Origin: Aliidiomarina sp.
Lineage (GTDB): Bacteria > Pseudomonadota > Gammaproteobacteria > Enterobacterales > Alteromonadaceae
Length of the DNA: 64,000 nucleotides
Assembly: GCF_022565475.1 (NCBI RefSeq)
Contig: NZ_JAIUMR010000001.1
Coordinates: 62,001-126,000, forward strand
Reading direction: 5' to 3'
A program made the position numbers and the translations under genes. Positions 1 to 64,000 of the stretch are shown in pieces. Under the pieces are notes generated by a model, which saw only the letters and a program-made list of their open reading frames with translations, ran no database searches and was not told where the DNA came from. Numbering within the stretch: the first letter of the stretch is position 1; every line of letters starts with the position of its first letter.

Positions 1-2006
1 TGACACCACCAAAGCATCAACGCGAAGTTGAAAACCGTTTACGTGATGCTCTAAAACACGATCGAGCACGCGTTCAAACAGCTCGCATTTCGCGTTTTGG
101 TTTATTGGAAATGAGTCGCCAGCGCTTACGTCCATCGCTTGGTGAATCGTCAAATCAAGTGTGTCCGCGCTGCGACGGACAAGGTACGATCCGTGGTGAT
201 GAATCTCTTGCTCTGTCCGTTCTGCGTCTAATTGAAGAAGAAGCGCTGAAAGACAATACGGCGCAAGTTAATGCTCAAGTGCCGGTCACCGTCGCCACAT
301 ATTTATTGAATGAGAAACGCTCAGCCTTACGCGTTATCGAAGAGCGTAATAAAGTACAGCTGTTGGTTATTCCCAATCAGTATTTAGAAACACCTCATTT
401 CGACGTTGCACGCATCCGTAGCGACGAAGTCACTGATGTACAGAGCTATAAGTTATTACAAGCGTCTGAGATCAAAGAAATCGAGTTCGCCGCTCCACGC
501 GAAAAAGTAGCGGATGAACCGGCATTGAAAACCTTAGTTGCACCGGTTGCACCACCACCTGCAGCGAATGCTCCAGTACCGCAGGAAAAGGCACAAACGA
601 ACGCAGAACCCGGCGTACTCTCGCGTTTAGCGGCGTGGTTTAAATCAATTTTCGCAACTGAAGATGCTGCTGAGGCGAAGGAGTCCGAGCAAAAGGCTCC
701 ACAGCAACGTTCGCCGCGTCAAAATGATAACCGTGGACGGAATAACAACCGTCGTCGCAATAACCAAGGACGCAATCGTAACCAAGGTAAAGGTCACGAT
801 AAATCCGAGAAAAGCGATGGCAACAAAGCCACCGTCGAAACGACAACGACTCAAGACGCCAGTAACAAGCCGGCCTCTAAGTCAGACAAGCCTCAAGATG
901 GCCGTCGCCGCAACCGCCGTCGTAAGCCAACAGCGAATAAAGAGCAAACGACTGACACTGAGCAAACCGAGCAACCGCAAGCAGAGCAGAAATCTGAGTT
1001 GCAACCGCCTCGCGAGCGTCGCCAGCGTCGTCAGCTTGACCGTTCTGTGCGCATGAATGCTGAACAAGCAAAAGAAAACGCACAGAAAGCGAATGCAGAA
1101 GCAGAAACGGTTAACGCCAGTGTAAATGTAAGCGCTGCTGAGCCTAAAGCGGAAAGCAAACCGGCAAACGCGAATCATAGTAGTGATGAGCAAGTACCTG
1201 CAGTTGCAGATGCGGCAGCCGAGCAAGCAGTCGACGAGAACACGGAAACGAATGCCACTGAGCAGAAGAAACCAACCCGTCGTCGTACTCGCCGTAAACC
1301 GGCAAAAGCTAAAGAGCAAAGCGCCGACAATGAGGCTACGACTGACGAGTCGTCTGAATCTGAAGCGATCGCTGTAGAAACTAAAGACACAGTTTTCGAA
1401 GACGTTGCAGAGACTTCAAGTACTGAGAAGCAACCTTCAGCGGTCAACGAAAGCGCCGATGAACCTGCTGAAAAAGCCACAGAATCAACCGCAAATGATG
1501 CAGCTGATTCTGTTGTTGAGAGCACAGAAACTGCTACTCCAGCGGCGGAAGCTGTCGTCGAAGCTGACAAACCTACGGAAACGTCGACCGAGAGCGAATC
1601 TGAAAAGAAAACAGCAGAAGTAACTTCGGTTAAACCGGAAGAGAAAACTGTTGAAGAACCAGAGCAAACCGCTAAAGCCGAGCCAGCAAGTGCTCCTGCT
1701 GTTGCTGCCGATGAGTCAGATGCTCCTGCGCAAGAGCCAGTCGCTGAAACGACCCCAACAACTGCGTCTGAAGTGACTGAAAAGCCAAAGGTGAAAGCGA
1801 AATCAGCAGCCAAAACGACTGCCCAGTTGCGTGCTTCGTCGCCGATGACCAAGGCCTCGGCGGTCGCCAGCACGAGTGGTGAAAGTTTGGCAATTGCCGA
1901 TGCTAGCACACGCCTACAGGTTTCTCATTCAGGCCGTTACTCTGGGCTCAGTAATGCCCAGAACCGTGTTCAGGCTAATGCAGCACGTTGCCAACCGTCA
2001 GAGTAA
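1..2006 (+). CDS. rne: Ribonuclease E, C-terminal part (5' end outside window)
   Basis: The reading frame is open from base 3, so the gene enters from the left; about 667 residues are visible. RNase E is the single-strand endonuclease that starts mRNA decay and matures rRNA and tRNA at the inner membrane. The first visible residues match the end of the S1/DNase I-like catalytic region (HQREVENRLRDAL, SRFGLLEMSRQRL). The zinc-link CPRC that holds the tetramer lies at 162-173. After about base 500 the protein becomes low complexity. An amphipathic helix (GVLSRLAAWFKSIF, near 612-655) looks like the membrane-targeting segment. Arg/Asn-rich RNA-binding stretches follow at about 710-800 and 890-940, then a long Ala/Glu/Thr-rich tail. 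The degradosome tail diverges quickly between species, so partner-binding sites cannot be assigned. Identity is certain; the missing part holds the N-terminal S1 domain. Confidence 0.97.
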   Translation, partial: TPPKHQREVENRLRDALKHDRARVQTARISRFGLLEMSRQRLRPSLGESSNQVCPRCDGQGTIRGDESLALSVLRLIEEEALKDNTAQVNAQVPVTVATYLLNEKRSALRVIEERNKVQLLVIPNQYLETPHFDVARIRSDEVTDVQSYKLLQASEIKEIEFAAPREKVADEPALKTLVAPVAPPPAANAPVPQEKAQTNAEPGVLSRLAAWFKSIFATEDAAEAKESEQKAPQQRSPRQNDNRGRNNNRRRNNQGRNRNQGKGHDKSEKSDGNKATVETTTTQDASNKPASKSDKPQDGRRRNRRRKPTANKEQTTDTEQTEQPQAEQKSELQPPRERRQRRQLDRSVRMNAEQAKENAQKANAEAETVNASVNVSAAEPKAESKPANANHSSDEQVPAVADAAAEQAVDENTETNATEQKKPTRRRTRRKPAKAKEQSADNEATTDESSESEAIAVETKDTVFEDVAETSSTEKQPSAVNESADEPAEKATESTANDAADSVVESTETATPAAEAVVEADKPTETSTESESEKKTAEVTSVKPEEKTVEEPEQTAKAEPASAPAVAADESDAPAQEPVAETTPTTASEVTEKPKVKAKSAAKTTAQLRASSPMTKASAVASTSGESLAIADASTRLQVSHSGRYSGLSNAQNRVQANAARCQPSE

Positions 2007-2031
2007 GCGGCTAAGCAACCATGAATAGCAA

Positions 2032-2062
2032 ACAGCCAGGCAACCGCCTGGCTGTTTTTTTT
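2032..2062 (+). terminator. Intrinsic terminator of rne
   Basis: Perfect 10-bp stem (2032-2041 with 2046-2055), AACC loop, followed by a T7 run. It lies 25 bases after the rne stop codon. Confidence 0.92.
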
Positions 2063-2084
2063 ATGGTCGAAACTACAGCCGTAA

Positions 2085-2501
2085 TTACAAGGAAAGTTTG
2101 TCCCGATTATCGTTAATGACCTTCATGCCCAGCCCGCGAACCTGCAAGAGCTGCTCAATGTCAGTAAAGCCACCTAGCTCCTCACGTAAAGCGACAATCG
2201 CTTCTGCTCGAGCTTTGCCAACGCCGCGCAACCCCGCCGCTAATTCTTCAGCTGTTGCGGTGTTCAGATTAACCTTTTCGACTTTATTCTGGCCATTGGC
2301 TTCAGCCAGCACCTGAGTATTTACATTCGCTACGCTAACTGCAGCAACACCGACATCCCCAGCGTTAACAGCTGTGGACGCACCCATGGTCGTAACCAAA
2401 AGTGTTGGTATTAAGCATTGTAAGAAGCGACTACGCGTTTGTTGAACTAATTTGAGTACTGATAAGCGATTGGTATTCGATGTTAAACGAGATGTTTTCA
2501 T
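2085..2501 (-). CDS. Secreted ComEA-like helix-hairpin-helix protein
   Basis: 138 residues. An N-terminal basic stretch and hydrophobic segment (FLQCLIPTLLVTTMG) end in a likely signal-peptidase site near AVNAG. The C-terminal 65 residues form a ComEA-type helix-hairpin-helix pair: VNLNTATAEEL, then GVGKARAEAIVALR, then QVRGLGMKVI. Such domains bind double-stranded DNA without sequence specificity. ComEA proteins hold incoming DNA in the periplasm during natural transformation, but many marine gammaproteobacteria carry short ComEA-like proteins of unknown role, and no other uptake gene lies nearby. The start was chosen at 2501 because GAGGGA lies seven bases upstream; the ATG at 2507 is too close to it. 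It follows pyrF on the same strand with 71 bases between them, so co-transcription is possible. Confidence 0.8.
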   Translation of the reverse strand: MKTSRLTSNTNRLSVLKLVQQTRSRFLQCLIPTLLVTTMGASTAVNAGDVGVAAVSVANVNTQVLAEANGQNKVEKVNLNTATAEELAAGLRGVGKARAEAIVALREELGGFTDIEQLLQVRGLGMKVINDNRDKLSL

Positions 2502-2520
2502 AATCATTCCCTCTGATAAA

Positions 2521-2543
2521 GTCACTGCCTTCCTGACAGTGAC
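2521..2543 (-). other. Hairpin between pyrF and the ComEA-like gene
   Basis: Seven-base inverted repeat (GTCACTG / CAGTGAC) with a nine-base loop, directly upstream of the ComEA-like Shine-Dalgarno. No real T-run follows, so it is at best a weak terminator or a 5'-leader structure. Confidence 0.35.
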
Positions 2544-2572
2544 TTTAGTATTCAGCAGAGCGAGGGAGTTTT

Positions 2573-3277
2573 CTAGTGCTTGGCCATGCTGATTTCGTCA
2601 GCAATCGCTGAAAGCGTTGCCACCGGATCTTTACTTTCGCGGATAGGCCGCCCCATCACCAAGTAATCCACACCAGCGTTGACTGCTTGGACGGGTGTCA
2701 TAACCCGAGATTGATCATGTCGCTCACTACCGGTTGGGCGAATTCCCGGTGTGACTAAAACAAACTCTTCGCCGAGCTCGGATTTCAACATGGCGGCTTC
2801 TTGCGCCGAGCAAACAACACCATCGAGCTGACAAGCTTTCGTTAATTTGGCTAAGGCAAGTACCTGCTCCTCAAGGCTGCGCGTTACCCCGACCGCGTGT
2901 AGGTCGTTTTCACTCATACTGGTCAGTACCGTCACAGCAATCAATAAAGGCGCCTTGTCGTGAAAGGGTTCAAGTGCTTGCTTCGCTGCCCTTAGCATTG
3001 CTTCACCGCCACTTGCATGAACATTGACCATCCACACCCCAAGTTCCGCAGCAGCTGTGACTGCCTTCGCGACTGTATTTGGAATATCGTGAAACTTTAG
3101 ATCAAGAAATACATCGAAATTGCGTGCGTGTAATGCGGCTATAAGGTCGGGGCCACCAGCGGTGAACAGCTCTTTACCAACTTTTACTCGACACTTTTCT
3201 GGATCAAGACTGTCGACAAAACGCAATGCTTCTGTTGGTTTGGCGTAATCTAAAGCAACCACTATTCGTTTATTCAT
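2573..3277 (-). CDS. pyrF: Orotidine 5'-phosphate decarboxylase
   Basis: 234 residues, the usual length of the short bacterial form. It decarboxylates OMP to UMP, the last step of de novo pyrimidine synthesis, in the cytoplasm. The N-terminus begins the TIM barrel with [10 protein letters not shown]. The catalytic Asp-Lys-Asp motif is seen in [11 protein letters not shown] (about residues 59-69), and the phosphate-binding end reads VTPGIRP and VMGRPI. The start codon lies immediately after the lapB stop, and the ribosome-binding site GGAGA is inside the end of lapB, so the two genes are translationally coupled. The lapA-lapB-pyrF order is also found in E. coli. Nothing unusual is seen. Confidence 0.97.
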
Positions 3278-4435
3278 CTATTCTCCATCAAGTCCACGGG
3301 TAGGTTTAATGGTTCCCCAGGTTTTACAGCTCGGGCAATGCCAATACAAGGTCTGACCCGAGAAACCACAATGGCGACAACGATAGCGTGACCGTTGCTT
3401 TAATTGTTCATTGACCATATTGCTCAAGAGACTCAAGCTATCTTTCGCTCGACCTGAATCTGCTGAGGCGACGTGAAAGCGAATGAGTTGATAAAACGCT
3501 TTCATCGTTGGATTCTTTTGTAAAGCCGCAAGCATAAACTGTTCTGCGGCCTCAACGCCGTTACGCTGCGCGATAATGTTCGCCAACATAACAACCGCCG
3601 TAGCACATGGGTGCTCAAGAACTACATCATGAAGCACGGCGGTAAACCCATCTTCATTATTGCCGTCTTTAAATGCTTGTTGTAATAACGGCAAAGCTTC
3701 AGGAATAAAATCGGGTTGTGTACTCAAGATTGGCAGGAGTAATTCGATAGCCCGCTTGCTTTTTTGATGACCAAGCCACCAGCGAGCCAGCGCAAGACGA
3801 GCGCGAACACAATCGTCATCGTGCTTAATGGCTTTTTCATAAAACTTTATCGCTTGTTCGGAGCTCTCTTGCAGATCCGCAAGCTCACAGTAAAATTGAG
3901 CAATTGTCGGCTCGATCCGCTTATCCCATCGACGCAACTTCAGCGCTATTTTAATAGCTTTGTCCCATTCATGGGTTGCCTCATACAAGGAAAGAAGACT
4001 GCGTAAGCTTTGCTCTTGGTAGGTTGAATGCGCCTGCAATTCAGCAAACATAGTTTCGGCGCGATCATAAAGTCCGGCCGATAGATAATCTTGACCGAGC
4101 TCGAACATCGCGTGATGTCGTTCTTCTTCTGACAATGCAGGACGAGAAATTAAATTTTGATGAATCCGAATGGCTCGATCGACTTCGCCGCGACGACGAA
4201 AGAGTTTCCCCAACGTCCAATGGGTTTCAATCGTTTCACTGTCTATATCTAACATATCGATAAATAAATCGACTGCTTTATCGCTTTGTTCAGACAGCAA
4301 GAGGTTAATGCCTGTCACATAGTTTTTCGAAAACTCTTCTTGTTCCTTTCGTTGTTCAACACGAACACTGTTGCGACCCATGAACCAGCCATAAGCAGCA
4401 GCAATTGGTAGTAAAAGAAACAGGAGTTCAAGCAT
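3278..4435 (-). CDS. lapB: LPS assembly protein B, TPR protein with rubredoxin-like zinc end
   Basis: 385 residues. LapB (YciM) sits on the inner membrane, facing the cytoplasm, and presents LpxC to the FtsH protease, so it sets the rate of lipopolysaccharide synthesis. An N-terminal membrane anchor (LLFLLLPIAAAYGWFMG, residues 3-19) is followed by a long run of tetratricopeptide helices (about 35-340). A C-terminal zinc knuckle has Cys353, Cys356, Cys367 and Cys370 (CRHC and CPSC). Length and layout match E. coli LapB. It follows lapA by nine bases and abuts pyrF, making one operon. The operon promoter appears to lie in the loop of the upstream ihfB terminator. Confidence 0.95.
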   Translation of the reverse strand: MLELLFLLLPIAAAYGWFMGRNSVRVEQRKEQEEFSKNYVTGINLLLSEQSDKAVDLFIDMLDIDSETIETHWTLGKLFRRRGEVDRAIRIHQNLISRPALSEEERHHAMFELGQDYLSAGLYDRAETMFAELQAHSTYQEQSLRSLLSLYEATHEWDKAIKIALKLRRWDKRIEPTIAQFYCELADLQESSEQAIKFYEKAIKHDDDCVRARLALARWWLGHQKSKRAIELLLPILSTQPDFIPEALPLLQQAFKDGNNEDGFTAVLHDVVLEHPCATAVVMLANIIAQRNGVEAAEQFMLAALQKNPTMKAFYQLIRFHVASADSGRAKDSLSLLSNMVNEQLKQRSRYRCRHCGFSGQTLYWHCPSCKTWGTIKPTRGLDGE

Positions 4436-4444
4436 AGATGCTAA

Positions 4445-4720
4445 CTAGACGTCCTTTTGTGGTACGCGAGTCGACGCTTTGACCAGCGCCTTGCGTAAAC
4501 GTTGATTTTGCCACTTCAAGCGAAGATAGCCGACAATCAAGGTTAGCAGACCTAAGACAAAGCCAACACTGAGTGTCAGTGCTAAAACCACGGCTAACGA
4601 GGTTTGCTGAGTAACAAACAGCCAGTCAACCATGACTTGGGTGTCATTATGCCGGCCAAGTAAGAAAGCTAGCAAGAAGACAACCGCAACTGGAATCAGC
4701 GTAAGTATAAGACGCAACAT
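4445..4720 (-). CDS. lapA: LPS assembly protein A (DUF1049 membrane protein)
   Basis: 91 residues. LapA is a small inner-membrane partner of LapB in lipopolysaccharide assembly. Two hydrophobic segments are seen: residues 1-20 (MLRLILTLIPVAVVFLLAFL) and about 38-62 (SLAVVLALTLSVGFVLGLLT), followed by a basic cytoplasmic tail (LKWQNQRLRKAL). The start at 4720 has AAGGGA five bases upstream. A longer frame to 4750 would begin inside the upstream terminator and has no ribosome-binding site, so I rejected it. First gene of lapA-lapB-pyrF. Confidence 0.92.
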   Translation of the reverse strand: MLRLILTLIPVAVVFLLAFLLGRHNDTQVMVDWLFVTQQTSLAVVLALTLSVGFVLGLLTLIVGYLRLKWQNQRLRKALVKASTRVPQKDV

Positions 4721-4748
4721 AATTTTCCCTTGCTGAACGCAGAAAAAC

Positions 4749-4779
4749 AAAAAGGCATGCCATTATAGCATGCCTTTTT
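4749..4779 (-). terminator. Intrinsic terminator of rpsA-ihfB
   Basis: Perfect 12-bp inverted repeat (4749-4760 with 4768-4779) built on GGCATGC, with A and T ends on both sides and a seven-base loop. It lies 24 bases beyond the ihfB stop codon. Confidence 0.88.
4762..4767 (-). promoter_or_regulatory. lapAB-pyrF promoter, extended -10 in the ihfB terminator loop
   Basis: On the minus strand the terminator loop reads TATAAT, preceded by TGC, which makes a perfect extended -10 element (TGnTATAAT). No good -35 is seen at 16-18 bases, which is tolerated in extended -10 promoters. Predicted transcription start near 4755, giving a 35-base leader to lapA. Confidence 0.55.
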
Positions 4780-4803
4780 TAAAAGTTCGGCTTCTGCAAA
4801 ACG

Positions 4804-5094
4804 TTAACCTTGCGCCGCTTCGTTTACCCTTTCCCGTAATGCCTTTCCAGGTTTAAAGTGTGGGACATATTTGCCACCTAAATCAACCTGCTCGCCGGTT
4901 TTCGGGTTACGACCAACTCGGGGCTTGCGGTAGTGTAATGAAAAACTACCGAACCCGCGAATTTCAATGCGGTCGCCTGCGGCTAATGAATGAACCATGA
5001 CTTCGAGAATTTCTCGCACACCACGTTCAACATCTTTCGGTTGCAGCTCTGGCTGCCTATTTATCAGTTTTTCAATCAGTTCAGACTTGGTCAT
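4804..5094 (-). CDS. ihfB: Integration host factor beta subunit
   Basis: 96 residues, the usual length. IHF-beta pairs with IHF-alpha (encoded at 56035-56331 in this window) to bend DNA sharply at specific sites in transcription, replication and recombination. The HU/IHF fold is clear: N-terminal helices ([30 protein letters not shown] in outline), then [20 protein letters not shown], whose beta-ribbon arm carries the minor-groove-inserting proline in GRNPKTG. It lies 44 bases behind rpsA in the conserved cmk-rpsA-ihfB order and is closed by a strong terminator. No defects seen. Confidence 0.96.
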
Positions 5095-5138
5095 TACAGA
5101 TTCCTTATGCTGATAGCGAACAGCCAGATGACATTGAA

Positions 5139-6812
5139 TTAATCGTCAGTCTTTGCTGCTTTAAATGCTTCTGCCATTGCGTTGTTGAACGCGTTGTCGT
5201 CAGCACTGTTAACGCTTTCGAGTGCCGCTTTCTCTTCGGCTTCGTCTTTCGCTTTGATTGACAAGCTGATTACGCGGTTTTTGCGGTCGATGCCCATGTA
5301 ACGAGCTTCAACTTCTTCACCGGCTTTCAACACAGTCGAAGCGTCTTCGATACGCTCACGAGAGATGTCAGATGCACGAATGTAACCTTCAACACCGTCT
5401 GCCAAGCTCACCGTTGCGCCTTTCGCGTCAACTTCAGTGATACTACCTTTAACAATAGCACCCTTCTTGTGAGCTGCAAGGAAGTTATTCACTGGATCTT
5501 CAGAAATTTGCTTGATACCCAGAGAGATACGCTCGCGTTCTGCGTCAACCTGCAGAACAACAGCTTCAACTTCTTCACCTTTCTTGAAGTCACGTACGGC
5601 TTCTTCGCCAGTAGCGTTCCAAGAAATGTCAGACAAGTGAACAAGACCGTCGATGTTGCCATCAAGACCGATGAATATACCAAAGTCAGTGATTGACTTG
5701 ATCTTACCGCTAACCTTGTCACCTTTCTGGTGGTTCTTCGCGAACTCTTCCCATGGGTTCGGTTTACATTGCTTGATACCCAGAGAAATACGGCGACGCT
5801 CTTCGTCAATCTCAAGAACCATAACTTCAACGACGTCGTCTAAGTTAACGATCTTCGATGGATGAACGTTCTTGTTTGTCCAATCCATTTCAGAAACGTG
5901 AACCAAACCTTCAACGCCTTCTTCTAACTCAACGAAACAACCGTAGTCAGTCAGGTTGGTTACGCGGCCAGATAGAGTTGAGCTCTCTGGATAACGATTA
6001 GCGATATCGCTCCATGGATCTTCGCCTAACTGCTTGAGGCCTAAAGATACACGGGTACGGTCGCGATCGAACTTCAATACTTTACAGTTGATTTCGTCAC
6101 CAACATTCACGATTTCACTTGGGTGCTTCACACGCTTCCAAGCCATATCTGTGATGTGTAACAGACCGTCTACACCGCCTAAGTCTACGAATGCGCCGTA
6201 ATCAGTCAGGTTCTTAACGATACCCTTAACTTCTTGGCCTTCTTGTAGGTTCTCAAGCAGTTCATCACGCTCTGCACTGTTTTCTTTCTCGATAACTGCA
6301 CGGCGAGAAACAACAACGTTGTTGCGTTTCTGGTCCAGCTTGATCACTTTGAACTCTAGGTCACGGTTCTCAAGGTGGGCAGTATCACGGATTGGACGCA
6401 CGTCTACCAAAGAACCTGGTAAGAATGCACGGACACCGTTCAGGTCGACTGTGAAGCCGCCTTTTACTTTACCGCTGATCACACCGATCACTGTTTCTTC
6501 TTTTTCGTGTGCAGACTCAAGCTGCAACCACGCTTCAAAGCGTTTCGCTTTTTCACGAGACAGGATGGTTTCACCGAAACCGTCTTCTACCGCGTCAAGT
6601 GCTACTTCAACAGTATCACCGACAACGATGTCCAACTTACCTTCAGAGTTAAAGAACTGCTCTGCAGGGATGGCACTTTCAGATTTCAGGCCGGCGTCAA
6701 CCAGAACTAGGTCTTTCTCGATAGCAACGACTGTGCCTTTGATGATAGAACCAGGACGGGTTTCGACTTCTTTGAGGCTTTCCTCAAACAGCTGGGCAAA
6801 ATTTTCAGTCAT
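5139..6812 (-). CDS. rpsA: 30S ribosomal protein S1
   Basis: 557 residues, the full six-domain gammaproteobacterial form. S1 binds single-stranded mRNA at the 30S platform and unfolds structured initiation regions. Six S1/OB repeats are visible, the typical starts being [84 protein letters not shown] and [16 protein letters not shown]. Domains 1 and 2 are the ribosome-binding pair; 3-6 bind RNA. The start codon lacks a good Shine-Dalgarno (only GAAG at a long distance), as in E. coli rpsA, where S1 represses its own translation. A structured leader lies upstream. ihfB follows. Confidence 0.97.
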
Positions 6813-6955
6813 AAGTTTAATTAACTTCGCTTAATGGACATCCACCGGAACTCCCTCTCGGCGGGGTTGTTTAAATTTGTCGGTACATTCCGTCGCTCCG
6901 ACCCTTGAATTAAAGTGCCTTTGCACTTCGTTTCAATACTTACTTGAGCCGCAAA
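6813..6955 (-). promoter_or_regulatory. rpsA leader with three hairpins, candidate S1 operator
   Basis: Between cmk and rpsA the minus strand can form three hairpins: 6913-6928 (AAGTGC/GCACTT, four-base loop), 6879-6902 (GTCGG/CCGAC) and 6842-6864 (CCGCCG/CGGTGG with one G-U pair). The last has an 11-base loop containing GAGGGAG. An A/T-rich stretch without a proper Shine-Dalgarno joins it to the start codon. This resembles the E. coli rpsA translational operator in layout; function is inferred. Confidence 0.5.
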
Positions 6956-7681
6956 TTATTGCTGGCCCGAAAGCTTACTATGGGCAAATCGCATTATTGC
7001 TTGCAATACCTCATCAATGCTCATTTCTGTTGAATCTAGAATGAGCGCATGCTCCGCTGGCTTCAATGGCGCAACAGAGCGATTCGTATCTTGTTCGTCA
7101 CGCGCTTTGATCTCTTCGATCAAGCTGTTTATATTAGCATCAAAGCCCTTTTCCTGCAATTGTAGGAATCGGCGCTGGGCCCGCTCTTCTGGGCTTGCGG
7201 TTAAAAATATTTTGGCTTCCGCGTCAGGGAACACCACGGTTCCCATATCGCGCCCATCGGCGACTAGGCCGGGCAAGTCCCGAAAGCCCCGTTGACGGCG
7301 CAATAACGCTTCTCGCACACTCGGTAATGCAGCTATCTTTGATGCACGCATACCAATTTCTTCTGTGCGAATCGTCATGGTGATGTCTTCACCTTCCAGA
7401 ATGACGTGTGTCATACCTGTGTCTTCGCTGGCAACAAACTCCACATCAAGATCGGTTGCCAAAGCCACCAAACTCTCTTCGTCTTCCGGACTAAAGTCAT
7501 GATGCATCGCAGCGATCGCTAAAACGCGATAAATTGCCCCACTATCCAGCAAATGCCAACCTAACTTCTCAGACAGCAAACGGCTTACCGTTCCTTTACC
7601 TGATCCACTTGGCCCATCAATTGTGATAACTGGTGCCACAGTTGACTTAACGACTGGATTCGTTGGTTCTAAATCGGACAT
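6956..7681 (-). CDS. cmk: Cytidylate kinase
   Basis: 241 residues. It phosphorylates CMP and dCMP to the diphosphates, recycling nucleotides from RNA turnover and feeding dCTP synthesis through ribonucleotide reductase. The P-loop is [13 protein letters not shown] near residue 20; the NMP-binding insert includes the DSGAIYR and [11 protein letters not shown] motifs typical of Cmk, and the lid region has the conserved arginines ([19 protein letters not shown]). The start at 7681 has GAGG five bases upstream; an in-frame start further upstream at 7705 has no ribosome-binding site. It precedes rpsA as in most gammaproteobacteria, and has its own probable promoter after the aroA terminator. Confidence 0.96.
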
Positions 7682-7791
7682 GTCGACCTCATAAACTACA
7701 AGCAAATGCTGCAGCCAATTAATAAATACTGACCTTGAATCAGCGTACTGACTAAAAGTAACACTGAGCAGAAGCGATCCAAGGCGCCGAA

Positions 7792-7797
7792 ATTATA
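7792..7797 (-). promoter_or_regulatory. Probable cmk promoter (-10 TATAAT)
   Basis: Perfect TATAAT on the minus strand between the aroA terminator and cmk. The -35 region (GTGCAA, about 18 bases upstream) is poor. It would give a leader of about 100 bases before cmk. Confidence 0.45.
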
Positions 7798-7833
7798 CGG
7801 ATTTTTCAGAAAATTGCACCCTTATTCGGTTAA

Positions 7834-7856
7834 AGCGACAGCAAATCGCTGTCGCT
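7834..7856 (-). terminator. Hairpin terminator after aroA
   Basis: Perfect 9-bp inverted repeat AGCGACAGC/GCTGTCGCT with a five-base loop, one base beyond the aroA stop. On the minus strand only TTTAA follows, so termination may be incomplete. Confidence 0.6.
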
Positions 7857-7857
7857 C

Positions 7858-9183
7858 CTACCTTAGTGCTACTGGATGACAAACCGATGCAAAGTCAGTG
7901 AAGAAATGGGGATACGTCTTTCGACAGCAATCAGGTTCAAGAATCGTGACTCCTGCTGGTGAGAATGCGAGTAGTGAGAAGCACATGGCCATACGGTGAT
8001 CATCGTAAGTAGCAATTTCTGCATGACGAATGTCCGCCGGCGGTTTGATTACGATAGCATCGTCATATTCTTCAACTTCGGCACCAACTTTTCTAAGTTC
8101 GGTCGCCATCGCATGTAATCGGTCACTCTCTTTCAGTCGCCAATTATAAATATTACGAATAGCCGTAGTTCCTTCTGCAAACAATGCCGTCGTCGCTATC
8201 GTCATCGCGGCGTCAGGAATCGCATTGAGATCAAAATCGCCGCCCTGCAATGGTTTCTGACCCCGCGTGACCGCAATGGAACGCGGTTGATAGTCAACCT
8301 CAGCGCCCATTGCCGCTAACACCTTGGCAAACGCTTTGTCACCTTGGAGGCTTTCTTTGCCGACACCATGCACTCGTATTGTGCCACCGGCAATCGCCGC
8401 AGCAGCGAGGAAATAGGATGCAGAGGAAGCATCGCCTTCGATCCAATAGCGTCCAGGACTCTTATACCCTCGGTTACCAACGATTTGGATACAGCGCGGA
8501 CTGCACCATTCAACTTCAGCGCCAAATTGGCGCATCATCGCAATGGTTAATTCAATGTAAGGTGCGGACACAATCGTACCGGAGAGTTCTACTTCTGAAT
8601 TTTCCGGCAATAAAGGCAAAACCATCAGTAATGCACTGATAAATTGACTCGACATGCTGCCATCAATCGTGACTTTACCGCCTCTTAGTGACCTGCCCTT
8701 GATATTCAAAGGCGGGAAACCTTGTTCACCTGCATAACGAATGTCAGCGCCCAACGCGTTTAATGCGTCGACCAGCGGTCCGATCGGCCGCTCATGCATG
8801 CGTGGCTCACCGCTTAACGAAAACTCCCCTGCACTCGCCGCTAAGGCGGCAGTCAACGGCCGCATCGCTGTACCGGCATTACCGAGAAACAGTGCAAGCG
8901 GACTCGATTGGCTAGTAAACAAGCCATTATTGCCAATAACGAGCGTGTCGGCGGTTTGCTCACTAGCTACATTGGCGACTTCATTAATAGTAATGCCTAA
9001 GTCTCGCAACGCTGAGCGCATATAACGCGTATCGTCGCTGTCGAGCATATTCTCCAAGATCGTCGTACCGTCGGCTAGAGCAGCCAGCAACAAAGCGCGG
9101 TTAGCGATGCTTTTCGAACCTGGCAAATAGATTTCGCCAGAGCATTGCGGACGAAAATCAAGCTTCAGGAATGTCTCTGTCAA
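7858..9183 (-). CDS. aroA: 3-phosphoshikimate 1-carboxyvinyltransferase (EPSP synthase)
   Basis: 441 residues. It transfers the enolpyruvyl group of PEP to shikimate 3-phosphate in the shikimate pathway to aromatic amino acids; it is the glyphosate target. Family motifs: LPGSKSIANRALLLAALADG near the N-terminus (substrate Lys and Ser), LFLGNAGTAMRPL (PEP loop), DGSMSSQFISALLM, and the C-terminal DDHRMAMCFSLLA. The TAMRPL loop keeps the sensitive class I form. The start codon is TTG and overlaps the hisC stop (TTGA), so translation is coupled to hisC. Sits in gyrA-serC-hisC-aroA, where serC and hisC also handle aminotransfer steps. Confidence 0.96.
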   Translation of the reverse strand: MTETFLKLDFRPQCSGEIYLPGSKSIANRALLLAALADGTTILENMLDSDDTRYMRSALRDLGITINEVANVASEQTADTLVIGNNGLFTSQSSPLALFLGNAGTAMRPLTAALAASAGEFSLSGEPRMHERPIGPLVDALNALGADIRYAGEQGFPPLNIKGRSLRGGKVTIDGSMSSQFISALLMVLPLLPENSEVELSGTIVSAPYIELTIAMMRQFGAEVEWCSPRCIQIVGNRGYKSPGRYWIEGDASSASYFLAAAAIAGGTIRVHGVGKESLQGDKAFAKVLAAMGAEVDYQPRSIAVTRGQKPLQGGDFDLNAIPDAAMTIATTALFAEGTTAIRNIYNWRLKESDRLHAMATELRKVGAEVEEYDDAIVIKPPADIRHAEIATYDDHRMAMCFSLLAFSPAGVTILEPDCCRKTYPHFFTDFASVCHPVALR

Positions 9184-10280
9184 AGCAAGGTTTCCATGGC
9201 TGCGCAGAATTTTGCGTTTTCTTCGGGCAAGCCAATGCTCACACGCAAGTGGTTAGGCAGCTCATAGCCAGCGATTGGACGCACGATGACGCCTTGTTGC
9301 ATTAACTGTTGATAGATCTCACCCGCGTTTGCACCGACTTCAATGGTGACAAAATTACCATGAGAGGGAATATAGTTAAGCCCATGTGCATCACAGAAGG
9401 TGGTGATTTGTGCCATCCCTTCGGCGTTCATTTGCACTGAACGCTGGATAAACTCATCATCTTGCAAGGCTGCAAGTGCTGCTGTTAAGGCGAGCTCATT
9501 CATATTGAATGGCTGTCGAATACGGTTCATCAAGTCGGCAACATTCGGATGTGATACCGCATAACCTGCACGTAAGCCTGCTAGTCCGTAGGCTTTCGAG
9601 AACGTTCGCGTCACAACCAAATTTGGATACTGTTCGATCCACGCGAACGAAGGTGCGCGATCTCGCTCTGGCACGTATTCGTAATAAGCTTCATCAAGCA
9701 CCACCAAGACGTGTGCTGGCACTTTGGCAATAAAAGCTTCTAACTCGTCTTTAGTCAGGAATGTACCAGTCGGATTATTCGGATTGGCAACAAAAATCAT
9801 TCGTGTTTTTGCAGTAATGGCGGCCAACATGGCGTCTAGATCATGACCATAGTCTTTTGCTGGGACAGCAACTGGTGTTGCGCCAATCGCTTTGGTTACT
9901 AATGGATAGACGACAAAAGCGTGTTGGGCAAAGATGACTTCATGTTCGCTGGTGACATAGGTACGAGCAAGCAATTCGAGAACATCATTCGAGCCGTTAC
10001 CCAACGTAATTTGATTCATCTGAATGGCAAACTTATCGGCAAGCGCTTGTTTTAAATAAAAGCCGTTCGCATCTGGATAACGTGCCAAACTTGAAATTTT
10101 GTTCGTCAATGCTTCACGAACTAATGCACTGACACCTAGTGGATTCTCATTCGACGCTAACTTCACAATATTCTGAATCCCAAGTTCCCGTTCAACTTCT
10201 TCAATCGGCTTACCAGCTTGATAAGGTTGTAACTGGCGAATTCCTGGTAAAGCTAGACTTGTTGCGTCAAAATCTTGCAT
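9180..10280 (-). CDS. hisC: Histidinol-phosphate aminotransferase
   Basis: 366 residues, class II-type PLP aminotransferase. It converts imidazole-acetol phosphate to histidinol phosphate; copies placed next to aroA often also transaminate aromatic keto acids, which fits the neighbours but is inference. Motifs: LASNENPLG (substrate loop, about residue 40), NPNNPTGT (PLP-binding Asn region), VLDEAYYEY (Asp and Tyr to PLP), and RTFSKAYGLAGLRAGY with the Schiff-base lysine in TFSKAYGL. The start at 10280 has GAGGAA well spaced. It lies 80 bases after serC. No other his gene is in the window, so this is likely the detached hisC2-type copy. Confidence 0.92.
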   Translation of the reverse strand: MQDFDATSLALPGIRQLQPYQAGKPIEEVERELGIQNIVKLASNENPLGVSALVREALTNKISSLARYPDANGFYLKQALADKFAIQMNQITLGNGSNDVLELLARTYVTSEHEVIFAQHAFVVYPLVTKAIGATPVAVPAKDYGHDLDAMLAAITAKTRMIFVANPNNPTGTFLTKDELEAFIAKVPAHVLVVLDEAYYEYVPERDRAPSFAWIEQYPNLVVTRTFSKAYGLAGLRAGYAVSHPNVADLMNRIRQPFNMNELALTAALAALQDDEFIQRSVQMNAEGMAQITTFCDAHGLNYIPSHGNFVTIEVGANAGEIYQQLMQQGVIVRPIAGYELPNHLRVSIGLPEENAKFCAAMETLL

Positions 10281-10360
10281 AAATTCCTCAATGTATAGTC
10301 GTAATGCTCGTTTCAGCGCGAACCAATCAATCCATTAGCCCGCGCTAGCGAGACGTATTA

Positions 10361-11443
10361 TTAGCTGTATTGTTTAGCAAAACGGGTCATGAAATCGACC
10401 AAGGCTTGTGCGCCCTCGTAGGGCATGGCGTTGTACATGCTTGCGCGCATGCCACCGACAAAGCGGTGGCCTTTTAGGGACATTAATCCCTCGGCTTGTG
10501 CTTGGCGTAAAAACTCAGCGTCTAATGCATCATCACGCAGCTGAAAAGGTACATTCATGATTGAACGATATGCGACCGCAACGGTATTACGATAGAAGTT
10601 AGAATTATCCACGCATTCATACAGCAGCGAGGCTTTACGATGGTTTAAGTCCGCCATTGCCTCGACCCCACCCTCGGCTTTAATCCATTTAAAGACTTCA
10701 CCGGCGAGATACCAAGCAAACGTATTGGGGGTGTTATACATGGATTTGTCTGCGGCTTGTACCTTGTAATTCATGACGGTACAGACCCGCTCTTGCTGAG
10801 TCTTTTCAAGCAAATCGTTACGGATAATCACGACGGCAAAACCTGAAGGTCCGATATTTTTCTGCGCACCGGCATAGATAATGCCGAACTTGCTGACATC
10901 GAGAGGTTCAGCCAAAATTACCGAAGACATATCGGCAACAATCGGCACCGAAACTTGCGGAATCTGGCGTAATGCAATGCCGTCAACGGTTTCGTTTGGG
11001 CAATAATGCAAATACGCAGCATTAGGACTCAGTTGCCAGTCTGAAAAATCAGGAATAGCTTTGCCAGCCGCTGTTTCGGTAACGCGAGCGACCACATTCA
11101 CCTGTTCAACGTATTTTTGCGCTTCGCGAATGGCAAACTGTGACCAGATTCCTGAGTCCAGGTAATCAACGGTGGCATCGGCACTGGCGATATTTTGTGG
11201 AACGGCTGAAAATTGTCCACGCCCACCGCCGTGCATGAATAACACGGTGTAGTTATCCGGAATGGCCATCAAGTCGCGGAGATCTTGCTCTGCTTCTTCG
11301 GTCATTTGTACATAAACCGGATCGCGATGGCTGATTTCCATCACCGAAATACCGAGTCCACGCCAATTGATTAACTCTTGCTGTGCTTTCGCTAAAACCG
11401 GAGCCGGCAGCATCGCCGGCCCCGCTGAAAAGTTATACTTCAT
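10361..11443 (-). CDS. serC: Phosphoserine aminotransferase
   Basis: 360 residues, matching the E. coli enzyme. SerC makes O-phosphoserine from 3-phosphohydroxypyruvate in serine synthesis and also acts in pyridoxal phosphate synthesis. The N-terminus begins [12 protein letters not shown], the family signature. The PLP lysine lies in [17 protein letters not shown], and [12 protein letters not shown] near the end forms the substrate pocket. I placed the start at 11443 by homology: a longer frame to 11530 runs into gyrA and adds unrelated residues. The start overlaps the last 11 bases of gyrA, with AGG just upstream, so the genes are coupled. Confidence 0.96.
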
Positions 11444-14057
11444 CACCTGATTCTCCAGCCGTAGGCTCGACATCACTGTCTTCGCTACCACCTTCAACCA
11501 TCTCACCGTCAAGCACTTCCTCATCTTCAAGCTCAGCGATGCGCGCCATACCTACGACAAACTCTTGTTCCGCGGTACGGATCAAAGTGACGCCTTGGGT
11601 ATTTCGACCTACTTGTGAGACTTCATCAACGCGAGTGCGGACCAGTGTGCCACGATTACTAATCAACATCAGGTGTTCACCTGGAACCACTTCCGCTGCA
11701 CCAATCACCGCGCCATTCCGTTCTGACACTTTGATCGATACGACGCCCATGGTCGCTCGGCTCTTCGCTGGATATTCGGCAATCGGTGTACGCTTACCGA
11801 AACCATTTTCGGTTACGGTAAGGATGTCACTGTCGCCACCGCGCGGAACAATTAACGACACAATTTTCTGGTTCTCGGCAATCTTCATACCGCGCACACC
11901 AGTTGCGGTGCGGCCCATGGAGCGAACTTGCGTTTCAGTAAAGCGAACGACTTTACCCGCATCAGAGAACAACAGAATTTCGCTATTTCCATGCGTGATA
12001 TCGACGCCGATGAGCTCATCACCATCGTTCAGATTCAGCGCGATAATACCGCTTGAACGTGGACGTGAGTACTCAACCAATGGCGTTTTCTTAATTGTGC
12101 CCTTGCGGGTTGCCATAACGACGAATTTGTCGTCTTCGAAGTTTGAAATTGGCAAAATCGCAGTAATCCGCTCATTTTCTTCGAGCGGTAGTAAATTAAC
12201 GATAGGCTTACCACGTGCAGCGCGACTTGCGTATGGCAGCTGATACGTCTTCATCCAATACACACGACCACGACTCGAGAAGCACAAAATCATGTCGTGG
12301 GTGTTTGCAATCAACAAGCGCTCAATGAAATCTTCATCTTTCATCTTGGTTGCGGCTTTTCCTTTGCCGCCACGTTTCTGCGCTTCATACTCAGTCAACG
12401 ACTGGTATTTCACGTAACCTTGGTGCGATAACGTAACAACCACATCTTCTTGCTCGATGAGGTCTTCCATGTTGATGTCATGACTTGCAGCGGTAATTTC
12501 AGTTCGACGTTCATCGCCGAACTCCGCTTTGACTTGCTCAAGTTCTTCACGAATCACTTCCATTAGGCGTTCAGTGCTGTTCAAGATATGCAGCAACTCT
12601 TCAATCGCTTCCAACAATCCTTTGTATTCGTTAAGAATCTTCTCGTGCTCGAGGCCTGTCAGTTTATGCAATCGCAGGTCCAGAATCGCTTGCGCTTGGT
12701 TTTCGGTGAGACGGTAATTACCATCAAGCACGCCAAAACCATCTTCGACCCAGTCTGGACGCGCCGCATCAACACCGGCTCGCTCCAGCATGACCGCAAC
12801 GTCGCCGAGCAGCCAGGCTTTCTCGATCAATTGTGCTTTTGCTTCTGCTGGCGACGGTGAGGCCTTAATTAACTCAATGATCTCGTTAATATTCGCCAGC
12901 GCAACCGCCAAACCTTCAAGAATGTGAGCGCGTTCACGTGCTTTCCGCAGTTCATAAACAGTACGACGGGTAACAACTTCGCGACGGTGCGTAATGAAAC
13001 ACTCGAGCATTTCCCGCAGGGTAAAGAGTTTCGGCTGACCTTTATCAAGCGCAACCATGTTAAAACCAAACGCAACCTGCAACTGGGTGTTTTGGTATAA
13101 GTGATTCAGCATGACTTCGCCAGACTCACCGCGCTTCAACTCGATAACGATGCGCATGCCGTCTTTATCCGACTCATCACGTAATGCACTAATCCCTTCG
13201 ATCCGTTTCTCTTTGACCAACTCAGCGATTTTCTCAATCAGCTTGGCTTTGTTTACCTGATAAGGGATCTCGTGCACGATAATGGTGTCACGACCATTGT
13301 TCTCATCGGTGATCACGTCAGCTCGGGCACGAATGTAGATCTTACCGCGCCCCGTCCGATAGGCGTCAATAATGCCCTGACGACCAGAAAGGATTGCTGC
13401 CGTTGGGAAATCCGGTCCCGGAATGTATTCCATCAACTCTTCAAGCTGAATATCCGGCTTATCGATCATGGCTAAACAGCCATTAATCACTTCGGTTAAG
13501 TTGTGTGGCGGAATATTAGTTGCCATACCAACGGCGATACCCGAAGAGCCATTGGCTAAGAGATTCGGTACACGGGTCGGCAAGACTTCAGGAATAAATT
13601 CAGTACCGTCGTAGTTAGGAACAAAGTCGACCGTCTCTTTATCCAGATCGGCCAGCAATTGATGGGCAATTTTCGACATCCGCACTTCGGTATAACGCAT
13701 TGCTGCGGCAGAGTCACCGTCGACCGAACCAAAGTTACCTTGACCATCGGCCAACATGTAACGCAGTGAAAATGGCTGCGCCATCCGAACAATCGTGTCG
13801 TACACCGCAGAGTCACCGTGAGGGTGATACTTACCGATGACGTCACCGACGACCCGTGCAGACTTCTTGTAGGGCTTATTAAAGTCATTGCCAAGGACAT
13901 TCATGGCGAATAACACGCGACGGTGAACCGGCTTCAAGCCGTCACGGACATCTGGTAACGCTCGGCCGATGATGACACTCATGGCATAATCAAGGTAGGA
14001 ATTCTTCAGCTCATCTTCGATATTGATGGGCATGATTTCTTTGGCAAGATCGCTCAT
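11433..14057 (-). CDS. gyrA: DNA gyrase subunit A
   Basis: 874 residues. GyrA cuts and rejoins DNA in the A2B2 gyrase that introduces negative supercoils. The winged-helix region contains the active-site tyrosine in the usual RYTEVRM context (about residue 122). The quinolone-resistance region is wild type, with Ser83 and Asp87 in [17 protein letters not shown]. The C-terminal beta-pinwheel contains the GyrA box QKRGGKGK (near 560), needed for DNA wrapping. The tail is very acidic ([27 protein letters not shown]), as in other gammaproteobacteria, where it tunes supercoiling. Transcription diverges from ubiG. Confidence 0.98.
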
Positions 14058-14305
14058 ATTTTTTCCCTAACTAGTACTCTTGGTATCGTTATAATTTTTG
14101 AGTAAATCGTCTCTGTTTTCTAACCGAGCAGCATACCACAGGGTTCTGCCGTTGACGACTATTCGCGCCGCCCTATTTACACCATTTTTCGTTACTGAAG
14201 TGAAACACTAGCCTCATCAAACAGGTTTCGGTAAACTCGGCGCATCAAACGCTACTCTTATCACTGTTGCATTTTTTTCAGCAACGCTCAGTTGGGACCA
14301 CAGAC

Positions 14306-15043
14306 ATGCACGACAAGGCAAAATCGCAAACTTATGCAAACGTAGATGCCGCCGAAATTGAAAAATTTAACGCGATGGCGTCGCGCTGGTGGGATCCTGA
14401 GGGCGATTTTCGACCATTACATCAAATTAATCCGTTGCGGGTGCAGTTTATTGACCAACATGGTCAAGGCTTTGCTGGCCGAAAAATTTTGGACGTCGGC
14501 TGCGGCGGCGGCATACTGACGGAAGCAATGGCCAAAGCGGGTGCCGAGGTGACTGGTATTGATATGAGCCCTGACGCACTGAATGTTGCTCGCCTGCATG
14601 CGCTGGAGTCCGGATTAACCATCGATTACCAGCAAATTACGGCGGAAGCATTTGCTGCCGAAAATCCTGAGCAATATGACATTGTCACCTGCCTAGAAAT
14701 GCTCGAGCATGTGCCGGACCCCGCTGCAGTTATTGCTGCCTGTGCGCAACTGGTAAAACCTGGCGGCCGTGTTGTTTTTGCAACGTTGAACAGAACATTA
14801 AAAGCTAAGCTGTTGGGTGTTTTTGTCGCTGAATACGTTTTACGTTGGGTGCCACAAGGCACTCATGATGCGGACAAATTTATTCGCCCCTCAGAACTTA
14901 TCGGCATGGCTGAGCAGTCAGGGCTAATACCGCTTGCAGCAACCGGCATTCACTTTAACCCACTGTTGAACCAATTCTACATCAGCGACCGTAATCTCGA
15001 TGTGAATTACCTCGTCGCCTGCGAAAAGCCGGTGTGTCCTTAG
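14306..15043 (+). CDS. ubiG: Ubiquinone O-methyltransferase
   Basis: 245 residues. UbiG carries out both O-methylations in ubiquinone synthesis and binds the membrane peripherally. The N-terminal FNAMASRWWDPEGDFRPLHQ is diagnostic of UbiG. The SAM site is KILDVGCGGGILTEAMAK, followed by VTGIDMSPDALNVAR; VTCLEMLEHVPDP is motif III, and the membrane-binding insert lies around residues 170-190. I chose ATG 14306 over the upstream TTG at 14267, which lacks a ribosome-binding site and adds unrelated sequence. It is followed by gph 26 bases downstream, an order shared with many gammaproteobacteria. Confidence 0.95.
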   Translation: MHDKAKSQTYANVDAAEIEKFNAMASRWWDPEGDFRPLHQINPLRVQFIDQHGQGFAGRKILDVGCGGGILTEAMAKAGAEVTGIDMSPDALNVARLHALESGLTIDYQQITAEAFAAENPEQYDIVTCLEMLEHVPDPAAVIAACAQLVKPGGRVVFATLNRTLKAKLLGVFVAEYVLRWVPQGTHDADKFIRPSELIGMAEQSGLIPLAATGIHFNPLLNQFYISDRNLDVNYLVACEKPVCP

Positions 15044-15069
15044 AACCTAACGCAAGGAATTGATCATCC

Positions 15070-15735
15070 ATGGTTGCTGCTGTTTTATTCGACCTTGATG
15101 GAACCTTATTGGATACAGCTCCCGATTTAGGTGCCGCGCTCAATGTTGTATTACAAGCGAATGGGCGTCAGCCCCTCGCTGACGAGAAAATGCGCCCTTA
15201 TGCGTCTCATGGTTCGACCGGACTTTTAACACTGGGCTTCGGTCAAGACTTTAGCCATGCTTCTGACGCTGAAAAGAACCGTTTACGCAAGCAATTTCTA
15301 GCCGCGTATGAAGCGAATATTTGTCAAGAAACCTGCCTATTTCAGGGCGTTTCCGAACTTTTGCAGACGCTAGCACAACGCAAAATCGCGGCTGGCATTG
15401 TCACCAATAAGCCGACACATTATACCCAGCTGGTGCTGCGTTACTTTCCAGAACTCGCGCAACTGCCAAGTATTGTTTGTGGCGATACGTTAAGCGTGAA
15501 TAAGCCAAACCCAGCACCCATTCGTCACGCGGCCGACCTATTGCAGGTTGCTTACCAGCACTGTCTTTATGTTGGTGATGCCGAACGTGACATTGTTGCT
15601 GGGCGGAATGCGGGAATGACGACCGTACTCGCTGAATATGGTTATCTTGCCGAGCATGATCAGACTGCAACCTGGTTCGCTGATCACAGCATCGCGACGC
15701 CGTTGGATATTTTGCAAGTTATTGCACCACAATGA
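15070..15735 (+). CDS. gph: Phosphoglycolate phosphatase
   Basis: 221 residues, HAD superfamily. Gph removes phosphate from 2-phosphoglycolate formed during repair of oxidised DNA ends. Motif I is VLFDLDGTLLDT with the nucleophile Asp and acid/base Asp, motif II is VTNKP, motif III is NKPNPAP, and motif IV is YVGDAERDIVAGRNAG. The cap helices lie between residues 15 and 85. AAGGAA is about ten bases before the start. It forms a pair with ubiG. Some related HAD proteins act on other substrates (MupP-type), so specificity rests on context and similarity. Confidence 0.88.
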   Translation: MVAAVLFDLDGTLLDTAPDLGAALNVVLQANGRQPLADEKMRPYASHGSTGLLTLGFGQDFSHASDAEKNRLRKQFLAAYEANICQETCLFQGVSELLQTLAQRKIAAGIVTNKPTHYTQLVLRYFPELAQLPSIVCGDTLSVNKPNPAPIRHAADLLQVAYQHCLYVGDAERDIVAGRNAGMTTVLAEYGYLAEHDQTATWFADHSIATPLDILQVIAPQ

Positions 15736-15940
15736 CACCTCGAAGTATATCTTTTGTTATATATTACAAAACAAAGACACAACAATTTTTCTAAGTACAA
15801 AAAATTCTTTAACAACGAACCTCGCGCAAACGCACGTCAGGCTTGAAGACAGAAAAAATCAAGCCGAAAAAACCGCTCGAAGCGAAATTTCGTGCTTGAT
15901 CAATTGGCCGTTGGTGACTAGCATATCGGTCAATCACGCA
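15736..15940. other. A/T-rich intergenic region between gph and the NrdR boxes
   Basis: No gene is seen. It holds a seven-base inverted repeat GGCTTGA/TCAAGCC at 15840-15865 with a 12-base loop and no T-run, so it is not a clear gph terminator. A third CTTGATCAA-like copy follows near 15894. No convincing -35/-10 pair could be chosen by eye. Confidence 0.5.
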
Positions 15941-15998
15941 ACACTATATATTGTGTAAAAATCCCCCATCAATGAATATTGAACACAATATATAGTGA
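15941..15998 (+). promoter_or_regulatory. Pair of NrdR boxes controlling nrdAB
   Basis: Two 16-base near-palindromes, ACACTATATATTGTGT at 15941-15956 and ACACAATATATAGTGA at 15983-15998, match the NrdR box consensus (acaCwAtATaTwGtgt). Their starts are 42 bases apart, four DNA turns, so dimers would lie on one face. The second box ends 24 bases before the nrdA start and contains TATAGT, a possible -10. NrdR represses ribonucleotide reductase genes when dATP is abundant; nrdR itself is not in the window. Confidence 0.85.
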
Positions 15999-16022
15999 TA
16001 AGAACAATCACGCGAGGGAACC

Positions 16023-18362
16023 ATGAGCCAGTCAATTTTTGTCACTAAACGCGATGGAAATCGCGAACCACTTGATTTAGATAAGATTCATCGTGTTGTG
16101 AGTTGGGCCGCTGAAGGCCTCTCGAATGTGTCTGTCTCTGAAGTTGAACTGAAAGCACGAATCCAGTTTTATGACGGCATCAAAACTGCGGACATCCATG
16201 AGACCATGATTCGTTCTGCAGCCGATTTAATTAGCGAAGATGCACCAGACTACCAATACCTCGCAGCACGCTTGGCCATCTTCCACTTACGCAAAAAGGC
16301 TTACGGTCAGTTCGAGCCGCCGCATTTGTATGCACATGTAACGCGTATGGTTGAGATGAAGCGGTATGACGAACATCTACTCGCCGATTACAGTGAAGCT
16401 GAATTCGAAACCATGAATGGCTTCCTCGATCATGGCCGTGACTTAAACTTTTCGTATGCTGCAGTGAAACAGCTTGAGGGCAAGTATTTAGTCCAAAACC
16501 GTGTGACTGGCGATGTTTACGAGAGTGCTCAATTCCTCTACCTATTAGTAGCTGCGTGTCTATTTGCAAATTATCCAAAGGACACGCGCTTGGACTATGT
16601 CCGTCGTTTCTATGACGCAACGTCGATGTTCAAAATTTCCTTACCGACACCCATCATGTCAGGTGTACGTACCCCTACCCGCCAGTTTAGTTCGTGTGTG
16701 TTGATTGAATGTGGCGATAGCCTCGATTCGATTAATGCCACCGCAAGTGCGATCGTCAAGTACGTGTCACAGCGCGCCGGTATTGGCATCAACGCTGGCC
16801 GCATTCGCGCATTGGGCAGCCCGATTCGCAACGGCGAAGCATTCCATACCGGTTGTATCCCGTTTTTCAAATATTTCCAAACCGCCGTGAAAAGCTGTTC
16901 ACAGGGTGGCGTCCGCGGTGGTGCAGCAACCCTGTTTTATCCGATTTGGCATTTAGAAGTTGAATCACTGCTCGTATTGAAGAACAACCGTGGTGTTGAA
17001 GAAAACCGCGTCCGTCACTTGGACTACGGTATTCAATTTAACCGCACCATGTACCAGCGTTTGGTTAAAGACCAATACATCACCCTATTCAGCCCGTCTG
17101 ATGTACCAGGACTCTATGACGCCTTCTTTGCTGACCAAGACGAGTTTGAGCGTTTGTATGAGCAATACGAAGCAGACGAGTCAATTCGGAAAAAGCGCAT
17201 CAAAGCCATTGAACTGTTTAGCTTGTTCATGCAAGAACGCGCAAGTACAGGTCGGATCTACGTTCAGAACGTTGACCACACCAATACGCATAGCCCATTC
17301 GACCCGAAAGTAGCACCGATCCGGCAGAGTAACCTGTGCCTTGAAATCGCCCTGCCGACTAAACCTTTGCAGCACATTAATGACGAAGAAGGTGAAATTG
17401 CGCTCTGTACGCTGTCAGCCTTTAACCTTGGTTCACTCGAGTCACTTGATGATTTTGAAGAATGGGCTGACTTAGCCGTGCGCGCACTCGATAGCTTGCT
17501 GGATTATCAAGATTACCCTGTCCCAGCGGCGAAAAACGCGTCGTTGGCGCGCCGTACCTTGGGTATTGGTGTGATTAACTTCGCCTATTACTTGGCAAAG
17601 AATGGCGTTCGTTATTCCGATGGCAGTGCCAATGGGCTCGTGCATCGCACCTTTGAAGCCATGCAATACTATTTAATGAAAGCATCGAACCAGCTGGCGA
17701 AAGAAAAAGGTGCGTGTCCGAAATTCAACGAGACCACCTATGCGCAAGGAATTATGCCCATTGATACCTATAAAAAGGAACTCGATGCGGTTTGTGCTGA
17801 GCCACTACACTATGACTGGGATGGCTTACGTGAGTCGGTCAAACAGTATGGCTTACGCAATTCAACCTTATCAGCCTTGATGCCTTCTGAAACCTCGTCA
17901 CAGATTTCCAACGCAACCAATGGCATTGAACCACCGCGCGGCCATGTCAGCGTGAAGTCATCGAAAGACGGTGTCATGAAGCAAGTCGTGCCTGAGTTTG
18001 AGCGCTTACGTGATCAATATGAACTGCTTTGGTCAATTCCTAGTAACAAAGGTTATTTAGAATTGGTTGGCATTATGCAGAAATTTGTCGACCAAACGAT
18101 TTCGGCCAATACCAATTATGACCCAACGCGCTTTGAAAGTGGCCGAGTGCCGATGAAGCAATTGCTACAAGATCTGTTGTTAGCCTACAAACTCGGTGTT
18201 AAGACGCTGTATTACCACAACACCCGTGACGGCGCGTCCGACAGCCAAGCGGAAATGTCTGTAGAAATGCGTAAGAAATTAGCTGAACGAGAAGCAAACC
18301 AAGCGGTTACAGCAGTCATTGAAGAAGATGATGATTGCGCCGGCGGCGCTTGTAAAATCTGA
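16023..18362 (+). CDS. nrdA: Ribonucleoside-diphosphate reductase class Ia, alpha subunit
   Basis: 779 residues. NrdA reduces ribonucleoside diphosphates to deoxy forms using a radical from NrdB. An N-terminal ATP-cone (about 1-95, [16 protein letters not shown]) senses dATP/ATP. Active-site elements: the first redox Cys in [15 protein letters not shown], the N-x-C-x-E triad in [13 protein letters not shown], the second redox Cys in [13 protein letters not shown], and the radical-transfer tyrosines in [11 protein letters not shown]. The C-terminal shuttle pair is Cys772 and Cys777 (CAGGAC). The Shine-Dalgarno GCGAGGGAA is strong. It is followed by nrdB, yfaE and grxA, a complete aerobic set, under two NrdR boxes. 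Confidence 0.98.
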
Positions 18363-18370
18363 GGATAACC

Positions 18371-19501
18371 ATGCGATATTCAACGTTTAGTCAAGAAAGT
18401 GTGAACCCGTTAACCGAACCTATGTTCTTCGGTAACTCGGTCAATGTGGCGCGTTACGATCAACAACGTCACTCAATTTTCGAAAAACTAATCGAAAAAC
18501 AGTTGAGTTTCTTCTGGCGCCCAGAAGAGGTTGACGTCAGCCGCGATCGCGTTGATTTCCAAAAAGTCAGTGACAGCGAGAAGCATGTTTTTATTTCCAA
18601 TTTAAAATATCAAACGCTGCTCGACTCAGTGCAGGGACGCAGCCCGAATATTGCTTTTTTACCGATTGTGTCGTTGCCTGAATTAGAAACTTGGATTGAA
18701 ACTTGGTCCTTTTCGGAAACGATTCATTCCCGCTCGTACACGCATATTTTGCGCAACTTGTTTACGGATCCGAGTCATGTCTTCGATGACATCGTCAACA
18801 ATGTTGAAATACAGAAGCGTGCGACGGATATCTCTAAGTATTACGACGACCTTATTTTTCACACGCAATTGTGGCAAACCCACGGTGAAGGTTCGGTCAC
18901 CATTGACGGTGAAACCTACACAGTGACAGTGCGCGAATTAAAGAAGAAGCTTTTTTTGTGCATGAATTCAGTGAACGCTCTTGAAGCCATTCGTTTTTAC
19001 GTCAGCTTCGCTTGTTCATTTGCGTTCGCGGAACGCGAGCTTATGGAAGGTAATGCAAAAATCATTCGCCTGATCGCCCGTGACGAAAACCTGCACCTGA
19101 CCTCAACCCAACACATTATCAATCTGTGGCAGTATGGGGAAGACGACCCAGAAATGCAGGAAATAGCAGAAGAATGTCGTGAAGAGGCATTGAACATTTT
19201 CCGCTCAGCGGTCGAGCAGGAGAAAAAATGGGCAGGTTACCTGTTCCAGCACGGCTCGATGATCGGTTTGAATGAACAAATTCTGTGTCAGTACGTCGAG
19301 TACATCGCTAATTTACGCATGCAAGCGATTGGTTTTGACGCTGAGTACCCGCAAAAAAGTAATCCGCTACCGTGGATGAACAAGTACCTCGTGTCGGATA
19401 ACGTGCAAGTCGCACCACAGGAAGCTGAGATTAGCTCTTACTTGGTGGGTCAAATCGATAGTTCCGTCAGTGTCGATGACTTCGGAGACTTCGATCTCTA
19501 A
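18371..19501 (+). CDS. nrdB: Ribonucleoside-diphosphate reductase class Ia, beta subunit
   Basis: 376 residues, same length as E. coli R2. It houses the di-iron tyrosyl radical. Ligands are visible as Asp85 ([10 protein letters not shown]), Glu116 and His119 ([10 protein letters not shown]), with the radical tyrosine at Tyr123; later ligands lie in ANERE-like FAERELMEG and [13 protein letters not shown]. The C-terminus is acidic and ends [12 protein letters not shown], the conserved tail that docks on NrdA. Starts eight bases after nrdA with GAGGATAACC as ribosome-binding site. The yfaE ferredoxin follows by five bases, as in E. coli. Confidence 0.97.
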
Positions 19502-19506
19502 TTGAT

Positions 19507-19770
19507 ATGAACCGTTACCACATTCGTATTAATCAGACCATCACAACAGAGGTCGCGGCTGATGCCCCGGCCTCTTTGCTTGAAGTGATTGAGGCGGTCG
19601 GCATTGAAGCCCGCTTTCATTGCCGTAACGGTTTCTGCGGAGCTTGCCGAACCCGCTTAATCTCCGGTTCAGTGGTCTACGATACGGAGCCCCTCGCCTA
19701 CGTGCGTCAAGGAGATATTCTTCCATGCGTCTGTCGCCCAGTCAGCGATATGGTGATCGAACACGATTAA
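19507..19770 (+). CDS. yfaE: 2Fe-2S ferredoxin, cofactor maintenance for NrdB
   Basis: 87 residues, a plant-type 2Fe-2S ferredoxin domain and nothing more. Cluster ligands are Cys39, Cys44 and Cys47 in HCRNGFCGACRTR, with a fourth at Cys74 or Cys76 (PCVC). In E. coli, YfaE delivers electrons to reduce the di-iron centre of NrdB and so repairs and maintains the tyrosyl radical. It starts five bases after the nrdB stop, so it belongs to the nrdA-nrdB operon and shares its NrdR control. The name follows E. coli synteny and length. Confidence 0.92.
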   Translation: MNRYHIRINQTITTEVAADAPASLLEVIEAVGIEARFHCRNGFCGACRTRLISGSVVYDTEPLAYVRQGDILPCVCRPVSDMVIEHD

Positions 19771-19807
19771 TCGATTCTTCCTATCGGGCTGTTCGTTTAA
19801 TCAATCT

Positions 19808-19835
19808 TTGAAGGCCCGCTGACTTCTGGCATAAT
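19808..19835 (+). promoter_or_regulatory. Probable sigma-70 promoter of grxA
   Basis: TTGAAG (19808-19813), a 16-base spacer and CATAAT (19830-19835, preceded by TGG). It would give a leader of about 30 bases before grxA, so grxA can be read independently of the nrd operon. No NrdR box is seen here. Confidence 0.55.
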
Positions 19836-19870
19836 CTCCAACAATTTTATACCCAGTTCAGGAGAGCACT

Positions 19871-20134
19871 ATGTTAACCGTTATTTTTGGTCGTCCAGCA
19901 TGTCCTTTTTGTGTGCGTGCCGTTCAAATCGCGAAGCAGTTAAGCACCCAACGAGACGATTTTGAATATCGCTATGTTGACATTCAAGCGGAAGGAATCA
20001 CTAAGGCTGACCTCGAGAAAACAATTGGTAAGCCCGTTCTTACCGTGCCACAGATTTTTGTCGATGAGACGCACGTGGGCGGGTGCACGGAGTTTGAAGC
20101 TTACGCGAAAGAGCACCTAGGTCTCTACGCCTAA
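19871..20134 (+). CDS. grxA: Glutaredoxin 1
   Basis: 87 residues, dithiol glutaredoxin of the GrxA subfamily. It uses glutathione to reduce the C-terminal disulphide of NrdA and other targets. The active site is Cys11-Pro-Phe-Cys14 (GRPACPFC), one residue different from the CPYC of E. coli. The cis-proline loop is LTVPQIFVDETHVGG, and the glutathione-binding GGCTEF follows with an extra cysteine. The body shares RDDFEYRYVDIQAEGITKADLEK with E. coli GrxA almost word for word in outline. Its position directly behind nrdAB-yfaE fits its role as reductase partner. GGAGAGC precedes the start. Confidence 0.94.
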   Translation: MLTVIFGRPACPFCVRAVQIAKQLSTQRDDFEYRYVDIQAEGITKADLEKTIGKPVLTVPQIFVDETHVGGCTEFEAYAKEHLGLYA

Positions 20135-20158
20135 GTCCAGATAAGTTCAAGATCGCAT

Positions 20159-20187
20159 GAAGCCCCACCTCAGGGGCTTCTTCGTTT
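20159..20187 (+). terminator. Intrinsic terminator of grxA
   Basis: Perfect 8-bp stem GAAGCCCC/GGGGCTTC with loop ACCTCA, then TTCGTTT on the plus strand. There is no matching T-run for the convergent hrpA on the other strand. Confidence 0.7.
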
Positions 20188-20197
20188 GTGCCCATCA

Positions 20198-23100
20198 TTA
20201 AAGCTGTTTCAACAATACCTCGAGTTCGTCAAGCCGTTGCTTTAAGCGCTGCTCTGACACCGGGAATGCCGTACCCAGTTGCTGCGCAAACGTCGACACC
20301 CGAAACTCTTCCAAGTACCAGCGAAAGTCTGTGAGTTCCTGTGGCACAGCCGTACCTTTTGCGACCAGCCCGTAAAGCGACTGCCACCGTTGTTCCAATC
20401 GCTCAAATAACAATAGGCGAACACGATCTTTATTTGGATCGACTGGCAGCTTCTCCACCCGCTGAGCAAGCGCTTTTAAGTAGCGTTCCGCATCCGCTAA
20501 TCGCGCAACCCCAAAATCACTAACAAATCCCGGGTAGACCAAGCGCTGCAGATGTGCTTTAACGTCGCCATAAGACTGCACCAGTGGCAATGGAATCTTG
20601 CCTTTGGTCGCCTTTTGGATCTGATGGCTAAGCAGTAAACAACGTTCGACATGTGAAGCAATCCGCAACGTCTCATCATTCAGCTCAGCACGAATCGATT
20701 GCGTCAATACTTTGAATTCAGATTCATTACTTGGTAGCTGTGCGCCGATTAAATGATCGATCGCAGCGAGCATACAATCTTCAATCAATGCTTCGACCTT
20801 GCCCCAAGGATTAAAGTACATCGCCAATTTAGCTTTGTTCGGCAACTTCTCACGCAAGTACGCCACCGGCGAAGGAATTTGCAGCATCACGAGTTTGCGT
20901 AAACCTTGTCGGTGCGAACGTTCGGCTTCATCGGCACGATCAAACACCCGAATCGCAACGGTTTTACCTTCATCTTTAAGTGCTGGGAAGGCCTTAATCG
21001 CAAACCGACCCTGCGTCTTTTCAACTGGCTTGGGTGCTTGACCAAAAGTCCAGTCGGTTAATCCCGTCTGTTCAATGTCATCACCGGCCGTGGCTTTGAG
21101 TGTCGCATTCAACGTCGGTTGCAGTTCCTGCTGCAATTGCTTTAAGTCGCGACCACGAGCAAGCACCTTATTGTCGCCATCCATCACTCGGAAGTTTATC
21201 CGCAAATGCCGATCAATCTGCTGCCAGTCCCACGCATCGGCAGGAATTTCAACACCGGTCATGCGCTTGAGCTGATGGGTTAAAACGGGTAACAACGGAT
21301 CCTCGCCCACCCCCGGATTACCGGCTACAGCTTGCAAAAATGCTTTCGCATAGTTCGGCGCCGGCACGAAGTTTCGTCGCCATGCTTTTGGCAGTGACTT
21401 AATCAAAGCGATGACCAACGCTTCTCGAAATGCCGGAACCTGCCAATCAAACCCTTGCGCACTGACTTGATTGAGTACAGGCAAAGGAATATCAACAGAA
21501 ACGCCATCGTCAATATCACTCGGTTCAAATACATAGGTCAGCGGTAACCGCAAACGGCCTTGCACCCACTCATCAGGGTAATCAGCCGCGGTCACGTGCT
21601 CAGCCTCGTGTTGCATGAGCTGATCACGGCTAAACTGGAGGATGTTGGGCTGTTGCTTACGCGCATCCTGATACCATGCAGCTAACCGTCGTTCGTCATA
21701 AATATCCGCTGGTAGCTGCTCGTCGTATGCCTGAAATAAGGCTTCTTCATCAATCAAGATATCGCGTCGACGAGATTTTTCTTCCAGTTCTCGGACACTG
21801 GTGACTAAGGCTAAGTTTGCCCGGATAAATGCTAACGGCTTGCGCAGTTCTCCGGTGACTAAGGCTTCACGTATAAAAACTTCACGAGCGACTATGGGGT
21901 CAATCGGCCCATACTGCACGGTCCGTTTAGGGACAATGAGCAGACCGTATAAAGACACTTGCTCGGTCGCGACCACGGCACCGCGCTTTTTCGAAAAACG
22001 TGGCTCATGATAATTGCGCCGAACTAAATGCTCGGCGACCGGCTCAATCCACTCCGGTTCAATTTTCGCCGCATAGCGAGCATAAAGACGACTGGTTTCC
22101 ACCAGTTCCGCGGCCATTATCCATTTCGGTGCGTGTTTAAATAATCCTGAGCCAGGGAAAATAAAGAAGCGACTTTGACGAGCCCCTAAATACTGGTGCT
22201 TCTCATCCTTCTGGCCAATCTGCGACAACAAACCGGTCAATAATGACTGATGAATTTGCTGGTAGGTTGCCGGCTCGCTGTTGATACGCAAGCCCAGTTC
22301 GCGCACGACCTGACGCAGTTGCGCATACAGATCCTGCCACTCGCGAACGCGCAAGTAATGAATCAATTCCTGTTTACAGAGGCGGCGAAATTGATTACCG
22401 CTGAGGCTCTTCTGCTCTGCTTGTAAATAATCCCAAAGCTTAAGATAACTGCTGAAATCCGATTGTTCATCATGAAAACGCCGATGCAATTCGTCTGCTT
22501 TTTGCTGCTTATCATGCGGACGTTCACGCGGATCTTGGATGCTCAACGCGGCGGTAATAATCAGAGTTTCGCGCAAAGCATGTTGATCTGCTGCGGCTAA
22601 CAGCATGCGTCCTAATCGGGGGTCAACAGGTAAACGCCCTAACGCTCTTCCGATAGCAGTTAACTTCGGAGGCTTCCGCCGCCCTTGCGGTACCATGGCA
22701 CCGAGCTCTTCGAGGAGGCGAATGCCGTCATTAATAAAACGGTCGTCTGGGCGCTGTAGGAAGGGAAACTTGCGTATATCACCGAGTTTCAAGGTCGCCA
22801 TTTGCAACACAACAGACGCTAGGTTGGTACGCAAAATTTCTGGATCAGTGAATTCAGGACGATTTAGAAAGTCATCTTCACTGTAAAGACGCACACAGAT
22901 ACCTGGCCCGATTCGGCCACAACGACCTGCTCGCTGATTTGCGCTCGCTTGCGAAATCGGCTCAATCGGCAAGCGTTGTACTTTGGTACGATAACTATAA
23001 CGTGAAATCCGCGCGGTTCCAGGATCGATTACATAGCGAATACCCGGCACCGTCAACGAAGTTTCAGCGACATTGGTCGCTAAGACAATTCGCCGCCGCC

Positions 23101-23947
23101 CCTGCGGTTGAAACACACGATTTTGTTCGGCGGCGGAAAGTCGGGCATACAAGGGTAAAATTTCAATCGACTCGCGACTGTTACGAAATGTATCCGCCAA
23201 TGCATCGGCACTATCGCGAATTTCTCGCTCGCCACTGAGAAACACGAGAATATCCCCCGGCCCTTCGCGGACAAGCGACTCCGCGCTGTCACAGATACCT
23301 TGAATGAGGTCAAGATCGATTTCGCCGTCTTCAGTTTCACGCAAAAGCGGCTGATAGCGAATCTCAACCGGATAAGTTCGGCCGGATACTTCAATCACCG
23401 GCGCATTCTTAAAATGTTGTGAAAAACGGTCGGTTTCAATAGTCGCCGAGGTAATAATAACCTTTAAGTCGGGACGTTTATCGATGAGTTGCCGCAACAC
23501 ACCAAGCAAAAAGTCGATATTTAAGGAACGTTCATGAGCCTCATCGATAATAATTGCTGAATATTGTTTTAACAGTCGATCACGTTGCAATTCAGCCAAC
23601 AAAATACCATCGGTCATGAGCTTGATAGCGGTTTGTTGCGATGACGTTTCTTGGAACCGAATCTTAAAACCAACGGTTGTGCCAATCGCTTCTCCGAGTT
23701 CATCCGCGATCCGCTGCGCGACTGAACGAGCCGCAATTCGCCGTGGTTGGGTGTGTCCAATACAGCCGAGTTCGCCAAATCCCATTTCAAGAAGCATTTT
23801 CGGCAGCTGTGTGGTTTTCCCAGAACCCGTTTCGCCGGCTAACACGATCACTTGATGCTCACGAATCGCTTGTTGAATGCGTTCGCGCTCAGCGACGACC
23901 GGCAGTTGGTCCGGGTAATTAAAATTTCGTGTGAGTGACGTGTCCAT
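20198..23947 (-). CDS. hrpA: ATP-dependent RNA helicase HrpA
   Basis: 1249 residues. HrpA is a DEAH-box 3'-5' RNA helicase that rescues collided or stalled ribosomes and affects mRNA processing. Motifs in order: GETGSGKTTQLPK (I), GHTQPRRIAARSVA (Ia), MTDGILLAE, IIDEAHERSLN (DEAH, II), ITSATIE (III), FLSGEREI (IV), ATNVAETSLTVPGIRYVID (V) and QRAGRCGRIGPG (VI), then the helicase-associated, OB and DUF3418 regions. I chose ATG 23947, which has CTGGAAAG upstream. An earlier in-frame TTG at 23995 lies inside the T-run of the preceding terminator. The protein therefore lacks about 60 N-terminal residues found before the helicase domain in E. coli. Confidence 0.94.
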   Translation of the reverse strand: MDTSLTRNFNYPDQLPVVAERERIQQAIREHQVIVLAGETGSGKTTQLPKMLLEMGFGELGCIGHTQPRRIAARSVAQRIADELGEAIGTTVGFKIRFQETSSQQTAIKLMTDGILLAELQRDRLLKQYSAIIIDEAHERSLNIDFLLGVLRQLIDKRPDLKVIITSATIETDRFSQHFKNAPVIEVSGRTYPVEIRYQPLLRETEDGEIDLDLIQGICDSAESLVREGPGDILVFLSGEREIRDSADALADTFRNSRESIEILPLYARLSAAEQNRVFQPQGRRRIVLATNVAETSLTVPGIRYVIDPGTARISRYSYRTKVQRLPIEPISQASANQRAGRCGRIGPGICVRLYSEDDFLNRPEFTDPEILRTNLASVVLQMATLKLGDIRKFPFLQRPDDRFINDGIRLLEELGAMVPQGRRKPPKLTAIGRALGRLPVDPRLGRMLLAAADQHALRETLIITAALSIQDPRERPHDKQQKADELHRRFHDEQSDFSSYLKLWDYLQAEQKSLSGNQFRRLCKQELIHYLRVREWQDLYAQLRQVVRELGLRINSEPATYQQIHQSLLTGLLSQIGQKDEKHQYLGARQSRFFIFPGSGLFKHAPKWIMAAELVETSRLYARYAAKIEPEWIEPVAEHLVRRNYHEPRFSKKRGAVVATEQVSLYGLLIVPKRTVQYGPIDPIVAREVFIREALVTGELRKPLAFIRANLALVTSVRELEEKSRRRDILIDEEALFQAYDEQLPADIYDERRLAAWYQDARKQQPNILQFSRDQLMQHEAEHVTAADYPDEWVQGRLRLPLTYVFEPSDIDDGVSVDIPLPVLNQVSAQGFDWQVPAFREALVIALIKSLPKAWRRNFVPAPNYAKAFLQAVAGNPGVGEDPLLPVLTHQLKRMTGVEIPADAWDWQQIDRHLRINFRVMDGDNKVLARGRDLKQLQQELQPTLNATLKATAGDDIEQTGLTDWTFGQAPKPVEKTQGRFAIKAFPALKDEGKTVAIRVFDRADEAERSHRQGLRKLVMLQIPSPVAYLREKLPNKAKLAMYFNPWGKVEALIEDCMLAAIDHLIGAQLPSNESEFKVLTQSIRAELNDETLRIASHVERCLLLSHQIQKATKGKIPLPLVQSYGDVKAHLQRLVYPGFVSDFGVARLADAERYLKALAQRVEKLPVDPNKDRVRLLLFERLEQRWQSLYGLVAKGTAVPQELTDFRWYLEEFRVSTFAQQLGTAFPVSEQRLKQRLDELEVLLKQL

Positions 23948-24001
23948 GCTTTCCAGATTCATTAGGTTATCATTAGCCAGTGCGATTTTGGCCAAAAATA
24001 A

Positions 24002-24032
24002 AGGCCGCCAAGTTTAACAAAACGGGCGGCCT
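24002..24032 (-). terminator. Intrinsic terminator of the CBS-domain gene
   Basis: Perfect 8-bp stem AGGCCGCC/GGCGGCCT with a 15-base loop. On the minus strand TTATTTTT follows. It separates the CBS gene from hrpA. Confidence 0.82.
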
Positions 24033-24052
24033 ATGTAGATGGATTTTTAACG

Positions 24053-24469
24053 TTAGCGATTTTGATATGAATCTTTTAAATGCAGATCAATTGCACGCAA
24101 AATATCCGTTCGACTAATAACCCCAACCAGCGTACCGGCATAATTGAGAACAGGATAGAGTTTCGGCTTCTGATTGCCTAACTGTTGAGCCAAATCCAGA
24201 ATCGCCATATCACTATTCACGGTCAGAACGTCGCCGTGCATGCAATCTTCGACGTTGGCTGTTTGTTCCTTGTGATACGTGTCCTTGAGCATAGCGGCAA
24301 GACAATCCTGTTCTGACAAAAAGCCGATGACGGTGCCATGTTCATCGACAACTGGACCACCGGTTTGCTGTGCTTGCACTAAGAGTGCTACCGCTTCTTC
24401 AATCGGCATGGACCGAGTAAATTGCAGTGGGTATCGATTCATATAGTCCGCTACTTTCATCGAACGCAT
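24053..24469 (-). CDS. Two-CBS-domain protein
   Basis: 138 residues made of two CBS domains in tandem and nothing else. The first runs from about residue 5 (VADYMNRYPLQFTRSMPIEEAVALL) with GGPVVDEHGTVIGFLSEQDCL, the second from about 72 (VEDCMHGDVLTVNSDMAILDLA) with YPVLNYAGTLVGVISRTDIL. Paired CBS modules bind adenosine nucleotides or SAM and regulate a partner protein; stand-alone forms are common and the partner cannot be told from sequence. It starts five bases after the isoaspartyl peptidase stop, so the two are probably one operon. No catalytic domain is attached. Confidence 0.88.
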   Translation of the reverse strand: MRSMKVADYMNRYPLQFTRSMPIEEAVALLVQAQQTGGPVVDEHGTVIGFLSEQDCLAAMLKDTYHKEQTANVEDCMHGDVLTVNSDMAILDLAQQLGNQKPKLYPVLNYAGTLVGVISRTDILRAIDLHLKDSYQNR

Positions 24470-24474
24470 AAATA

Positions 24475-25527
24475 CTACTCCTCTTGCTGATAAATCCCGA
24501 TCGTTAGCTCACCGTTCACTAAACTACCACGATACATACCCTCGGTGTTGAACGGCATACTGACCTGTCCTTGGCGGTCAAGAATAATCACGCCGCCAGT
24601 GCCACCTGCGGGCAATAAGGTTTCATGAATGACATAGTGACCCGCGTCCTCGATTGATTCGCCAAGATATTTCACACGGGCACAAATTGCTGCCGCGACA
24701 TGAAAACGAATAAAGTATTCACCATGACCGGTCGCTGACACCGCGCAACTATCATTGTCAGCCCAAGTTCCCGCACCGATAATGGGTGAATCACCGATCC
24801 GTCCATATTGCTTAGCCGTCATGCCGCCGGTTGACGTACCCGCGACTAGATTACCTTCGCGATCTAGCGCGACTGCGCCAACAGTGCCCATGTTGAACGC
24901 AGGGTCCCAATCGACGTGTTGGGCTATTTGGTCACCGGTATTGTGTTGTTCACGTAAACGTTCCAAAGCACGTTCAAGCTGCTGGAATCGATGTTCGGTA
25001 TTAAAATAACTATTCTCAACTTGCTCTAAACCTTGTTCACGAGCAAACTGCGCTGCACCTTCACCACTTAACATCACATGGCGGGAGTTTTCCATAATCG
25101 CACGGACTAAAGCAATCGGACTACGCACCGTTTTGACGCCGGCAACGGCTCCCGCATCCATGGTGTCCCCTCGCATGATCGACGCATCGAGTTCGTGCTC
25201 ACCCGTATAGGTATAGACAGCGCCACGCCCAGCATTAAACAATGGATTCTCTTCCATCAACTGAATTGCAGCGATCACTGCATCGATACTCTCACCACCT
25301 TGTTCAAGTATGGCATAACCGGCTTGGAGCGCTTCAGTAAGTGCTTGTTGAAACTCAACTTCACGCTCAGCCGACATATTCTCGCGGGTAATCGTACCGG
25401 CACCACCATGAATCGCAATAGCAATGGGTTGCTCAGTGGCTTGCATCGCAGTTGCTGGCAGCGCACTACTCGCAGCGAAACCTGTCGCTAGCGCTAAAGC
25501 TGTCAATTGAATACTAAGTTTACTCAT
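24475..25527 (-). CDS. Exported isoaspartyl peptidase / L-asparaginase (Ntn-hydrolase)
   Basis: 350 residues. The plant-type asparaginase family cleaves itself into two chains and then hydrolyses isoaspartyl dipeptides or asparagine. The fold is clear: IAIAIHGGAGTI at residue 35, NPLFNAGRGAVYT, LDASIMRG, and the cleavage site at Gly214-Thr215 in NMGTVGAVALD, where Thr215 becomes the N-terminal nucleophile; AGTSTGGMTAKQYGRIGDSP follows. Unlike E. coli IaaA, which is cytoplasmic, this protein has a clear signal peptide (LSIQLTALALATGFAASSALPATA, cut near residue 27), so it should act in the periplasm. It is upstream of the CBS gene. Confidence 0.9.
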   Translation of the reverse strand: MSKLSIQLTALALATGFAASSALPATAMQATEQPIAIAIHGGAGTITRENMSAEREVEFQQALTEALQAGYAILEQGGESIDAVIAAIQLMEENPLFNAGRGAVYTYTGEHELDASIMRGDTMDAGAVAGVKTVRSPIALVRAIMENSRHVMLSGEGAAQFAREQGLEQVENSYFNTEHRFQQLERALERLREQHNTGDQIAQHVDWDPAFNMGTVGAVALDREGNLVAGTSTGGMTAKQYGRIGDSPIIGAGTWADNDSCAVSATGHGEYFIRFHVAAAICARVKYLGESIEDAGHYVIHETLLPAGGTGGVIILDRQGQVSMPFNTEGMYRGSLVNGELTIGIYQQEE

Positions 25528-25745
25528 TCACGTTCCCCTTGATGATTGTTATAAGTGTAGACGCTGTAGGAAAAAATGCCGACTCGTAAGACGGAAACAC
25601 AGGCCTATTATTTGACTAATTTACGCTATTATCAGCATGACTTCCGCTCGCACTCAACCATTTCGCGATGGTATGCTTAGTGTCAAAGATTAATCCACGT
25701 TTGCTTTCCAGCAATAAATCCTGAAAGCAACGCCGTGAGAGTACT

Positions 25746-27194
25746 ATGACTGCAACGATTTATTGGTATGACTATGAGGCTGGCGGGGTCAATCCTCGTG
25801 CCGATCGCCCGATGCAATTTGCCGGCATCCGCACAGACTATGACCTGAATACTATCGGCGAGCCGCTTAGCGAGTATTGTCAGCTCGCGCCCGACTACCT
25901 GCCCCATCCAGAAGCTTGTTTAATCACGGGGATTACGCCCCAGAAAACCCTTCGTGACGGCATTCCAGAGTTTCAATTTGCCAACAAAATCCACCAACAG
26001 TTTAGTCAAGCGGAAACAACCATCTGTGGTTATAACTCAATTCGCTACGACGACGAAATGACGCGTTTTCTGTTCTATCGCAATTTCATCGATCCTTACG
26101 CTTACAGTTGGCAGGATGGTAATTCGCGTTGGGATTTACTCACCCTAGTGCGGGCTGCATACGCGTTGCGCCCAGAAGGCATTGAGTGGCCACTGAACGA
26201 CGATGGTCGCGTGACACTCAAGCTCGACCGGTTAGCGCCCGCCAACGGCATTGAGCACAGTAACGCGCACGACGCAATCGCCGACGTCTATGCCAGTATT
26301 GAACTGGCTAAGCGGATCAAAAACACACAGCCAAAGCTCTACCAATACAGCTTCAGTATTCGTCGCAAGCAAGCCTTGATGGATTTAGTTCGCCGTGCAA
26401 TCAACGAACAGCAGCCTTTGGTGCATGTTTCAGGACATTACGGCAGTGACCAGCGGTTTTTGAGTTTGATATTGCCCCTCGGCTTTCATCCTGACCAAGC
26501 GAATCAAGTCATTGCTTGGCGGCTCGATTATGACCCGACACAATGGGCCGATGCAACCCCTGAGTACATTCAGGCGCAGCTGTATGCAGCAACGGCTGAA
26601 CTCGATGGTGAGCGTCCGGGACTCGTCACTGTAACGCTTAACCAATGCCCTTTTCTAGCACCGGTAAAAACCCTCTTGCCTGAGCAAGCGCAAGCTGCAG
26701 GCTTGGACTTGCAAAACCTCGAGGGGCATCGACAACTGCTGATTAACTCGCCGACGTTCCGCGAACATCTGATGTCGGTGTTAACCGTCGGTCGTGCTGA
26801 CGACGAATTCAATGAGGGCGAACACAATAGCGACGATGCCGATCTGGCGCTTTATAGCGGTGGCTTTCTGAGCCAACAAAGCCGTTCTCACTGTGACATG
26901 ATTCGGCAAGCAACGCCGGAACAATTAGCTGCATTGAAGTTGCCGTGGGACGATACGCGTATGCCAGTTTTGCTATTTCGATATCGGGCTCGCAACTTCC
27001 CACACTCTTTGAGCGCGGGAGAAATGCAACGCTGGCAACAACATTGCAAAGACCGTATTTTGCATGGGTCAGCGAAGTTTTTAAGTGTCGACGACTATGT
27101 ATTGAAGCTTGAGGAGCTTGCTGAAACGCAGCAGGATAATGCCGATAAAATGCGAATCATTAAAGCCCTTGCCGACTATATTATGACGCTTTAA
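25746..27194 (+). CDS. sbcB: Exodeoxyribonuclease I
   Basis: 482 residues. ExoI degrades single-stranded DNA 3'-5' in mismatch repair and recombination. The N-terminal DEDDh exonuclease has Asp9 and Glu11 (YWYDYEAGG), GYNSIRYDDEMTRF with the second Asp region, and HDAIADVYASIELAKRI with the terminal His and Asp. The linking SH3-like and C-terminal helical domains follow (SGHYGSDQRFLSLILPLGFHP, LLFRYRARNFPHSL). E. coli has DYETFG where this protein has DYEAGG. The start has GTGAGAG as ribosome-binding site. It is monocistronic, convergent with the first TonB receptor, and the two share a bidirectional terminator. Confidence 0.95.
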   Translation: MTATIYWYDYEAGGVNPRADRPMQFAGIRTDYDLNTIGEPLSEYCQLAPDYLPHPEACLITGITPQKTLRDGIPEFQFANKIHQQFSQAETTICGYNSIRYDDEMTRFLFYRNFIDPYAYSWQDGNSRWDLLTLVRAAYALRPEGIEWPLNDDGRVTLKLDRLAPANGIEHSNAHDAIADVYASIELAKRIKNTQPKLYQYSFSIRRKQALMDLVRRAINEQQPLVHVSGHYGSDQRFLSLILPLGFHPDQANQVIAWRLDYDPTQWADATPEYIQAQLYAATAELDGERPGLVTVTLNQCPFLAPVKTLLPEQAQAAGLDLQNLEGHRQLLINSPTFREHLMSVLTVGRADDEFNEGEHNSDDADLALYSGGFLSQQSRSHCDMIRQATPEQLAALKLPWDDTRMPVLLFRYRARNFPHSLSAGEMQRWQQHCKDRILHGSAKFLSVDDYVLKLEELAETQQDNADKMRIIKALADYIMTL

Positions 27195-27214
27195 AAAAGC
27201 TTAGTCTTAATCCA

Positions 27215-27250
27215 TAAAAAAGCCCCGCTACTCGCGGGGCTCTATTATTT
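27215..27250. terminator. Bidirectional terminator between sbcB and TonB receptor 1
   Basis: Perfect 8-bp stem AGCCCCGC/GCGGGGCT (27221-27228 with 27234-27241), loop TACTC. Minus side has a T6 run; plus side has TATTATTTT. Confidence 0.88.
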
Positions 27251-27269
27251 TCACTTCAGTTCTTCGTGC

Positions 27270-30212
27270 TTAGAATTGGAAACCTAAGTTGAAGAAAATA
27301 CGACGACCAAGGTTGTCGTATTGTGAGTACAGCGCCGCATTACCGACCGCTGATGCACCTGCAGGGCTCACACGAGGTGGCTTCTTATCAAACACGTTAG
27401 CGACACCGAAGGTTAAGTCAAGACCATTGTCCATGACGGTACCCGCTGATAACGTGTGATAGAAAGTCCGTGGAGCTTCAGCAACGAAACGAATATCTTC
27501 GCCACGATAGCCTGTAAGATTGCCGCGTGTAAACATGCTGTAGTTGTCGACTGCGTCGTAGTAACGAACAGACCAGTTAAAGCGCCAATCGTCACGCATC
27601 AATGTGGTGTTTAAGGTACCTGAATGTTTCGGGTTACCCATACGACCAACAAACTGAGTACGTGCGCTATCCGGGAATTGCAAGAACGAACGCTCAAGCT
27701 GAATCGTGTGATCTAAACGAATACGCAACATACCCCAAGGCGTTTCGTCAGTGTATGACAAGACTAAGTCAGCACCACGAATCTTCTGCTCTGAAATGTT
27801 GGTATAACCACCGCGTACTTCGATGATGTTGTAGTTACCCGCTGTACCATCGTTACGATCAAACTGCGCACAGAATGGTTCGTTAGCAAAATCTTCTGAA
27901 GTGTAGCACAAGTTCAATACCTGACCACTTCCGACGTTACTGACCTGACCGTTAATGACAACGTCATAATAGTCGATTGAACCAGCGAAACGGTTCTCTG
28001 GGCTTGAATAGACTAAACCAATACCTTTCGATACTGACGTTTCTGCTTCAAGCGAGCCGAAGCCACCACTGGTGACTGCCGTTGCTGAACCAAAGTTCAG
28101 AGCGTAGTCACGTGGAATGCCGTCCGCCGCACAGTTTTCTGCAACGATTGGGTTGATTGTACCGTCGTCTTGACGTGCACCCCAGTTCCAGCATGGATCA
28201 CTGCTCTGGTTAAAGAAGCTGGTCTGGTCTTTCAGGAACAGTTCATACAGTGCAGGTGAACGGAACGACGTACCGCGTGACGCGCGCATACGGAAACCAT
28301 TCGCGATGGTCCAGTTTGCACTCACTTTATAAGTCGTGTCGCTACCGTAAGTAGAAACGTCAGTCCAACGACCAGAAGCCGTCAGGTCTAAAGCTTCCAT
28401 CAGTGGTAAGTCACGAACCAGTGGGATTTGGAACTCAGCATAGGCAGCTTTCGTCGTTGAGCGACCTGCTGTGATACCTGAGCTTGTCATACCCCAGCTG
28501 TTGTTCAGCATGGTTTGCTCGCCCGGAGTATCCTGGATTTCATCCGTTTGATACGCCACACCCACCGCTGTTGCGACCGTACCTGCTGGTAAATCGAACA
28601 AGTCACCGGTGATATACGCATCTAAGGTATCTTGCTTATAGATGGTTTTACCGTAGTCCATGCCGAACAACAGGTCACGGGTACCTTGGTCAAAGTTACC
28701 GTAGATGTAATCCGGTGTGAAAAAGTCGATTTCATAACACGGACGACCTGAAACTGGCGTCAGTAGACCTTCACAAGGATCGCCCCAAATCGCATTTGAT
28801 GCCATTTCTAAACCATCGCGAAGGATGATCTTGGTGTCATATTCACCGCGGTTGATGGTGCGCTGATAAGAAACGTCCCAGTTCCAGAAACCAATTGAAC
28901 CTTCGAGGCCAACAACGGCTCGCGAGTAGTCGATTGTCGTCACACTTCCTGAATGGTCAGTAACTGCTGTTGGGTCAAGATAGACAAAGCCATCCCATCC
29001 CGGAACTAAACCTGCCCATGCAGGAATGAAGGGTTCCCAGAATTGGCGATAGCTGTTAATCGTTGTTTGACGGTTTGAATGCATTAACTCCGAATACATT
29101 GAAACGGTGTCAGTTAAATCGTAGTCACCTTGGAAGAACAACGACCAGCTCTTCGTTTCTGGGATCATACTTTGTAAATCTTGGAATGGGTGATCCGCTG
29201 GAACCCAACCATCCGTTTCTTTCGAATAACCGACTGGCAACCAGCCTGGAGGGGCAGAAATATCACCTGGGTTCATTGGTGTATAACCCGGGCTACCGTT
29301 CTGACGATGCCAGCCGCTATAATCGAACGCAGTGATCTGTGAAGTATAGTTACCTGCACCAGCGTTCCATAACCACATACCATAAGGTAAGTCGTTACAG
29401 TGATAGTCACCGGTAATTGGATCGATTGGATCAGCCCGCTCACCAGTTACTGGATCAAAGAAATATCGTTGGCCACAAGCGAAATGATCACGGTCGCCGC
29501 GCTTCATTTCTGTTTGTACATTGTAGTCGGCAACAATCCGCATCGAACCACGGTCAAACGAACGACCCATGGTACCGTTAATACGGAAGGTTTCACCGCC
29601 AGACTCTAACGGCTGACTCATGCTCACGTTGACGCTCGAGTCGTCGCCACGTTTAGTGATGATGTTGATAACACCCGCAACTGCGTCAGAACCATACAGT
29701 GAAGAGGCGCCGTCTTTCAGGATTTCAACGCGCTCTACCGCAGAGATTGGCAGGGCATTCATGTCGAATGCAGAAACCTGTCCACGTGTACCTGCCGGTC
29801 CAGCACGACGGCCATTCAACAAGACGAGTGTACGGTTTGCACCAAGACCACGCATTGAAATGGTTTCAGTACCCGCACCACCTTCGGTAACTGAACCGAC
29901 GGTCATCGCCGAGATGATTTGGTTTGAACCCGATGCAACGGTTGAGGTCCGGAGTAGTTCACCCAATGTACCTAGACCCTGCTCGGTCGCAATTTCAGCA
30001 CTGATAATGTCAATTGGAGTCGCATTGTCGAGACCGTCTGTACGGATCCGCGAACCAACCACCTGGATACGCTCAGGACGTTCCTGTTGCGCCTGCTCTT
30101 CTTCTTCATTTTCGTCTTGTGCGGAAGCAACGCCGGCTAATGCCATTGTTGACGCAGCCCCAAACGCTAGGGCTAGACGAACTGATTTACTCAGTTTTGT
30201 ATTTGTAAACAT
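27270..30212 (-). CDS. TonB-dependent outer-membrane receptor, paralogue 1
   Basis: 980 residues. TonB-dependent receptors import scarce substrates across the outer membrane with energy from TonB-ExbBD. A signal peptide (LALAFGAASTMALAGVASA) is cut before an acidic run (QDENEEEEQAQQERPER). A TonB box-like ERIQVVGSRI follows, then the plug (GTLGELLRTSTVASG, ISMRGLGANRTLVLLNGRRAG, VERVEILKDGASSLYGSDAVAGVINIITKRG), then a large beta-barrel ending in aromatic IFFNLGFQF. The start at 30212 has GGGAG eight bases upstream. It has no STN signalling domain and no nearby sigma/anti-sigma pair of the FecIR type. Substrate unknown. It is the most divergent of the three tandem copies. Confidence 0.93.
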   Translation of the reverse strand: MFTNTKLSKSVRLALAFGAASTMALAGVASAQDENEEEEQAQQERPERIQVVGSRIRTDGLDNATPIDIISAEIATEQGLGTLGELLRTSTVASGSNQIISAMTVGSVTEGGAGTETISMRGLGANRTLVLLNGRRAGPAGTRGQVSAFDMNALPISAVERVEILKDGASSLYGSDAVAGVINIITKRGDDSSVNVSMSQPLESGGETFRINGTMGRSFDRGSMRIVADYNVQTEMKRGDRDHFACGQRYFFDPVTGERADPIDPITGDYHCNDLPYGMWLWNAGAGNYTSQITAFDYSGWHRQNGSPGYTPMNPGDISAPPGWLPVGYSKETDGWVPADHPFQDLQSMIPETKSWSLFFQGDYDLTDTVSMYSELMHSNRQTTINSYRQFWEPFIPAWAGLVPGWDGFVYLDPTAVTDHSGSVTTIDYSRAVVGLEGSIGFWNWDVSYQRTINRGEYDTKIILRDGLEMASNAIWGDPCEGLLTPVSGRPCYEIDFFTPDYIYGNFDQGTRDLLFGMDYGKTIYKQDTLDAYITGDLFDLPAGTVATAVGVAYQTDEIQDTPGEQTMLNNSWGMTSSGITAGRSTTKAAYAEFQIPLVRDLPLMEALDLTASGRWTDVSTYGSDTTYKVSANWTIANGFRMRASRGTSFRSPALYELFLKDQTSFFNQSSDPCWNWGARQDDGTINPIVAENCAADGIPRDYALNFGSATAVTSGGFGSLEAETSVSKGIGLVYSSPENRFAGSIDYYDVVINGQVSNVGSGQVLNLCYTSEDFANEPFCAQFDRNDGTAGNYNIIEVRGGYTNISEQKIRGADLVLSYTDETPWGMLRIRLDHTIQLERSFLQFPDSARTQFVGRMGNPKHSGTLNTTLMRDDWRFNWSVRYYDAVDNYSMFTRGNLTGYRGEDIRFVAEAPRTFYHTLSAGTVMDNGLDLTFGVANVFDKKPPRVSPAGASAVGNAALYSQYDNLGRRIFFNLGFQF

Positions 30213-30296
30213 TCCAAGACTCCCTGGTACATTGCTCATACTACATTTTATACAAACATGTAGTTTAGTGATGTAAGCGTAAGTTTTATTATTCGA

Positions 30297-30312
30297 GACA
30301 GCTGCAGCTGTC
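30297..30312. other. 16-base perfect palindrome upstream of TonB receptor 1
   Basis: GACAGCTGCAGCTGTC lies about 85 bases before the receptor 1 start. It is a possible operator for a dimeric regulator; no second copy is seen in front of the other two receptors. The rest of 30213-30455 holds an inverted repeat at 30241-30263 (CTACAT/ATGTAG) and no gene. Confidence 0.35.
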
Positions 30313-30455
30313 GACTGCCCATTCAGGCGCTACAAAGGCATTAAAAACCCAAATTAACAGTCAAAAACTGAGACTGACACCTCATATTAAGGTTAAATCC
30401 ATGTTAATTGCAACGTTGATGGCCCAAATTAGCGAGAAAGTTCAGAATAATTTAC

Positions 30456-30488
30456 AAAAAAAAAGCACCAACTCCGCAGAGTTGGTGC
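30456..30488 (-). terminator. Intrinsic terminator of TonB receptor 2
   Basis: Perfect 10-bp stem GCACCAACTC/GAGTTGGTGC (30465-30474 with 30479-30488), loop CGCA, then T9 on the minus strand. Confidence 0.93.
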
Positions 30489-30526
30489 AAAAAGAAACTA
30501 CAAAATGTACGTTTTCTCGTCGTTAA

Positions 30527-33481
30527 TTAGAAACTATAAGAGAAGTTCACAAATGCACGACGGCCTAATAGTTCATACTGCGATGCAAACAACATGGTGT
30601 TACCCGCGGTGTTTACTGCTGCAGGAGAAGCTTGCGGTGGACGCTTATCAAATGCGTTCGCTAAACCAAGTGTGATGTCCATGTTATCCATCAGTGTTTT
30701 GTTCACTGAGAATGAATGCATCAAATAGGTTGGAGCGTCAGCGATGAAGCGCACGTCTTCGTCACGATAAGTAGTCAGGTTACCACGAGTGTAAAGGTGG
30801 TAGTTTGACACTTTGCTAACGTACTGGATGTTCCAGTTGAAACGCCAGTCGTCACGCGTCAAGGTAGTATTCAACGTACCCGATTGCTTAGGGTTACCTA
30901 AACGGCCGATATACTGAGTCGGTACGCTATCCGCAAACTGTTTGAAGTAACGCTCGATTTGCGTCATGTGGTTCAAACGCATACGAATGTGACCAAACGG
31001 CGTTTCAGTTTGATAAGTCAAGACTACATCAGCACCGCGAATACGCTGCTCTGAAGTATTCAGGTAACCACCACGTACTTCGTCAACACCCCAGTCGAAG
31101 TTGTTTGCTTCAGTACCAGTACGGCGATCGATCTGACGGCAGAATGGTTCGTTTTCAAAACCATTTTCTGAGAAGTAACACTGGTTCAATACGTTTCCGC
31201 CAGCAACATTCGAAATCTGGTTGCGGATGGTCACGTCGTAGTAATCGACAGATGCGGCGAAGGTATTTTCAGGGCTGGTATACACTAAACCAACACCTTC
31301 AGAGGTTGAAGTTTCAGCGTTAAGAACGCCTGCACCACCACCGGTAACTGAAGTCATTGATCCACCAACACCAGCAACATAGCTTTCTGGAACGCCAGCA
31401 GCTTGACAGTTAGCCTGAAGGATTTCGTTAGTTGACTCAACCCAGTTGATACATGGATCAGAGTTCTGACCTAAGAAACCAGTTTGACCTTCAAGATACA
31501 ATTCGAACAACGCTGGAGCACGGAATGAAGTACCACGTGAAGCACGTGCACGGAAACCGTTACCGATGGTCCAGTTCGCGCTCAACTTATAGGTGTCACC
31601 GCTACCGTAGGTATTCACACGCGTATGACGTGCAGATGCAGTCACATCTAACGCTTCAATTAACGGTAAATCACGTAGTAATGGAGCTTGTACTTCAGCA
31701 AAAACTGCTGTAGTTGTTCCGCGACCCGCAGTAATACCTGCAGAGCTTAAGCCCCACGAGTTACCATTGCGCGTGTGGAAGCCTGGAGTATCTTGGATTT
31801 CGTCAGTTTGGTAAGAAACACCGACTGCCGTTGCAAGCGTACCGTGCGGTAAATCAAACAAGTCACCCGTGATATAACCTTCCACTGTGTCTTGCTTATA
31901 AACCGTTTTACCTTTGTCATTGCCGAATAAGAAGTCAGCAACGCCTGGACCCAGATCAGTTCCACTTAGATGGCCATGGGTAAACCAATTGACTTGCGTA
32001 CATTGGCGACCTGAATATTCAGTTACACCAGTACAGTCATTTAAACCAAGTAAATGCTCATGCGCCATGACCATCGAGTCAGCAAAAATGATCTCTTGCT
32101 CGTACTCACCACGGTTCAATGAACGCTGCCACGAGGCTTCCCAGTTCCAGTAACCAATTGAACCTTCAAGTCCGGCAACAAAGCGAGTGTAATCGACAGT
32201 CGTTTCACTGCTATAGTGGTCCGTCAATGCAACTGGCATGACTGCTAAACCAGCTCCATTGTCCTGCCAGCCCGGCAACGTATTAATCGGGATGTAAGAT
32301 GCTAAGTCAGGGTTATTGGTCCAGAATTGACGCACGCTGTCAATTTTGGTGGTCCGCTGACTGTGCATCAACTCGAAAAACGCTGACATGGTGTCAGTGA
32401 CGTCGTAATCCGCTTGCTGGAAGATCGACCAAACAATTGACTCAGGGATCATGGTCTGGTTACGATGCAAGTCACTGGTGTTGTCTAACCAACCATCAGT
32501 TTCTTTCGTGTGACCAGCCCAGTACCAGCCGTCTGGAGCTGATACGACGAACGGATTACCGTAGTCGCCGCCAGAGGCTAAGTGTGGGAAACCGAAGCCA
32601 GTGTTGTCATATTGGAAACGACCCATGTGGTTGTTCCACAAGCCATAACCAGAACCATTACAGTGATACTCACCGGTGCGCGGATCGATCGGATCAGCAC
32701 GCTCGCCTGTGGTTGGATCGAAGAAATAACGCGTTGGGCAACCAAAATGGTCACGGTCGCCGCGTTTCAAGCCCGTATTATGGTTATAGTCGGCAACAAC
32801 ACGGTATGAACCACGGTCAAACGCAGTACCCCAAGTACCGTTAACACGGAAAGTTTCTCCGCCTGAGTCAAACGGCTGGCTAGCAGTAACGTTAATGCTT
32901 TTCTCGTCGCCACGCTTGGTGATGATGTTGATTACACCCGCTACGGCGTCAGATCCATAAAGCGAAGATGCGCCATCTTTCAAAATCTCAACACGCTCAA
33001 CCGCAGAAACTGGCAGTGCGTTCATATCGAAAGATGCGACCTGACCACGCGTACCTGCAGGTCCAGCACGACGACCGTTCAACAACACGAGGGTACGGTT
33101 TGCGCCAAGACCACGCATCGAAATGGATTCCGCACCAGCACCACCGGCGGTGACAAAACCAACCGAGTAAGCTGAAATCAGCTGGTCAGAACCCGATGCA
33201 ATCGTTGACGTCCGTAATAATTCACCAAGGGTGTTTAAGCCCTGTTCGGTGGCAATTTCGGTGCTAATGATATCAATCGGAGTAGCATTATCTAAGCCGT
33301 CAGTACGAATCCGTGAACCAACAACTTGAATTCGTTCTGGACGATCGCTTGAGCGAGCTTCGCGCTCTTCTTCATCGTCATTTTCTTGTGCGCTGACAGT
33401 ACCTGCTAGTGCCAATGTTGAAGCGGCACCAAATGCAAGTGCAATGCGCACAGATTTAGTTAATCGTGAGTTTGTAAACAT
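30527..33481 (-). CDS. TonB-dependent outer-membrane receptor, paralogue 2
   Basis: 984 residues with the same layout as its neighbours: signal peptide (IALAFGAASTLALAGTVSA), acidic stretch (ENDDEEEREARSSDRPER), TonB box-like ERIQVVGSRI, plug, and barrel ending FVNFSYSF. The plug is nearly identical in protein sequence to paralogue 3. Conserved cysteines occur in surface-loop regions (GCPTRYFFDPTTGERADPID, YHCNGSG; LNDCTGV, RQCTQVNWF). The Shine-Dalgarno is CAGGGAG, again matching the other two. It has its own terminator, so it is probably a separate transcription unit. Substrate cannot be predicted; length near 980 is in the range of receptors for peptides or glycans. Confidence 0.93.
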   Translation of the reverse strand: MFTNSRLTKSVRIALAFGAASTLALAGTVSAQENDDEEEREARSSDRPERIQVVGSRIRTDGLDNATPIDIISTEIATEQGLNTLGELLRTSTIASGSDQLISAYSVGFVTAGGAGAESISMRGLGANRTLVLLNGRRAGPAGTRGQVASFDMNALPVSAVERVEILKDGASSLYGSDAVAGVINIITKRGDEKSINVTASQPFDSGGETFRVNGTWGTAFDRGSYRVVADYNHNTGLKRGDRDHFGCPTRYFFDPTTGERADPIDPRTGEYHCNGSGYGLWNNHMGRFQYDNTGFGFPHLASGGDYGNPFVVSAPDGWYWAGHTKETDGWLDNTSDLHRNQTMIPESIVWSIFQQADYDVTDTMSAFFELMHSQRTTKIDSVRQFWTNNPDLASYIPINTLPGWQDNGAGLAVMPVALTDHYSSETTVDYTRFVAGLEGSIGYWNWEASWQRSLNRGEYEQEIIFADSMVMAHEHLLGLNDCTGVTEYSGRQCTQVNWFTHGHLSGTDLGPGVADFLFGNDKGKTVYKQDTVEGYITGDLFDLPHGTLATAVGVSYQTDEIQDTPGFHTRNGNSWGLSSAGITAGRGTTTAVFAEVQAPLLRDLPLIEALDVTASARHTRVNTYGSGDTYKLSANWTIGNGFRARASRGTSFRAPALFELYLEGQTGFLGQNSDPCINWVESTNEILQANCQAAGVPESYVAGVGGSMTSVTGGGAGVLNAETSTSEGVGLVYTSPENTFAASVDYYDVTIRNQISNVAGGNVLNQCYFSENGFENEPFCRQIDRRTGTEANNFDWGVDEVRGGYLNTSEQRIRGADVVLTYQTETPFGHIRMRLNHMTQIERYFKQFADSVPTQYIGRLGNPKQSGTLNTTLTRDDWRFNWNIQYVSKVSNYHLYTRGNLTTYRDEDVRFIADAPTYLMHSFSVNKTLMDNMDITLGLANAFDKRPPQASPAAVNTAGNTMLFASQYELLGRRAFVNFSYSF

Positions 33482-33820
33482 CCCATTACTCCCTGGAGAT
33501 TTCTCTACTGTAAACAGCAGTAAATCTGCGTGTGTGTATGTTATTTTTTTGCGGCAAAACTTTACTCGCAGTCAATAACCAACCACTTACAAAGTTCGCC
33601 TGACGCCCGATACTAGGGGTAATGGATGTAGAGCAACACCGACTTAAACGCTAATTTTGCACGTTTCATCGCAATCTTTACAAAAAAGGTGGAAAAACAC
33701 ACAATTAATATACCTCTGGTTTTATAAGTCTCTATCTTACATACACTTACATACGCTGAGGAATGTTAAAATTAAAATTTACTAATATTAAACAGGCATA
33801 AGATGTCGATGAGCATAAAA
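33482..33820. other. Intergenic region upstream of TonB receptor 2
   Basis: No gene on either strand. It is A/T-rich and holds the receptor 2 leader, including a small inverted repeat TACTG/CAGTA at 33506-33522 just before the Shine-Dalgarno. TTGACT occurs on the minus strand near 33575 but no matching -10 at normal spacing is seen. Confidence 0.6.
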
Positions 33821-33850
33821 AAACACCAGCTTTGTAGCTGGTGTTTTATT
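33821..33850 (-). terminator. Intrinsic terminator of TonB receptor 3
   Basis: 11-bp stem AAACACCAGCT/AGCTGGTGTTT (33821-33831 with 33836-33846), loop TTGT, T-rich on both flanks; T-run on the minus strand formed by 33817-33823. Confidence 0.9.
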
Positions 33851-33880
33851 CATTCTAACGTCGAAAAATTTCGACTAAAT

Positions 33881-36835
33881 TTAGAACTTGTACGACGCGT
33901 TCAAGAACGCACGGCGACCTAACAGTTCATACTGAGAAGCAAACAACATAGTGTTACCAGCAGTATTAACTGCAGCTGGTGACGCTTGTGGTGGACGCTT
34001 ATCAAATACGTTTGATAGACCTAAAGTCACATCAAAACCACTGTCATACTGCTTGTTCACTGAGAACGAGTGCATGAAGTAAGTTGGTGCATCAGCAATG
34101 AAGCGAACGTCTTCACCACGATACGCCGTCAGGTTACCACGAGTGTATAAGTGGTAGTTAGACACGCTGCTCACGTAGCGAATGTTCCAGTTGTAACTAA
34201 TACCGTCACGCATCAATGTGGTGTTTAACGTACCCGTTTGTTTCGGGTTACCGATGCGGCCAACGAATTGAGTTGGTGTGCTGTCATCGAACTGCTTGAA
34301 GTAACGCTCGATTTGCGAGGTGTGGTTCAAGCGAACGCGCAACATACCCCAAGGGGTTTCGTCTTGATACGTCAACACGAAGTCAGCACCACGTACGCGC
34401 TGCTCAGACGTATTCAAGTAACCACCACGAACTTCTTCCACACCCCAGTCGAAGTTATTACCTTCGTTACCAGTACGACGCGTGATCTGACGACAGAACG
34501 GTTCGTTTGCAAAGCCAGCTTCTGAGAAGTAACAACGACTCATGACTGAACTGCCCGCAACGTTTGAAATTTGACCACGAATCGTTACATCGTAGTAGTC
34601 AACCGACGCTGCAAAGCGGTTTTGTGGGCTGGTATACACTAAACCAATACCTTCAGAGGTTGAAGTTTCAGCGTCAAGCTGACCTGCACCACCACCGGTC
34701 ACTAACGTCATTGATCCACCAACGGCTGCAATGTAGCTTTCTGGTACGCCAGCAGCGCGACAGTTTGCTTGCAAGATTTCGTTGGTTGATTCAATCCAGT
34801 TCACACACGGGTCAGTATTCTGACCGGCGAAACCAGTTTGGTTCTCGAGGAACAATTCAAACAGTGCAGGTGCACGGAATGACGTACCGCGTGATGCACG
34901 CATGCGGAAGCCGTGACCAATCGTCCAGTTTGCGCTGATCTTATAGGTATCACCGCTACCGTAGGTGTTGACTTCGTTATAACGCGCTGACGCAGTGAGG
35001 TCTAACGCTTCGATTAATGGTAAATCACGAATCAGTGGTGCTTGAATCTCAGCATAAATTGCTTTGGTCGTTGAACGACCTGCTGTGATACCTGCACCCG
35101 TCAAGCCCCACGAGTTGCCCATACGCGTATGGTAGCCCGGAGTATCTTGCAGGTTATCCGTTTGATAGGAAACACCCACTGCTGTTGCTAATACACCTGC
35201 AGGTAAGTCGAATAAGTCACCCGTGATATACGCATCAATAGTATCTTGCTTATAGATGGTGTTACCTACTTCTTCACCGAATAAGAAGTCTTTCACACCG
35301 GGGCCGTAATCAGTACCTGATAAGTGACCGTCAGTAAACCAGTTGACCTGTGTACACTGCTTCAATGAAACTGCAGTAATACCGGTACAATCATTCAAGC
35401 CAAGTAAATGCTCATGCGCCATGATCATTGAGTCTTGGAAAATGATTTGGTTACGGTATTCACCACGGTTCAATGAACGCTGCCAAGAGATGTCCCAGTT
35501 CCAATAGCCTAACGAACCTTCCAAACCGGCAACAAAGCGGCTGTAGTCAACCGTGGTTTTGCTGCTGAAGTGGTCAGTTAAACCAACTGGCATAACGCCA
35601 AGCGCAGGGTTTGAAGCTTCCCAGCCTGGTAAGGTGTTCACCGGAATGTATGACGCAAGACCTGGGTTACTAGTCCAGAACTGACGTACTGAGTCAATGT
35701 AGGTTTCACGTGAGCTGTGCATCATCTCACCGTACATTGACACGGTATCCGTTAAATCATAGTCCGCTTGTTGATAAACCGACCAGACCCGCGTCTCTGG
35801 AATCATCGTCCGATTTTTGTGCAAAGCGCTTGTATTGTCAAACCAACCATCAGTTTCTTTAGTATGACCCGCCCAGTACCAGCCTGCTGGTGCTTGAGTG
35901 AGTAATGGGTTGCCATACGGCGAGCCCGATGCTGCGCCAGGGAAACCAAAGCCATCACGGTCAAACTGGAAACGACCACCGTTGTTAACCCATAAGCCAA
36001 AACCTGAGTCGTTACAGTGATAGTCACCGGTGCGCGGATCGATAGGGTCAGCACGCTCACCTGATGTAGGGTCAAAGAAGTAACGGGTTGGGCAACCGAA
36101 GTGGTCACGATCGCCACGCTTCAAGCCAGTGTTATGGTTGAAGTCTGCCACGACGCGGTAAGAACCACGGTCAAATGCAGTACCCCAAGTACCATTGATA
36201 CGGAAGGTTTCCCCGCCTGAATCAAATGGCTGGCTACCACTGACGTTGATGCTCTTCTCATCGCCACGTTTAGTGATGATGTTGATTACACCCGCAACTG
36301 CGTCAGAACCGTACAGTGACGACGCACCATCTTTGAGGATTTCTACACGTTCAACAACCGTTACAGGTAATGAGTTCATGTCGAACGCGGCGACCTGACC
36401 ACGGGTACCCGCAGGACCGGCACGACGCCCGTTTAACAATACGAGTGTACGGTTTGCACCAAGACCACGCATTGAGATAGATTCAGCACCAGCACCACCA
36501 GCGGTTACAAAGCCTACCGAGTATGCTGAGATTAACTGGTCAGAACCTGATGCGATGGTTGAAGTACGGAGTAATTCACCTAGCGTGTTCAAGCCTTGCT
36601 CGGTGGCGATTTCCGCGCTAATGATGTCAATTGGTGTCGCGTTATCGATGCCGTCAGTACGAATACGTGAACCAACTACCTGAATTCGTTCAGGACGCTC
36701 GCTCTCACGAGCTTCACGTTCCTCTTCATTTTCTTCTTCTTGTGCCCCAGCAACGCCAGCTAATGCCATCGTTGAGGCAGCGCCGAACGCGAGTGCTAAG
36801 CGCACAGCTTTGCTTAGTTTTGAGTTTGTGTACAT
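33881..36835 (-). CDS. TonB-dependent outer-membrane receptor, paralogue 3
   Basis: 984 residues from ATG 36835, which has CAGGGAG upstream; a longer frame to 36856 would start inside that Shine-Dalgarno region. Signal peptide LALAFGAASTMALAGVAGA, acidic run EEENEEEREARESERPER, TonB box-like ERIQVVGSRI, plug with SISMRGLGANRTLVLLNG and EILKDGASSLYGSDAVAGV, then a barrel ending FLNASYKF. It is the closest relative of paralogue 2 along its whole length, including cysteine positions, while the DNA differs at many third codon positions. So the copies are old and held similar by selection. It lies next to the RND gene on the same strand but behind hairpins. Confidence 0.93.
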   Translation of the reverse strand: MYTNSKLSKAVRLALAFGAASTMALAGVAGAQEEENEEEREARESERPERIQVVGSRIRTDGIDNATPIDIISAEIATEQGLNTLGELLRTSTIASGSDQLISAYSVGFVTAGGAGAESISMRGLGANRTLVLLNGRRAGPAGTRGQVAAFDMNSLPVTVVERVEILKDGASSLYGSDAVAGVINIITKRGDEKSINVSGSQPFDSGGETFRINGTWGTAFDRGSYRVVADFNHNTGLKRGDRDHFGCPTRYFFDPTSGERADPIDPRTGDYHCNDSGFGLWVNNGGRFQFDRDGFGFPGAASGSPYGNPLLTQAPAGWYWAGHTKETDGWFDNTSALHKNRTMIPETRVWSVYQQADYDLTDTVSMYGEMMHSSRETYIDSVRQFWTSNPGLASYIPVNTLPGWEASNPALGVMPVGLTDHFSSKTTVDYSRFVAGLEGSLGYWNWDISWQRSLNRGEYRNQIIFQDSMIMAHEHLLGLNDCTGITAVSLKQCTQVNWFTDGHLSGTDYGPGVKDFLFGEEVGNTIYKQDTIDAYITGDLFDLPAGVLATAVGVSYQTDNLQDTPGYHTRMGNSWGLTGAGITAGRSTTKAIYAEIQAPLIRDLPLIEALDLTASARYNEVNTYGSGDTYKISANWTIGHGFRMRASRGTSFRAPALFELFLENQTGFAGQNTDPCVNWIESTNEILQANCRAAGVPESYIAAVGGSMTLVTGGGAGQLDAETSTSEGIGLVYTSPQNRFAASVDYYDVTIRGQISNVAGSSVMSRCYFSEAGFANEPFCRQITRRTGNEGNNFDWGVEEVRGGYLNTSEQRVRGADFVLTYQDETPWGMLRVRLNHTSQIERYFKQFDDSTPTQFVGRIGNPKQTGTLNTTLMRDGISYNWNIRYVSSVSNYHLYTRGNLTAYRGEDVRFIADAPTYFMHSFSVNKQYDSGFDVTLGLSNVFDKRPPQASPAAVNTAGNTMLFASQYELLGRRAFLNASYKF

Positions 36836-36919
36836 TTTGAGCTCTCCCTGGATCACTACATAGTGATTTTGGATTTATTATTATCAAGCACAGACTACTT
36901 CTTATTTTTCTGCACTAGT

Positions 36920-36942
36920 ACGGGGCGGATAATCCGCCCCGT
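36920..36942. other. GC-rich hairpin between the RND gene and TonB receptor 3
   Basis: Perfect 10-bp inverted repeat ACGGGGCGGA/TCCGCCCCGT with a TAA loop. No T-run follows on either side. It may stop transcripts from the RND gene in a Rho-assisted way or structure the receptor leader. A second, weaker repeat GAATGTTAA/TTAACATTC lies at 36982-37014, right after the RND stop codon. Confidence 0.45.
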
Positions 36943-37019
36943 GAGCTCAAGAATAAATGTAAATGAAATGAAAAATCAACCGAATGTTAAAAAAACTTTA
37001 TGCACTTAACATTCAGTGT

Positions 37020-39386
37020 TTATAAACCAACTGCCTTTTTCTTCGGTTTTACGCCGAAAAGTCGCGCCAATGCTGGGATGAGGATCAAAGCACCTAACAT
37101 GTTCCAGATGAACATGAAGGTTAACAATAAACCCATATCTGCTTGGAATTTAATCGGCGACCAAATCCAAGTGGCGACACCTATAGCAAGTGTTAAACCG
37201 GTAAACCCAACCGCTTTACCTGTTTTTGACAATGCGTAGAGGTAACTTTCTGTCAAATCCATGCCTTGCTTCAGGGCTTCCTGCATTTTGCTGTAGATAT
37301 AAATACCGTAATCGACACCGATACCCACACCCAACGCAATCACTGGCAGTGTCGCAACTTTAATACCAATACCGAGCATCGACATTAAGGCTTGGCTCAT
37401 AATCGTGGTAAACATCAGTGGCAGAACAATACACAATACGGTTCGAATACTTCGGAATGTGATCAAACACAGTACAATCACTACACCATAGACCCACAAC
37501 AACATACGGAACTGCGCATCTTCGATGACCTTATTGGTTGCCGCTTCAATACCGGCATTACCGGCCGCAAGCAGGAAGTCGAGATCATCCGACGGGAACG
37601 CGGCGGAAAACGCTCGCACTTCGTCAACCACACGATTTAATGTGTCGGCTTTATGATCGTTCAGATAAATAATCACCGGCGCCATACTGCAGTCGCCATT
37701 GATGAGACCCGAAGGTGCTTGTGAAATCGACGCATTCATGACGAAGTTATCACGGTTAATGCTCGACCATTTCAAGTTACCCTCGTTAATTCCAGCCATA
37801 CCTAGTTTTGACACGTACGCAATCGAACGAACGGCTTGGACGCCTGGAACGTTTTCCATGTGCCATTGGAAACGGTCCATGAGTGCCATGTTCTCATAAT
37901 GAATACAGGCGCCTGGAGCGGTCTCTGCCATGACCACGAAAATATCGGTACTAGCACTGTAGTTGGCCACTTGGAAGGCGTTATCGAGGTTGTAGCGCGA
38001 ATCAGCGCGTAATTCTGGTGCACCTGTGTCTAAATCGCCGATTTGTAGATCTTGTGCCTTATAAATGCCCCAAGTTGCCATCAAACCTGCGATAAGCACC
38101 GCACCAATTGCCCATTTTGGCTGCGTAAAACGATCGAATAGCTGGAAAATAGGATGATCTTGTTTCTGCACCTTTTCCAAATACCGAACACCGCGTGGGC
38201 TCACACCAATGTACGAGGTTAAAATGGGCAACAAACCTAGGTTCGTCAACACAATAACCGCTACGCCGATACTCGCCGCAATCGCAAGTTCTTTAATCAC
38301 CGCAACATCAATAACCATCAAGGTAGTAAAGCCGACGGCATCAGAGATAAGCGCCGTCAAGCCAGCAACATACAAACCTCGGAAGGCAATGCGCGAGGCG
38401 CCAAGATTGTCATACCCTTCTACGCGATTCGCGATCACGGCATTGATAATTTGCACGCCATGGCTGACCCCAATCGCAAAGACTAAGAACGGGACCAACA
38501 TCGAATAAGGGTTAATGCCACTACCAATCAGTTTAATAATACCGAGCTGCCAGATTACGGCGATACCCGAGCAGAGTAATACCACGACAGAGCTGCGCAC
38601 ACAGCGACTGTAGGCAAACAACATTGCAAACGTAATCAGCATAGCGAGGAAGAAAAAGCCCCCCACTAACAACGCCCCATCGATCAAATCACCAATGACC
38701 TTGGCAAAACCGACAATTTGAATTTTTATCGTGTCGGTCTCATAGCGCGCTCGAATCTGTGCTTCCAACTGCTGTGAAAACTGGTGATAGTCGAGGCTTT
38801 CACCGGTTTCCGGATCGATTTCATTCAGCGGTACATAGATCAAAGCCGAGCGGAAGTTATTCGCAACTAAATCGCCCACGGTGCCCGAACGTAAAATGTT
38901 CTGCTGAAGTTGTTCAAGGGATTCTTCCGTGCCGTCATAATTTTGTGGAATCACCGGCCCGCCAACGAAACCTTCTTCGGTTACTTCCGACCAACGCACG
39001 TTTGGTGTCCAAATCGAGCGCATGCCAGAACGGTTAACACCATTTAAAAAGGATATTTCATCGGTGATTTCACGCAGTAAGTCCTGATACTCTGGGGTAA
39101 AGATATCGCCTTCTGTGGTCTCCACAGAAATGCGCACCGCATTACCCATTGCTGCCAAGTCGTCACTGTACTTAAAGAAGTTCTGGATGAACTCATGATT
39201 ACCCGGAATCATTTTCTGCAGGCTTGCGTCTGGGCGCACTTGTGCTGCGTGATAGAATAAAAACGCTGTAATCACTGCAAAAAACAGTAACCAAGGTAGG
39301 CGGAAATTAAATAAAATCTTTTCAAAACGCCCTGAGTGACCATGAATCTCGACAAGGTCAAATTTTTTGTTGTTTGATTCGTTCAT
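37020..39386 (-). CDS. RND/MMPL-family inner-membrane transporter
   Basis: 788 residues, single-chain RND permease of the MMPL/COG1033 type with about 12 membrane helices in two halves. Helix 1 is near residue 30 (LPWLLFFAVITAFLFYHAAQ). A periplasmic domain follows (about 50-220, SLQKMIPGNHEFI), then helices 2-6 (GFFFLAMLITFAMLFAYSR onwards), a second periplasmic domain (about 440-620, GDLDTGAPELRADSRYNLD) and helices 8-12 with VIALGVGIGVDYGIYIYSK, a conserved proton-relay region. Relatives move lipids, hopanoids or other hydrophobic compounds rather than drugs. It follows the YCF48 gene by 15 bases; the DUF1329 gene is divergent from that pair. The outer-membrane partner often found with this set (DUF1302) is absent here. 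Confidence 0.88.
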   Translation of the reverse strand: MNESNNKKFDLVEIHGHSGRFEKILFNFRLPWLLFFAVITAFLFYHAAQVRPDASLQKMIPGNHEFIQNFFKYSDDLAAMGNAVRISVETTEGDIFTPEYQDLLREITDEISFLNGVNRSGMRSIWTPNVRWSEVTEEGFVGGPVIPQNYDGTEESLEQLQQNILRSGTVGDLVANNFRSALIYVPLNEIDPETGESLDYHQFSQQLEAQIRARYETDTIKIQIVGFAKVIGDLIDGALLVGGFFFLAMLITFAMLFAYSRCVRSSVVVLLCSGIAVIWQLGIIKLIGSGINPYSMLVPFLVFAIGVSHGVQIINAVIANRVEGYDNLGASRIAFRGLYVAGLTALISDAVGFTTLMVIDVAVIKELAIAASIGVAVIVLTNLGLLPILTSYIGVSPRGVRYLEKVQKQDHPIFQLFDRFTQPKWAIGAVLIAGLMATWGIYKAQDLQIGDLDTGAPELRADSRYNLDNAFQVANYSASTDIFVVMAETAPGACIHYENMALMDRFQWHMENVPGVQAVRSIAYVSKLGMAGINEGNLKWSSINRDNFVMNASISQAPSGLINGDCSMAPVIIYLNDHKADTLNRVVDEVRAFSAAFPSDDLDFLLAAGNAGIEAATNKVIEDAQFRMLLWVYGVVIVLCLITFRSIRTVLCIVLPLMFTTIMSQALMSMLGIGIKVATLPVIALGVGIGVDYGIYIYSKMQEALKQGMDLTESYLYALSKTGKAVGFTGLTLAIGVATWIWSPIKFQADMGLLLTFMFIWNMLGALILIPALARLFGVKPKKKAVGL

Positions 39387-39401
39387 TCGAATGCTATCCC
39401 C

Positions 39402-40547
39402 TTAGTTGCCGCGCATTGCCGTAACTGCCGGCAAAGTAAAGGTGAGAAGTCCTGAGCGACCAATTAGAATCAATTGATGATCAGAGGTTTGACGCACGCC
39501 AGCTAAAGGTGAACTGGACTCATGCTCGAAACGCAACAATGCGCGCGTGGCTGGATCAATCACGAGCAAAGTCCCCGAGTGTCCGGCTAAAACCACACGA
39601 CCGTCATTAAGTAAGGTCCCTGCATTCAAGTTGTAGCGTGTATTGGTCTCGACTTGCTCGAAGTCATAACCATCGTTCGACACGAACACGTTACCGCGCA
39701 AACCATAAATCCAAAGTTGCCCTTGATTGTCGAATAATGCGCCAAATAAAGACCCATGGTACGGTGAATCTAACATTTCAAAGGTTTCACCTTGATCATC
39801 GCTACGGGCAAGGAGACCTGCTTCACCAACAAGGATAAGCTCGCCATTTGGGCCTTCAACTAATTTGTTGATGTGATTACCGACAATATTGTCAATTGCG
39901 CCGTTCTTAACCGACCAATTGGCACCCCCATCGGTGGTACGCAAGATAGTGCCGTATGCGCCGACCGCTAAACCGACATCGCGATTAAAGAAGTGCACAT
40001 CAAGAAATGGCTTCGTTGGTCCGACATCAAATTGAATTTCGGCCCCACCAATATGGAAAAATAATTCATCCAGTTCAAATTCGAGTTCTTCAGCTTCGAA
40101 TTCATCTTCGGCATTTTCAATTGCCTCTTCGAGCTCTGCTTGGCGCATCTGCAACCATTCGTACTCAAGTTCAAGTAATTGATGACCATCAAGACGCATT
40201 TGCCATGTTTGACCACCATCAGTACTTTGCAATAACACGCCGTCGTGGCCAGAGACCCAAATGTGCTGATCATCGATCGCATTGATTGCAGTGAGTAATA
40301 CACTGGTCGGCACATCGCGTTGTTGCCATTGTCCGGGATCACTAAATTCAATAATGGTTCCAAAACCACCCACAGCGATAAACTGCTCGCCCTGCTGCAA
40401 GATGCCCGTAATCAGGCCACGGTCTGCACGCTGAGCTTGTGGTGCTGGGGTATGTAGCGGGTCATAATTCTCTATTGGCTCTGGAGCACTCGCGTACGCT
40501 GTGGCGAGTACACTGGCTAAGATTCCCGCAATGGCAATCCGTTTCAT
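39402..40547 (-). CDS. Exported YCF48/BNR-repeat beta-propeller protein
   Basis: 381 residues. It has a signal peptide (RIAIAGILASVLATAYA) and then a seven-bladed propeller built of BNR/YCF48-type repeats: HDGVLLQSTDGGQTWQ, YGTILRTTDGGANW, EAGLLARSDDQGETF and LRGNVFVSNDGYDFEQ. The plant HCF136/YCF48 relative helps assemble photosystem II; bacterial copies beside RND permeases and DUF1329 proteins have no settled role and probably act as a periplasmic adaptor. An unusual Glu-rich helical insert (EEAIENAEDEFEAEELEFEL, about residues 136-160) interrupts the propeller between two blades. It starts with GGAG at good distance and shares a transcript with the RND gene. Confidence 0.85.
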   Translation of the reverse strand: MKRIAIAGILASVLATAYASAPEPIENYDPLHTPAPQAQRADRGLITGILQQGEQFIAVGGFGTIIEFSDPGQWQQRDVPTSVLLTAINAIDDQHIWVSGHDGVLLQSTDGGQTWQMRLDGHQLLELEYEWLQMRQAELEEAIENAEDEFEAEELEFELDELFFHIGGAEIQFDVGPTKPFLDVHFFNRDVGLAVGAYGTILRTTDGGANWSVKNGAIDNIVGNHINKLVEGPNGELILVGEAGLLARSDDQGETFEMLDSPYHGSLFGALFDNQGQLWIYGLRGNVFVSNDGYDFEQVETNTRYNLNAGTLLNDGRVVLAGHSGTLLVIDPATRALLRFEHESSSPLAGVRQTSDHQLILIGRSGLLTFTLPAVTAMRGN

Positions 40548-40774
40548 AGATTAACTCCGGTTTTTGTTGTCTGCGAAACTGGCGTTTCGCCCAAAATTTG
40601 TTATTGTTCACGATTGTATAGTCTAACAGGCGTTTGAAAACCCTTCTAACCTAATTTTTCTTGTATTTTATTTTCTTTCAAATTGGTGTAGCTTACAGAT
40701 TAACCCATTCGGAACTAATTTCCGGACTGGTGTTCATAATTAAAAGAACGCACAGGAACTTAAGGACAACGACA

Positions 40775-42124
40775 ATGAAAAAAATCATGCTTACTGCCGG
40801 GGTCATGGCGCTATCGCTGGTATCAGCTGGTGTCAACGCAGCGGTTTCGCAAGAAGAAGCAGCCCGCTTGGGTCAGGACCTGACTCCGCTAGGTGCTGAG
40901 CGTGCTGGTAATGCCGATGGCACCATCCCTGAATGGACTGGTGGTTATTCGCGCCCGGGTGAAGACGTTAACCGTCCGCAAAACCCGTTTCCAGATGATC
41001 GTCCATTATTTACCATTACGCGTGAAAATTTAAACGAACATCGTGACCGCCTGAGCCCAGGCCAAATCGCGATGTTTGAGCGCTATGACACGTATCGTAT
41101 GCATGTTTACGAAACGCGTCGGACTGCCGCTTATCCGCAAGAAATTTATGACATCGTACGCCGCAACGCAGAGAACGCACGCTTAATTGAAGGTGGTAGT
41201 GGCTTAGCCGGATTTGAAGGTTATGTCCCCTTCCCAATTCCGAACAGCGGCTTAGAAGTCATTTGGAACCACCTGACCCGTTATCGCGGTGGTGCCGTGC
41301 AGCGGACCGTCGGTCAGTTCCCAGTGCAGGCAAACGGCCGTTACGAAATGGTGCGTTTACGTGAACAGCTAGTATGGCCTGAACACCTTGAAGGTGGCCG
41401 TACTGCGGATGACGACAATATTCTTTTCTACTTCTTACAAGAAGTTTTAGCACCAGCGCGCCTAACCGGGACCGTGCTGTTAGTTCATGACACGATTGAC
41501 CAAGTCAAAGAAAGCCGTCGTGCATGGTTGTACAATGCTGGTCAACGTCGTGTACGTCGTGCTCCAAACGTAGCCTACGACGGTCCAGGTACTGCTTCTG
41601 ACGGTCTGCGGACATCCGATGGCCTCGATATCTACAACGGTGCGCCAGATAAGTACGAGTGGAACTTAGTCGGTAAGAAAGAGATGTACATTCCATACAA
41701 CAACTACAAGTTGATGGATCCATCGCTACGTTACGACGATATCATTAAGCAAGGTCACCTCAATCCAGAACATATTCGTTATGAATTACATCGGGTTTGG
41801 GTGGTTGAAGCGACCGTGAAAGACGGCGAACGTCATATTTACGCACAACGTAACTTCTTTATCGACGAAGACACGTGGACTGCATCAGTTGTCGACCACT
41901 ACGACGGTCGCGGCGAACTGTGGCGTGTGGCCGAAGCATACAATGCACAATTCTACGGTAGTGATGTTCCGTGGATGGCGGCTGAGGCACTCTATGACCT
42001 TAATAACGGCCGTTACATTGCACTGGGTCTAGCCAACGAAGAGAGTAATTTCATTAACTTTGACATTACTCCTCGTCGTCAAGACTTTACCCAACAGGCC
42101 CTACGCCGCATGGGTATTCGGTAA
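40775..42124 (+). CDS. DUF1329 outer-membrane-associated exported protein
   Basis: 449 residues from ATG 40775 (AAGGAC upstream; a longer open frame to 40661 lacks a ribosome site). A signal peptide (MLTAGVMALSLVSAGVNA) precedes the DUF1329 domain, whose typical opening is VSQEEAARLGQDLTPLGAERAGN followed by GTIPEWTGGY. The fold is predicted in the family to be a LolA/LolB-like half-barrel that could carry a lipid. Other family motifs: RRAWLYNAGQRRVRRAPNVAYDGP and PYNNYKLMDPSLRYDDII. It is transcribed away from the YCF48-RND pair, with a 227-base divergent promoter region between. The reaction or cargo is unknown. Confidence 0.87.
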   Translation: MKKIMLTAGVMALSLVSAGVNAAVSQEEAARLGQDLTPLGAERAGNADGTIPEWTGGYSRPGEDVNRPQNPFPDDRPLFTITRENLNEHRDRLSPGQIAMFERYDTYRMHVYETRRTAAYPQEIYDIVRRNAENARLIEGGSGLAGFEGYVPFPIPNSGLEVIWNHLTRYRGGAVQRTVGQFPVQANGRYEMVRLREQLVWPEHLEGGRTADDDNILFYFLQEVLAPARLTGTVLLVHDTIDQVKESRRAWLYNAGQRRVRRAPNVAYDGPGTASDGLRTSDGLDIYNGAPDKYEWNLVGKKEMYIPYNNYKLMDPSLRYDDIIKQGHLNPEHIRYELHRVWVVEATVKDGERHIYAQRNFFIDEDTWTASVVDHYDGRGELWRVAEAYNAQFYGSDVPWMAAEALYDLNNGRYIALGLANEESNFINFDITPRRQDFTQQALRRMGIR

Positions 42125-42143
42125 GTTAACGAATTACTGAAGT

Positions 42144-42173
42144 AAAAACGGCAGCCTTCGCTGCCGTTTTTTT
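42144..42173. terminator. Bidirectional terminator after DUF1329 gene
   Basis: Stem ACGGCAG/CTGCCGT (42148-42154 with 42161-42167) extended by A and T runs on both sides, loop CCTTCG. It serves the DUF1329 gene and, on the minus strand, the dehydrogenase at 42193. Confidence 0.9.
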
Positions 42174-42192
42174 ATGCGTAAATTAATCGCTG

Positions 42193-43080
42193 TTAGGACT
42201 TTGCCTGCGTTTCCTTCGCGGAACCCAAGCGTGTGATTAAACTGGAGGTATCAAAGCGATTGCCGCCTGACGCCTGAATATCACCATAAAATTGATCAAT
42301 CAGAGCAGTCAAAGGTAAACGGCTACCATTGTTTTGCGCTTCATTTATTGCGATTTGTAAATCTTTGCGCATCCAGTCAACGGCGAAACCAAAATTGAAT
42401 TCACCGCGCCACATTGTCGCAGAGCGATTCTCCATCTGCCAACTACCCGCCGCACCTTTACTAATCGCTGCGACCAATTTCTCTTGGTCTAAACCTGCAT
42501 TCTTCGCAAATTGTAAACCCTCGGCTAGGCCTTGAACCACGCCGGCGATACAGATCTGATTAACCATTTTCGCCAATTGGCCAGAGCCGGCTGGGCCTTG
42601 CAGGCCGACATACCGGGAATAGGTCGCCAGTAATGGCTGAACCTGATCTAGCGTTGACGCTTCGCCACCAACCATTACGGTCAATTGACCGTTCTCAGCA
42701 CCGGCCTGACCACCAGAAACTGGTGCATCGAGAAATGCAACGTGTTGCCGCCGGCAAACGCTATCTAACTCGCGCGCGAGATCGGCTGACGCCGTCGTAT
42801 GATCAACGAGCACCGTCCCTGCTGCCATACTGGCAAGAACGCCATCCTCGCCATAAACCACGCTACGAACGTCGTCATCATTGCCCACACAGACAAAAAC
42901 CACCTGAGCACCCTGAGCCGCTTGCGCCGGCGTGGGGAATGCTGTGCCAGCATACGTCTCAACCCACTGTTGTGCTTTCTTCGCCGTCCGATTAAACACT
43001 TGAACATCGTGGCCAGCTTGTTGTAGGTGTCCCGCCATCGGGTAGCCCATGACACCTAAGCCAATAAACGCAATACGCAT
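42193..43080 (-). CDS. NAD(P)-dependent beta-hydroxyacid dehydrogenase (GarR/3-HIBDH family)
   Basis: 295 residues. Family members oxidise 3-hydroxyisobutyrate, tartronate semialdehyde or gamma-hydroxybutyrate. The Rossmann start is RIAFIGLGVMGYPMAGHLQQAG; an Arg after the second strand (FNRTAKKAQ) hints at NADPH. The substrate motif is FLDAPVSGGQAGAENGQLTVMVGG, and the catalytic lysine lies in GSGQLAKMVNQI (about residue 171). Typical length. It follows cmoM by 18 bases with AAAGGAG upstream, so it is the last gene of ybgI-cmoM-dehydrogenase. No valine-degradation gene lies near, so I do not name the substrate. Confidence 0.87.
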   Translation of the reverse strand: MRIAFIGLGVMGYPMAGHLQQAGHDVQVFNRTAKKAQQWVETYAGTAFPTPAQAAQGAQVVFVCVGNDDDVRSVVYGEDGVLASMAAGTVLVDHTTASADLARELDSVCRRQHVAFLDAPVSGGQAGAENGQLTVMVGGEASTLDQVQPLLATYSRYVGLQGPAGSGQLAKMVNQICIAGVVQGLAEGLQFAKNAGLDQEKLVAAISKGAAGSWQMENRSATMWRGEFNFGFAVDWMRKDLQIAINEAQNNGSRLPLTALIDQFYGDIQASGGNRFDTSSLITRLGSAKETQAKS

Positions 43081-43098
43081 ATGTACTCCTTTTAACGA

Positions 43099-43947
43099 TT
43101 AATCTGTGCGGCGCAACAACACATGTTGATAACGCCCAAGCTGACGATACGGCTCTGTATGCCGATATTTCAATTCCAACGCAATCAGTTCTGGGCTATT
43201 TTGCAGATTCTGCGCCGTGGTAGCCAGTTGTGTTGCTTCTCGTCGTTCCTGATAGATTGCTTGATGAGTGGGCTCGCGCAAATAGTCATGAAAACAACGA
43301 ACCCCGCTATGACGATAAAGCGTCAATGGGTATTGCTGAAGACGACTGAGCACATAGTCCGGAGTTAACGGTGAGTTAGGGCTGAACCTCACCTTCTTCT
43401 TAACTTTTAAGCCGGCTTGAACGTACGCAAAATTACCGTACACCATGTTCGCCATGCGCTGGGCATGCTCATTATAAAACATCAAGGATAACCAACCGCC
43501 TGGCTTAACGCGATCAATGAGTGCCGGCAAAGCCGCCATTGGGTCTTCTAACCACTCAAAGACAGCGTGGCATAGCACTACGTCAAACTGTTGATCGCCG
43601 AGTGGTTGCGACAACGCTTGTAACGCACAAGCATAATATTCGTACTGCTCTGAAAGACCTTGCTGACGGTGAAAGGCTTCTGCGCTAGCCACCATTTCTG
43701 CAGATATATCCGTATGCACCACACGATGCCCGACGCGAGCAAACTCACTGTTGACTTGCCCTATGCCGGCGCCAACGTCGAGCACAGTTAACGCCGGTTT
43801 ATCGAACAGAAAACCGAGATCAGCTTGCAACACAGCTTGCCGAATGCGGCCTTTAGCTGTGGCATAAATATTCTGTTGAAACCGGCTCACATCATCGTTA
43901 AAGGCACGGTCACGGTTCACTTGTTCATTCTTGTTTGGCAATTTCAC
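43099..43947 (-). CDS. cmoM: tRNA 5-carboxymethoxyuridine methyltransferase
   Basis: 282 residues from GTG 43947. CmoM (formerly SmtA) methylates cmo5U34 to mcmo5U34 in several tRNAs, the last step of that wobble modification. Closest match from memory is E. coli CmoM: DRAFNDDVSRFQQNIYATAKGRIRQAVL at the start, SAM site LTVLDVGAGIGQVNSEFARVGH, then VVLCHAVFEWLEDP, LSLMFYNEHAQRMANMVYGNF and RCFHDYLRE. The start is uncertain: GTG 43947 has AGG about ten bases upstream and begins just after the ybgI stop, while GTG 43920 is nearer to the E. coli start. It lies between ybgI and the dehydrogenase in one run. Confidence 0.88.
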   Translation of the reverse strand: MKLPNKNEQVNRDRAFNDDVSRFQQNIYATAKGRIRQAVLQADLGFLFDKPALTVLDVGAGIGQVNSEFARVGHRVVHTDISAEMVASAEAFHRQQGLSEQYEYYACALQALSQPLGDQQFDVVLCHAVFEWLEDPMAALPALIDRVKPGGWLSLMFYNEHAQRMANMVYGNFAYVQAGLKVKKKVRFSPNSPLTPDYVLSRLQQYPLTLYRHSGVRCFHDYLREPTHQAIYQERREATQLATTAQNLQNSPELIALELKYRHTEPYRQLGRYQHVLLRRTD

Positions 43948-43957
43948 GCGGGACGAC

Positions 43958-44713
43958 CTATGCAGGGTTATCAATATCAATAAATTGCACGTCAAGATTG
44001 AATTGTGACGCGATTTTATCACCTAATGCCTGCACGCCATAACGCTCTGTCGCATGGTGCCCCGCAGCAAAAAATTGAATACCACATTCGCGGGCAACGT
44101 GAATCGTCTGTTCCGACACCTCGCCGGTAATAAACGCATCGGCACCAGCTGCAAGCGCTTGCTCAATAAAGCCTTGACCACCGCCCGTACACACTGCAAT
44201 GCGAGAAATGGGCTGTTCGTTGAGTTCACAAGCAACTAAGGTACGTGCAAGCGCATATTCAATCCGATCCGCTAGTTCATATCCTGAAAGCGCATCGGCG
44301 AAAGTTCCCAGTTGCAGAATTCCCTGCGGTTTAACCGCCTCGACCGCTTGAATGTCAGAGCAATTTAGTAGCTGCAATAGACAGCGATTGTTGCCAAATT
44401 CGGGGTGAATATCTAACGGTAAATGATAGGCAATCAAATTCATATCATGGGCAAACAACGTGCGTAGGCGTCGATACTTCATGCCGACAACAGCCTCGGG
44501 TTCGCCTTTCCAAAAGTAGCCGTGATGGACAATCACTGTATCGGCTTGTACTTCTACAGCAGCATCAAGCAATGCCTGAGACGCAGTCACACCCGTTACA
44601 ATCCGTTCAATTACATCGCGGCCTTGCACTTGCAATCCGTTAGGACAATAGTCTTGTACCATGTCCGGTTGTAACCATTCATTCAGTTGGGCGAGTAAAG
44701 CTGCGCGTTGCAT
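43958..44713 (-). CDS. ybgI: Nif3-like dinuclear metal-binding protein
   Basis: 251 residues, the E. coli YbgI length (also called Nif3 or GTP cyclohydrolase 1 type 2 homologue). The fold is a hexameric toroid with a two-metal site inside. Metal ligands are visible in TVIVHHGYFWKG (about residues 62-73) and near the end in FFAAGHHATERYG. YDCPNGLQ-like DYCPNGLQVQG is the conserved N-terminal motif. Biochemical function is still unclear in the family; a role in repair or metal handling has been proposed. AAGGAG is well placed before the start. It heads the ybgI-cmoM-dehydrogenase run and is divergent from the small unknown gene. Confidence 0.92.
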   Translation of the reverse strand: MQRAALLAQLNEWLQPDMVQDYCPNGLQVQGRDVIERIVTGVTASQALLDAAVEVQADTVIVHHGYFWKGEPEAVVGMKYRRLRTLFAHDMNLIAYHLPLDIHPEFGNNRCLLQLLNCSDIQAVEAVKPQGILQLGTFADALSGYELADRIEYALARTLVACELNEQPISRIAVCTGGGQGFIEQALAAGADAFITGEVSEQTIHVARECGIQFFAAGHHATERYGVQALGDKIASQFNLDVQFIDIDNPA

Positions 44714-44735
44714 AGCTGCTCCTTAATCGAGAAAT

Positions 44736-44764
44736 TAGACAGCAAGGAAAAAAATCGGTATAAA
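44736..44764 (+). promoter_or_regulatory. Probable promoter of the 113-residue unknown gene
   Basis: TAGACA (44736-44741), 17-base spacer, TATAAA (44759-44764). Predicted start of transcription about 32 bases before the ATG at 44804. Confidence 0.5.
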
Positions 44765-44803
44765 AATATTGAATTCATTATCTTAACACACAGGGAAACA
44801 ACG

Positions 44804-45145
44804 ATGAGCAAACTTGATAAAGACCAGGTGCTTACCGACTTCACTGCAGCGTACGAGAAAGCGAACGGCAAGCCGCCAGAAATTGTAGAGAATAACGGTT
44901 GGTATAGTATTGATGGTGGCAAAAACAAGCGCTTAGCGCAGCTTGCCGACGAGGCCAAGACATTGACGGGTCAAGCTCACTCAGCACCGAAAAAATCAGC
45001 GCCCAAAAAGAACGTTGCGAGTAAGAAACGCACAACGGAAACAGCCAAATCAGCTGGTTTGTCTGCTAAGGCATTGTGGATGAAACGCCTAGAAGAAACG
45101 CGAAGTTACTCAAGACTACCTCGCGGCATGCAATCCGAGCGTTAG
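44804..45145 (+). CDS. Small basic protein of unknown function
   Basis: 113 residues, not recognised. The start at 44804 has CAGGGAAA upstream; a longer frame to 44708 overlaps the ybgI start and looks non-coding. Residues 1-55 are a compact, probably folded module with aromatic and glycine residues (FTAAYEKANGKPPEI, NNGWYSIDGGKNKRLAQLADE). Residues 60-90 are Lys/Ala/Ser-rich (APKKSAPKKNVASKKR), like histone H1-type tails, and the end is basic (MKRLEETRSYSRLPRGM). The composition suggests nucleic-acid binding, which is inference only. It has a good own promoter and stands alone, convergent with the stress island. Confidence 0.75.
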   Translation: MSKLDKDQVLTDFTAAYEKANGKPPEIVENNGWYSIDGGKNKRLAQLADEAKTLTGQAHSAPKKSAPKKNVASKKRTTETAKSAGLSAKALWMKRLEETRSYSRLPRGMQSER

Positions 45146-45154
45146 TTGACGGCA

Positions 45155-45180
45155 GCGCGCACTCACAGGGGTGAGCGCGC
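45155..45180. other. GC-rich hairpin at the convergent gene ends
   Basis: GCGCGC plus CTCAC pairs with GTGAG plus CGCGC around one bulged base. It overlaps the last codons of the DUF3833 gene and lies 9 bases after the stop of the small unknown gene. It has no T-run, so it may pause or protect transcripts from both sides. Confidence 0.4.
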
Positions 45181-45705
45181 GGAATCCATGCGTTCAATAA
45201 ATATGGTGATCTCACCAACGCGAAAGCCAAATTTACGCATTTCAGTCTTATTGATCAAGCGGTGCTCATCAAGCAAGAACATCCAATCGTCTAAAGTAAT
45301 AGCGATGGTGCCATCCCGAAATGGAACTTCAAGCTGATAAACCCAGTGTAAGGCATTGCCCGCTGTTGTTCCTTTTGCCTCGCCGACGACATCACCGGCT
45401 GTGCCCACGTACGTGTTCTCGCCCGTTTTAGTCAAGCGCCAAACACGCGTTTGCTCACGACCATCATCCCAATAGAAAACTTCATCAAGCAGACCTTGAT
45501 TACCGTCCCAAGAGGCTTTTATGTCCGCGCGGAAACGTTGCGTAACCGCACCCGAGCGGTCTTGAACCATACCATAGGCAACCAAGTCGCCAACGAAAAA
45601 CTCATCGAGATGTAACGCGGGTTCTACGCCTTGATAGTCTTGAATTTTACTACTGCAACCGACGAGAAAACCCAGCGCCACTATAACTACAATTAAAATT
45701 TTCAT
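45163..45705 (-). CDS. DUF3833 lipoprotein, last gene of the photo-oxidative stress run
   Basis: 180 residues from ATG 45705 (AGGAG upstream), overlapping the preceding stop as ATGA. It has a lipoprotein signal: ILIVVIVALGFLVGCSSK, with the lipidated Cys at about residue 17. The mature part matches the DUF3833 family as I remember it (HLDEFFVGDLVAYGMVQDR, then FYWDDGREQTRVWRLTKTG and a lipocalin-like beta pattern). No enzyme residues are evident; the calycin-like strand pattern would allow binding of a lipid. The family is repeatedly found with the Cfa-like and CHI-like genes in ECF/ChrR clusters of Vibrio and Shewanella (from memory). Confidence 0.82.
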   Translation of the reverse strand: MKILIVVIVALGFLVGCSSKIQDYQGVEPALHLDEFFVGDLVAYGMVQDRSGAVTQRFRADIKASWDGNQGLLDEVFYWDDGREQTRVWRLTKTGENTYVGTAGDVVGEAKGTTAGNALHWVYQLEVPFRDGTIAITLDDWMFLLDEHRLINKTEMRKFGFRVGEITIFIERMDSARSPL

Positions 45706-46253
45706 CCTCGTTCTCCTACTAATTCGTCTCGGCTGCGGCGGAAGCGTGCGTTTTCGGCAAGCCAAATCGAAAAGAATTTCTCAGCAAACTCAGGTGCGTC
45801 AATTTCACCAAGAGATTTCTCAGCAGAAAAAAACTGCGTTGTGCCGTCTTCAGTACGCGCTGCAATCAAGCAATCACCTGACGACACGTTCGGCCACATT
45901 TTCGCAAGTTGTTCAAGCCACTGTTCTGAGTTTTCATCGAACAAGTCCATACGTTGCCACTCGTCACGGGTTTGATTGACTAACTGCTGAGCAGAGATAT
46001 CCCGCGCATATTCAATGGCCAACACCATCGGTTCCATGCCATTAAACTCTCCGGAACGGGTAAACAAAGCGGCATCATAAATGCGCATAAGTAGAACCCG
46101 CAAACGCGTTTCACCTACCGGCTTGAGCACCGAAGTTGGAGCATGTTCTTGATCCAATAAGGCAGAGTAGCACTGCTGCCCTGCCGTTGCTGAGGCAGAA
46201 CAAGCGAGTACAATGAGCGATACAGCAACAGCAACTTTACGGATATAACGCAT
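45702..46253 (-). CDS. Exported chalcone-isomerase-fold protein
   Basis: 183 residues. A signal peptide (VAVAVSLIVLACSASATA) leads to a chalcone-isomerase-like domain: RLRVLLMRIYDAALFTRSG is the typical second strand/helix pair, followed by LAIEYARDISAQQLVNQTRDEWQRM and FSIWLAEN near the end. Bacterial members of this fold bind fatty acids or haem-like ligands; they lack the plant flavonoid chemistry. The start has GAGAG about seven bases upstream, 12 bases after the DUF2878 stop. It overlaps the DUF3833 start, so the two are made together. Placement in the periplasm beside lipid-modifying genes suggests a role in handling modified or damaged acyl chains. Confidence 0.8.
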   Translation of the reverse strand: MRYIRKVAVAVSLIVLACSASATAGQQCYSALLDQEHAPTSVLKPVGETRLRVLLMRIYDAALFTRSGEFNGMEPMVLAIEYARDISAQQLVNQTRDEWQRMDLFDENSEQWLEQLAKMWPNVSSGDCLIAARTEDGTTQFFSAEKSLGEIDAPEFAEKFFSIWLAENARFRRSRDELVGERG

Positions 46254-46265
46254 AAAAATCTCTCA

Positions 46266-46808
46266 TCAACGTGATGGCTCGTTTACAGCCTTGTTCGCTG
46301 TTGCAGGAATAGCAAACCGGGCAATGATGACCATGATTACGGCCCAAAATATGCTGTAGACCACAACGGCGGTAAAATAAGGAACTAGAATTTCGGCCGC
46401 CCCTAAACGCTCTCCGGCAAAGTAAGTGATTGGACCAAAAATAGCACCGAGAATGGCAGCCACGAGATAACGCCGATGCAAGTAATCGAAAACGATTAAT
46501 GCCATACCGCTGAAGCCTACCCACAGTAAAATCAACCACATCGGAATGAGTGCTGAGCCTTCGTAACGAATCACACCAAAATAAACGGTAGCGAATTCTG
46601 CTAGACAACCGAGTACGACGAGAAAAAATAACGTCTGGCGTTGGCGCCAAAGCAATTTTGGCGTCGCCGCAAACATGCCAAGGATGAGTAGCGCTGTGAC
46701 CCACAACCATTCACCACGACCGAGCACCGCCGCTAACCAAACAAAGTCGAATATGACGAATGCGGCTAACCTGTGGTTACGCAACACGCCCTTGATAAGC
46801 TCGATCAT
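46266..46808 (-). CDS. DUF2878 inner-membrane protein
   Basis: 180 residues from ATG 46808, which overlaps the cfa-like stop as ATGA; no independent Shine-Dalgarno is needed or seen. It is almost entirely hydrophobic, with about five or six membrane helices (AAFVIFDFVWLAAVLG, WLWVTALLILGMFAA, LFFLVVLGCLAEFATVYFG, LIPMWLILLWVGFSGMALIV, AAILGAIFGPITYFAGERLG, LVPYFTAVVVYSIFWAVIMVIIA). The FGPITYFAGERLGA element is the family hallmark. Function is not known. Its fixed position behind the Cfa-like enzyme suggests that it presents or moves the lipid product. Confidence 0.82.
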   Translation of the reverse strand: MIELIKGVLRNHRLAAFVIFDFVWLAAVLGRGEWLWVTALLILGMFAATPKLLWRQRQTLFFLVVLGCLAEFATVYFGVIRYEGSALIPMWLILLWVGFSGMALIVFDYLHRRYLVAAILGAIFGPITYFAGERLGAAEILVPYFTAVVVYSIFWAVIMVIIARFAIPATANKAVNEPSR

Positions 46809-48049
46809 ACGAGCGCTGATTTGCTGGCGCATAACTGAATCGCACTAATTGTTCGCTGCTTAAAGCCACCTTCGCAATAACACAAATAATAGTTCCACAT
46901 GCGCGAGAAACGCTCGTCATACCCCATGGGTTCGAGTTCGTGACGACGGTCATTGAAGCGCTGGCGCCAAGCATTCAGGGTCATGCCATAATCGAGGCCA
47001 ATGTCATTTAACGAGCGCACGACCATGTCCGTGTGCTTGCGATACATGGCGCTAATTAATTCAACCGAAGGTAAATAGCCACCGGGGAATATATACTTTT
47101 GAATAAAATCAACACTCCGGTTGTAGCGCTCTAAACGCTGGTCAGCAATGGTGATTGCTTGCAACACCATGAGCCCACCGGGTTTCAATAGAGCATTACA
47201 CTTTTTAAAGAAGGTGCTCATGTACTCAGCACCAACCGCCTCGATCATTTCCACAGAGACAAGTTTGTCGTACTGGCCGGTTAAATCGCGATAATCTTCT
47301 TGTAAAAGCGTGATCTGGTCTTGTAAGCCTTTCTCCTTGATGAGCTGCTCAGTGTACGCGTACTGCTCTGCCGAAATGGTAGTCGTGGTGACTTTACAGC
47401 CATATCGTTCGGCGGCAAAGATGGCCAAGCCGCCCCAGCCCGTACCGATCTCAACAAGGTGGTCCGTCGGCTGAAGTTGTAATTGATCACACAGACGACG
47501 TAGTTTCTCCTCTTGAGCGTCTTCAAGCGACATTTCTGGCGATACAAAAACTGCACTGGAATATTGCAACCGCGTATCGAGGAAGCGCGTATATAACTCA
47601 TTGCCTAAATCGTAATGGGCTGCAATGTTCTCTTTCGCTCGGGTTTTGCTGTTGCGGCGACGAACGTGCGACAACATATGTAGCGGCCAAGTTAACCAAG
47701 ACAGACGTTTTTCTAACGCATCCAAAACGTTCAGGTTGGCAGCGAAAAATTCAATCACGGACGTCAAATCAGGCGACGTCCAGTGCCCTGCCATGAAGGC
47801 CTCGCCGGCGCCGATATCACCCGAAAAAACCATGGCTTGATAGGTTTTGCCATTCAGTACATTAATTTCTGCACGCGGCCCCGGCAACTGTCCCTGGAAG
47901 TGCGCGACTTCACGATTATTTTCTTTGACGAGAAAGCTACCGCGTTGACTGCGGGATAGTACGGCAAATAAAACGCGTCGAGCGAAGCGCTCTATTTTTG
48001 AAACGGTTTGCATAGAAGTCACAAAAGATTCACTGGTTGATAAAGACAT
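46805..48049 (-). CDS. Cfa-family SAM-dependent fatty-acyl-phospholipid methyltransferase, atypical
   Basis: 414 residues. Family members add a methylene or methyl group from SAM to double bonds of membrane lipids. The SAM site is LVEIGTGWGGLAIFAAERYG (about 198-217); AHYDLGNELYTRFLD, KYIFPGGYLPS and YYLCYCEGGF are conserved. Against E. coli Cfa aligned by eye, the bicarbonate ligands Glu239 and Tyr317 are kept (Glu270, Tyr354), but Cys139 is Ser165 (LQYSSAVF) and His266 is Gln297 (VLQAIT). This base closes the cyclopropane ring in classical Cfa, so a methylated, still unsaturated product is plausible. AAGGAACC precedes the start. I withhold the symbol cfa for this reason. Confidence 0.85.
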   Translation of the reverse strand: MSLSTSESFVTSMQTVSKIERFARRVLFAVLSRSQRGSFLVKENNREVAHFQGQLPGPRAEINVLNGKTYQAMVFSGDIGAGEAFMAGHWTSPDLTSVIEFFAANLNVLDALEKRLSWLTWPLHMLSHVRRRNSKTRAKENIAAHYDLGNELYTRFLDTRLQYSSAVFVSPEMSLEDAQEEKLRRLCDQLQLQPTDHLVEIGTGWGGLAIFAAERYGCKVTTTTISAEQYAYTEQLIKEKGLQDQITLLQEDYRDLTGQYDKLVSVEMIEAVGAEYMSTFFKKCNALLKPGGLMVLQAITIADQRLERYNRSVDFIQKYIFPGGYLPSVELISAMYRKHTDMVVRSLNDIGLDYGMTLNAWRQRFNDRRHELEPMGYDERFSRMWNYYLCYCEGGFKQRTISAIQLCASKSALV

Positions 48050-48093
48050 ATCGGTTCCTTGGATACTTAGAACGCACGTTCATATAAGTACAA

Positions 48094-48855
48094 CTACTCA
48101 TTAATGTTGCGGCGCGCATGTCCATAAAATGGCACTCGTTTCAGAGCAAGCCGTAATGCTTGCCAGTAGATTCCCGCCACCGCTTTGACAGTCATCCATG
48201 GCGTTTTGTTGAATACGTAGCGAATATTTGATCGGTTTAGTGGTAAGCGTTTTAAATTCATACTGGCGGTAAAAATTTTTTCTTTACGCCATAACTCAAT
48301 AGTGACGCCAAGCGGTGCGCCCTCCCGCAGTTCCGGCAACCGTAATTGCCAGCGATAGTCCATCTCGATTGGATTAAAGGGCGATACATGAAATGATTTT
48401 TCGTGTTCGAGTGCTTGGTCCAACGCAAGTAAATAGTAATGACGTTCATTCCAGGGTGTATTGCTCACTTCCGCCAACAGGTGCGTGAACGTTCCGTTTT
48501 CATCAGCGAGGTAGTAGCAATTCAGTGGACTAAAATAAATGCCAAAGCAGCGCACATTACCAAGTAAATAGACACGTCCTTGCAGCGGACGTCCAGCCAA
48601 TGCCGACATTTTCGCACGCACTTTATCCGCCAAACGCGGATGGCTTGCGCTCGACTCGTCACGCAGATAATCCGAGCTACGAAACATAAAGGCCGCAAAG
48701 CCGCCATCGATCGACAACAACCGACTTGTTTTACTCGCTGAATCGAGATCATCGAGATCAAACCACCATTGCGACAACCTATAACCGAAACCATGGGTTT
48801 TCGGGGTGAAGCGTTGATGGCCAATCTGACCTAAATAAATTGCATGATTATTCAT
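48094..48855 (-). CDS. DUF1365 protein (COG3496)
   Basis: 253 residues from ATG 48855, overlapping the stop of the flavoprotein gene. DUF1365 opening: AIYLGQIGHQRFTPKTHGFGY, then VYLLGNVRCFGIYFSPLNCYYL, EVSNTPWNERHYYLL and KSFHVSPFNPIEMDYRW, all typical. The family has no proven reaction but always travels with a COG2907 flavoprotein and a Cfa-like methyltransferase, and belongs to the RpoE-ChrR regulon in Rhodobacter. A role in lipid modification, perhaps oxygen insertion or binding of the acyl chain, is inferred from that linkage. His-rich segments (RHYYLL, FHVSPFNP) could bind a metal but this is not shown. Confidence 0.85.
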   Translation of the reverse strand: MNNHAIYLGQIGHQRFTPKTHGFGYRLSQWWFDLDDLDSASKTSRLLSIDGGFAAFMFRSSDYLRDESSASHPRLADKVRAKMSALAGRPLQGRVYLLGNVRCFGIYFSPLNCYYLADENGTFTHLLAEVSNTPWNERHYYLLALDQALEHEKSFHVSPFNPIEMDYRWQLRLPELREGAPLGVTIELWRKEKIFTASMNLKRLPLNRSNIRYVFNKTPWMTVKAVAGIYWQALRLALKRVPFYGHARRNINE

Positions 48856-50149
48856 AATAGGCCGGTTCATCCGCAACGACTTCAATGCCTAGTCGACGAA
48901 CAACATCAACAGCACTACGCACACCGTCTTCATGGAAACCACTGTACCAATAAGCACCGCAGAAATGGGTATGGTTGTGTCCACAAATTTCATGCCGCCG
49001 GGCTCGCGCTTGAAATGACGAGACCGAATACACCGGATGGGCGTACTTAAAGGTGCGCAAGATCTTACTTGGCTCTATCGCGGCAGTATTGTTTAAGGTG
49101 ACACAGAATGTCACCGGAGCCTGTTGAATTCCCTGCAAAATATTCATGTTGTAGGTCACCGTCGCTGGTAACTCAGCACCCTCACGTCCCTGATCCTTCG
49201 GCAGGCGATAATTCCAACTGGCCCATGCCGCTTTACGGCGCGGTAACTGGCCGATATCGGTGTGCAAAACAACCTCATTCTCTTGATACGGAATACCTTG
49301 GAGGATCTCAGTTTCTGCGGGCGTCGCATCAGCAAGTAGTGCGAGTGCTTGATCACTGTGGCAGGCAAAAATAACCTGATCAAACTGCTCCTCGCGCTGA
49401 TCTGCAAAGTGCAAGGTAACGCCGTCAGGATTACGGCTTACAGCGGCCACGTTCGCGTTCAGTATGATTCTCTCCGCGAAAGGAGCCGTCAATGCAGGAA
49501 TATAGCTACGTGAGCCCCCTTTAATGACATGCCATTGTGGTCGATCCTGAATATTTAACAGGCCATGATTTATGAAGAAACGCAGAAAAAACCCGAGAGG
49601 AAACTGACTAGATTCACGCAAACTTGCAGACCATATTGCCGCACACATAGGTAATAAGTAGTTCTGCGAAAAGTCATCACCTAAACCTAACTCGGCAACG
49701 AAATCAGCGAGGGTCAGTGTATCGAGCTCGACTTGACTGCGCTCTGCCAATGCTTGTTTTGCAGCTTTATTAAAGGCAACAATGTCGCTCAGCATTCGAT
49801 AGAAGCGTGGACGGAATAAATTACGTTTTTGCGCAAAGAGAGTGGCAAATGAATGACCATTATATTCGAGTCCCGTGACTGGGTTGGTCACACTAAAACT
49901 CATTTCCGTGTCTTGCCAGTCGACGCCGTTGGCGCGTAGCAAGGTCTTAAAATGCGGGTAAGTCCGGTCATTAAAGACAATAAAACCTGTATCGATGGCA
50001 AATTTCGAGCCCTCTACTTCAACATCTATGGTTGCTGTATGGCCGCCAATATAATCATTTTTTTCAAACATCCATACAGTGTGTTCACGACTGAGCAGAT
50101 GTGCTGCAGTCATCCCGGCGATGCCGGAGCCTATCACGGCTATTTTCAT
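48848..50149 (-). CDS. FAD-dependent amine-oxidase-like flavoprotein (COG2907)
   Basis: 433 residues. The dinucleotide fold starts at once: KIAVIGSGIAGMTAAHLLSREH, then MFEKNDYIGGHTATIDVE, which binds FAD. Further family motifs are FAIDTGFIVFNDRTYPHFKTLL, LPMCAAIWSASL and the C-terminal GAYWYSGFHEDGVRSAVDVVRRLG, where the flavin is closed in. It resembles carotenoid and polyamine oxidases more than true amine oxidases. In ECF/ChrR regulons it sits with the Cfa-like and DUF1365 genes, and related proteins have been tied to fatty-acyl desaturation on the way to furan fatty acids (from memory, not checked). Its end overlaps the DUF1365 start by eight bases. Confidence 0.88.
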   Translation of the reverse strand: MKIAVIGSGIAGMTAAHLLSREHTVWMFEKNDYIGGHTATIDVEVEGSKFAIDTGFIVFNDRTYPHFKTLLRANGVDWQDTEMSFSVTNPVTGLEYNGHSFATLFAQKRNLFRPRFYRMLSDIVAFNKAAKQALAERSQVELDTLTLADFVAELGLGDDFSQNYLLPMCAAIWSASLRESSQFPLGFFLRFFINHGLLNIQDRPQWHVIKGGSRSYIPALTAPFAERIILNANVAAVSRNPDGVTLHFADQREEQFDQVIFACHSDQALALLADATPAETEILQGIPYQENEVVLHTDIGQLPRRKAAWASWNYRLPKDQGREGAELPATVTYNMNILQGIQQAPVTFCVTLNNTAAIEPSKILRTFKYAHPVYSVSSFQARARRHEICGHNHTHFCGAYWYSGFHEDGVRSAVDVVRRLGIEVVADEPAYYE

Positions 50150-50198
50150 CGGTAGTCATTCCTAATTCATCGAAACAAGGCAAAACAAACGTCAACCA

Positions 50199-50936
50199 TC
50201 ATTGATTGCGCATACGCGCAGAAAGAGCGATCTGCCAGCGGTACGGCAAGCGATGGAGCGCTGCTAAAATCAAACCGAAGATACGTGGAAAGGCAATATG
50301 TGGTTTACCTCGCTGCAAACCTTTTTGAATCGCTTCACTCGCTTTGGTGACGGAAATGCGCATAGGCATCTCAAAGTCATTGGCGTCGGTCATCGGTGTT
50401 TCAACAAACCCAGGCGAAATGGTTGTCACCGCAATCCCGTGTGGGCGTAGATCTGAACGTAAACTACCGGCAAAGTAATGCACTGCTGCTTTGCTGGCAC
50501 CATAGGCCTCCGCGCGAGTGAAAGGAATCAGCCGAGCCATACTGTCGACAATCGCTATGCGACTTCCTGCACGCAGTACTTTCACCAGTGCCTCGCAACA
50601 ATACACAACGCCGAAAAAATTCGCGGCAAAAACACGCTCAACCAGTGCTGCATCGAAATTCATCACATCGTCTACGTATTCACAAACGCCCGCATTTAAA
50701 ATCGCCAAATCGATATCAGTAAGGTTTGCCAACGTTTGATGCACCTCTGCTTGCACGGTTACATCGAAAACCAGAGGGCGAAAACGTTCTTGCTCTGCAA
50801 GGTTCAGTGTCGACCGAAATGCGTCGAGTTTTTCTGCGTTACGTCCACAGACATACACCGTATGACCAGCGGCTAAATAGTCGCACGTGAGCTGCTTACC
50901 GATTCCTGAGCTCGCGCCCGTAATTAAAATGTTCAT
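50199..50936 (-). CDS. Short-chain dehydrogenase/reductase
   Basis: 245 residues, classical SDR. Cofactor motif ILITGASSGIGKQL at residue 3, with CGRNAEKLDA favouring NADP(H); the N-A-G motif is LAILNAGVCEY; catalytic Ser lies in RIAIVDSMARL, and Tyr/Lys in AEAYGASKAAVHYF. SPGFVETPMTD follows as usual. The C-terminus has a hydrophobic/basic stretch (RIFGLILAALHRLPYRWQIAL), which may attach it to the membrane. The start overlaps the NTF2-like gene as ATGA. A reductase of this type is standard in ECF/ChrR clusters; the substrate is unknown, possibly a lipid carbonyl formed by photo-oxidation. Confidence 0.88.
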   Translation of the reverse strand: MNILITGASSGIGKQLTCDYLAAGHTVYVCGRNAEKLDAFRSTLNLAEQERFRPLVFDVTVQAEVHQTLANLTDIDLAILNAGVCEYVDDVMNFDAALVERVFAANFFGVVYCCEALVKVLRAGSRIAIVDSMARLIPFTRAEAYGASKAAVHYFAGSLRSDLRPHGIAVTTISPGFVETPMTDANDFEMPMRISVTKASEAIQKGLQRGKPHIAFPRIFGLILAALHRLPYRWQIALSARMRNQ

Positions 50937-51385
50937 GAGCCCTCCATTTTCCTACGCACTTTATTGATGACCCACCCCAACACAGGCACATGCTCATACA
51001 CCATAGCGCCAAGATCGTAATAGTCGACATGCTCTTTAATAAGGTTGGAGTCTTCGGCAAAGCGCAAATGACTCGTGCCCGGCACCTGAATTTCCCGACC
51101 ACCCGCAAGTTTTTCGTGCTGTAACCGCATTTGCCAGACTAAAAAGGCCTGTTCGCGGTCAACCATTTCGGTTTCGATGGCAAATTTACAGTGGATTGCA
51201 TTCGCTAAACCATGGTCCAAATAATGCAAAAGGTTATCTCGCCCTTGCACTAACTGCACTGGATCTTTGAACGTTAAATCCTCGATGTAAATTTGGTCAA
51301 GTGTAGTCAGGTTGCTTTCGCCTAGATCACTATAGAAGTCACGAAAGCGAGTTATTAATTCACGTCGTTCAGCGGTTTTAATCAT
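50933..51385 (-). CDS. NTF2/SnoaL-like small protein
   Basis: 150 residues. The pattern fits an NTF2-like alpha+beta cone: an N-terminal helix (ERRELITRFRDFYSDLG), YIEDLTFKDPVQLVQGRDNLLHYLDHGL, then alternating strands (CKFAIETEMVDREQAFLVWQMRL, HLRFAEDSNLIKEHVDYYDLGAMVYEHVP). The DPVQLVQG-type loop and the VDYYD turn are common in bacterial SnoaL-like proteins, some of which are isomerases or binding proteins. No clear catalytic pair can be claimed. AGAGGGAT precedes the start. It is translationally coupled to the SDR, which suggests that the two act together. Confidence 0.78.
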   Translation of the reverse strand: MIKTAERRELITRFRDFYSDLGESNLTTLDQIYIEDLTFKDPVQLVQGRDNLLHYLDHGLANAIHCKFAIETEMVDREQAFLVWQMRLQHEKLAGGREIQVPGTSHLRFAEDSNLIKEHVDYYDLGAMVYEHVPVLGWVINKVRRKMEGS

Positions 51386-51411
51386 GACCTATCCCTCTTC
51401 TCTTCAGGCTA

Positions 51412-52845
51412 TTAACCTTTCGCTGCTTTAAACATAGCAATAAATTGTTCGCGACGTTCACTATGATCGACGATCGGCTGCGGATAGGGACTTTCATCAC
51501 CATAGGTGGCTCGTAGATAACTTGCAGGTTCATGAATGTATTTTGTCGGGACCGGTTCTAATTCCTTGATCCACTTACGAATGTATTCACCATCAGGATC
51601 AAATTTCTCACTTTGTCGAGCGGGATTAAATACACGAAAATACGGCGCTGCATCGGTTCCTGTTCCCGCACTCCACTGCCAGCCGCCGTTATTAGCGGGA
51701 AAACTCCCATCGATCAAACGTTGCATAAAATAACGCTCACCCCAACGCCAATCGATATGTAAGTCTTTCACTAAAAAGCTAGCTACAATCATTCTGACCC
51801 GATTATGCATCCAGCCAGTCGCATTTAATTGCCGCATGCCGGCGTCAACAATCGGAAACCCGGTCGTTCCCTCACACCATGCTTTGAATTCACGGGCATT
51901 GTTCCGCCACTTAATCGCGTCCGTTTCAGCGACAAAACTTTCGCCGCGACTGAGGCGCGGTTCATGAAACATGAGGTGTTGATAAAACTCACGCCAAGCA
52001 ATCTCTGACAACCAGGTATGCATCCCTTGATTAAGTCCGTGAGGGAACTCAGGGCTATGTTTTTGCAGCAGATGCAAAACGACCCGTGGTGATATCACGC
52101 CAATTTCAAAGTACGCTGAGAGGATTGACGTGCCATCAATTGCCGGTCGATCGCGATCGGACTTGTAGGCACTCACCCGCTCACGAACAAAGGCTTGCGT
52201 TTGCCGGCGAATATCAGACTCGGAAACCGACCATCCTTCGCTCGTCAAAACAGGTACTGCATCCTGCAATGGTTGTTCTCTGCTAACTCGATGCTCAACG
52301 TTGCTGCTCTTTAACAGCGCGTCGCGTGTGTATGGCGGCGATACCTCATTCTCTGCTAAACGCTTTAGCCAGGCTTTAAAAAACGGCGTGAATACGCGAT
52401 AGTATTCGCCTTTACCGTTTTTGATCTGCTCAGGTGCAACACAGAGATTGCTGTCGCATTGAACGACGTCGATGCCTGCAGCCCGCAATCGCGCATCGAC
52501 AGCCGCATCACGATTAAGTTCATCGAGCGGATAATCACGGTTCCAAAAGACCCTATCAAGTTTCTGAGTATGGCAAAACTGACTGATAAGCTCTGGCACT
52601 TGCGCATAGTCATCTGTGCTAAACACGGTCAATTCAATGCCTAAGCTAGCTAAATCGTCGGCTAAGGCGCACAGGCGGCGCTCATATAGATCCCACTTAA
52701 TTGCCGACCAATCATGCTGTAGCCATTGTTTGGGCGTACGTACAACGATTGCTTTAACCGTTTGATGACGTTCGCAAGCAAGCCTGAGCGCATCATTATC
52801 CAATAACCGCAAGTCGTTACGAAACCAAACGAGTGCATTGCCCAT
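51412..52845 (-). CDS. phrB: Deoxyribodipyrimidine photolyase (class I CPD)
   Basis: 477 residues from ATG 52845 (GAGGAAGG upstream; GTG 52851 lies on the Shine-Dalgarno). Photolyase uses blue light and reduced FAD to split cyclobutane pyrimidine dimers. The N-terminal antenna domain begins NALVWFRNDLRLLDNDAL. The FAD domain has EIAWREFYQHLMF, WCEGTTGFPIVDAGMRQL, NATGWMHNRVRMIVASFL, VKDLHIDWRWGERYF and NNGGWQWSAGTGTDAAPYFR with conserved electron-transfer tryptophans, and IFNP-like VFNPARQSEKFDPDGEYIRKW. It strongly resembles E. coli PhrB. It follows the ybgA-like gene, as in E. coli, and heads the lipid-modification genes. Confidence 0.96.
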   Translation of the reverse strand: MGNALVWFRNDLRLLDNDALRLACERHQTVKAIVVRTPKQWLQHDWSAIKWDLYERRLCALADDLASLGIELTVFSTDDYAQVPELISQFCHTQKLDRVFWNRDYPLDELNRDAAVDARLRAAGIDVVQCDSNLCVAPEQIKNGKGEYYRVFTPFFKAWLKRLAENEVSPPYTRDALLKSSNVEHRVSREQPLQDAVPVLTSEGWSVSESDIRRQTQAFVRERVSAYKSDRDRPAIDGTSILSAYFEIGVISPRVVLHLLQKHSPEFPHGLNQGMHTWLSEIAWREFYQHLMFHEPRLSRGESFVAETDAIKWRNNAREFKAWCEGTTGFPIVDAGMRQLNATGWMHNRVRMIVASFLVKDLHIDWRWGERYFMQRLIDGSFPANNGGWQWSAGTGTDAAPYFRVFNPARQSEKFDPDGEYIRKWIKELEPVPTKYIHEPASYLRATYGDESPYPQPIVDHSERREQFIAMFKAAKG

Positions 52846-52876
52846 GTTCACCTTCCTCTTTAATTATCAGCCCCTT

Positions 52877-53821
52877 TTACAGACCGTAACGCAATTTGAG
52901 ATCATCGGGATACGGCTGAAAATAAGATTGGCTCTGAAGATAAGCGTCAGGGTACATATTCAAGTAGTGCCGCATCATGGTTAATGGCGCGGCTAAGGGC
53001 TCTGTTCCTTTGCGATAATCAAGAATGAGATTTGCTAATGCCGTGCGTTGCTTAGAGTCAATATGTTTGCGGAAATAGCCTTGCACATGTTGTAAGACAT
53101 TGGTGTGGTCGCGGCGCGATGCGGGCCCGGTGAGCGCGCGCATCAAACGAAAAATATAGTTACTCAGAAACGCCTCATGCAGTTCCTTCTGTTCGGCAAG
53201 CTCTTTGCCAAGCGCTCGATACACAGGTTGATTATGCGCAAGCAACAGTAGCTTGTGACGTGCATGAAATTGATACAAATCTTTTTTGCTAACCGGTTGT
53301 GGCAGATTCTTCCACTCATAGTAAACATACAGGCGTAAAACAAAGTTTTCCCGTAACGCAGGGTCATTCAAACGCCCATCCTCTTCCATTGGCAATGCTG
53401 GGTACAGTTCACGCAGACGAGCAGCGAAAATACCCATACCTTCTTTGCGATTTGCATTGCTTTCTTCGTTGTATAAACGCACGCGTTCCATGCCACAACT
53501 CGGCGATTTAGCACAGAGTACATAACCAGAGAGCTTATCCAATTGACTTGTTCGCACGGATGCGAAATGGGCTAAACGTTCAGTCACATCCTCGCCCGTC
53601 TTCTGCACGACCGCACGCGTATCTTCTGGGGTACCCACCAAGCGAATGGTTGGACGTGGCACAGTCATGCCAATCCCAACTTCAGGGCACAAAGGCAGGT
53701 ATTCGACATGTTTTGCTAATTGATTCTGGCAGAAGTCGTTGGCTTTATGGCCACCATCATAGCGGACATTCTGCCCAGTGAGACATGCGCTAATTCCAAC
53801 ATACACAGGCTCTTGAAGCAT
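52877..53821 (-). CDS. DUF523-DUF1722 protein (YbgA-like)
   Basis: 314 residues with two parts. Residues 1-150 form a DUF523 domain (VGISACLTGQNVRYDGGHK, LCPEVGIGMTVPRPTIRL, LCAKSPSCGMERVRLY) with conserved cysteines that may bind a metal or iron-sulphur cluster. Residues 190-305 form the DUF1722/YbgA domain (QFHARHKLLLLAHNQPVYRALG, then LANLILDYRKGTEPLAAPLTM). E. coli YbgA has only the second part and also lies directly before phr. Some relatives are linked to 2-thiouracil removal (the TudS fold resembles DUF523), which is family knowledge and not shown here. The start has AGGAATAGGA upstream. First gene of the ten-gene minus run, divergent from the LON-domain gene. Confidence 0.85.
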   Translation of the reverse strand: MLQEPVYVGISACLTGQNVRYDGGHKANDFCQNQLAKHVEYLPLCPEVGIGMTVPRPTIRLVGTPEDTRAVVQKTGEDVTERLAHFASVRTSQLDKLSGYVLCAKSPSCGMERVRLYNEESNANRKEGMGIFAARLRELYPALPMEEDGRLNDPALRENFVLRLYVYYEWKNLPQPVSKKDLYQFHARHKLLLLAHNQPVYRALGKELAEQKELHEAFLSNYIFRLMRALTGPASRRDHTNVLQHVQGYFRKHIDSKQRTALANLILDYRKGTEPLAAPLTMMRHYLNMYPDAYLQSQSYFQPYPDDLKLRYGL

Positions 53822-53854
53822 TCCTATTCCTTTTAAATTTGTTTTATCGAAGAT

Positions 53855-53884
53855 AGATCCACTTTCCCCATCCTGACGTAAATT
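53855..53884 (+). promoter_or_regulatory. Candidate ECF11-type promoter before the LON-domain gene
   Basis: AGATCC (53855-53860), 18-base spacer, TAAATT (53879-53884). This resembles the RpoE-ChrR promoter form known from Rhodobacter (TGATCC-like -35, about 18 bases, TA-rich -10). The same GATC lies in the shared divergent region with ybgA-phrB. Motif matching was by eye. Confidence 0.33.
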
Positions 53885-53949
53885 TCTGCAAACGCCAACT
53901 ACCGGCGCAAAATTAGTTTTCTTTAAGCCGTCTTCACAGGAAATTCGTT

Positions 53950-54570
53950 ATGTCCATGCCGAGTACACAGCAACTTGGATTGTTTCCGCTAACGTCGACC
54001 GTGTTACCGGGTGGACGAATGCAGTTGCGTGTTTTTGAACCGCGGTACTTGCGCTTAGTTCGCGAGTCCTTACGCGAACAGTCAGGTTTCGGATTGTGCA
54101 TGCTCAATCCAGACGGTGACTGTGACAAAAATACGCACATCCACAAAATTGGCACTTTAGTTCGAATTGTTGACTTCGAAAGCTTGCCCGACGGTTATTT
54201 GGGTATCACCATTATTGGTGAGCGTTTATTTGAAATTGAGACATTGGCGACCGAATCAGACGGTTTACGTCGAGCCAAAGTCCAGTTCAAGTCGATGGAT
54301 GCGAGTGACACTTGCCTGCAGGAGCAGGCATGGCCACTTGAGTTGCAGCAGCGTCTGCAAGAGGTTTTTACTAACTATCCTGAGTTTGCAAGACTCTATC
54401 CAGAGCATAATTTTGACGACCCGCTCTGGGTCTGTAATCGTTGGCTTGAAATTCTACCGTTACCAAGCGACGTCAAACAAGAGCTTCTGAGTGGTAATGA
54501 TTTTTACCAAATGCAAAGCTACCTTGCGCAGCTGTTTGCAGAAAATGAACAACAGAATGAACCAAACTGA
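53950..54570 (+). CDS. LON substrate-binding-domain protein
   Basis: 206 residues. It has only the N-terminal LON (PUA-like) domain of Lon protease: LGLFPLTSTVLPGGRMQLRVFEPRYLRLVRE, then FGLCMLN, IHKIGTLVRIVDFESLPDGYLGITIIGERLFEI, followed by a helical part ending LLSGNDFYQMQSYLAQLF. No AAA+ or protease domain follows. In Lon this domain recognises substrates, so such stand-alone proteins may act as adaptors. CAGGAAATT precedes the start. It lies directly before the ECF sigma gene on the same strand, in the position it also holds in other marine ECF/ChrR loci (from memory), suggesting a part in the stress response. Confidence 0.86.
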   Translation: MSMPSTQQLGLFPLTSTVLPGGRMQLRVFEPRYLRLVRESLREQSGFGLCMLNPDGDCDKNTHIHKIGTLVRIVDFESLPDGYLGITIIGERLFEIETLATESDGLRRAKVQFKSMDASDTCLQEQAWPLELQQRLQEVFTNYPEFARLYPEHNFDDPLWVCNRWLEILPLPSDVKQELLSGNDFYQMQSYLAQLFAENEQQNEPN

Positions 54571-54597
54571 TCTTTTTCAGAGTGCATTGCGTTATCT
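54568..54597 (+). promoter_or_regulatory. Candidate autoregulatory ECF11-type promoter of the sigma-chrR operon
   Basis: TGATCT (54568-54573, overlapping the stop of the LON gene), 18-base spacer, TTATCT (54592-54597). The predicted start near 54605 gives a leader of about 35 bases. Same layout as the candidate at 53855. Confidence 0.4.
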
Positions 54598-54638
54598 CAT
54601 TAAGTAAGTTTGGAGCGGGTTCAATAAAGGCGTACACT

Positions 54639-55274
54639 ATGATGCAGGTCATGCCAGAAAAGCGGGTCAATCGACACCACATGAAATCGAACAGCGCAAG
54701 TCCGCAAGAGATCACTCCCGAGTATCTCGCCGGTTTACTCGGCGAGGTCGCTTTGTCTCGTTCTCGGCGAGCATTCTCCGAATTATTTAAACATTTCGCA
54801 CCGAGGTTGCAGAGTTTTGCGACGCGCCAGTTTGGCAACGAGCAGACCGCAATGGATTTGGTGCAAGAGACAATGACCAACGTCTGGCACAAAGCGCATT
54901 TATTTAGCCCAGACAAAGGTTCGCCAACAACTTGGATTTTTACCATTGCGCGGAACATTCGGTTCGATATTTTACGAAAGAACAAAAAGAATCAAAATGA
55001 CATTAGCGCTGACGAACTCTGGCCTGTACTGTCGGAGGAAATGTCTGATAGCGATGATGAGTTCGCAATTGATCAGACCATTTTGCTGCAAGAAATCACC
55101 AGCTACTACAGTCAACTTCCAGACGCTCAGCGCGTGGTCATTGAACATATTTACATCGAAGGAAAATCGCAACAAGAGGTTTCCGACGAGTTAGGTATAC
55201 CATTGGGTACGGTTAAATCTCGCACCCGCTTGGCGTTACAAAAACTAAGAGAGCTGATAACTGATCATGATTAA
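54639..55274 (+). CDS. ECF sigma factor, RpoE/ECF11 type, partner of ChrR
   Basis: 211 residues from ATG 54639 (AAAGGCG upstream). Region 2 is seen in FSELFKHFAPRLQSFATRQFG, MDLVQETMTNVWHKAHLFSP and SPTTWIFTIARNIRFDILRK; region 4 in LPDAQRVVIEHIYIEGKSQQEVSDELGIPLGTVKSRTRLALQKLR. The linker is acidic (EEMSDSDDEFAID). Together with the next gene it forms the group-11 pair known from Rhodobacter sphaeroides, where singlet oxygen releases the sigma factor from ChrR. The stop codon lies inside the chrR start (ATGATTAA), so the two are co-translated. Not to be confused with the envelope-stress RpoE-RseA system. Confidence 0.93.
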   Translation: MMQVMPEKRVNRHHMKSNSASPQEITPEYLAGLLGEVALSRSRRAFSELFKHFAPRLQSFATRQFGNEQTAMDLVQETMTNVWHKAHLFSPDKGSPTTWIFTIARNIRFDILRKNKKNQNDISADELWPVLSEEMSDSDDEFAIDQTILLQEITSYYSQLPDAQRVVIEHIYIEGKSQQEVSDELGIPLGTVKSRTRLALQKLRELITDHD

Positions 55275-55929
55275 ATTCCATCCAAACGAAGAACTGCTTG
55301 TGCAGTACGTCCAGGGAAATCTCGACAGCGCCCTCGCCGTTGTGGTTGGGACTCATATAGACATGTGTCAGCACTGCGCACAACAGAAGAAAGACATTGA
55401 AGACCATCTTTCAGCCAAGGCGTTCGGCGCCGCGACCGACTTTAATGAGTTGTCGATGCAGACGATGCTCGACGAAATCATGAATTCATCGGCACCAGCG
55501 ATCGAGGTACCGCATAAGGTCAATAAACACGTTGTGGTTGAAGGCAAGCAATTTCGTCTGCCGCCATCATTGGCTCGTGTTTCAAAGCGACTTGGTGAGT
55601 GGAGTAAGGTTCCCGGTTCGGTTTGGCGTGCACCGTTGCAGATCGATAACGACAGCGCGATTAACTTAATCTATATGGGTGCCGGTGCGTCGGTTCCTGA
55701 GCATACGCATCGTAGTCAGGAAGCGACGCTAGTGCTAAATGGTACCTTTATTGATGAGCATGACCGTTACCATGATGGCGACTTCGTGTTTCTGAACGCA
55801 GATCATCGTCATTCACCACAAACCGCAGAAGAGGACTGCCTGACGTTGGCTTGGCTCGACGCCCCACTGCAGTTCACGTCGGGCATGGCACGCTTGTTGA
55901 ATCCGTTTAGCAGTCTGTTTTTTAAGTAG
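55267..55929 (+). CDS. chrR: Zinc-binding anti-sigma factor ChrR
   Basis: 220 residues, two zinc domains. The N-terminal anti-sigma domain has His5, His30, Cys34 and Cys37 (the HxxxCxxC zinc motif in THIDMCQHCAQQ), matching His6/His31/Cys35/Cys38 of R. sphaeroides ChrR. The C-terminal cupin has His146, His148, Glu152 and His182 (PEHTHRSQEATLVLNGTF and ADHRHSP), each exactly five residues beyond the R. sphaeroides ligands as I remember them. ChrR holds its sigma factor inactive in the cytoplasm; singlet oxygen or related signals sensed through the cupin cause release and proteolysis. A strong terminator ends the operon. Confidence 0.94.
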   Translation: MIKFHPNEELLVQYVQGNLDSALAVVVGTHIDMCQHCAQQKKDIEDHLSAKAFGAATDFNELSMQTMLDEIMNSSAPAIEVPHKVNKHVVVEGKQFRLPPSLARVSKRLGEWSKVPGSVWRAPLQIDNDSAINLIYMGAGASVPEHTHRSQEATLVLNGTFIDEHDRYHDGDFVFLNADHRHSPQTAEEDCLTLAWLDAPLQFTSGMARLLNPFSSLFFK

Positions 55930-55939
55930 ACAATGTTTT

Positions 55940-55979
55940 GAAATCAAAAAGAGCTACGCAAGTAGCTCTTTTTGATTTC
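55940..55979 (+). terminator. Intrinsic terminator of the sigma-chrR operon
   Basis: Perfect 18-bp inverted repeat (55940-55957 with 55962-55979) around a GCAA tetraloop, core GAGCTAC/GTAGCTC with a T5 run inside the arm. It begins 10 bases after the chrR stop and is symmetric enough to work both ways. Confidence 0.9.
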
Positions 55980-55989
55980 AGAAATAACG

Positions 55990-56024
55990 AAAAAAGCGAC
56001 TACACATAGTGCAATCGCTTTTTT
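55990..56024 (-). terminator. Intrinsic terminator of pheST-ihfA
   Basis: 10-bp stem AAAAAAGCGA/TCGCTTTTTT (55990-55999 with 56015-56024) with a 15-base loop, T6 on the minus strand, ten bases beyond the ihfA stop codon. Confidence 0.8.
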
Positions 56025-56034
56025 AGGTTTGACC

Positions 56035-56331
56035 TTATTCGTCTAAGTTCGCGTCTTCTACCCGAGCCTTAAACTTCTGACCTGGACGGAATGTGACAAC
56101 ACGCCGCGCTGAAATTGGAATATCCTCACCAGTCTTTGGGTTACGGCCTGGTCGTTGCGACTTGTCACGCAAATCGAAATTACCAAATCCGGAGATTTTG
56201 ACTTGTTCCCCACTTTCTAATGCTTGACGAATCTCTTCAAAGAAGCGCTCTACCAATTCCTTGGCATCACGACGATTAATCCCTAACTTTTCGTACAAAT
56301 GTTCGGCAATTTCAGCTTTGGTCAGTGCCAT
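56035..56331 (-). CDS. ihfA: Integration host factor alpha subunit
   Basis: 98 residues. IHF-alpha pairs with IHF-beta (4804-5094) to form the DNA-bending heterodimer. [34 protein letters not shown] gives the helical base in outline, [26 protein letters not shown] the beta-arm with the intercalating proline, and [14 protein letters not shown] the end. One base separates the pheT stop from its start (TAA-T-ATG), so translation is coupled. The pheS-pheT-ihfA order is standard in gammaproteobacteria. Both IHF genes are thus in this one window, about 51 kb apart. Confidence 0.96.
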
Positions 56332-56332
56332 A

Positions 56333-58723
56333 TTAACTGTCCCTCAACACCGCATTGAATTCAGTTCGCAGCGCATTTATGACCTGTTCCATCAGAGAAT
56401 TGACTTCCTGATCTTCCAAGGTTCGATCTGCCGCCTGCAAGGTTAGAGCAATTGCCAAACTCTTTTGTGACTCTGGCACATTGTCTCCGGTATACACGTC
56501 AAATAAGTTTAGGTCAACTAACTGATTTGCGCCAATATTTTTAATAGTTTCAAGAATTTCACCGGCAGCGACCTGACGATCAACTAAAACCGCGATATCA
56601 CGACGAATTGACGGGAACTTAGAAATCACTCCAGCAACGGGAATTGTGCGCTCTTGCAGCAGATTTAAAGCCAATTCAAAGACAAAAGCACGCCCTTTTA
56701 AGCCGAATAGCTTTTCAAACTGCGGATGCAATGCACCGGCATAGCCGATCAAAGTTTCACCACGATAAATCGCTGCACTCTGTCCCGGATGCAACGCGGT
56801 ATGCGCCGACGCAACAAAGCGGAACTGTTCAAATCGTCCGGTTGCGCGCAACAAGGTTTCGACCTGACCTTTGAGATCGTAAAAATCAACTGGACGAACA
56901 CCGTCACTCCAATGTTCACCTTGCGTTGTGCCCATTAAAACACCCGCCAACATGGGTTGTTGCTGGATACCGTTTTCGGCATCCACATTGGGGATAAACC
57001 GCAAGCCAGATTCAAACAAGCGAATATTCTGCTGCTGGCGTTTTTGATTGTAGCCTGCTGCTGAAAGTAAGCCTGGCCACAACCCTAACCGCATTGATGA
57101 CATTTCGATAGAAATCGGGTGCGGCAATGTCAGTGCCGCCAATTCTGGATAGAGCTGAGCTTGCTGCTTTGGATCAACAAAGCTATAGGTGATCGCTTCT
57201 TGATAACCTTGAGCCAGCAACGTTTGTTGCAGATTACGAAGACTTAAAAGACGCTCATCATTTCGCGTCATGCGCAATTCAGCGGTCGGTGCGACGGCTG
57301 GAATTTGGTTGTAGCCAAACACCCGCGCCACTTCTTCAATTAAATCTTCTTCAATCGTGATGTCAAAACGGTAAGTTGGTACTTGTACGTGCCAGCCCGT
57401 TGTTGATTTCTCAACAGCAAACCCTAACCGAGTCAAAATCGTTTCGACATCCGTAACCGCAATTTCAGTACCCAAAACGCGCGTTAAGCGATCGGCTCGT
57501 AAACTAATTTCGGCAGCTTTCGGCAAATGATCTTGGCTCACCGCTTCCACCACAGGACCTGCTTCGCCACCACAAATTTCAAGAATCAATGCGGTTGCAC
57601 GTTCCATTGCTGTACGTTGTAGCTCTGGATCAACGCCACGCTCATAGCGATGCGACGCGTCGGTATGTAAACCAAAGCGACGAGCCCGACCCATAATCGC
57701 ATCCGGCGCAAAAAACGCACTTTCGAGGAAAATATCGCGCGACTCGGTAGTCACGCCACTCTCTTCGCCACCGAAAATACCGGCCATGGCCAAAGCTTTC
57801 TGTTCATCGGCAATCACCAATACATCGTCTTGCAAGGTAACTTCTTGACCATCAAGAAGCGTTAGCTTCTCACCGTTATTCGCCATACGAACATGAATAT
57901 CGCCGCTTAACTGCTGCAAATCGAATGCATGCATCGGGTGACCCAGCTCAAGCAGAACATAGTTAGTAATATCAACGACGGCATCAATTGAGCGCACGCC
58001 CGCACGACGCAAGCGTTCCTGCAGCCACAGCGGTGCTTGGGTATTCGCATTAACATTGCGAATCACGCGACCTAAATAACGTGGACAGGCTGCGGGAGCA
58101 TCTAAGCGAATAGCGCGAGTTTCTTCGATGCTTGGCGCTACCGCTGGGAATTGAGGTTCGTGGACGTCAATCCGGTTCAACACCCCAACTTCGCGAGCTA
58201 AACCGCGGATACCAAGGCAGTCAGCGCGGTTTGGCGTTAAATCAATCTCAATCGCATGATCATTTAAACCGAGCCATTCACGGAAGTCTTTGCCAACTGG
58301 TGCGTCCGCAGGTAATTCCATAATACCGTCGTGATCATCACTCAATTCAAGTTCCGACGCTGAACACAACATACCATGTGAAGGCTCACCACGAAGCTTG
58401 CTTTTCTTGATCTTAAAGTCGCCCGGCAATTCTGCGCCGACCGTCGCTACTGCAACTTTAATACCGGTGCGGCAGTTCGAAGCGCCACAGACGATATCAA
58501 GCAGTTCATCACCACCCACATCCACTTTCGTTACGCGCAGTTTGTCTGCGTTCGGGTGTTGCTCACAGGCTTTCACTTCGCCAACAACAACACCATGGAA
58601 AACACCTGCAACTGGCTCGATGCCATCAACTTCTAAACCAGCCATGCTTAATTGTTCGGCTAATTGCTCGGTGCTCAGCTCTGGGTTGACCCACTCTCGT
58701 AACCACTGTTCACTGAATTTCAT
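56333..58723 (-). CDS. pheT: Phenylalanine-tRNA ligase beta subunit
   Basis: 796 residues, full length. The beta subunit of the alpha2-beta2 enzyme binds tRNA-Phe and edits Tyr-tRNA. Domains in order: N-terminal helix and EMAP/OB tRNA-binding fold ([26 protein letters not shown], about 40-150), B3/B4 editing domain (about 215-370, [20 protein letters not shown]), B5 (about 405-475), the inactive synthetase-like core, and the C-terminal FDX-ACB domain ([14 protein letters not shown]). GAAGAAGAGA lies before the start, 22 bases after pheS. No truncation or frameshift is seen. Confidence 0.97.
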
Positions 58724-58745
58724 AATCTCTTCTTCCCTCTACCGC

Positions 58746-59807
<1,062 letters not shown>

Positions 59808-59826
59808 TTACGTGCATATAAAAAAT

Positions 59827-59853
59827 ACAACAAAAAGGGAGCCAATGGCTCCC
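59827..59853 (-). terminator. Intrinsic terminator of thrS-infC-rpmI-rplT
   Basis: 7-bp stem GGGAGCC/GGCTCCC (59837-59843 with 59847-59853) with a three-base loop; on the minus strand TTTTTGTTG and more T follow. It lies 28 bases after the rplT stop. Confidence 0.82.
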
Positions 59854-59881
59854 TTCTCTATTCTAGCTTGAAGCTGTATGC

Positions 59882-60241
59882 TTACGCAGACAGACCTTCT
59901 TTCGCTTTCTCAACCAATGCAGCAAAACCTGCTTGGTCGTGAACAGCGATATCAGCCAAAATCTTACGGTCGATCTCAACAGATGCTTTCTTCAAACCGT
60001 TAATAAAACGGCTGTAAGAGAGGCCACCTTGACGAGCCGCTGCGTTGATACGAACGATCCATAATTGACGGAACGTACGTTTCTTCACGCGACGGTCACG
60101 GTATGCGTATTGACCTGCTTTGGTTACAGCTTGCTTTGCAACGCGGAATACGCGACTGCGAGCACCGTAGTAACCTTTCGCCTGCTTCATGATTTTCTTG
60201 TGACGCGCACGCGCCATCACACCACGTTTTACTCGTGCCAT
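59882..60241 (-). CDS. rplT: 50S ribosomal protein L20
   Basis: 119 residues. L20 is an early-assembly protein of the large subunit, with a long basic N-terminal extension ([38 protein letters not shown] in outline) that penetrates 23S rRNA. The C-terminal globular half has [27 protein letters not shown]. In E. coli L20 represses rpmI-rplT translation by binding the rpmI leader. It follows rpmI by 16 bases with GGAGA upstream, and a terminator follows. Length is one residue more than in E. coli. Confidence 0.97.
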
Positions 60242-60257
60242 GTGTCAGTCTCCTCTC

Positions 60258-60455
60258 TTATGCGTACGGTAACATGCGATCGACTAAAGCAACATCGCTC
60301 TTATGAACCATGCTCTTTGCCCGCAAGTGACGTTTACGCTTCGAGCTCTTCTTGGTCAAAATGTGACGCAAGTGAGACTGTTTGCACTTGTAACCGCCTG
60401 AAGCAGTTTTCTTAAAACGCTTAGTAGCGCTTTTTACACTTTTCATTTTTGGCAT
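60258..60455 (-). CDS. rpmI: 50S ribosomal protein L35
   Basis: 65 residues, highly basic. L35 is a small large-subunit protein: [20 protein letters not shown] at the N-terminus and [19 protein letters not shown] in the middle are the family signature. It lies between infC and rplT in the universal infC-rpmI-rplT order. The 79 bases before it contain a stem-loop (60499-60519) that may take part in L20 autoregulation. GCGGAG sits about nine bases before the start. Confidence 0.96.
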
Positions 60456-60498
60456 TGCAAAAACTCCGCATTGAGATTGCCATTAAGTAGCCGGGGTG

Positions 60499-60519
60499 AA
60501 GTTTTCCGGTTGAAAACTT
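60499..60519 (-). promoter_or_regulatory. Hairpin in the infC-rpmI spacer, possible L20 control element
   Basis: Perfect 8-bp inverted repeat AAGTTTTC/GAAAACTT with a five-base loop, about 44 bases before rpmI. No T-run follows on the minus strand, so it is not a terminator. Position fits the L20 translational operator of E. coli, but I cannot show the pseudoknot by eye. Confidence 0.35.
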
Positions 60520-60534
60520 ACTTGTAAACCCACG

Positions 60535-61077
60535 TTACTTGTTACTAATTGGGGCCAGAACCATAATCATCTGACGCCCTTCGGCCCGACGAGGGAACGA
60601 TTCACAAGTTGATACTTCGTCTAAATCGGTTTTAATCCGCTCTAGAAGTTCAATACCAATCTCCTGATGTGCCATTTCCCGGCCACGGAAACGAATAGTG
60701 ACTTTCGCTTTGTCACCACCCTCAAGAAAGCGACGCAGGTTGCGCAGTTTTACCTGGTAATCGCCTTCGTCTGTACCAGGTCGGAATTTAACTTCCTTGA
60801 CCTGAATCTGTTTCTGCTTCTTCTTCTGCTCTTTCTGCTGCTTACTTTTCTCGTAAAGGAACTTACCATAGTCCATTACGCGACACACAGGCGGCTCAGC
60901 ATTCGGGCTGATCTCAACCAGATCGAGCCCAGCTTCTGTCGCAACTTCAAGTGCTTCGGTTAAGCTTACAACACCCCGCTGCTCTCCTTCGCCGTCGATT
61001 AAACGGACTTCTGCAGCAGTGATGTCTTCATTAATACGTGTTTTGTCGACCTTTTGGCCTTTTTTTCCGCCTTTAAT
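60535..61077 (-). CDS. infC: Translation initiation factor IF-3, AUU start
   Basis: 180 residues. IF-3 binds the 30S subunit, checks start codon and initiator tRNA, and keeps the subunits apart. The start is ATT at 61077-61075: GGAGG lies eight bases upstream, and the product then begins [18 protein letters not shown], matching the E. coli form, which also starts at AUU. The longer open frame would start at the TTG overlapping that Shine-Dalgarno. IF-3 rejects non-standard codons, so the AUU gives autorepression. N-domain motif [16 protein letters not shown] and C-domain [16 protein letters not shown] are typical. The Shine-Dalgarno lies just past the thrS stop. Confidence 0.95.
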
Positions 61078-61098
61078 TGTGTCTTCCTCCAATCAGTT

Positions 61099-63015
61099 CT
61101 AAGAAATTACGCGGCTAGATACTTCTTCGCGTATGCGAGCCATGAAGTCGGCCACGGCAAACTTGCCGAGGTCTTCACCTCGCCGGGTACGAACCGCGAC
61201 TTGTCCTTCTTCTACCTCGCGATCTCCTACCACCAATAAATACGGCACGCGCTTGAGCGTGTGCTCGCGAATTTTAAAGCCTATTTTCTCATTTCTCAAG
61301 TCAGCTTTTGCTCTAAAACCCTGTTTTTTCAATTCTGAGACTAAATTTTCGACATATTCCGCCTGATTATCGGTAATATTCATCACCACCACCTGCATTG
61401 GCGCTAACCAAAGCGGGAAATAACCGGCGTACTCTTCGATTAAAATACCCATGAAGCGTTCCAGCGAACCTAAAATTGCGCGGTGAATCATCACCGGCAC
61501 ATGGCGTTCGTTGTCTTCGCCGACATAAGTTGCGCCCAAACGGTCTGGTAACGCAAAGTCTAGCTGTATTGTACCACACTGCCATGCGCGACCGAGACAA
61601 TCATGCAAAGTAAATTCGATCTTTGGTCCGTAGAAGGCTCCCTCACCCGGCAAGTACTCAAATTCGATGTCGTGGCTCTTTAATGCGTCAGCTAACGCAG
61701 CTTCGGCACGATCCCACATTGCATCGTCACCTAAACGCTTAGCAGGACGCGTTGAAAGTTTGACGACAATGTTGTCGAAACCAAAGGCTTGATAGGTTTC
61801 ATAAACCATCCGAATACAGCCAGCGACTTCGTCTTGGACTTGCTCTTGGGTACAGAAGATATGGGCGTCGTCTTGGGTAAAACCGCGCACGCGCATCAAG
61901 CCATGCAATGCACCACTTGGCTCATTACGATGGCAGCAGCCGAATTCAGCCATCCGCAACGGCAAGTCACGATAGGATTTTAAGCCCTGATTAAAAATCT
62001 GCACGTGGCCCGGACAGTTCATTGGCTTCACCGCATATTCACGATTTTCCGACGATGTGGTAAACATCAGCTCTGAGAATTTCTCCCAGTGACCCGATTT
62101 CTCCCACAGCACGCGGTCCATCATTAACGGGCCTTTGACTTCCTGATAGTCATAGTCATGCAGCTTTTCGCGCACAAATTTTTCTAACTCTTGGAAGATA
62201 GTCCAGCCATTGTGATGCCAAAACACCATGCCCGGCGCTTCTTCTTGCCAATGGAATAGATCTTGGGTTTTACCAATTTTGCGATGGTCACGCTTTTCTG
62301 CTTCTTCTAAACGCTGCAAATAAGCTTTTAATTCTTTCTTATCCGCCCATGCGGTGCCGTAAATCCGTTGCAACATTTTATTATCGGAATTGCCGCGCCA
62401 ATAAGCACCAGCCACTTTCATGATTTTAAAATGTTGACAAAAACGCATATTGGGCACGTGTGGGCCGCGACACATGTCGATATATTCTTCGTGGTGGTAC
62501 AAACCCGGACGATCATCACGAGCAATATTTTCATCAAGAATTTCAACTTTGTAGCTTTCACCGCGCTGCACGAATACTTCACGAGCCTCGTCCCAGCTTA
62601 CGCGCTTCTTAATGACGTCATAATTGGTTTTTTGTAATTCCTGCATGCGCTTTTCCAACGCATCAAGGTCATCTTGTGACAATGGCCGGTCGATATCGAC
62701 ATCGTAATAAAACCCGTTATCAATAGTTGGGCCTATCGCCATTTTCGTATTTGGCCACAACTGCTTGATAGCATGCCCGAGCAAATGCGCGCAGGAGTGA
62801 CGGATGATCTCAACCCCTTCCGGGTTTTTCGGTGTGATTATGGCGAGCGTCGCGTCATTTTCGATGACTTCACAAGCGTCAACGAGTTCACCATTTATGC
62901 GACCAGCTACCGTTGCCTTGGCTAAACCAGGGCCAATGTCATTGGCCACATCAAGAACTGAAACGGGGCGGTCGAATTCGCGTTTGCTACCATCAGGGAG
63001 AGTAATTACCGGCAT
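61099..63015 (-). CDS. thrS: Threonine-tRNA ligase
   Basis: 638 residues. ThrRS is a class II synthetase with zinc in the active site. The TGS domain is residues 1-62 ([23 protein letters not shown]), followed by the editing domain with [16 protein letters not shown] and the conserved [10 protein letters not shown]. The catalytic core has [10 protein letters not shown] (zinc Cys), [15 protein letters not shown] (motif 2 region with zinc His), and [19 protein letters not shown] (motif 3); the C-terminal anticodon domain follows. AAGGAAAG precedes the start. A hairpin just upstream of it copies a tRNA-Thr anticodon arm, indicating translational autoregulation as in E. coli. First gene of thrS-infC-rpmI-rplT. 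Confidence 0.97.
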
Positions 63016-63035
63016 GATCTTTCCTTTTTACAGTG

Positions 63036-63056
63036 GTGACACCTACCAAGTGCCAC
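63036..63056 (-). promoter_or_regulatory. thrS operator hairpin mimicking the tRNA-Thr anticodon arm
   Basis: On the minus strand GTGGCAC pairs with GTGTCAC (seven pairs, one G-U) around a seven-base loop TTGGTAG. Read as an anticodon loop it has U33, anticodon GGU and A37, the GGU isoacceptor of tRNA-Thr. It spans about -41 to -21 from the thrS start, just before the Shine-Dalgarno, where the E. coli ThrRS operator has its anticodon-like hairpin. Confidence 0.75.
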
Positions 63057-63147
63057 TTGTATGAATTAAATACGTCGAAAAATGAACCGGGCAACTATAC
63101 CGAAGCATAGCCTTCGACGCAATCAAGAATCACGCTAACAGTCTGAC

Positions 63148-64000
63148 TTACAGCAGGAACAAGGCACTGATTCCGAGCATGGCGATGACGGTACCAGCAA
63201 GCGCTCGAAAACTAATACGACGGCCACGGATAAAGTTGATACCGAGCATAAACAATGGCGCTGTGGACAAGAGTGTTTGTGCAATCCCCGGCGTAACATA
63301 AGCAATCGCCGTCTGTTGTAGCCAAATCGCCAAAAAAGTTCCGAGGAAAATCGCTGTTAACAAGGTCGGTAAATTCGTTTGACGAACCGCGCTCACGGTT
63401 TGTTTGAGCATCTGCGGCCGCATCATCAACAGCGCCAGTGTTAACACGATAGTGCCCGCCGCGAGACGCAACATGGCAGCTTGTAGCGCGTTAATCGAGA
63501 AGTGTTGAAACGCATAAAAAGCCATCACTAAACCCACAGCTTGACAGACTGCGGCAGCAACACCAAATAGTATACCACTGCGCGACAATGGCACCCCGGC
63601 AACAGGCTGTCGTTCAGTCAACACCAAAAGGACACCACTAATTACCACGATGGCAGCGACAAGCTCACGCCAACTTAGGGTTTCACTGATAAACAACCAT
63701 GCAATCAGCGCGGCAAACGGCGGCGCAAGATATTCCAGCAGGATAGTATGTCCAGCGCCAAGTCGACGAAGTGCGGAAAAGTAACAGGTATCGCCAATTG
63801 TGATGCCAATGACGCCGCTCAATAACAGTAACCAAATTGGCGTGCTCGCCCAACTCAACTGCTCGAGATTACTAAAGATCAGAAGACCAATGGCAAGCAA
63901 AGGGGTTGCAATCAGGCCTTTTACCAAATTCAGCTGCGCTGAACTCAAATGGTGACTACTGCGCGCATACATTAACGTCGCTAACGCCCAGCAAAACGCC
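63148..64000 (-). CDS. EamA/DMT-family transporter (5' end outside window)
   Basis: 284 residues are visible and the frame stays open to the window edge, so the true start lies beyond base 64000. Ten hydrophobic segments are expected in the family; about nine are seen (LIATPLLAIGLLIFSNL, IWLLLLSGVIGITIG, HTILLEYLAPPFAALIAWLFI, LVAAIVVISGVLLVLT, GILFGVAAAVCQAVGLVMAFY, AAGTIVLTLALLMM, LLTAIFLGTFLAIWLQQTAI, ALAGTVIAMLGISALFLL). Two EamA repeats are present, each with a glutamate/proline-containing helix (LEYLAPPFAAL; TPGIAQTLLSTAPLFML). Substrates in this family are amino acids and other metabolites; none can be named. It is upstream of thrS on the same strand, with 132 bases between. Confidence 0.87.
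   Translation of the reverse strand, partial: AFCWALATLMYARSSHHLSSAQLNLVKGLIATPLLAIGLLIFSNLEQLSWASTPIWLLLLSGVIGITIGDTCYFSALRRLGAGHTILLEYLAPPFAALIAWLFISETLSWRELVAAIVVISGVLLVLTERQPVAGVPLSRSGILFGVAAAVCQAVGLVMAFYAFQHFSINALQAAMLRLAAGTIVLTLALLMMRPQMLKQTVSAVRQTNLPTLLTAIFLGTFLAIWLQQTAIAYVTPGIAQTLLSTAPLFMLGINFIRGRRISFRALAGTVIAMLGISALFLL

Follow-up and report, generated by a model that had tools for sequence, protein, structure and literature searches.

Genes of the photolyase-to-methyltransferase operon

The gene at the centre of this analysis belongs to a 64,000-nucleotide stretch of an Aliidiomarina sp. genome, hereafter the window, and encodes a 414-residue protein of the cyclopropane synthase (CMAS) family. 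The genes of its surroundings are the following:

45163..45765, minus strand: DUF3833 protein (PF12915, 221.1 bits)
45702..46253, minus strand: chalcone-isomerase-like protein, downstream of ufaM (Pfam, 26.4 bits, slightly under the 27-bit cut-off)
46266..46832, minus strand: DUF2878 protein, downstream of ufaM (PF11086, 103.5 bits)
46805..48049, minus strand: ufaM homologue, SAM-dependent fatty-acyl methyltransferase, CMAS family, 414 aa (Pfam CMAS, 288 bits; UfaM clade with support 100/97)
48094..48885, minus strand: ufaO homologue, DUF1365 (PF07103, 242.3 bits)
48848..50149, minus strand: ufaD homologue, flavin amine-oxidase family (PF01593, 78.5 bits)
50199..50936, minus strand: short-chain dehydrogenase (PF00106, 136.8 bits; same position in several related loci)
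50933..51385, minus strand: SnoaL-like protein (PF12680, 52.6 bits; locus comparison)
51412..52851, minus strand: DNA photolyase (PF03441, 286.4 bits; locus comparison)
54582..55274, plus strand: ECF sigma factor adjoining ChrR, start codon uncertain (NF008890, 293.8 bits, cut-off 284)
55267..55929, plus strand: ChrR anti-sigma factor (TIGR02451, 180.3 bits, cut-off 124.5)

The operon thus runs from the photolyase through the SnoaL-like protein, the short-chain dehydrogenase, the flavoprotein and the DUF1365 protein to the methyltransferase, with rpoE-chrR close by. It matches a known singlet-oxygen regulon, and its final three genes are the counterparts of ufaD, ufaO and ufaM. The initial annotation had read the flavoprotein and DUF1365 neighbours as fitting a furan-fatty-acid pathway, and this is borne out by their homology to ufaD and ufaO. 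At the level of promoters, TGATCC, the hexamer of the R. sphaeroides sigma-factor promoter, occurs in the window at chance level (26 observed against 24.1 expected; 3 against 2.0 for its spaced form), and a search of the window found no exact copy ahead of either the operon or rpoE. Three genes follow ufaM (45163-46832; DUF2878, chalcone-isomerase-like and DUF3833). The DUF3833 family is also represented, by a 187-residue protein, at the RSP1088 position of a Rhodobacter-type operon in our sample (L036), and deletion of RSP1088 left the fatty acid profile unaltered (PMC7380195).

The pathway to which these genes point was published in 2020, so the inference of a furan pathway is not new. In R. 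sphaeroides, cis-vaccenate is converted by UfaM (RSP_2144) to 11Me-12t-18:1, from which the NAD/FAD-domain protein UfaD forms the diene, and the DUF1365 protein UfaO then adds oxygen from O2; in R. palustris, RPA2569-2571 are enough for the pathway (PMC7380195). The Halomonas ufaM, consecutive with ufaD and ufaO, yields 11-methyloctadec-12-enoate in E. coli (PMC12089945). The three genes lie side by side in the window, in Halomonas and in R. palustris, whereas ufaM is far from ufaD/ufaO in R. sphaeroides (PMC12089945). The same set of genes, from phrB to cfa, forms one locus in P. syringae (PSPTO_1121-1116), with counterparts of RSP_1091, RSP_1090 and RSP_2144 and with upstream binding of the ECF sigma factor of a ChrR pair detected by ChIP-Seq; rpoE-chrR, close by in the window, occupies a separate locus there (PMC5507510). 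PSPTO_1116 is 39% identical to RSP_2144 and is annotated as a cyclopropane synthase (PMC5507510), a label that genes of this kind can evidently acquire. The blue-light-induced VC1122 of Vibrio cholerae has been discussed as a cyclopropane synthase (PMC5241685); judging from its ChrR context, this protein may be a UfaM.

Residues at the bicarbonate site

Pfam and the comparison of its AlphaFold model identify the window protein as a CMAS-family SAM methyltransferase with the fold of Cfa. The model (mean pLDDT 89.5) matches the E. coli Cfa chain 6bqc with a Z score of 40.4 and an rmsd of 2.2 over 342 residues at 35% identity, a comparison of ranges and not of residue pairs. The protein scores under the NCBIfam cut-offs of the canonical Cfa models (290.6 of 400 bits for PRK11705 and 288.2 of 600 bits for CPFASynBruc). 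Chain 6bqc, in which the printed numbering equals the literature numbering plus one, served as the reference for residues as well. Aligned with E. coli Cfa by phmmer, the protein shows no gaps around the sites, and the alignment pairs YSC with YSS (Cys139 with Ser165), GMFEHVG with EMIEAVG (Glu239 with Glu270), LLHT with VLQA (His266 with Gln297) and Tyr317 with Tyr354. The codons concerned, placed by alignment and read from the window, are:

47555..47557, minus strand: Ser165 (E. coli Cys139)
47249..47251, minus strand: Glu267 (E. coli Gly236), an additional carboxylate beside the site
47240..47242, minus strand: Glu270 (E. coli Glu239), ligand retained
47237..47239, minus strand: Ala271 (E. 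coli His240)
47159..47161, minus strand: Gln297 (E. coli His266)
46988..46990, minus strand: Tyr354 (E. coli Tyr317), ligand retained

The canonical set Cys139/Glu239/His266/Tyr317 is therefore not matched by the window protein, which reads Ser/Glu/Gln/Tyr. The initial annotation had described precisely these two replacements, with Glu270 and Tyr354 kept, and phmmer, the codons and a MAFFT alignment of many relatives agree on them; the last gives the same correspondences and does not bring the Cys and His ligands back. Two further changes near the site had escaped the initial annotation, namely Glu267 in place of Gly236 and Ala271 in place of His240. Compared with E. coli Cfa, the window protein is thus alike in fold and at Glu239 and Tyr317, and differs at Cys139, Gly236, His240 and His266 as well as in its expected product.

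The description of these changes as the loss of two bicarbonate ligands is overstated. The side chains that contact bicarbonate in E. coli Cfa are those of Glu239, His266 and Tyr317 (PMC11387697), and two of the five bicarbonate contacts in a mycobacterial structure are made by backbone amides (PMC3132707). In our reading, Cys139 is probably one of these two backbone contacts, so that the exchange of His266 for Gln would be the only change among the side-chain ligands.

The UfaM clade and its gene neighbourhoods

The distribution of these residues was followed through 120 genomes of the phylum, that of the window included. A DUF1365 protein (E<=0.001) is encoded in 32 of them, all of which also encode a methyltransferase like that of the window (E<=1e-70); the methyltransferase occurs without DUF1365 in 3 genomes, and the remaining 85 have neither. 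Both the residue count and the tree were built on 73 rows, comprising 65 CMAS matches (E<=1e-30) from the 32 genomes, 3 from the genomes lacking DUF1365 and 5 solved chains; ten duplicate loci were excluded from the residue count. In the maximum-likelihood tree, the window protein falls within a clade of 37 rows with support 100/97, apart from the Cfa side. The clade groups the window protein with UfaM-type proteins of ufaD/ufaO genomes, among them those located at a distance from ufaO in Rhodobacteraceae-like genomes. The Cfa side is made of 29 rows (27 canonical ones, MmaA4 and L074) held together by a weak branch (90/60).

The two groups differ at the bicarbonate site. All 37 clade rows have Ser, Ala or Gly at position 139, Glu at 236 and Gln at 266, and 36 have Ala at 240, the exception being L038 with Arg; on the Cfa side, 27 of the 29 rows have Cys, Gly, His and His at the same positions. 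Over positions 139/236/239/240/266/268/317, 36 rows read S/A/G-E-E-A-Q-I-Y, which together with L038 constitute the UfaM clade, and 27 read C-G-E-H-H-I-Y, one of these being the second CMAS protein of the window genome (L001), a canonical Cfa. The other 10 rows are MmaA4 (C-E-E-H-Q), L074 (S-E-E-H-Q), L038 (A-E-E-R-Q) and seven rows of a distant, N-methyltransferase-like group, all seven with Glu at 236 and with both histidines (240 and 266), and 4 of them with Ser or Ala at 139. Among the rows examined, UfaM-type proteins are told apart from canonical Cfa by positions 139/236/240/266, where the former read S/A/G, E, A and Q and the latter C, G, H and H. The changes described by the initial annotation are not peculiar to this gene and are common to the whole clade examined. 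The signature was also present in all of the best 80 of 592 relatives (76 with Ser, 3 with Ala and 1 with Gly at 139) retrieved as named homologues in one scan of genome contigs with a Rhodobacteraceae-like UfaM query, a uniformity that is partly due to selection because these rows were chosen as the most UfaM-like. Nearly all of the 80 are titled Alphaproteobacteria, and neither Rhodobacter sphaeroides nor Halomonas is among them. As for L074, it is a Cfa-side protein near the MmaA4 pattern (Ser, Glu, His and Gln at 139, 236, 240 and 266), in which positions 268 and 317 are occupied by Ser and Phe, from a genome that also has a UfaM.

The flavoprotein adjoins DUF1365 in 32/32 sampled loci, a UfaM-clade protein lies in the same locus in 27/32, and chrR is found within the fetched stretch in 14/32, window included. 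In R. pseudopalustris (L124), a member of the genus of the tested R. palustris that served as comparator in place of R. sphaeroides and Halomonas, flavoprotein, DUF1365 protein and methyltransferase are consecutive and the methyltransferase has the same residue signature. The locus L036, of the same phylum as the window and another class, shows the order flavoprotein, DUF1365, MFS, DUF3833, short-chain dehydrogenase and divergent chrR, which is the layout of the published RSP1091-1087 operon, with protein lengths close to those published for RSP1090 to RSP1087; it is Rhodobacteraceae-like, to judge from the UfaM of its genome, which shares 83% identity with a Sulfitobacter protein, and the difference in class by itself makes the window probably gammaproteobacterial. 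The flavoprotein of L036 and the UfaD homologue of the window match with 287 bits. In two Rhodobacteraceae-like genomes (L037, L038), a second, diverged UfaM-clade protein adjoins ufaO and another UfaM lies elsewhere.

With the known UfaM proteins RSP2144 (R. sphaeroides), RPA2569 (R. palustris) and YLGW01_00254 (Halomonas), the window protein has in common its family, a clade that includes Rhodobacteraceae-type members, ufaD/ufaO homologues and the link to ChrR-RpoE. In all likelihood, therefore, it is a UfaM, a fatty-acyl methyltransferase acting on membrane phospholipids in the first step towards the protective furan fatty acids, within an operon of the RpoE-ChrR singlet-oxygen response. 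This identification combines the family, clade, operon and residue signature found here with the products of UfaM, UfaD and UfaO that have been demonstrated in print for relatives. Several observations count against it. The window protein sits in a half of the clade composed mostly of its own class, the Rhodobacteraceae-type UfaM members being in the other half, and it is 35-41% identical to the aligned clade members of alphaproteobacterial type. In 5 of the 32 loci no UfaM-clade protein accompanies ufaO, all five genomes having one elsewhere. Moreover, cyclic fatty acids were reported for Halomonas strains overexpressing ufaM and cfa alike (PMC12089945). The hexamer search of the window brought up no sigma-factor promoter. 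With regard to gene separation, homologues of both flavoprotein and DUF1365 were found in 22 of the loci of the best 80 of 592 relatives, a further locus had only DUF1365 and the other 57 had neither, with flanks that were often short; Rhodobacteraceae may keep ufaM apart from these genes. Taken as a whole, the window protein is very probably an ordinary member of the UfaM family, encoded in a singlet-oxygen operon that is ordinary too, which places the furan-fatty-acid operon in one more bacterium.

Ring closure and the candidate base

The initial annotation had proposed that the enzyme stops at a methylated, still unsaturated chain, the first intermediate of furan fatty acids. This conclusion is backed by the UfaM clade, the ufaD/ufaO operon and the Halomonas ufaM, and it is very probably right and already in print for relatives; the residue argument that had led to it does not stand. 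That argument was that the two replacements abolish bicarbonate binding and hence ring closure. In agreement with such a mechanism, position 266 is Gln in 37/37 UfaM-clade rows against His in 27/29 rows of the Cfa side, where one exception with Gln is the hydroxymycolate synthase MmaA4. Other enzymes speak against it. MmaA1, which makes methyl-branched trans-mycolates, keeps Cys139 and His266 in the alignment, where its residues at 236, 239 and 240 are Glu, Asp and Ala. UmaA likewise keeps Cys, Gly236 and His, with Ala at 240, and UmaA1 has been credited with forming a vicinal methyl alongside a trans double bond (PMC8708032). The E. coli Cfa variant C139S retains 31% of catalytic efficiency (PMC3132707). 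The cotton enzyme GhCPS1, with Ser602 in the place of Cys139 and Gln737 in that of His266, produces cyclopropane fatty acids when expressed in yeast, in tobacco cells or in Arabidopsis seed (PMC3132707), while the bfa methylases, chosen for their conserved bicarbonate site, give a 10-methylene product without a ring (PMC7791843). The ligand argument thus fails both ways, and the explanation through two residues is unlikely. Taken together, these cases indicate that the residues at 139 and 266 neither forbid nor ensure ring closure; the bicarbonate residues alone are no predictor of it, which sharpens the question of what is. A literature search, with most subscription journals outside its scope, retrieved no paper that deals with these residues in UfaM itself, and the word bicarbonate was absent from the UfaM papers searched.

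The example of GhCPS1 also raises the possibility that the window protein is a plant-type cyclopropane synthase after all, in which Ser and Gln at positions 139 and 266 go together with ring closure. Like the window proteins, GhCPS1 combines a flavoprotein and a UfaM-like part, fused into one chain in the cotton enzyme and in Arabidopsis AT3G23510 and encoded by separate genes in the window. The DUF1365 (UfaO) neighbour and rpoE-chrR speak against this reading, as does the canonical Cfa already present in the window genome. In addition, Rhodobacter-type and Halomonas UfaM give a methyl-branched monoene (PMC7380195, PMC12089945), and an Agrobacterium homologue yielded no cyclopropanes in yeast (PMC3132707). 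A plant-type synthase is accordingly very improbable here. The pairing of a Cfa homologue with an FAD protein is likewise a feature of the bfa/tmp operons (PMC7791843), whose enzymes would suggest that the methyltransferase and the flavoprotein produce 10-methylene chains first and 10-methyl branched ones from these. Such an activity in the window is hardly to be expected, given the DUF1365 and rpoE-chrR context and an altered site that, compared by description, differs from the conserved site of the bfa genes (PMC7791843).

Reading the window protein as a UfaM, we would expect the same product in Aliidiomarina as in relatives, by a cation route that calls for a proton-accepting group. SAM would methylate one carbon of a cis double bond (that of cis-vaccenate in the studied cases), and the cation at the neighbouring carbon would lose a proton from the chain and not from the new methyl group, so that the chain ends up methyl-branched and trans-unsaturated, with no ring; the predicted product from cis-vaccenate is 11-methyl-12-trans-18:1. 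UfaD (48848-50149) would then desaturate the methyl-branched product to the diene, and UfaO (48094-48885) would insert oxygen from O2 to close the furan.

A tentative candidate for the base, in place of bound bicarbonate, is the carboxylate of Glu267, located where E. coli Cfa has Gly236; we consider this possible rather than probable. A built-in carboxylate closer to the chain might take the allylic proton and not the methyl proton, giving the branched trans-alkene. Glu occupies position 236 in 37/37 UfaM-clade rows, MmaA4 and MmaA1, while Gly does so in 27/29 Cfa-side rows, and also in CmaA1, MmaA2 and PcaA among the solved chains. The window protein shares Glu at 236 with both MmaA4 and MmaA1, along with Gln at 266 in the case of MmaA4 and Ala at 240 in that of MmaA1; both act on mycolic acid chains, MmaA4 keeping Cys139 and MmaA1 keeping Cys139 and His266 with Asp at 239. 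In crystal structures of MmaA4, a water molecule is held by Glu146, Glu149 and Ser178 (PMC8708032). Matched through the alignment, Glu146 is E. coli position 236. Against a catalytic role of Glu267 stands the Gly of UmaA at this position, and Glu is not special to UfaM, since it is shared by the distant N-methyltransferase-like group in 7/7 rows. It is also carried by plant cyclopropane synthases, which would weaken the idea.

Beyond the window, 5 of 31 related loci (L009, L010, L011, L018 and L033) encode a distant CMAS-family protein within their ufaD/ufaO region, and 2 more genomes (L075, L076) encode it elsewhere; used as a query, it found only UfaM and Cfa in the window genome. The best match of the L018 copy among solved chains is coclaurine N-methyltransferase, and the protein of these five loci may be a FufM-type second methylase of dimethyl-furan fatty acids.
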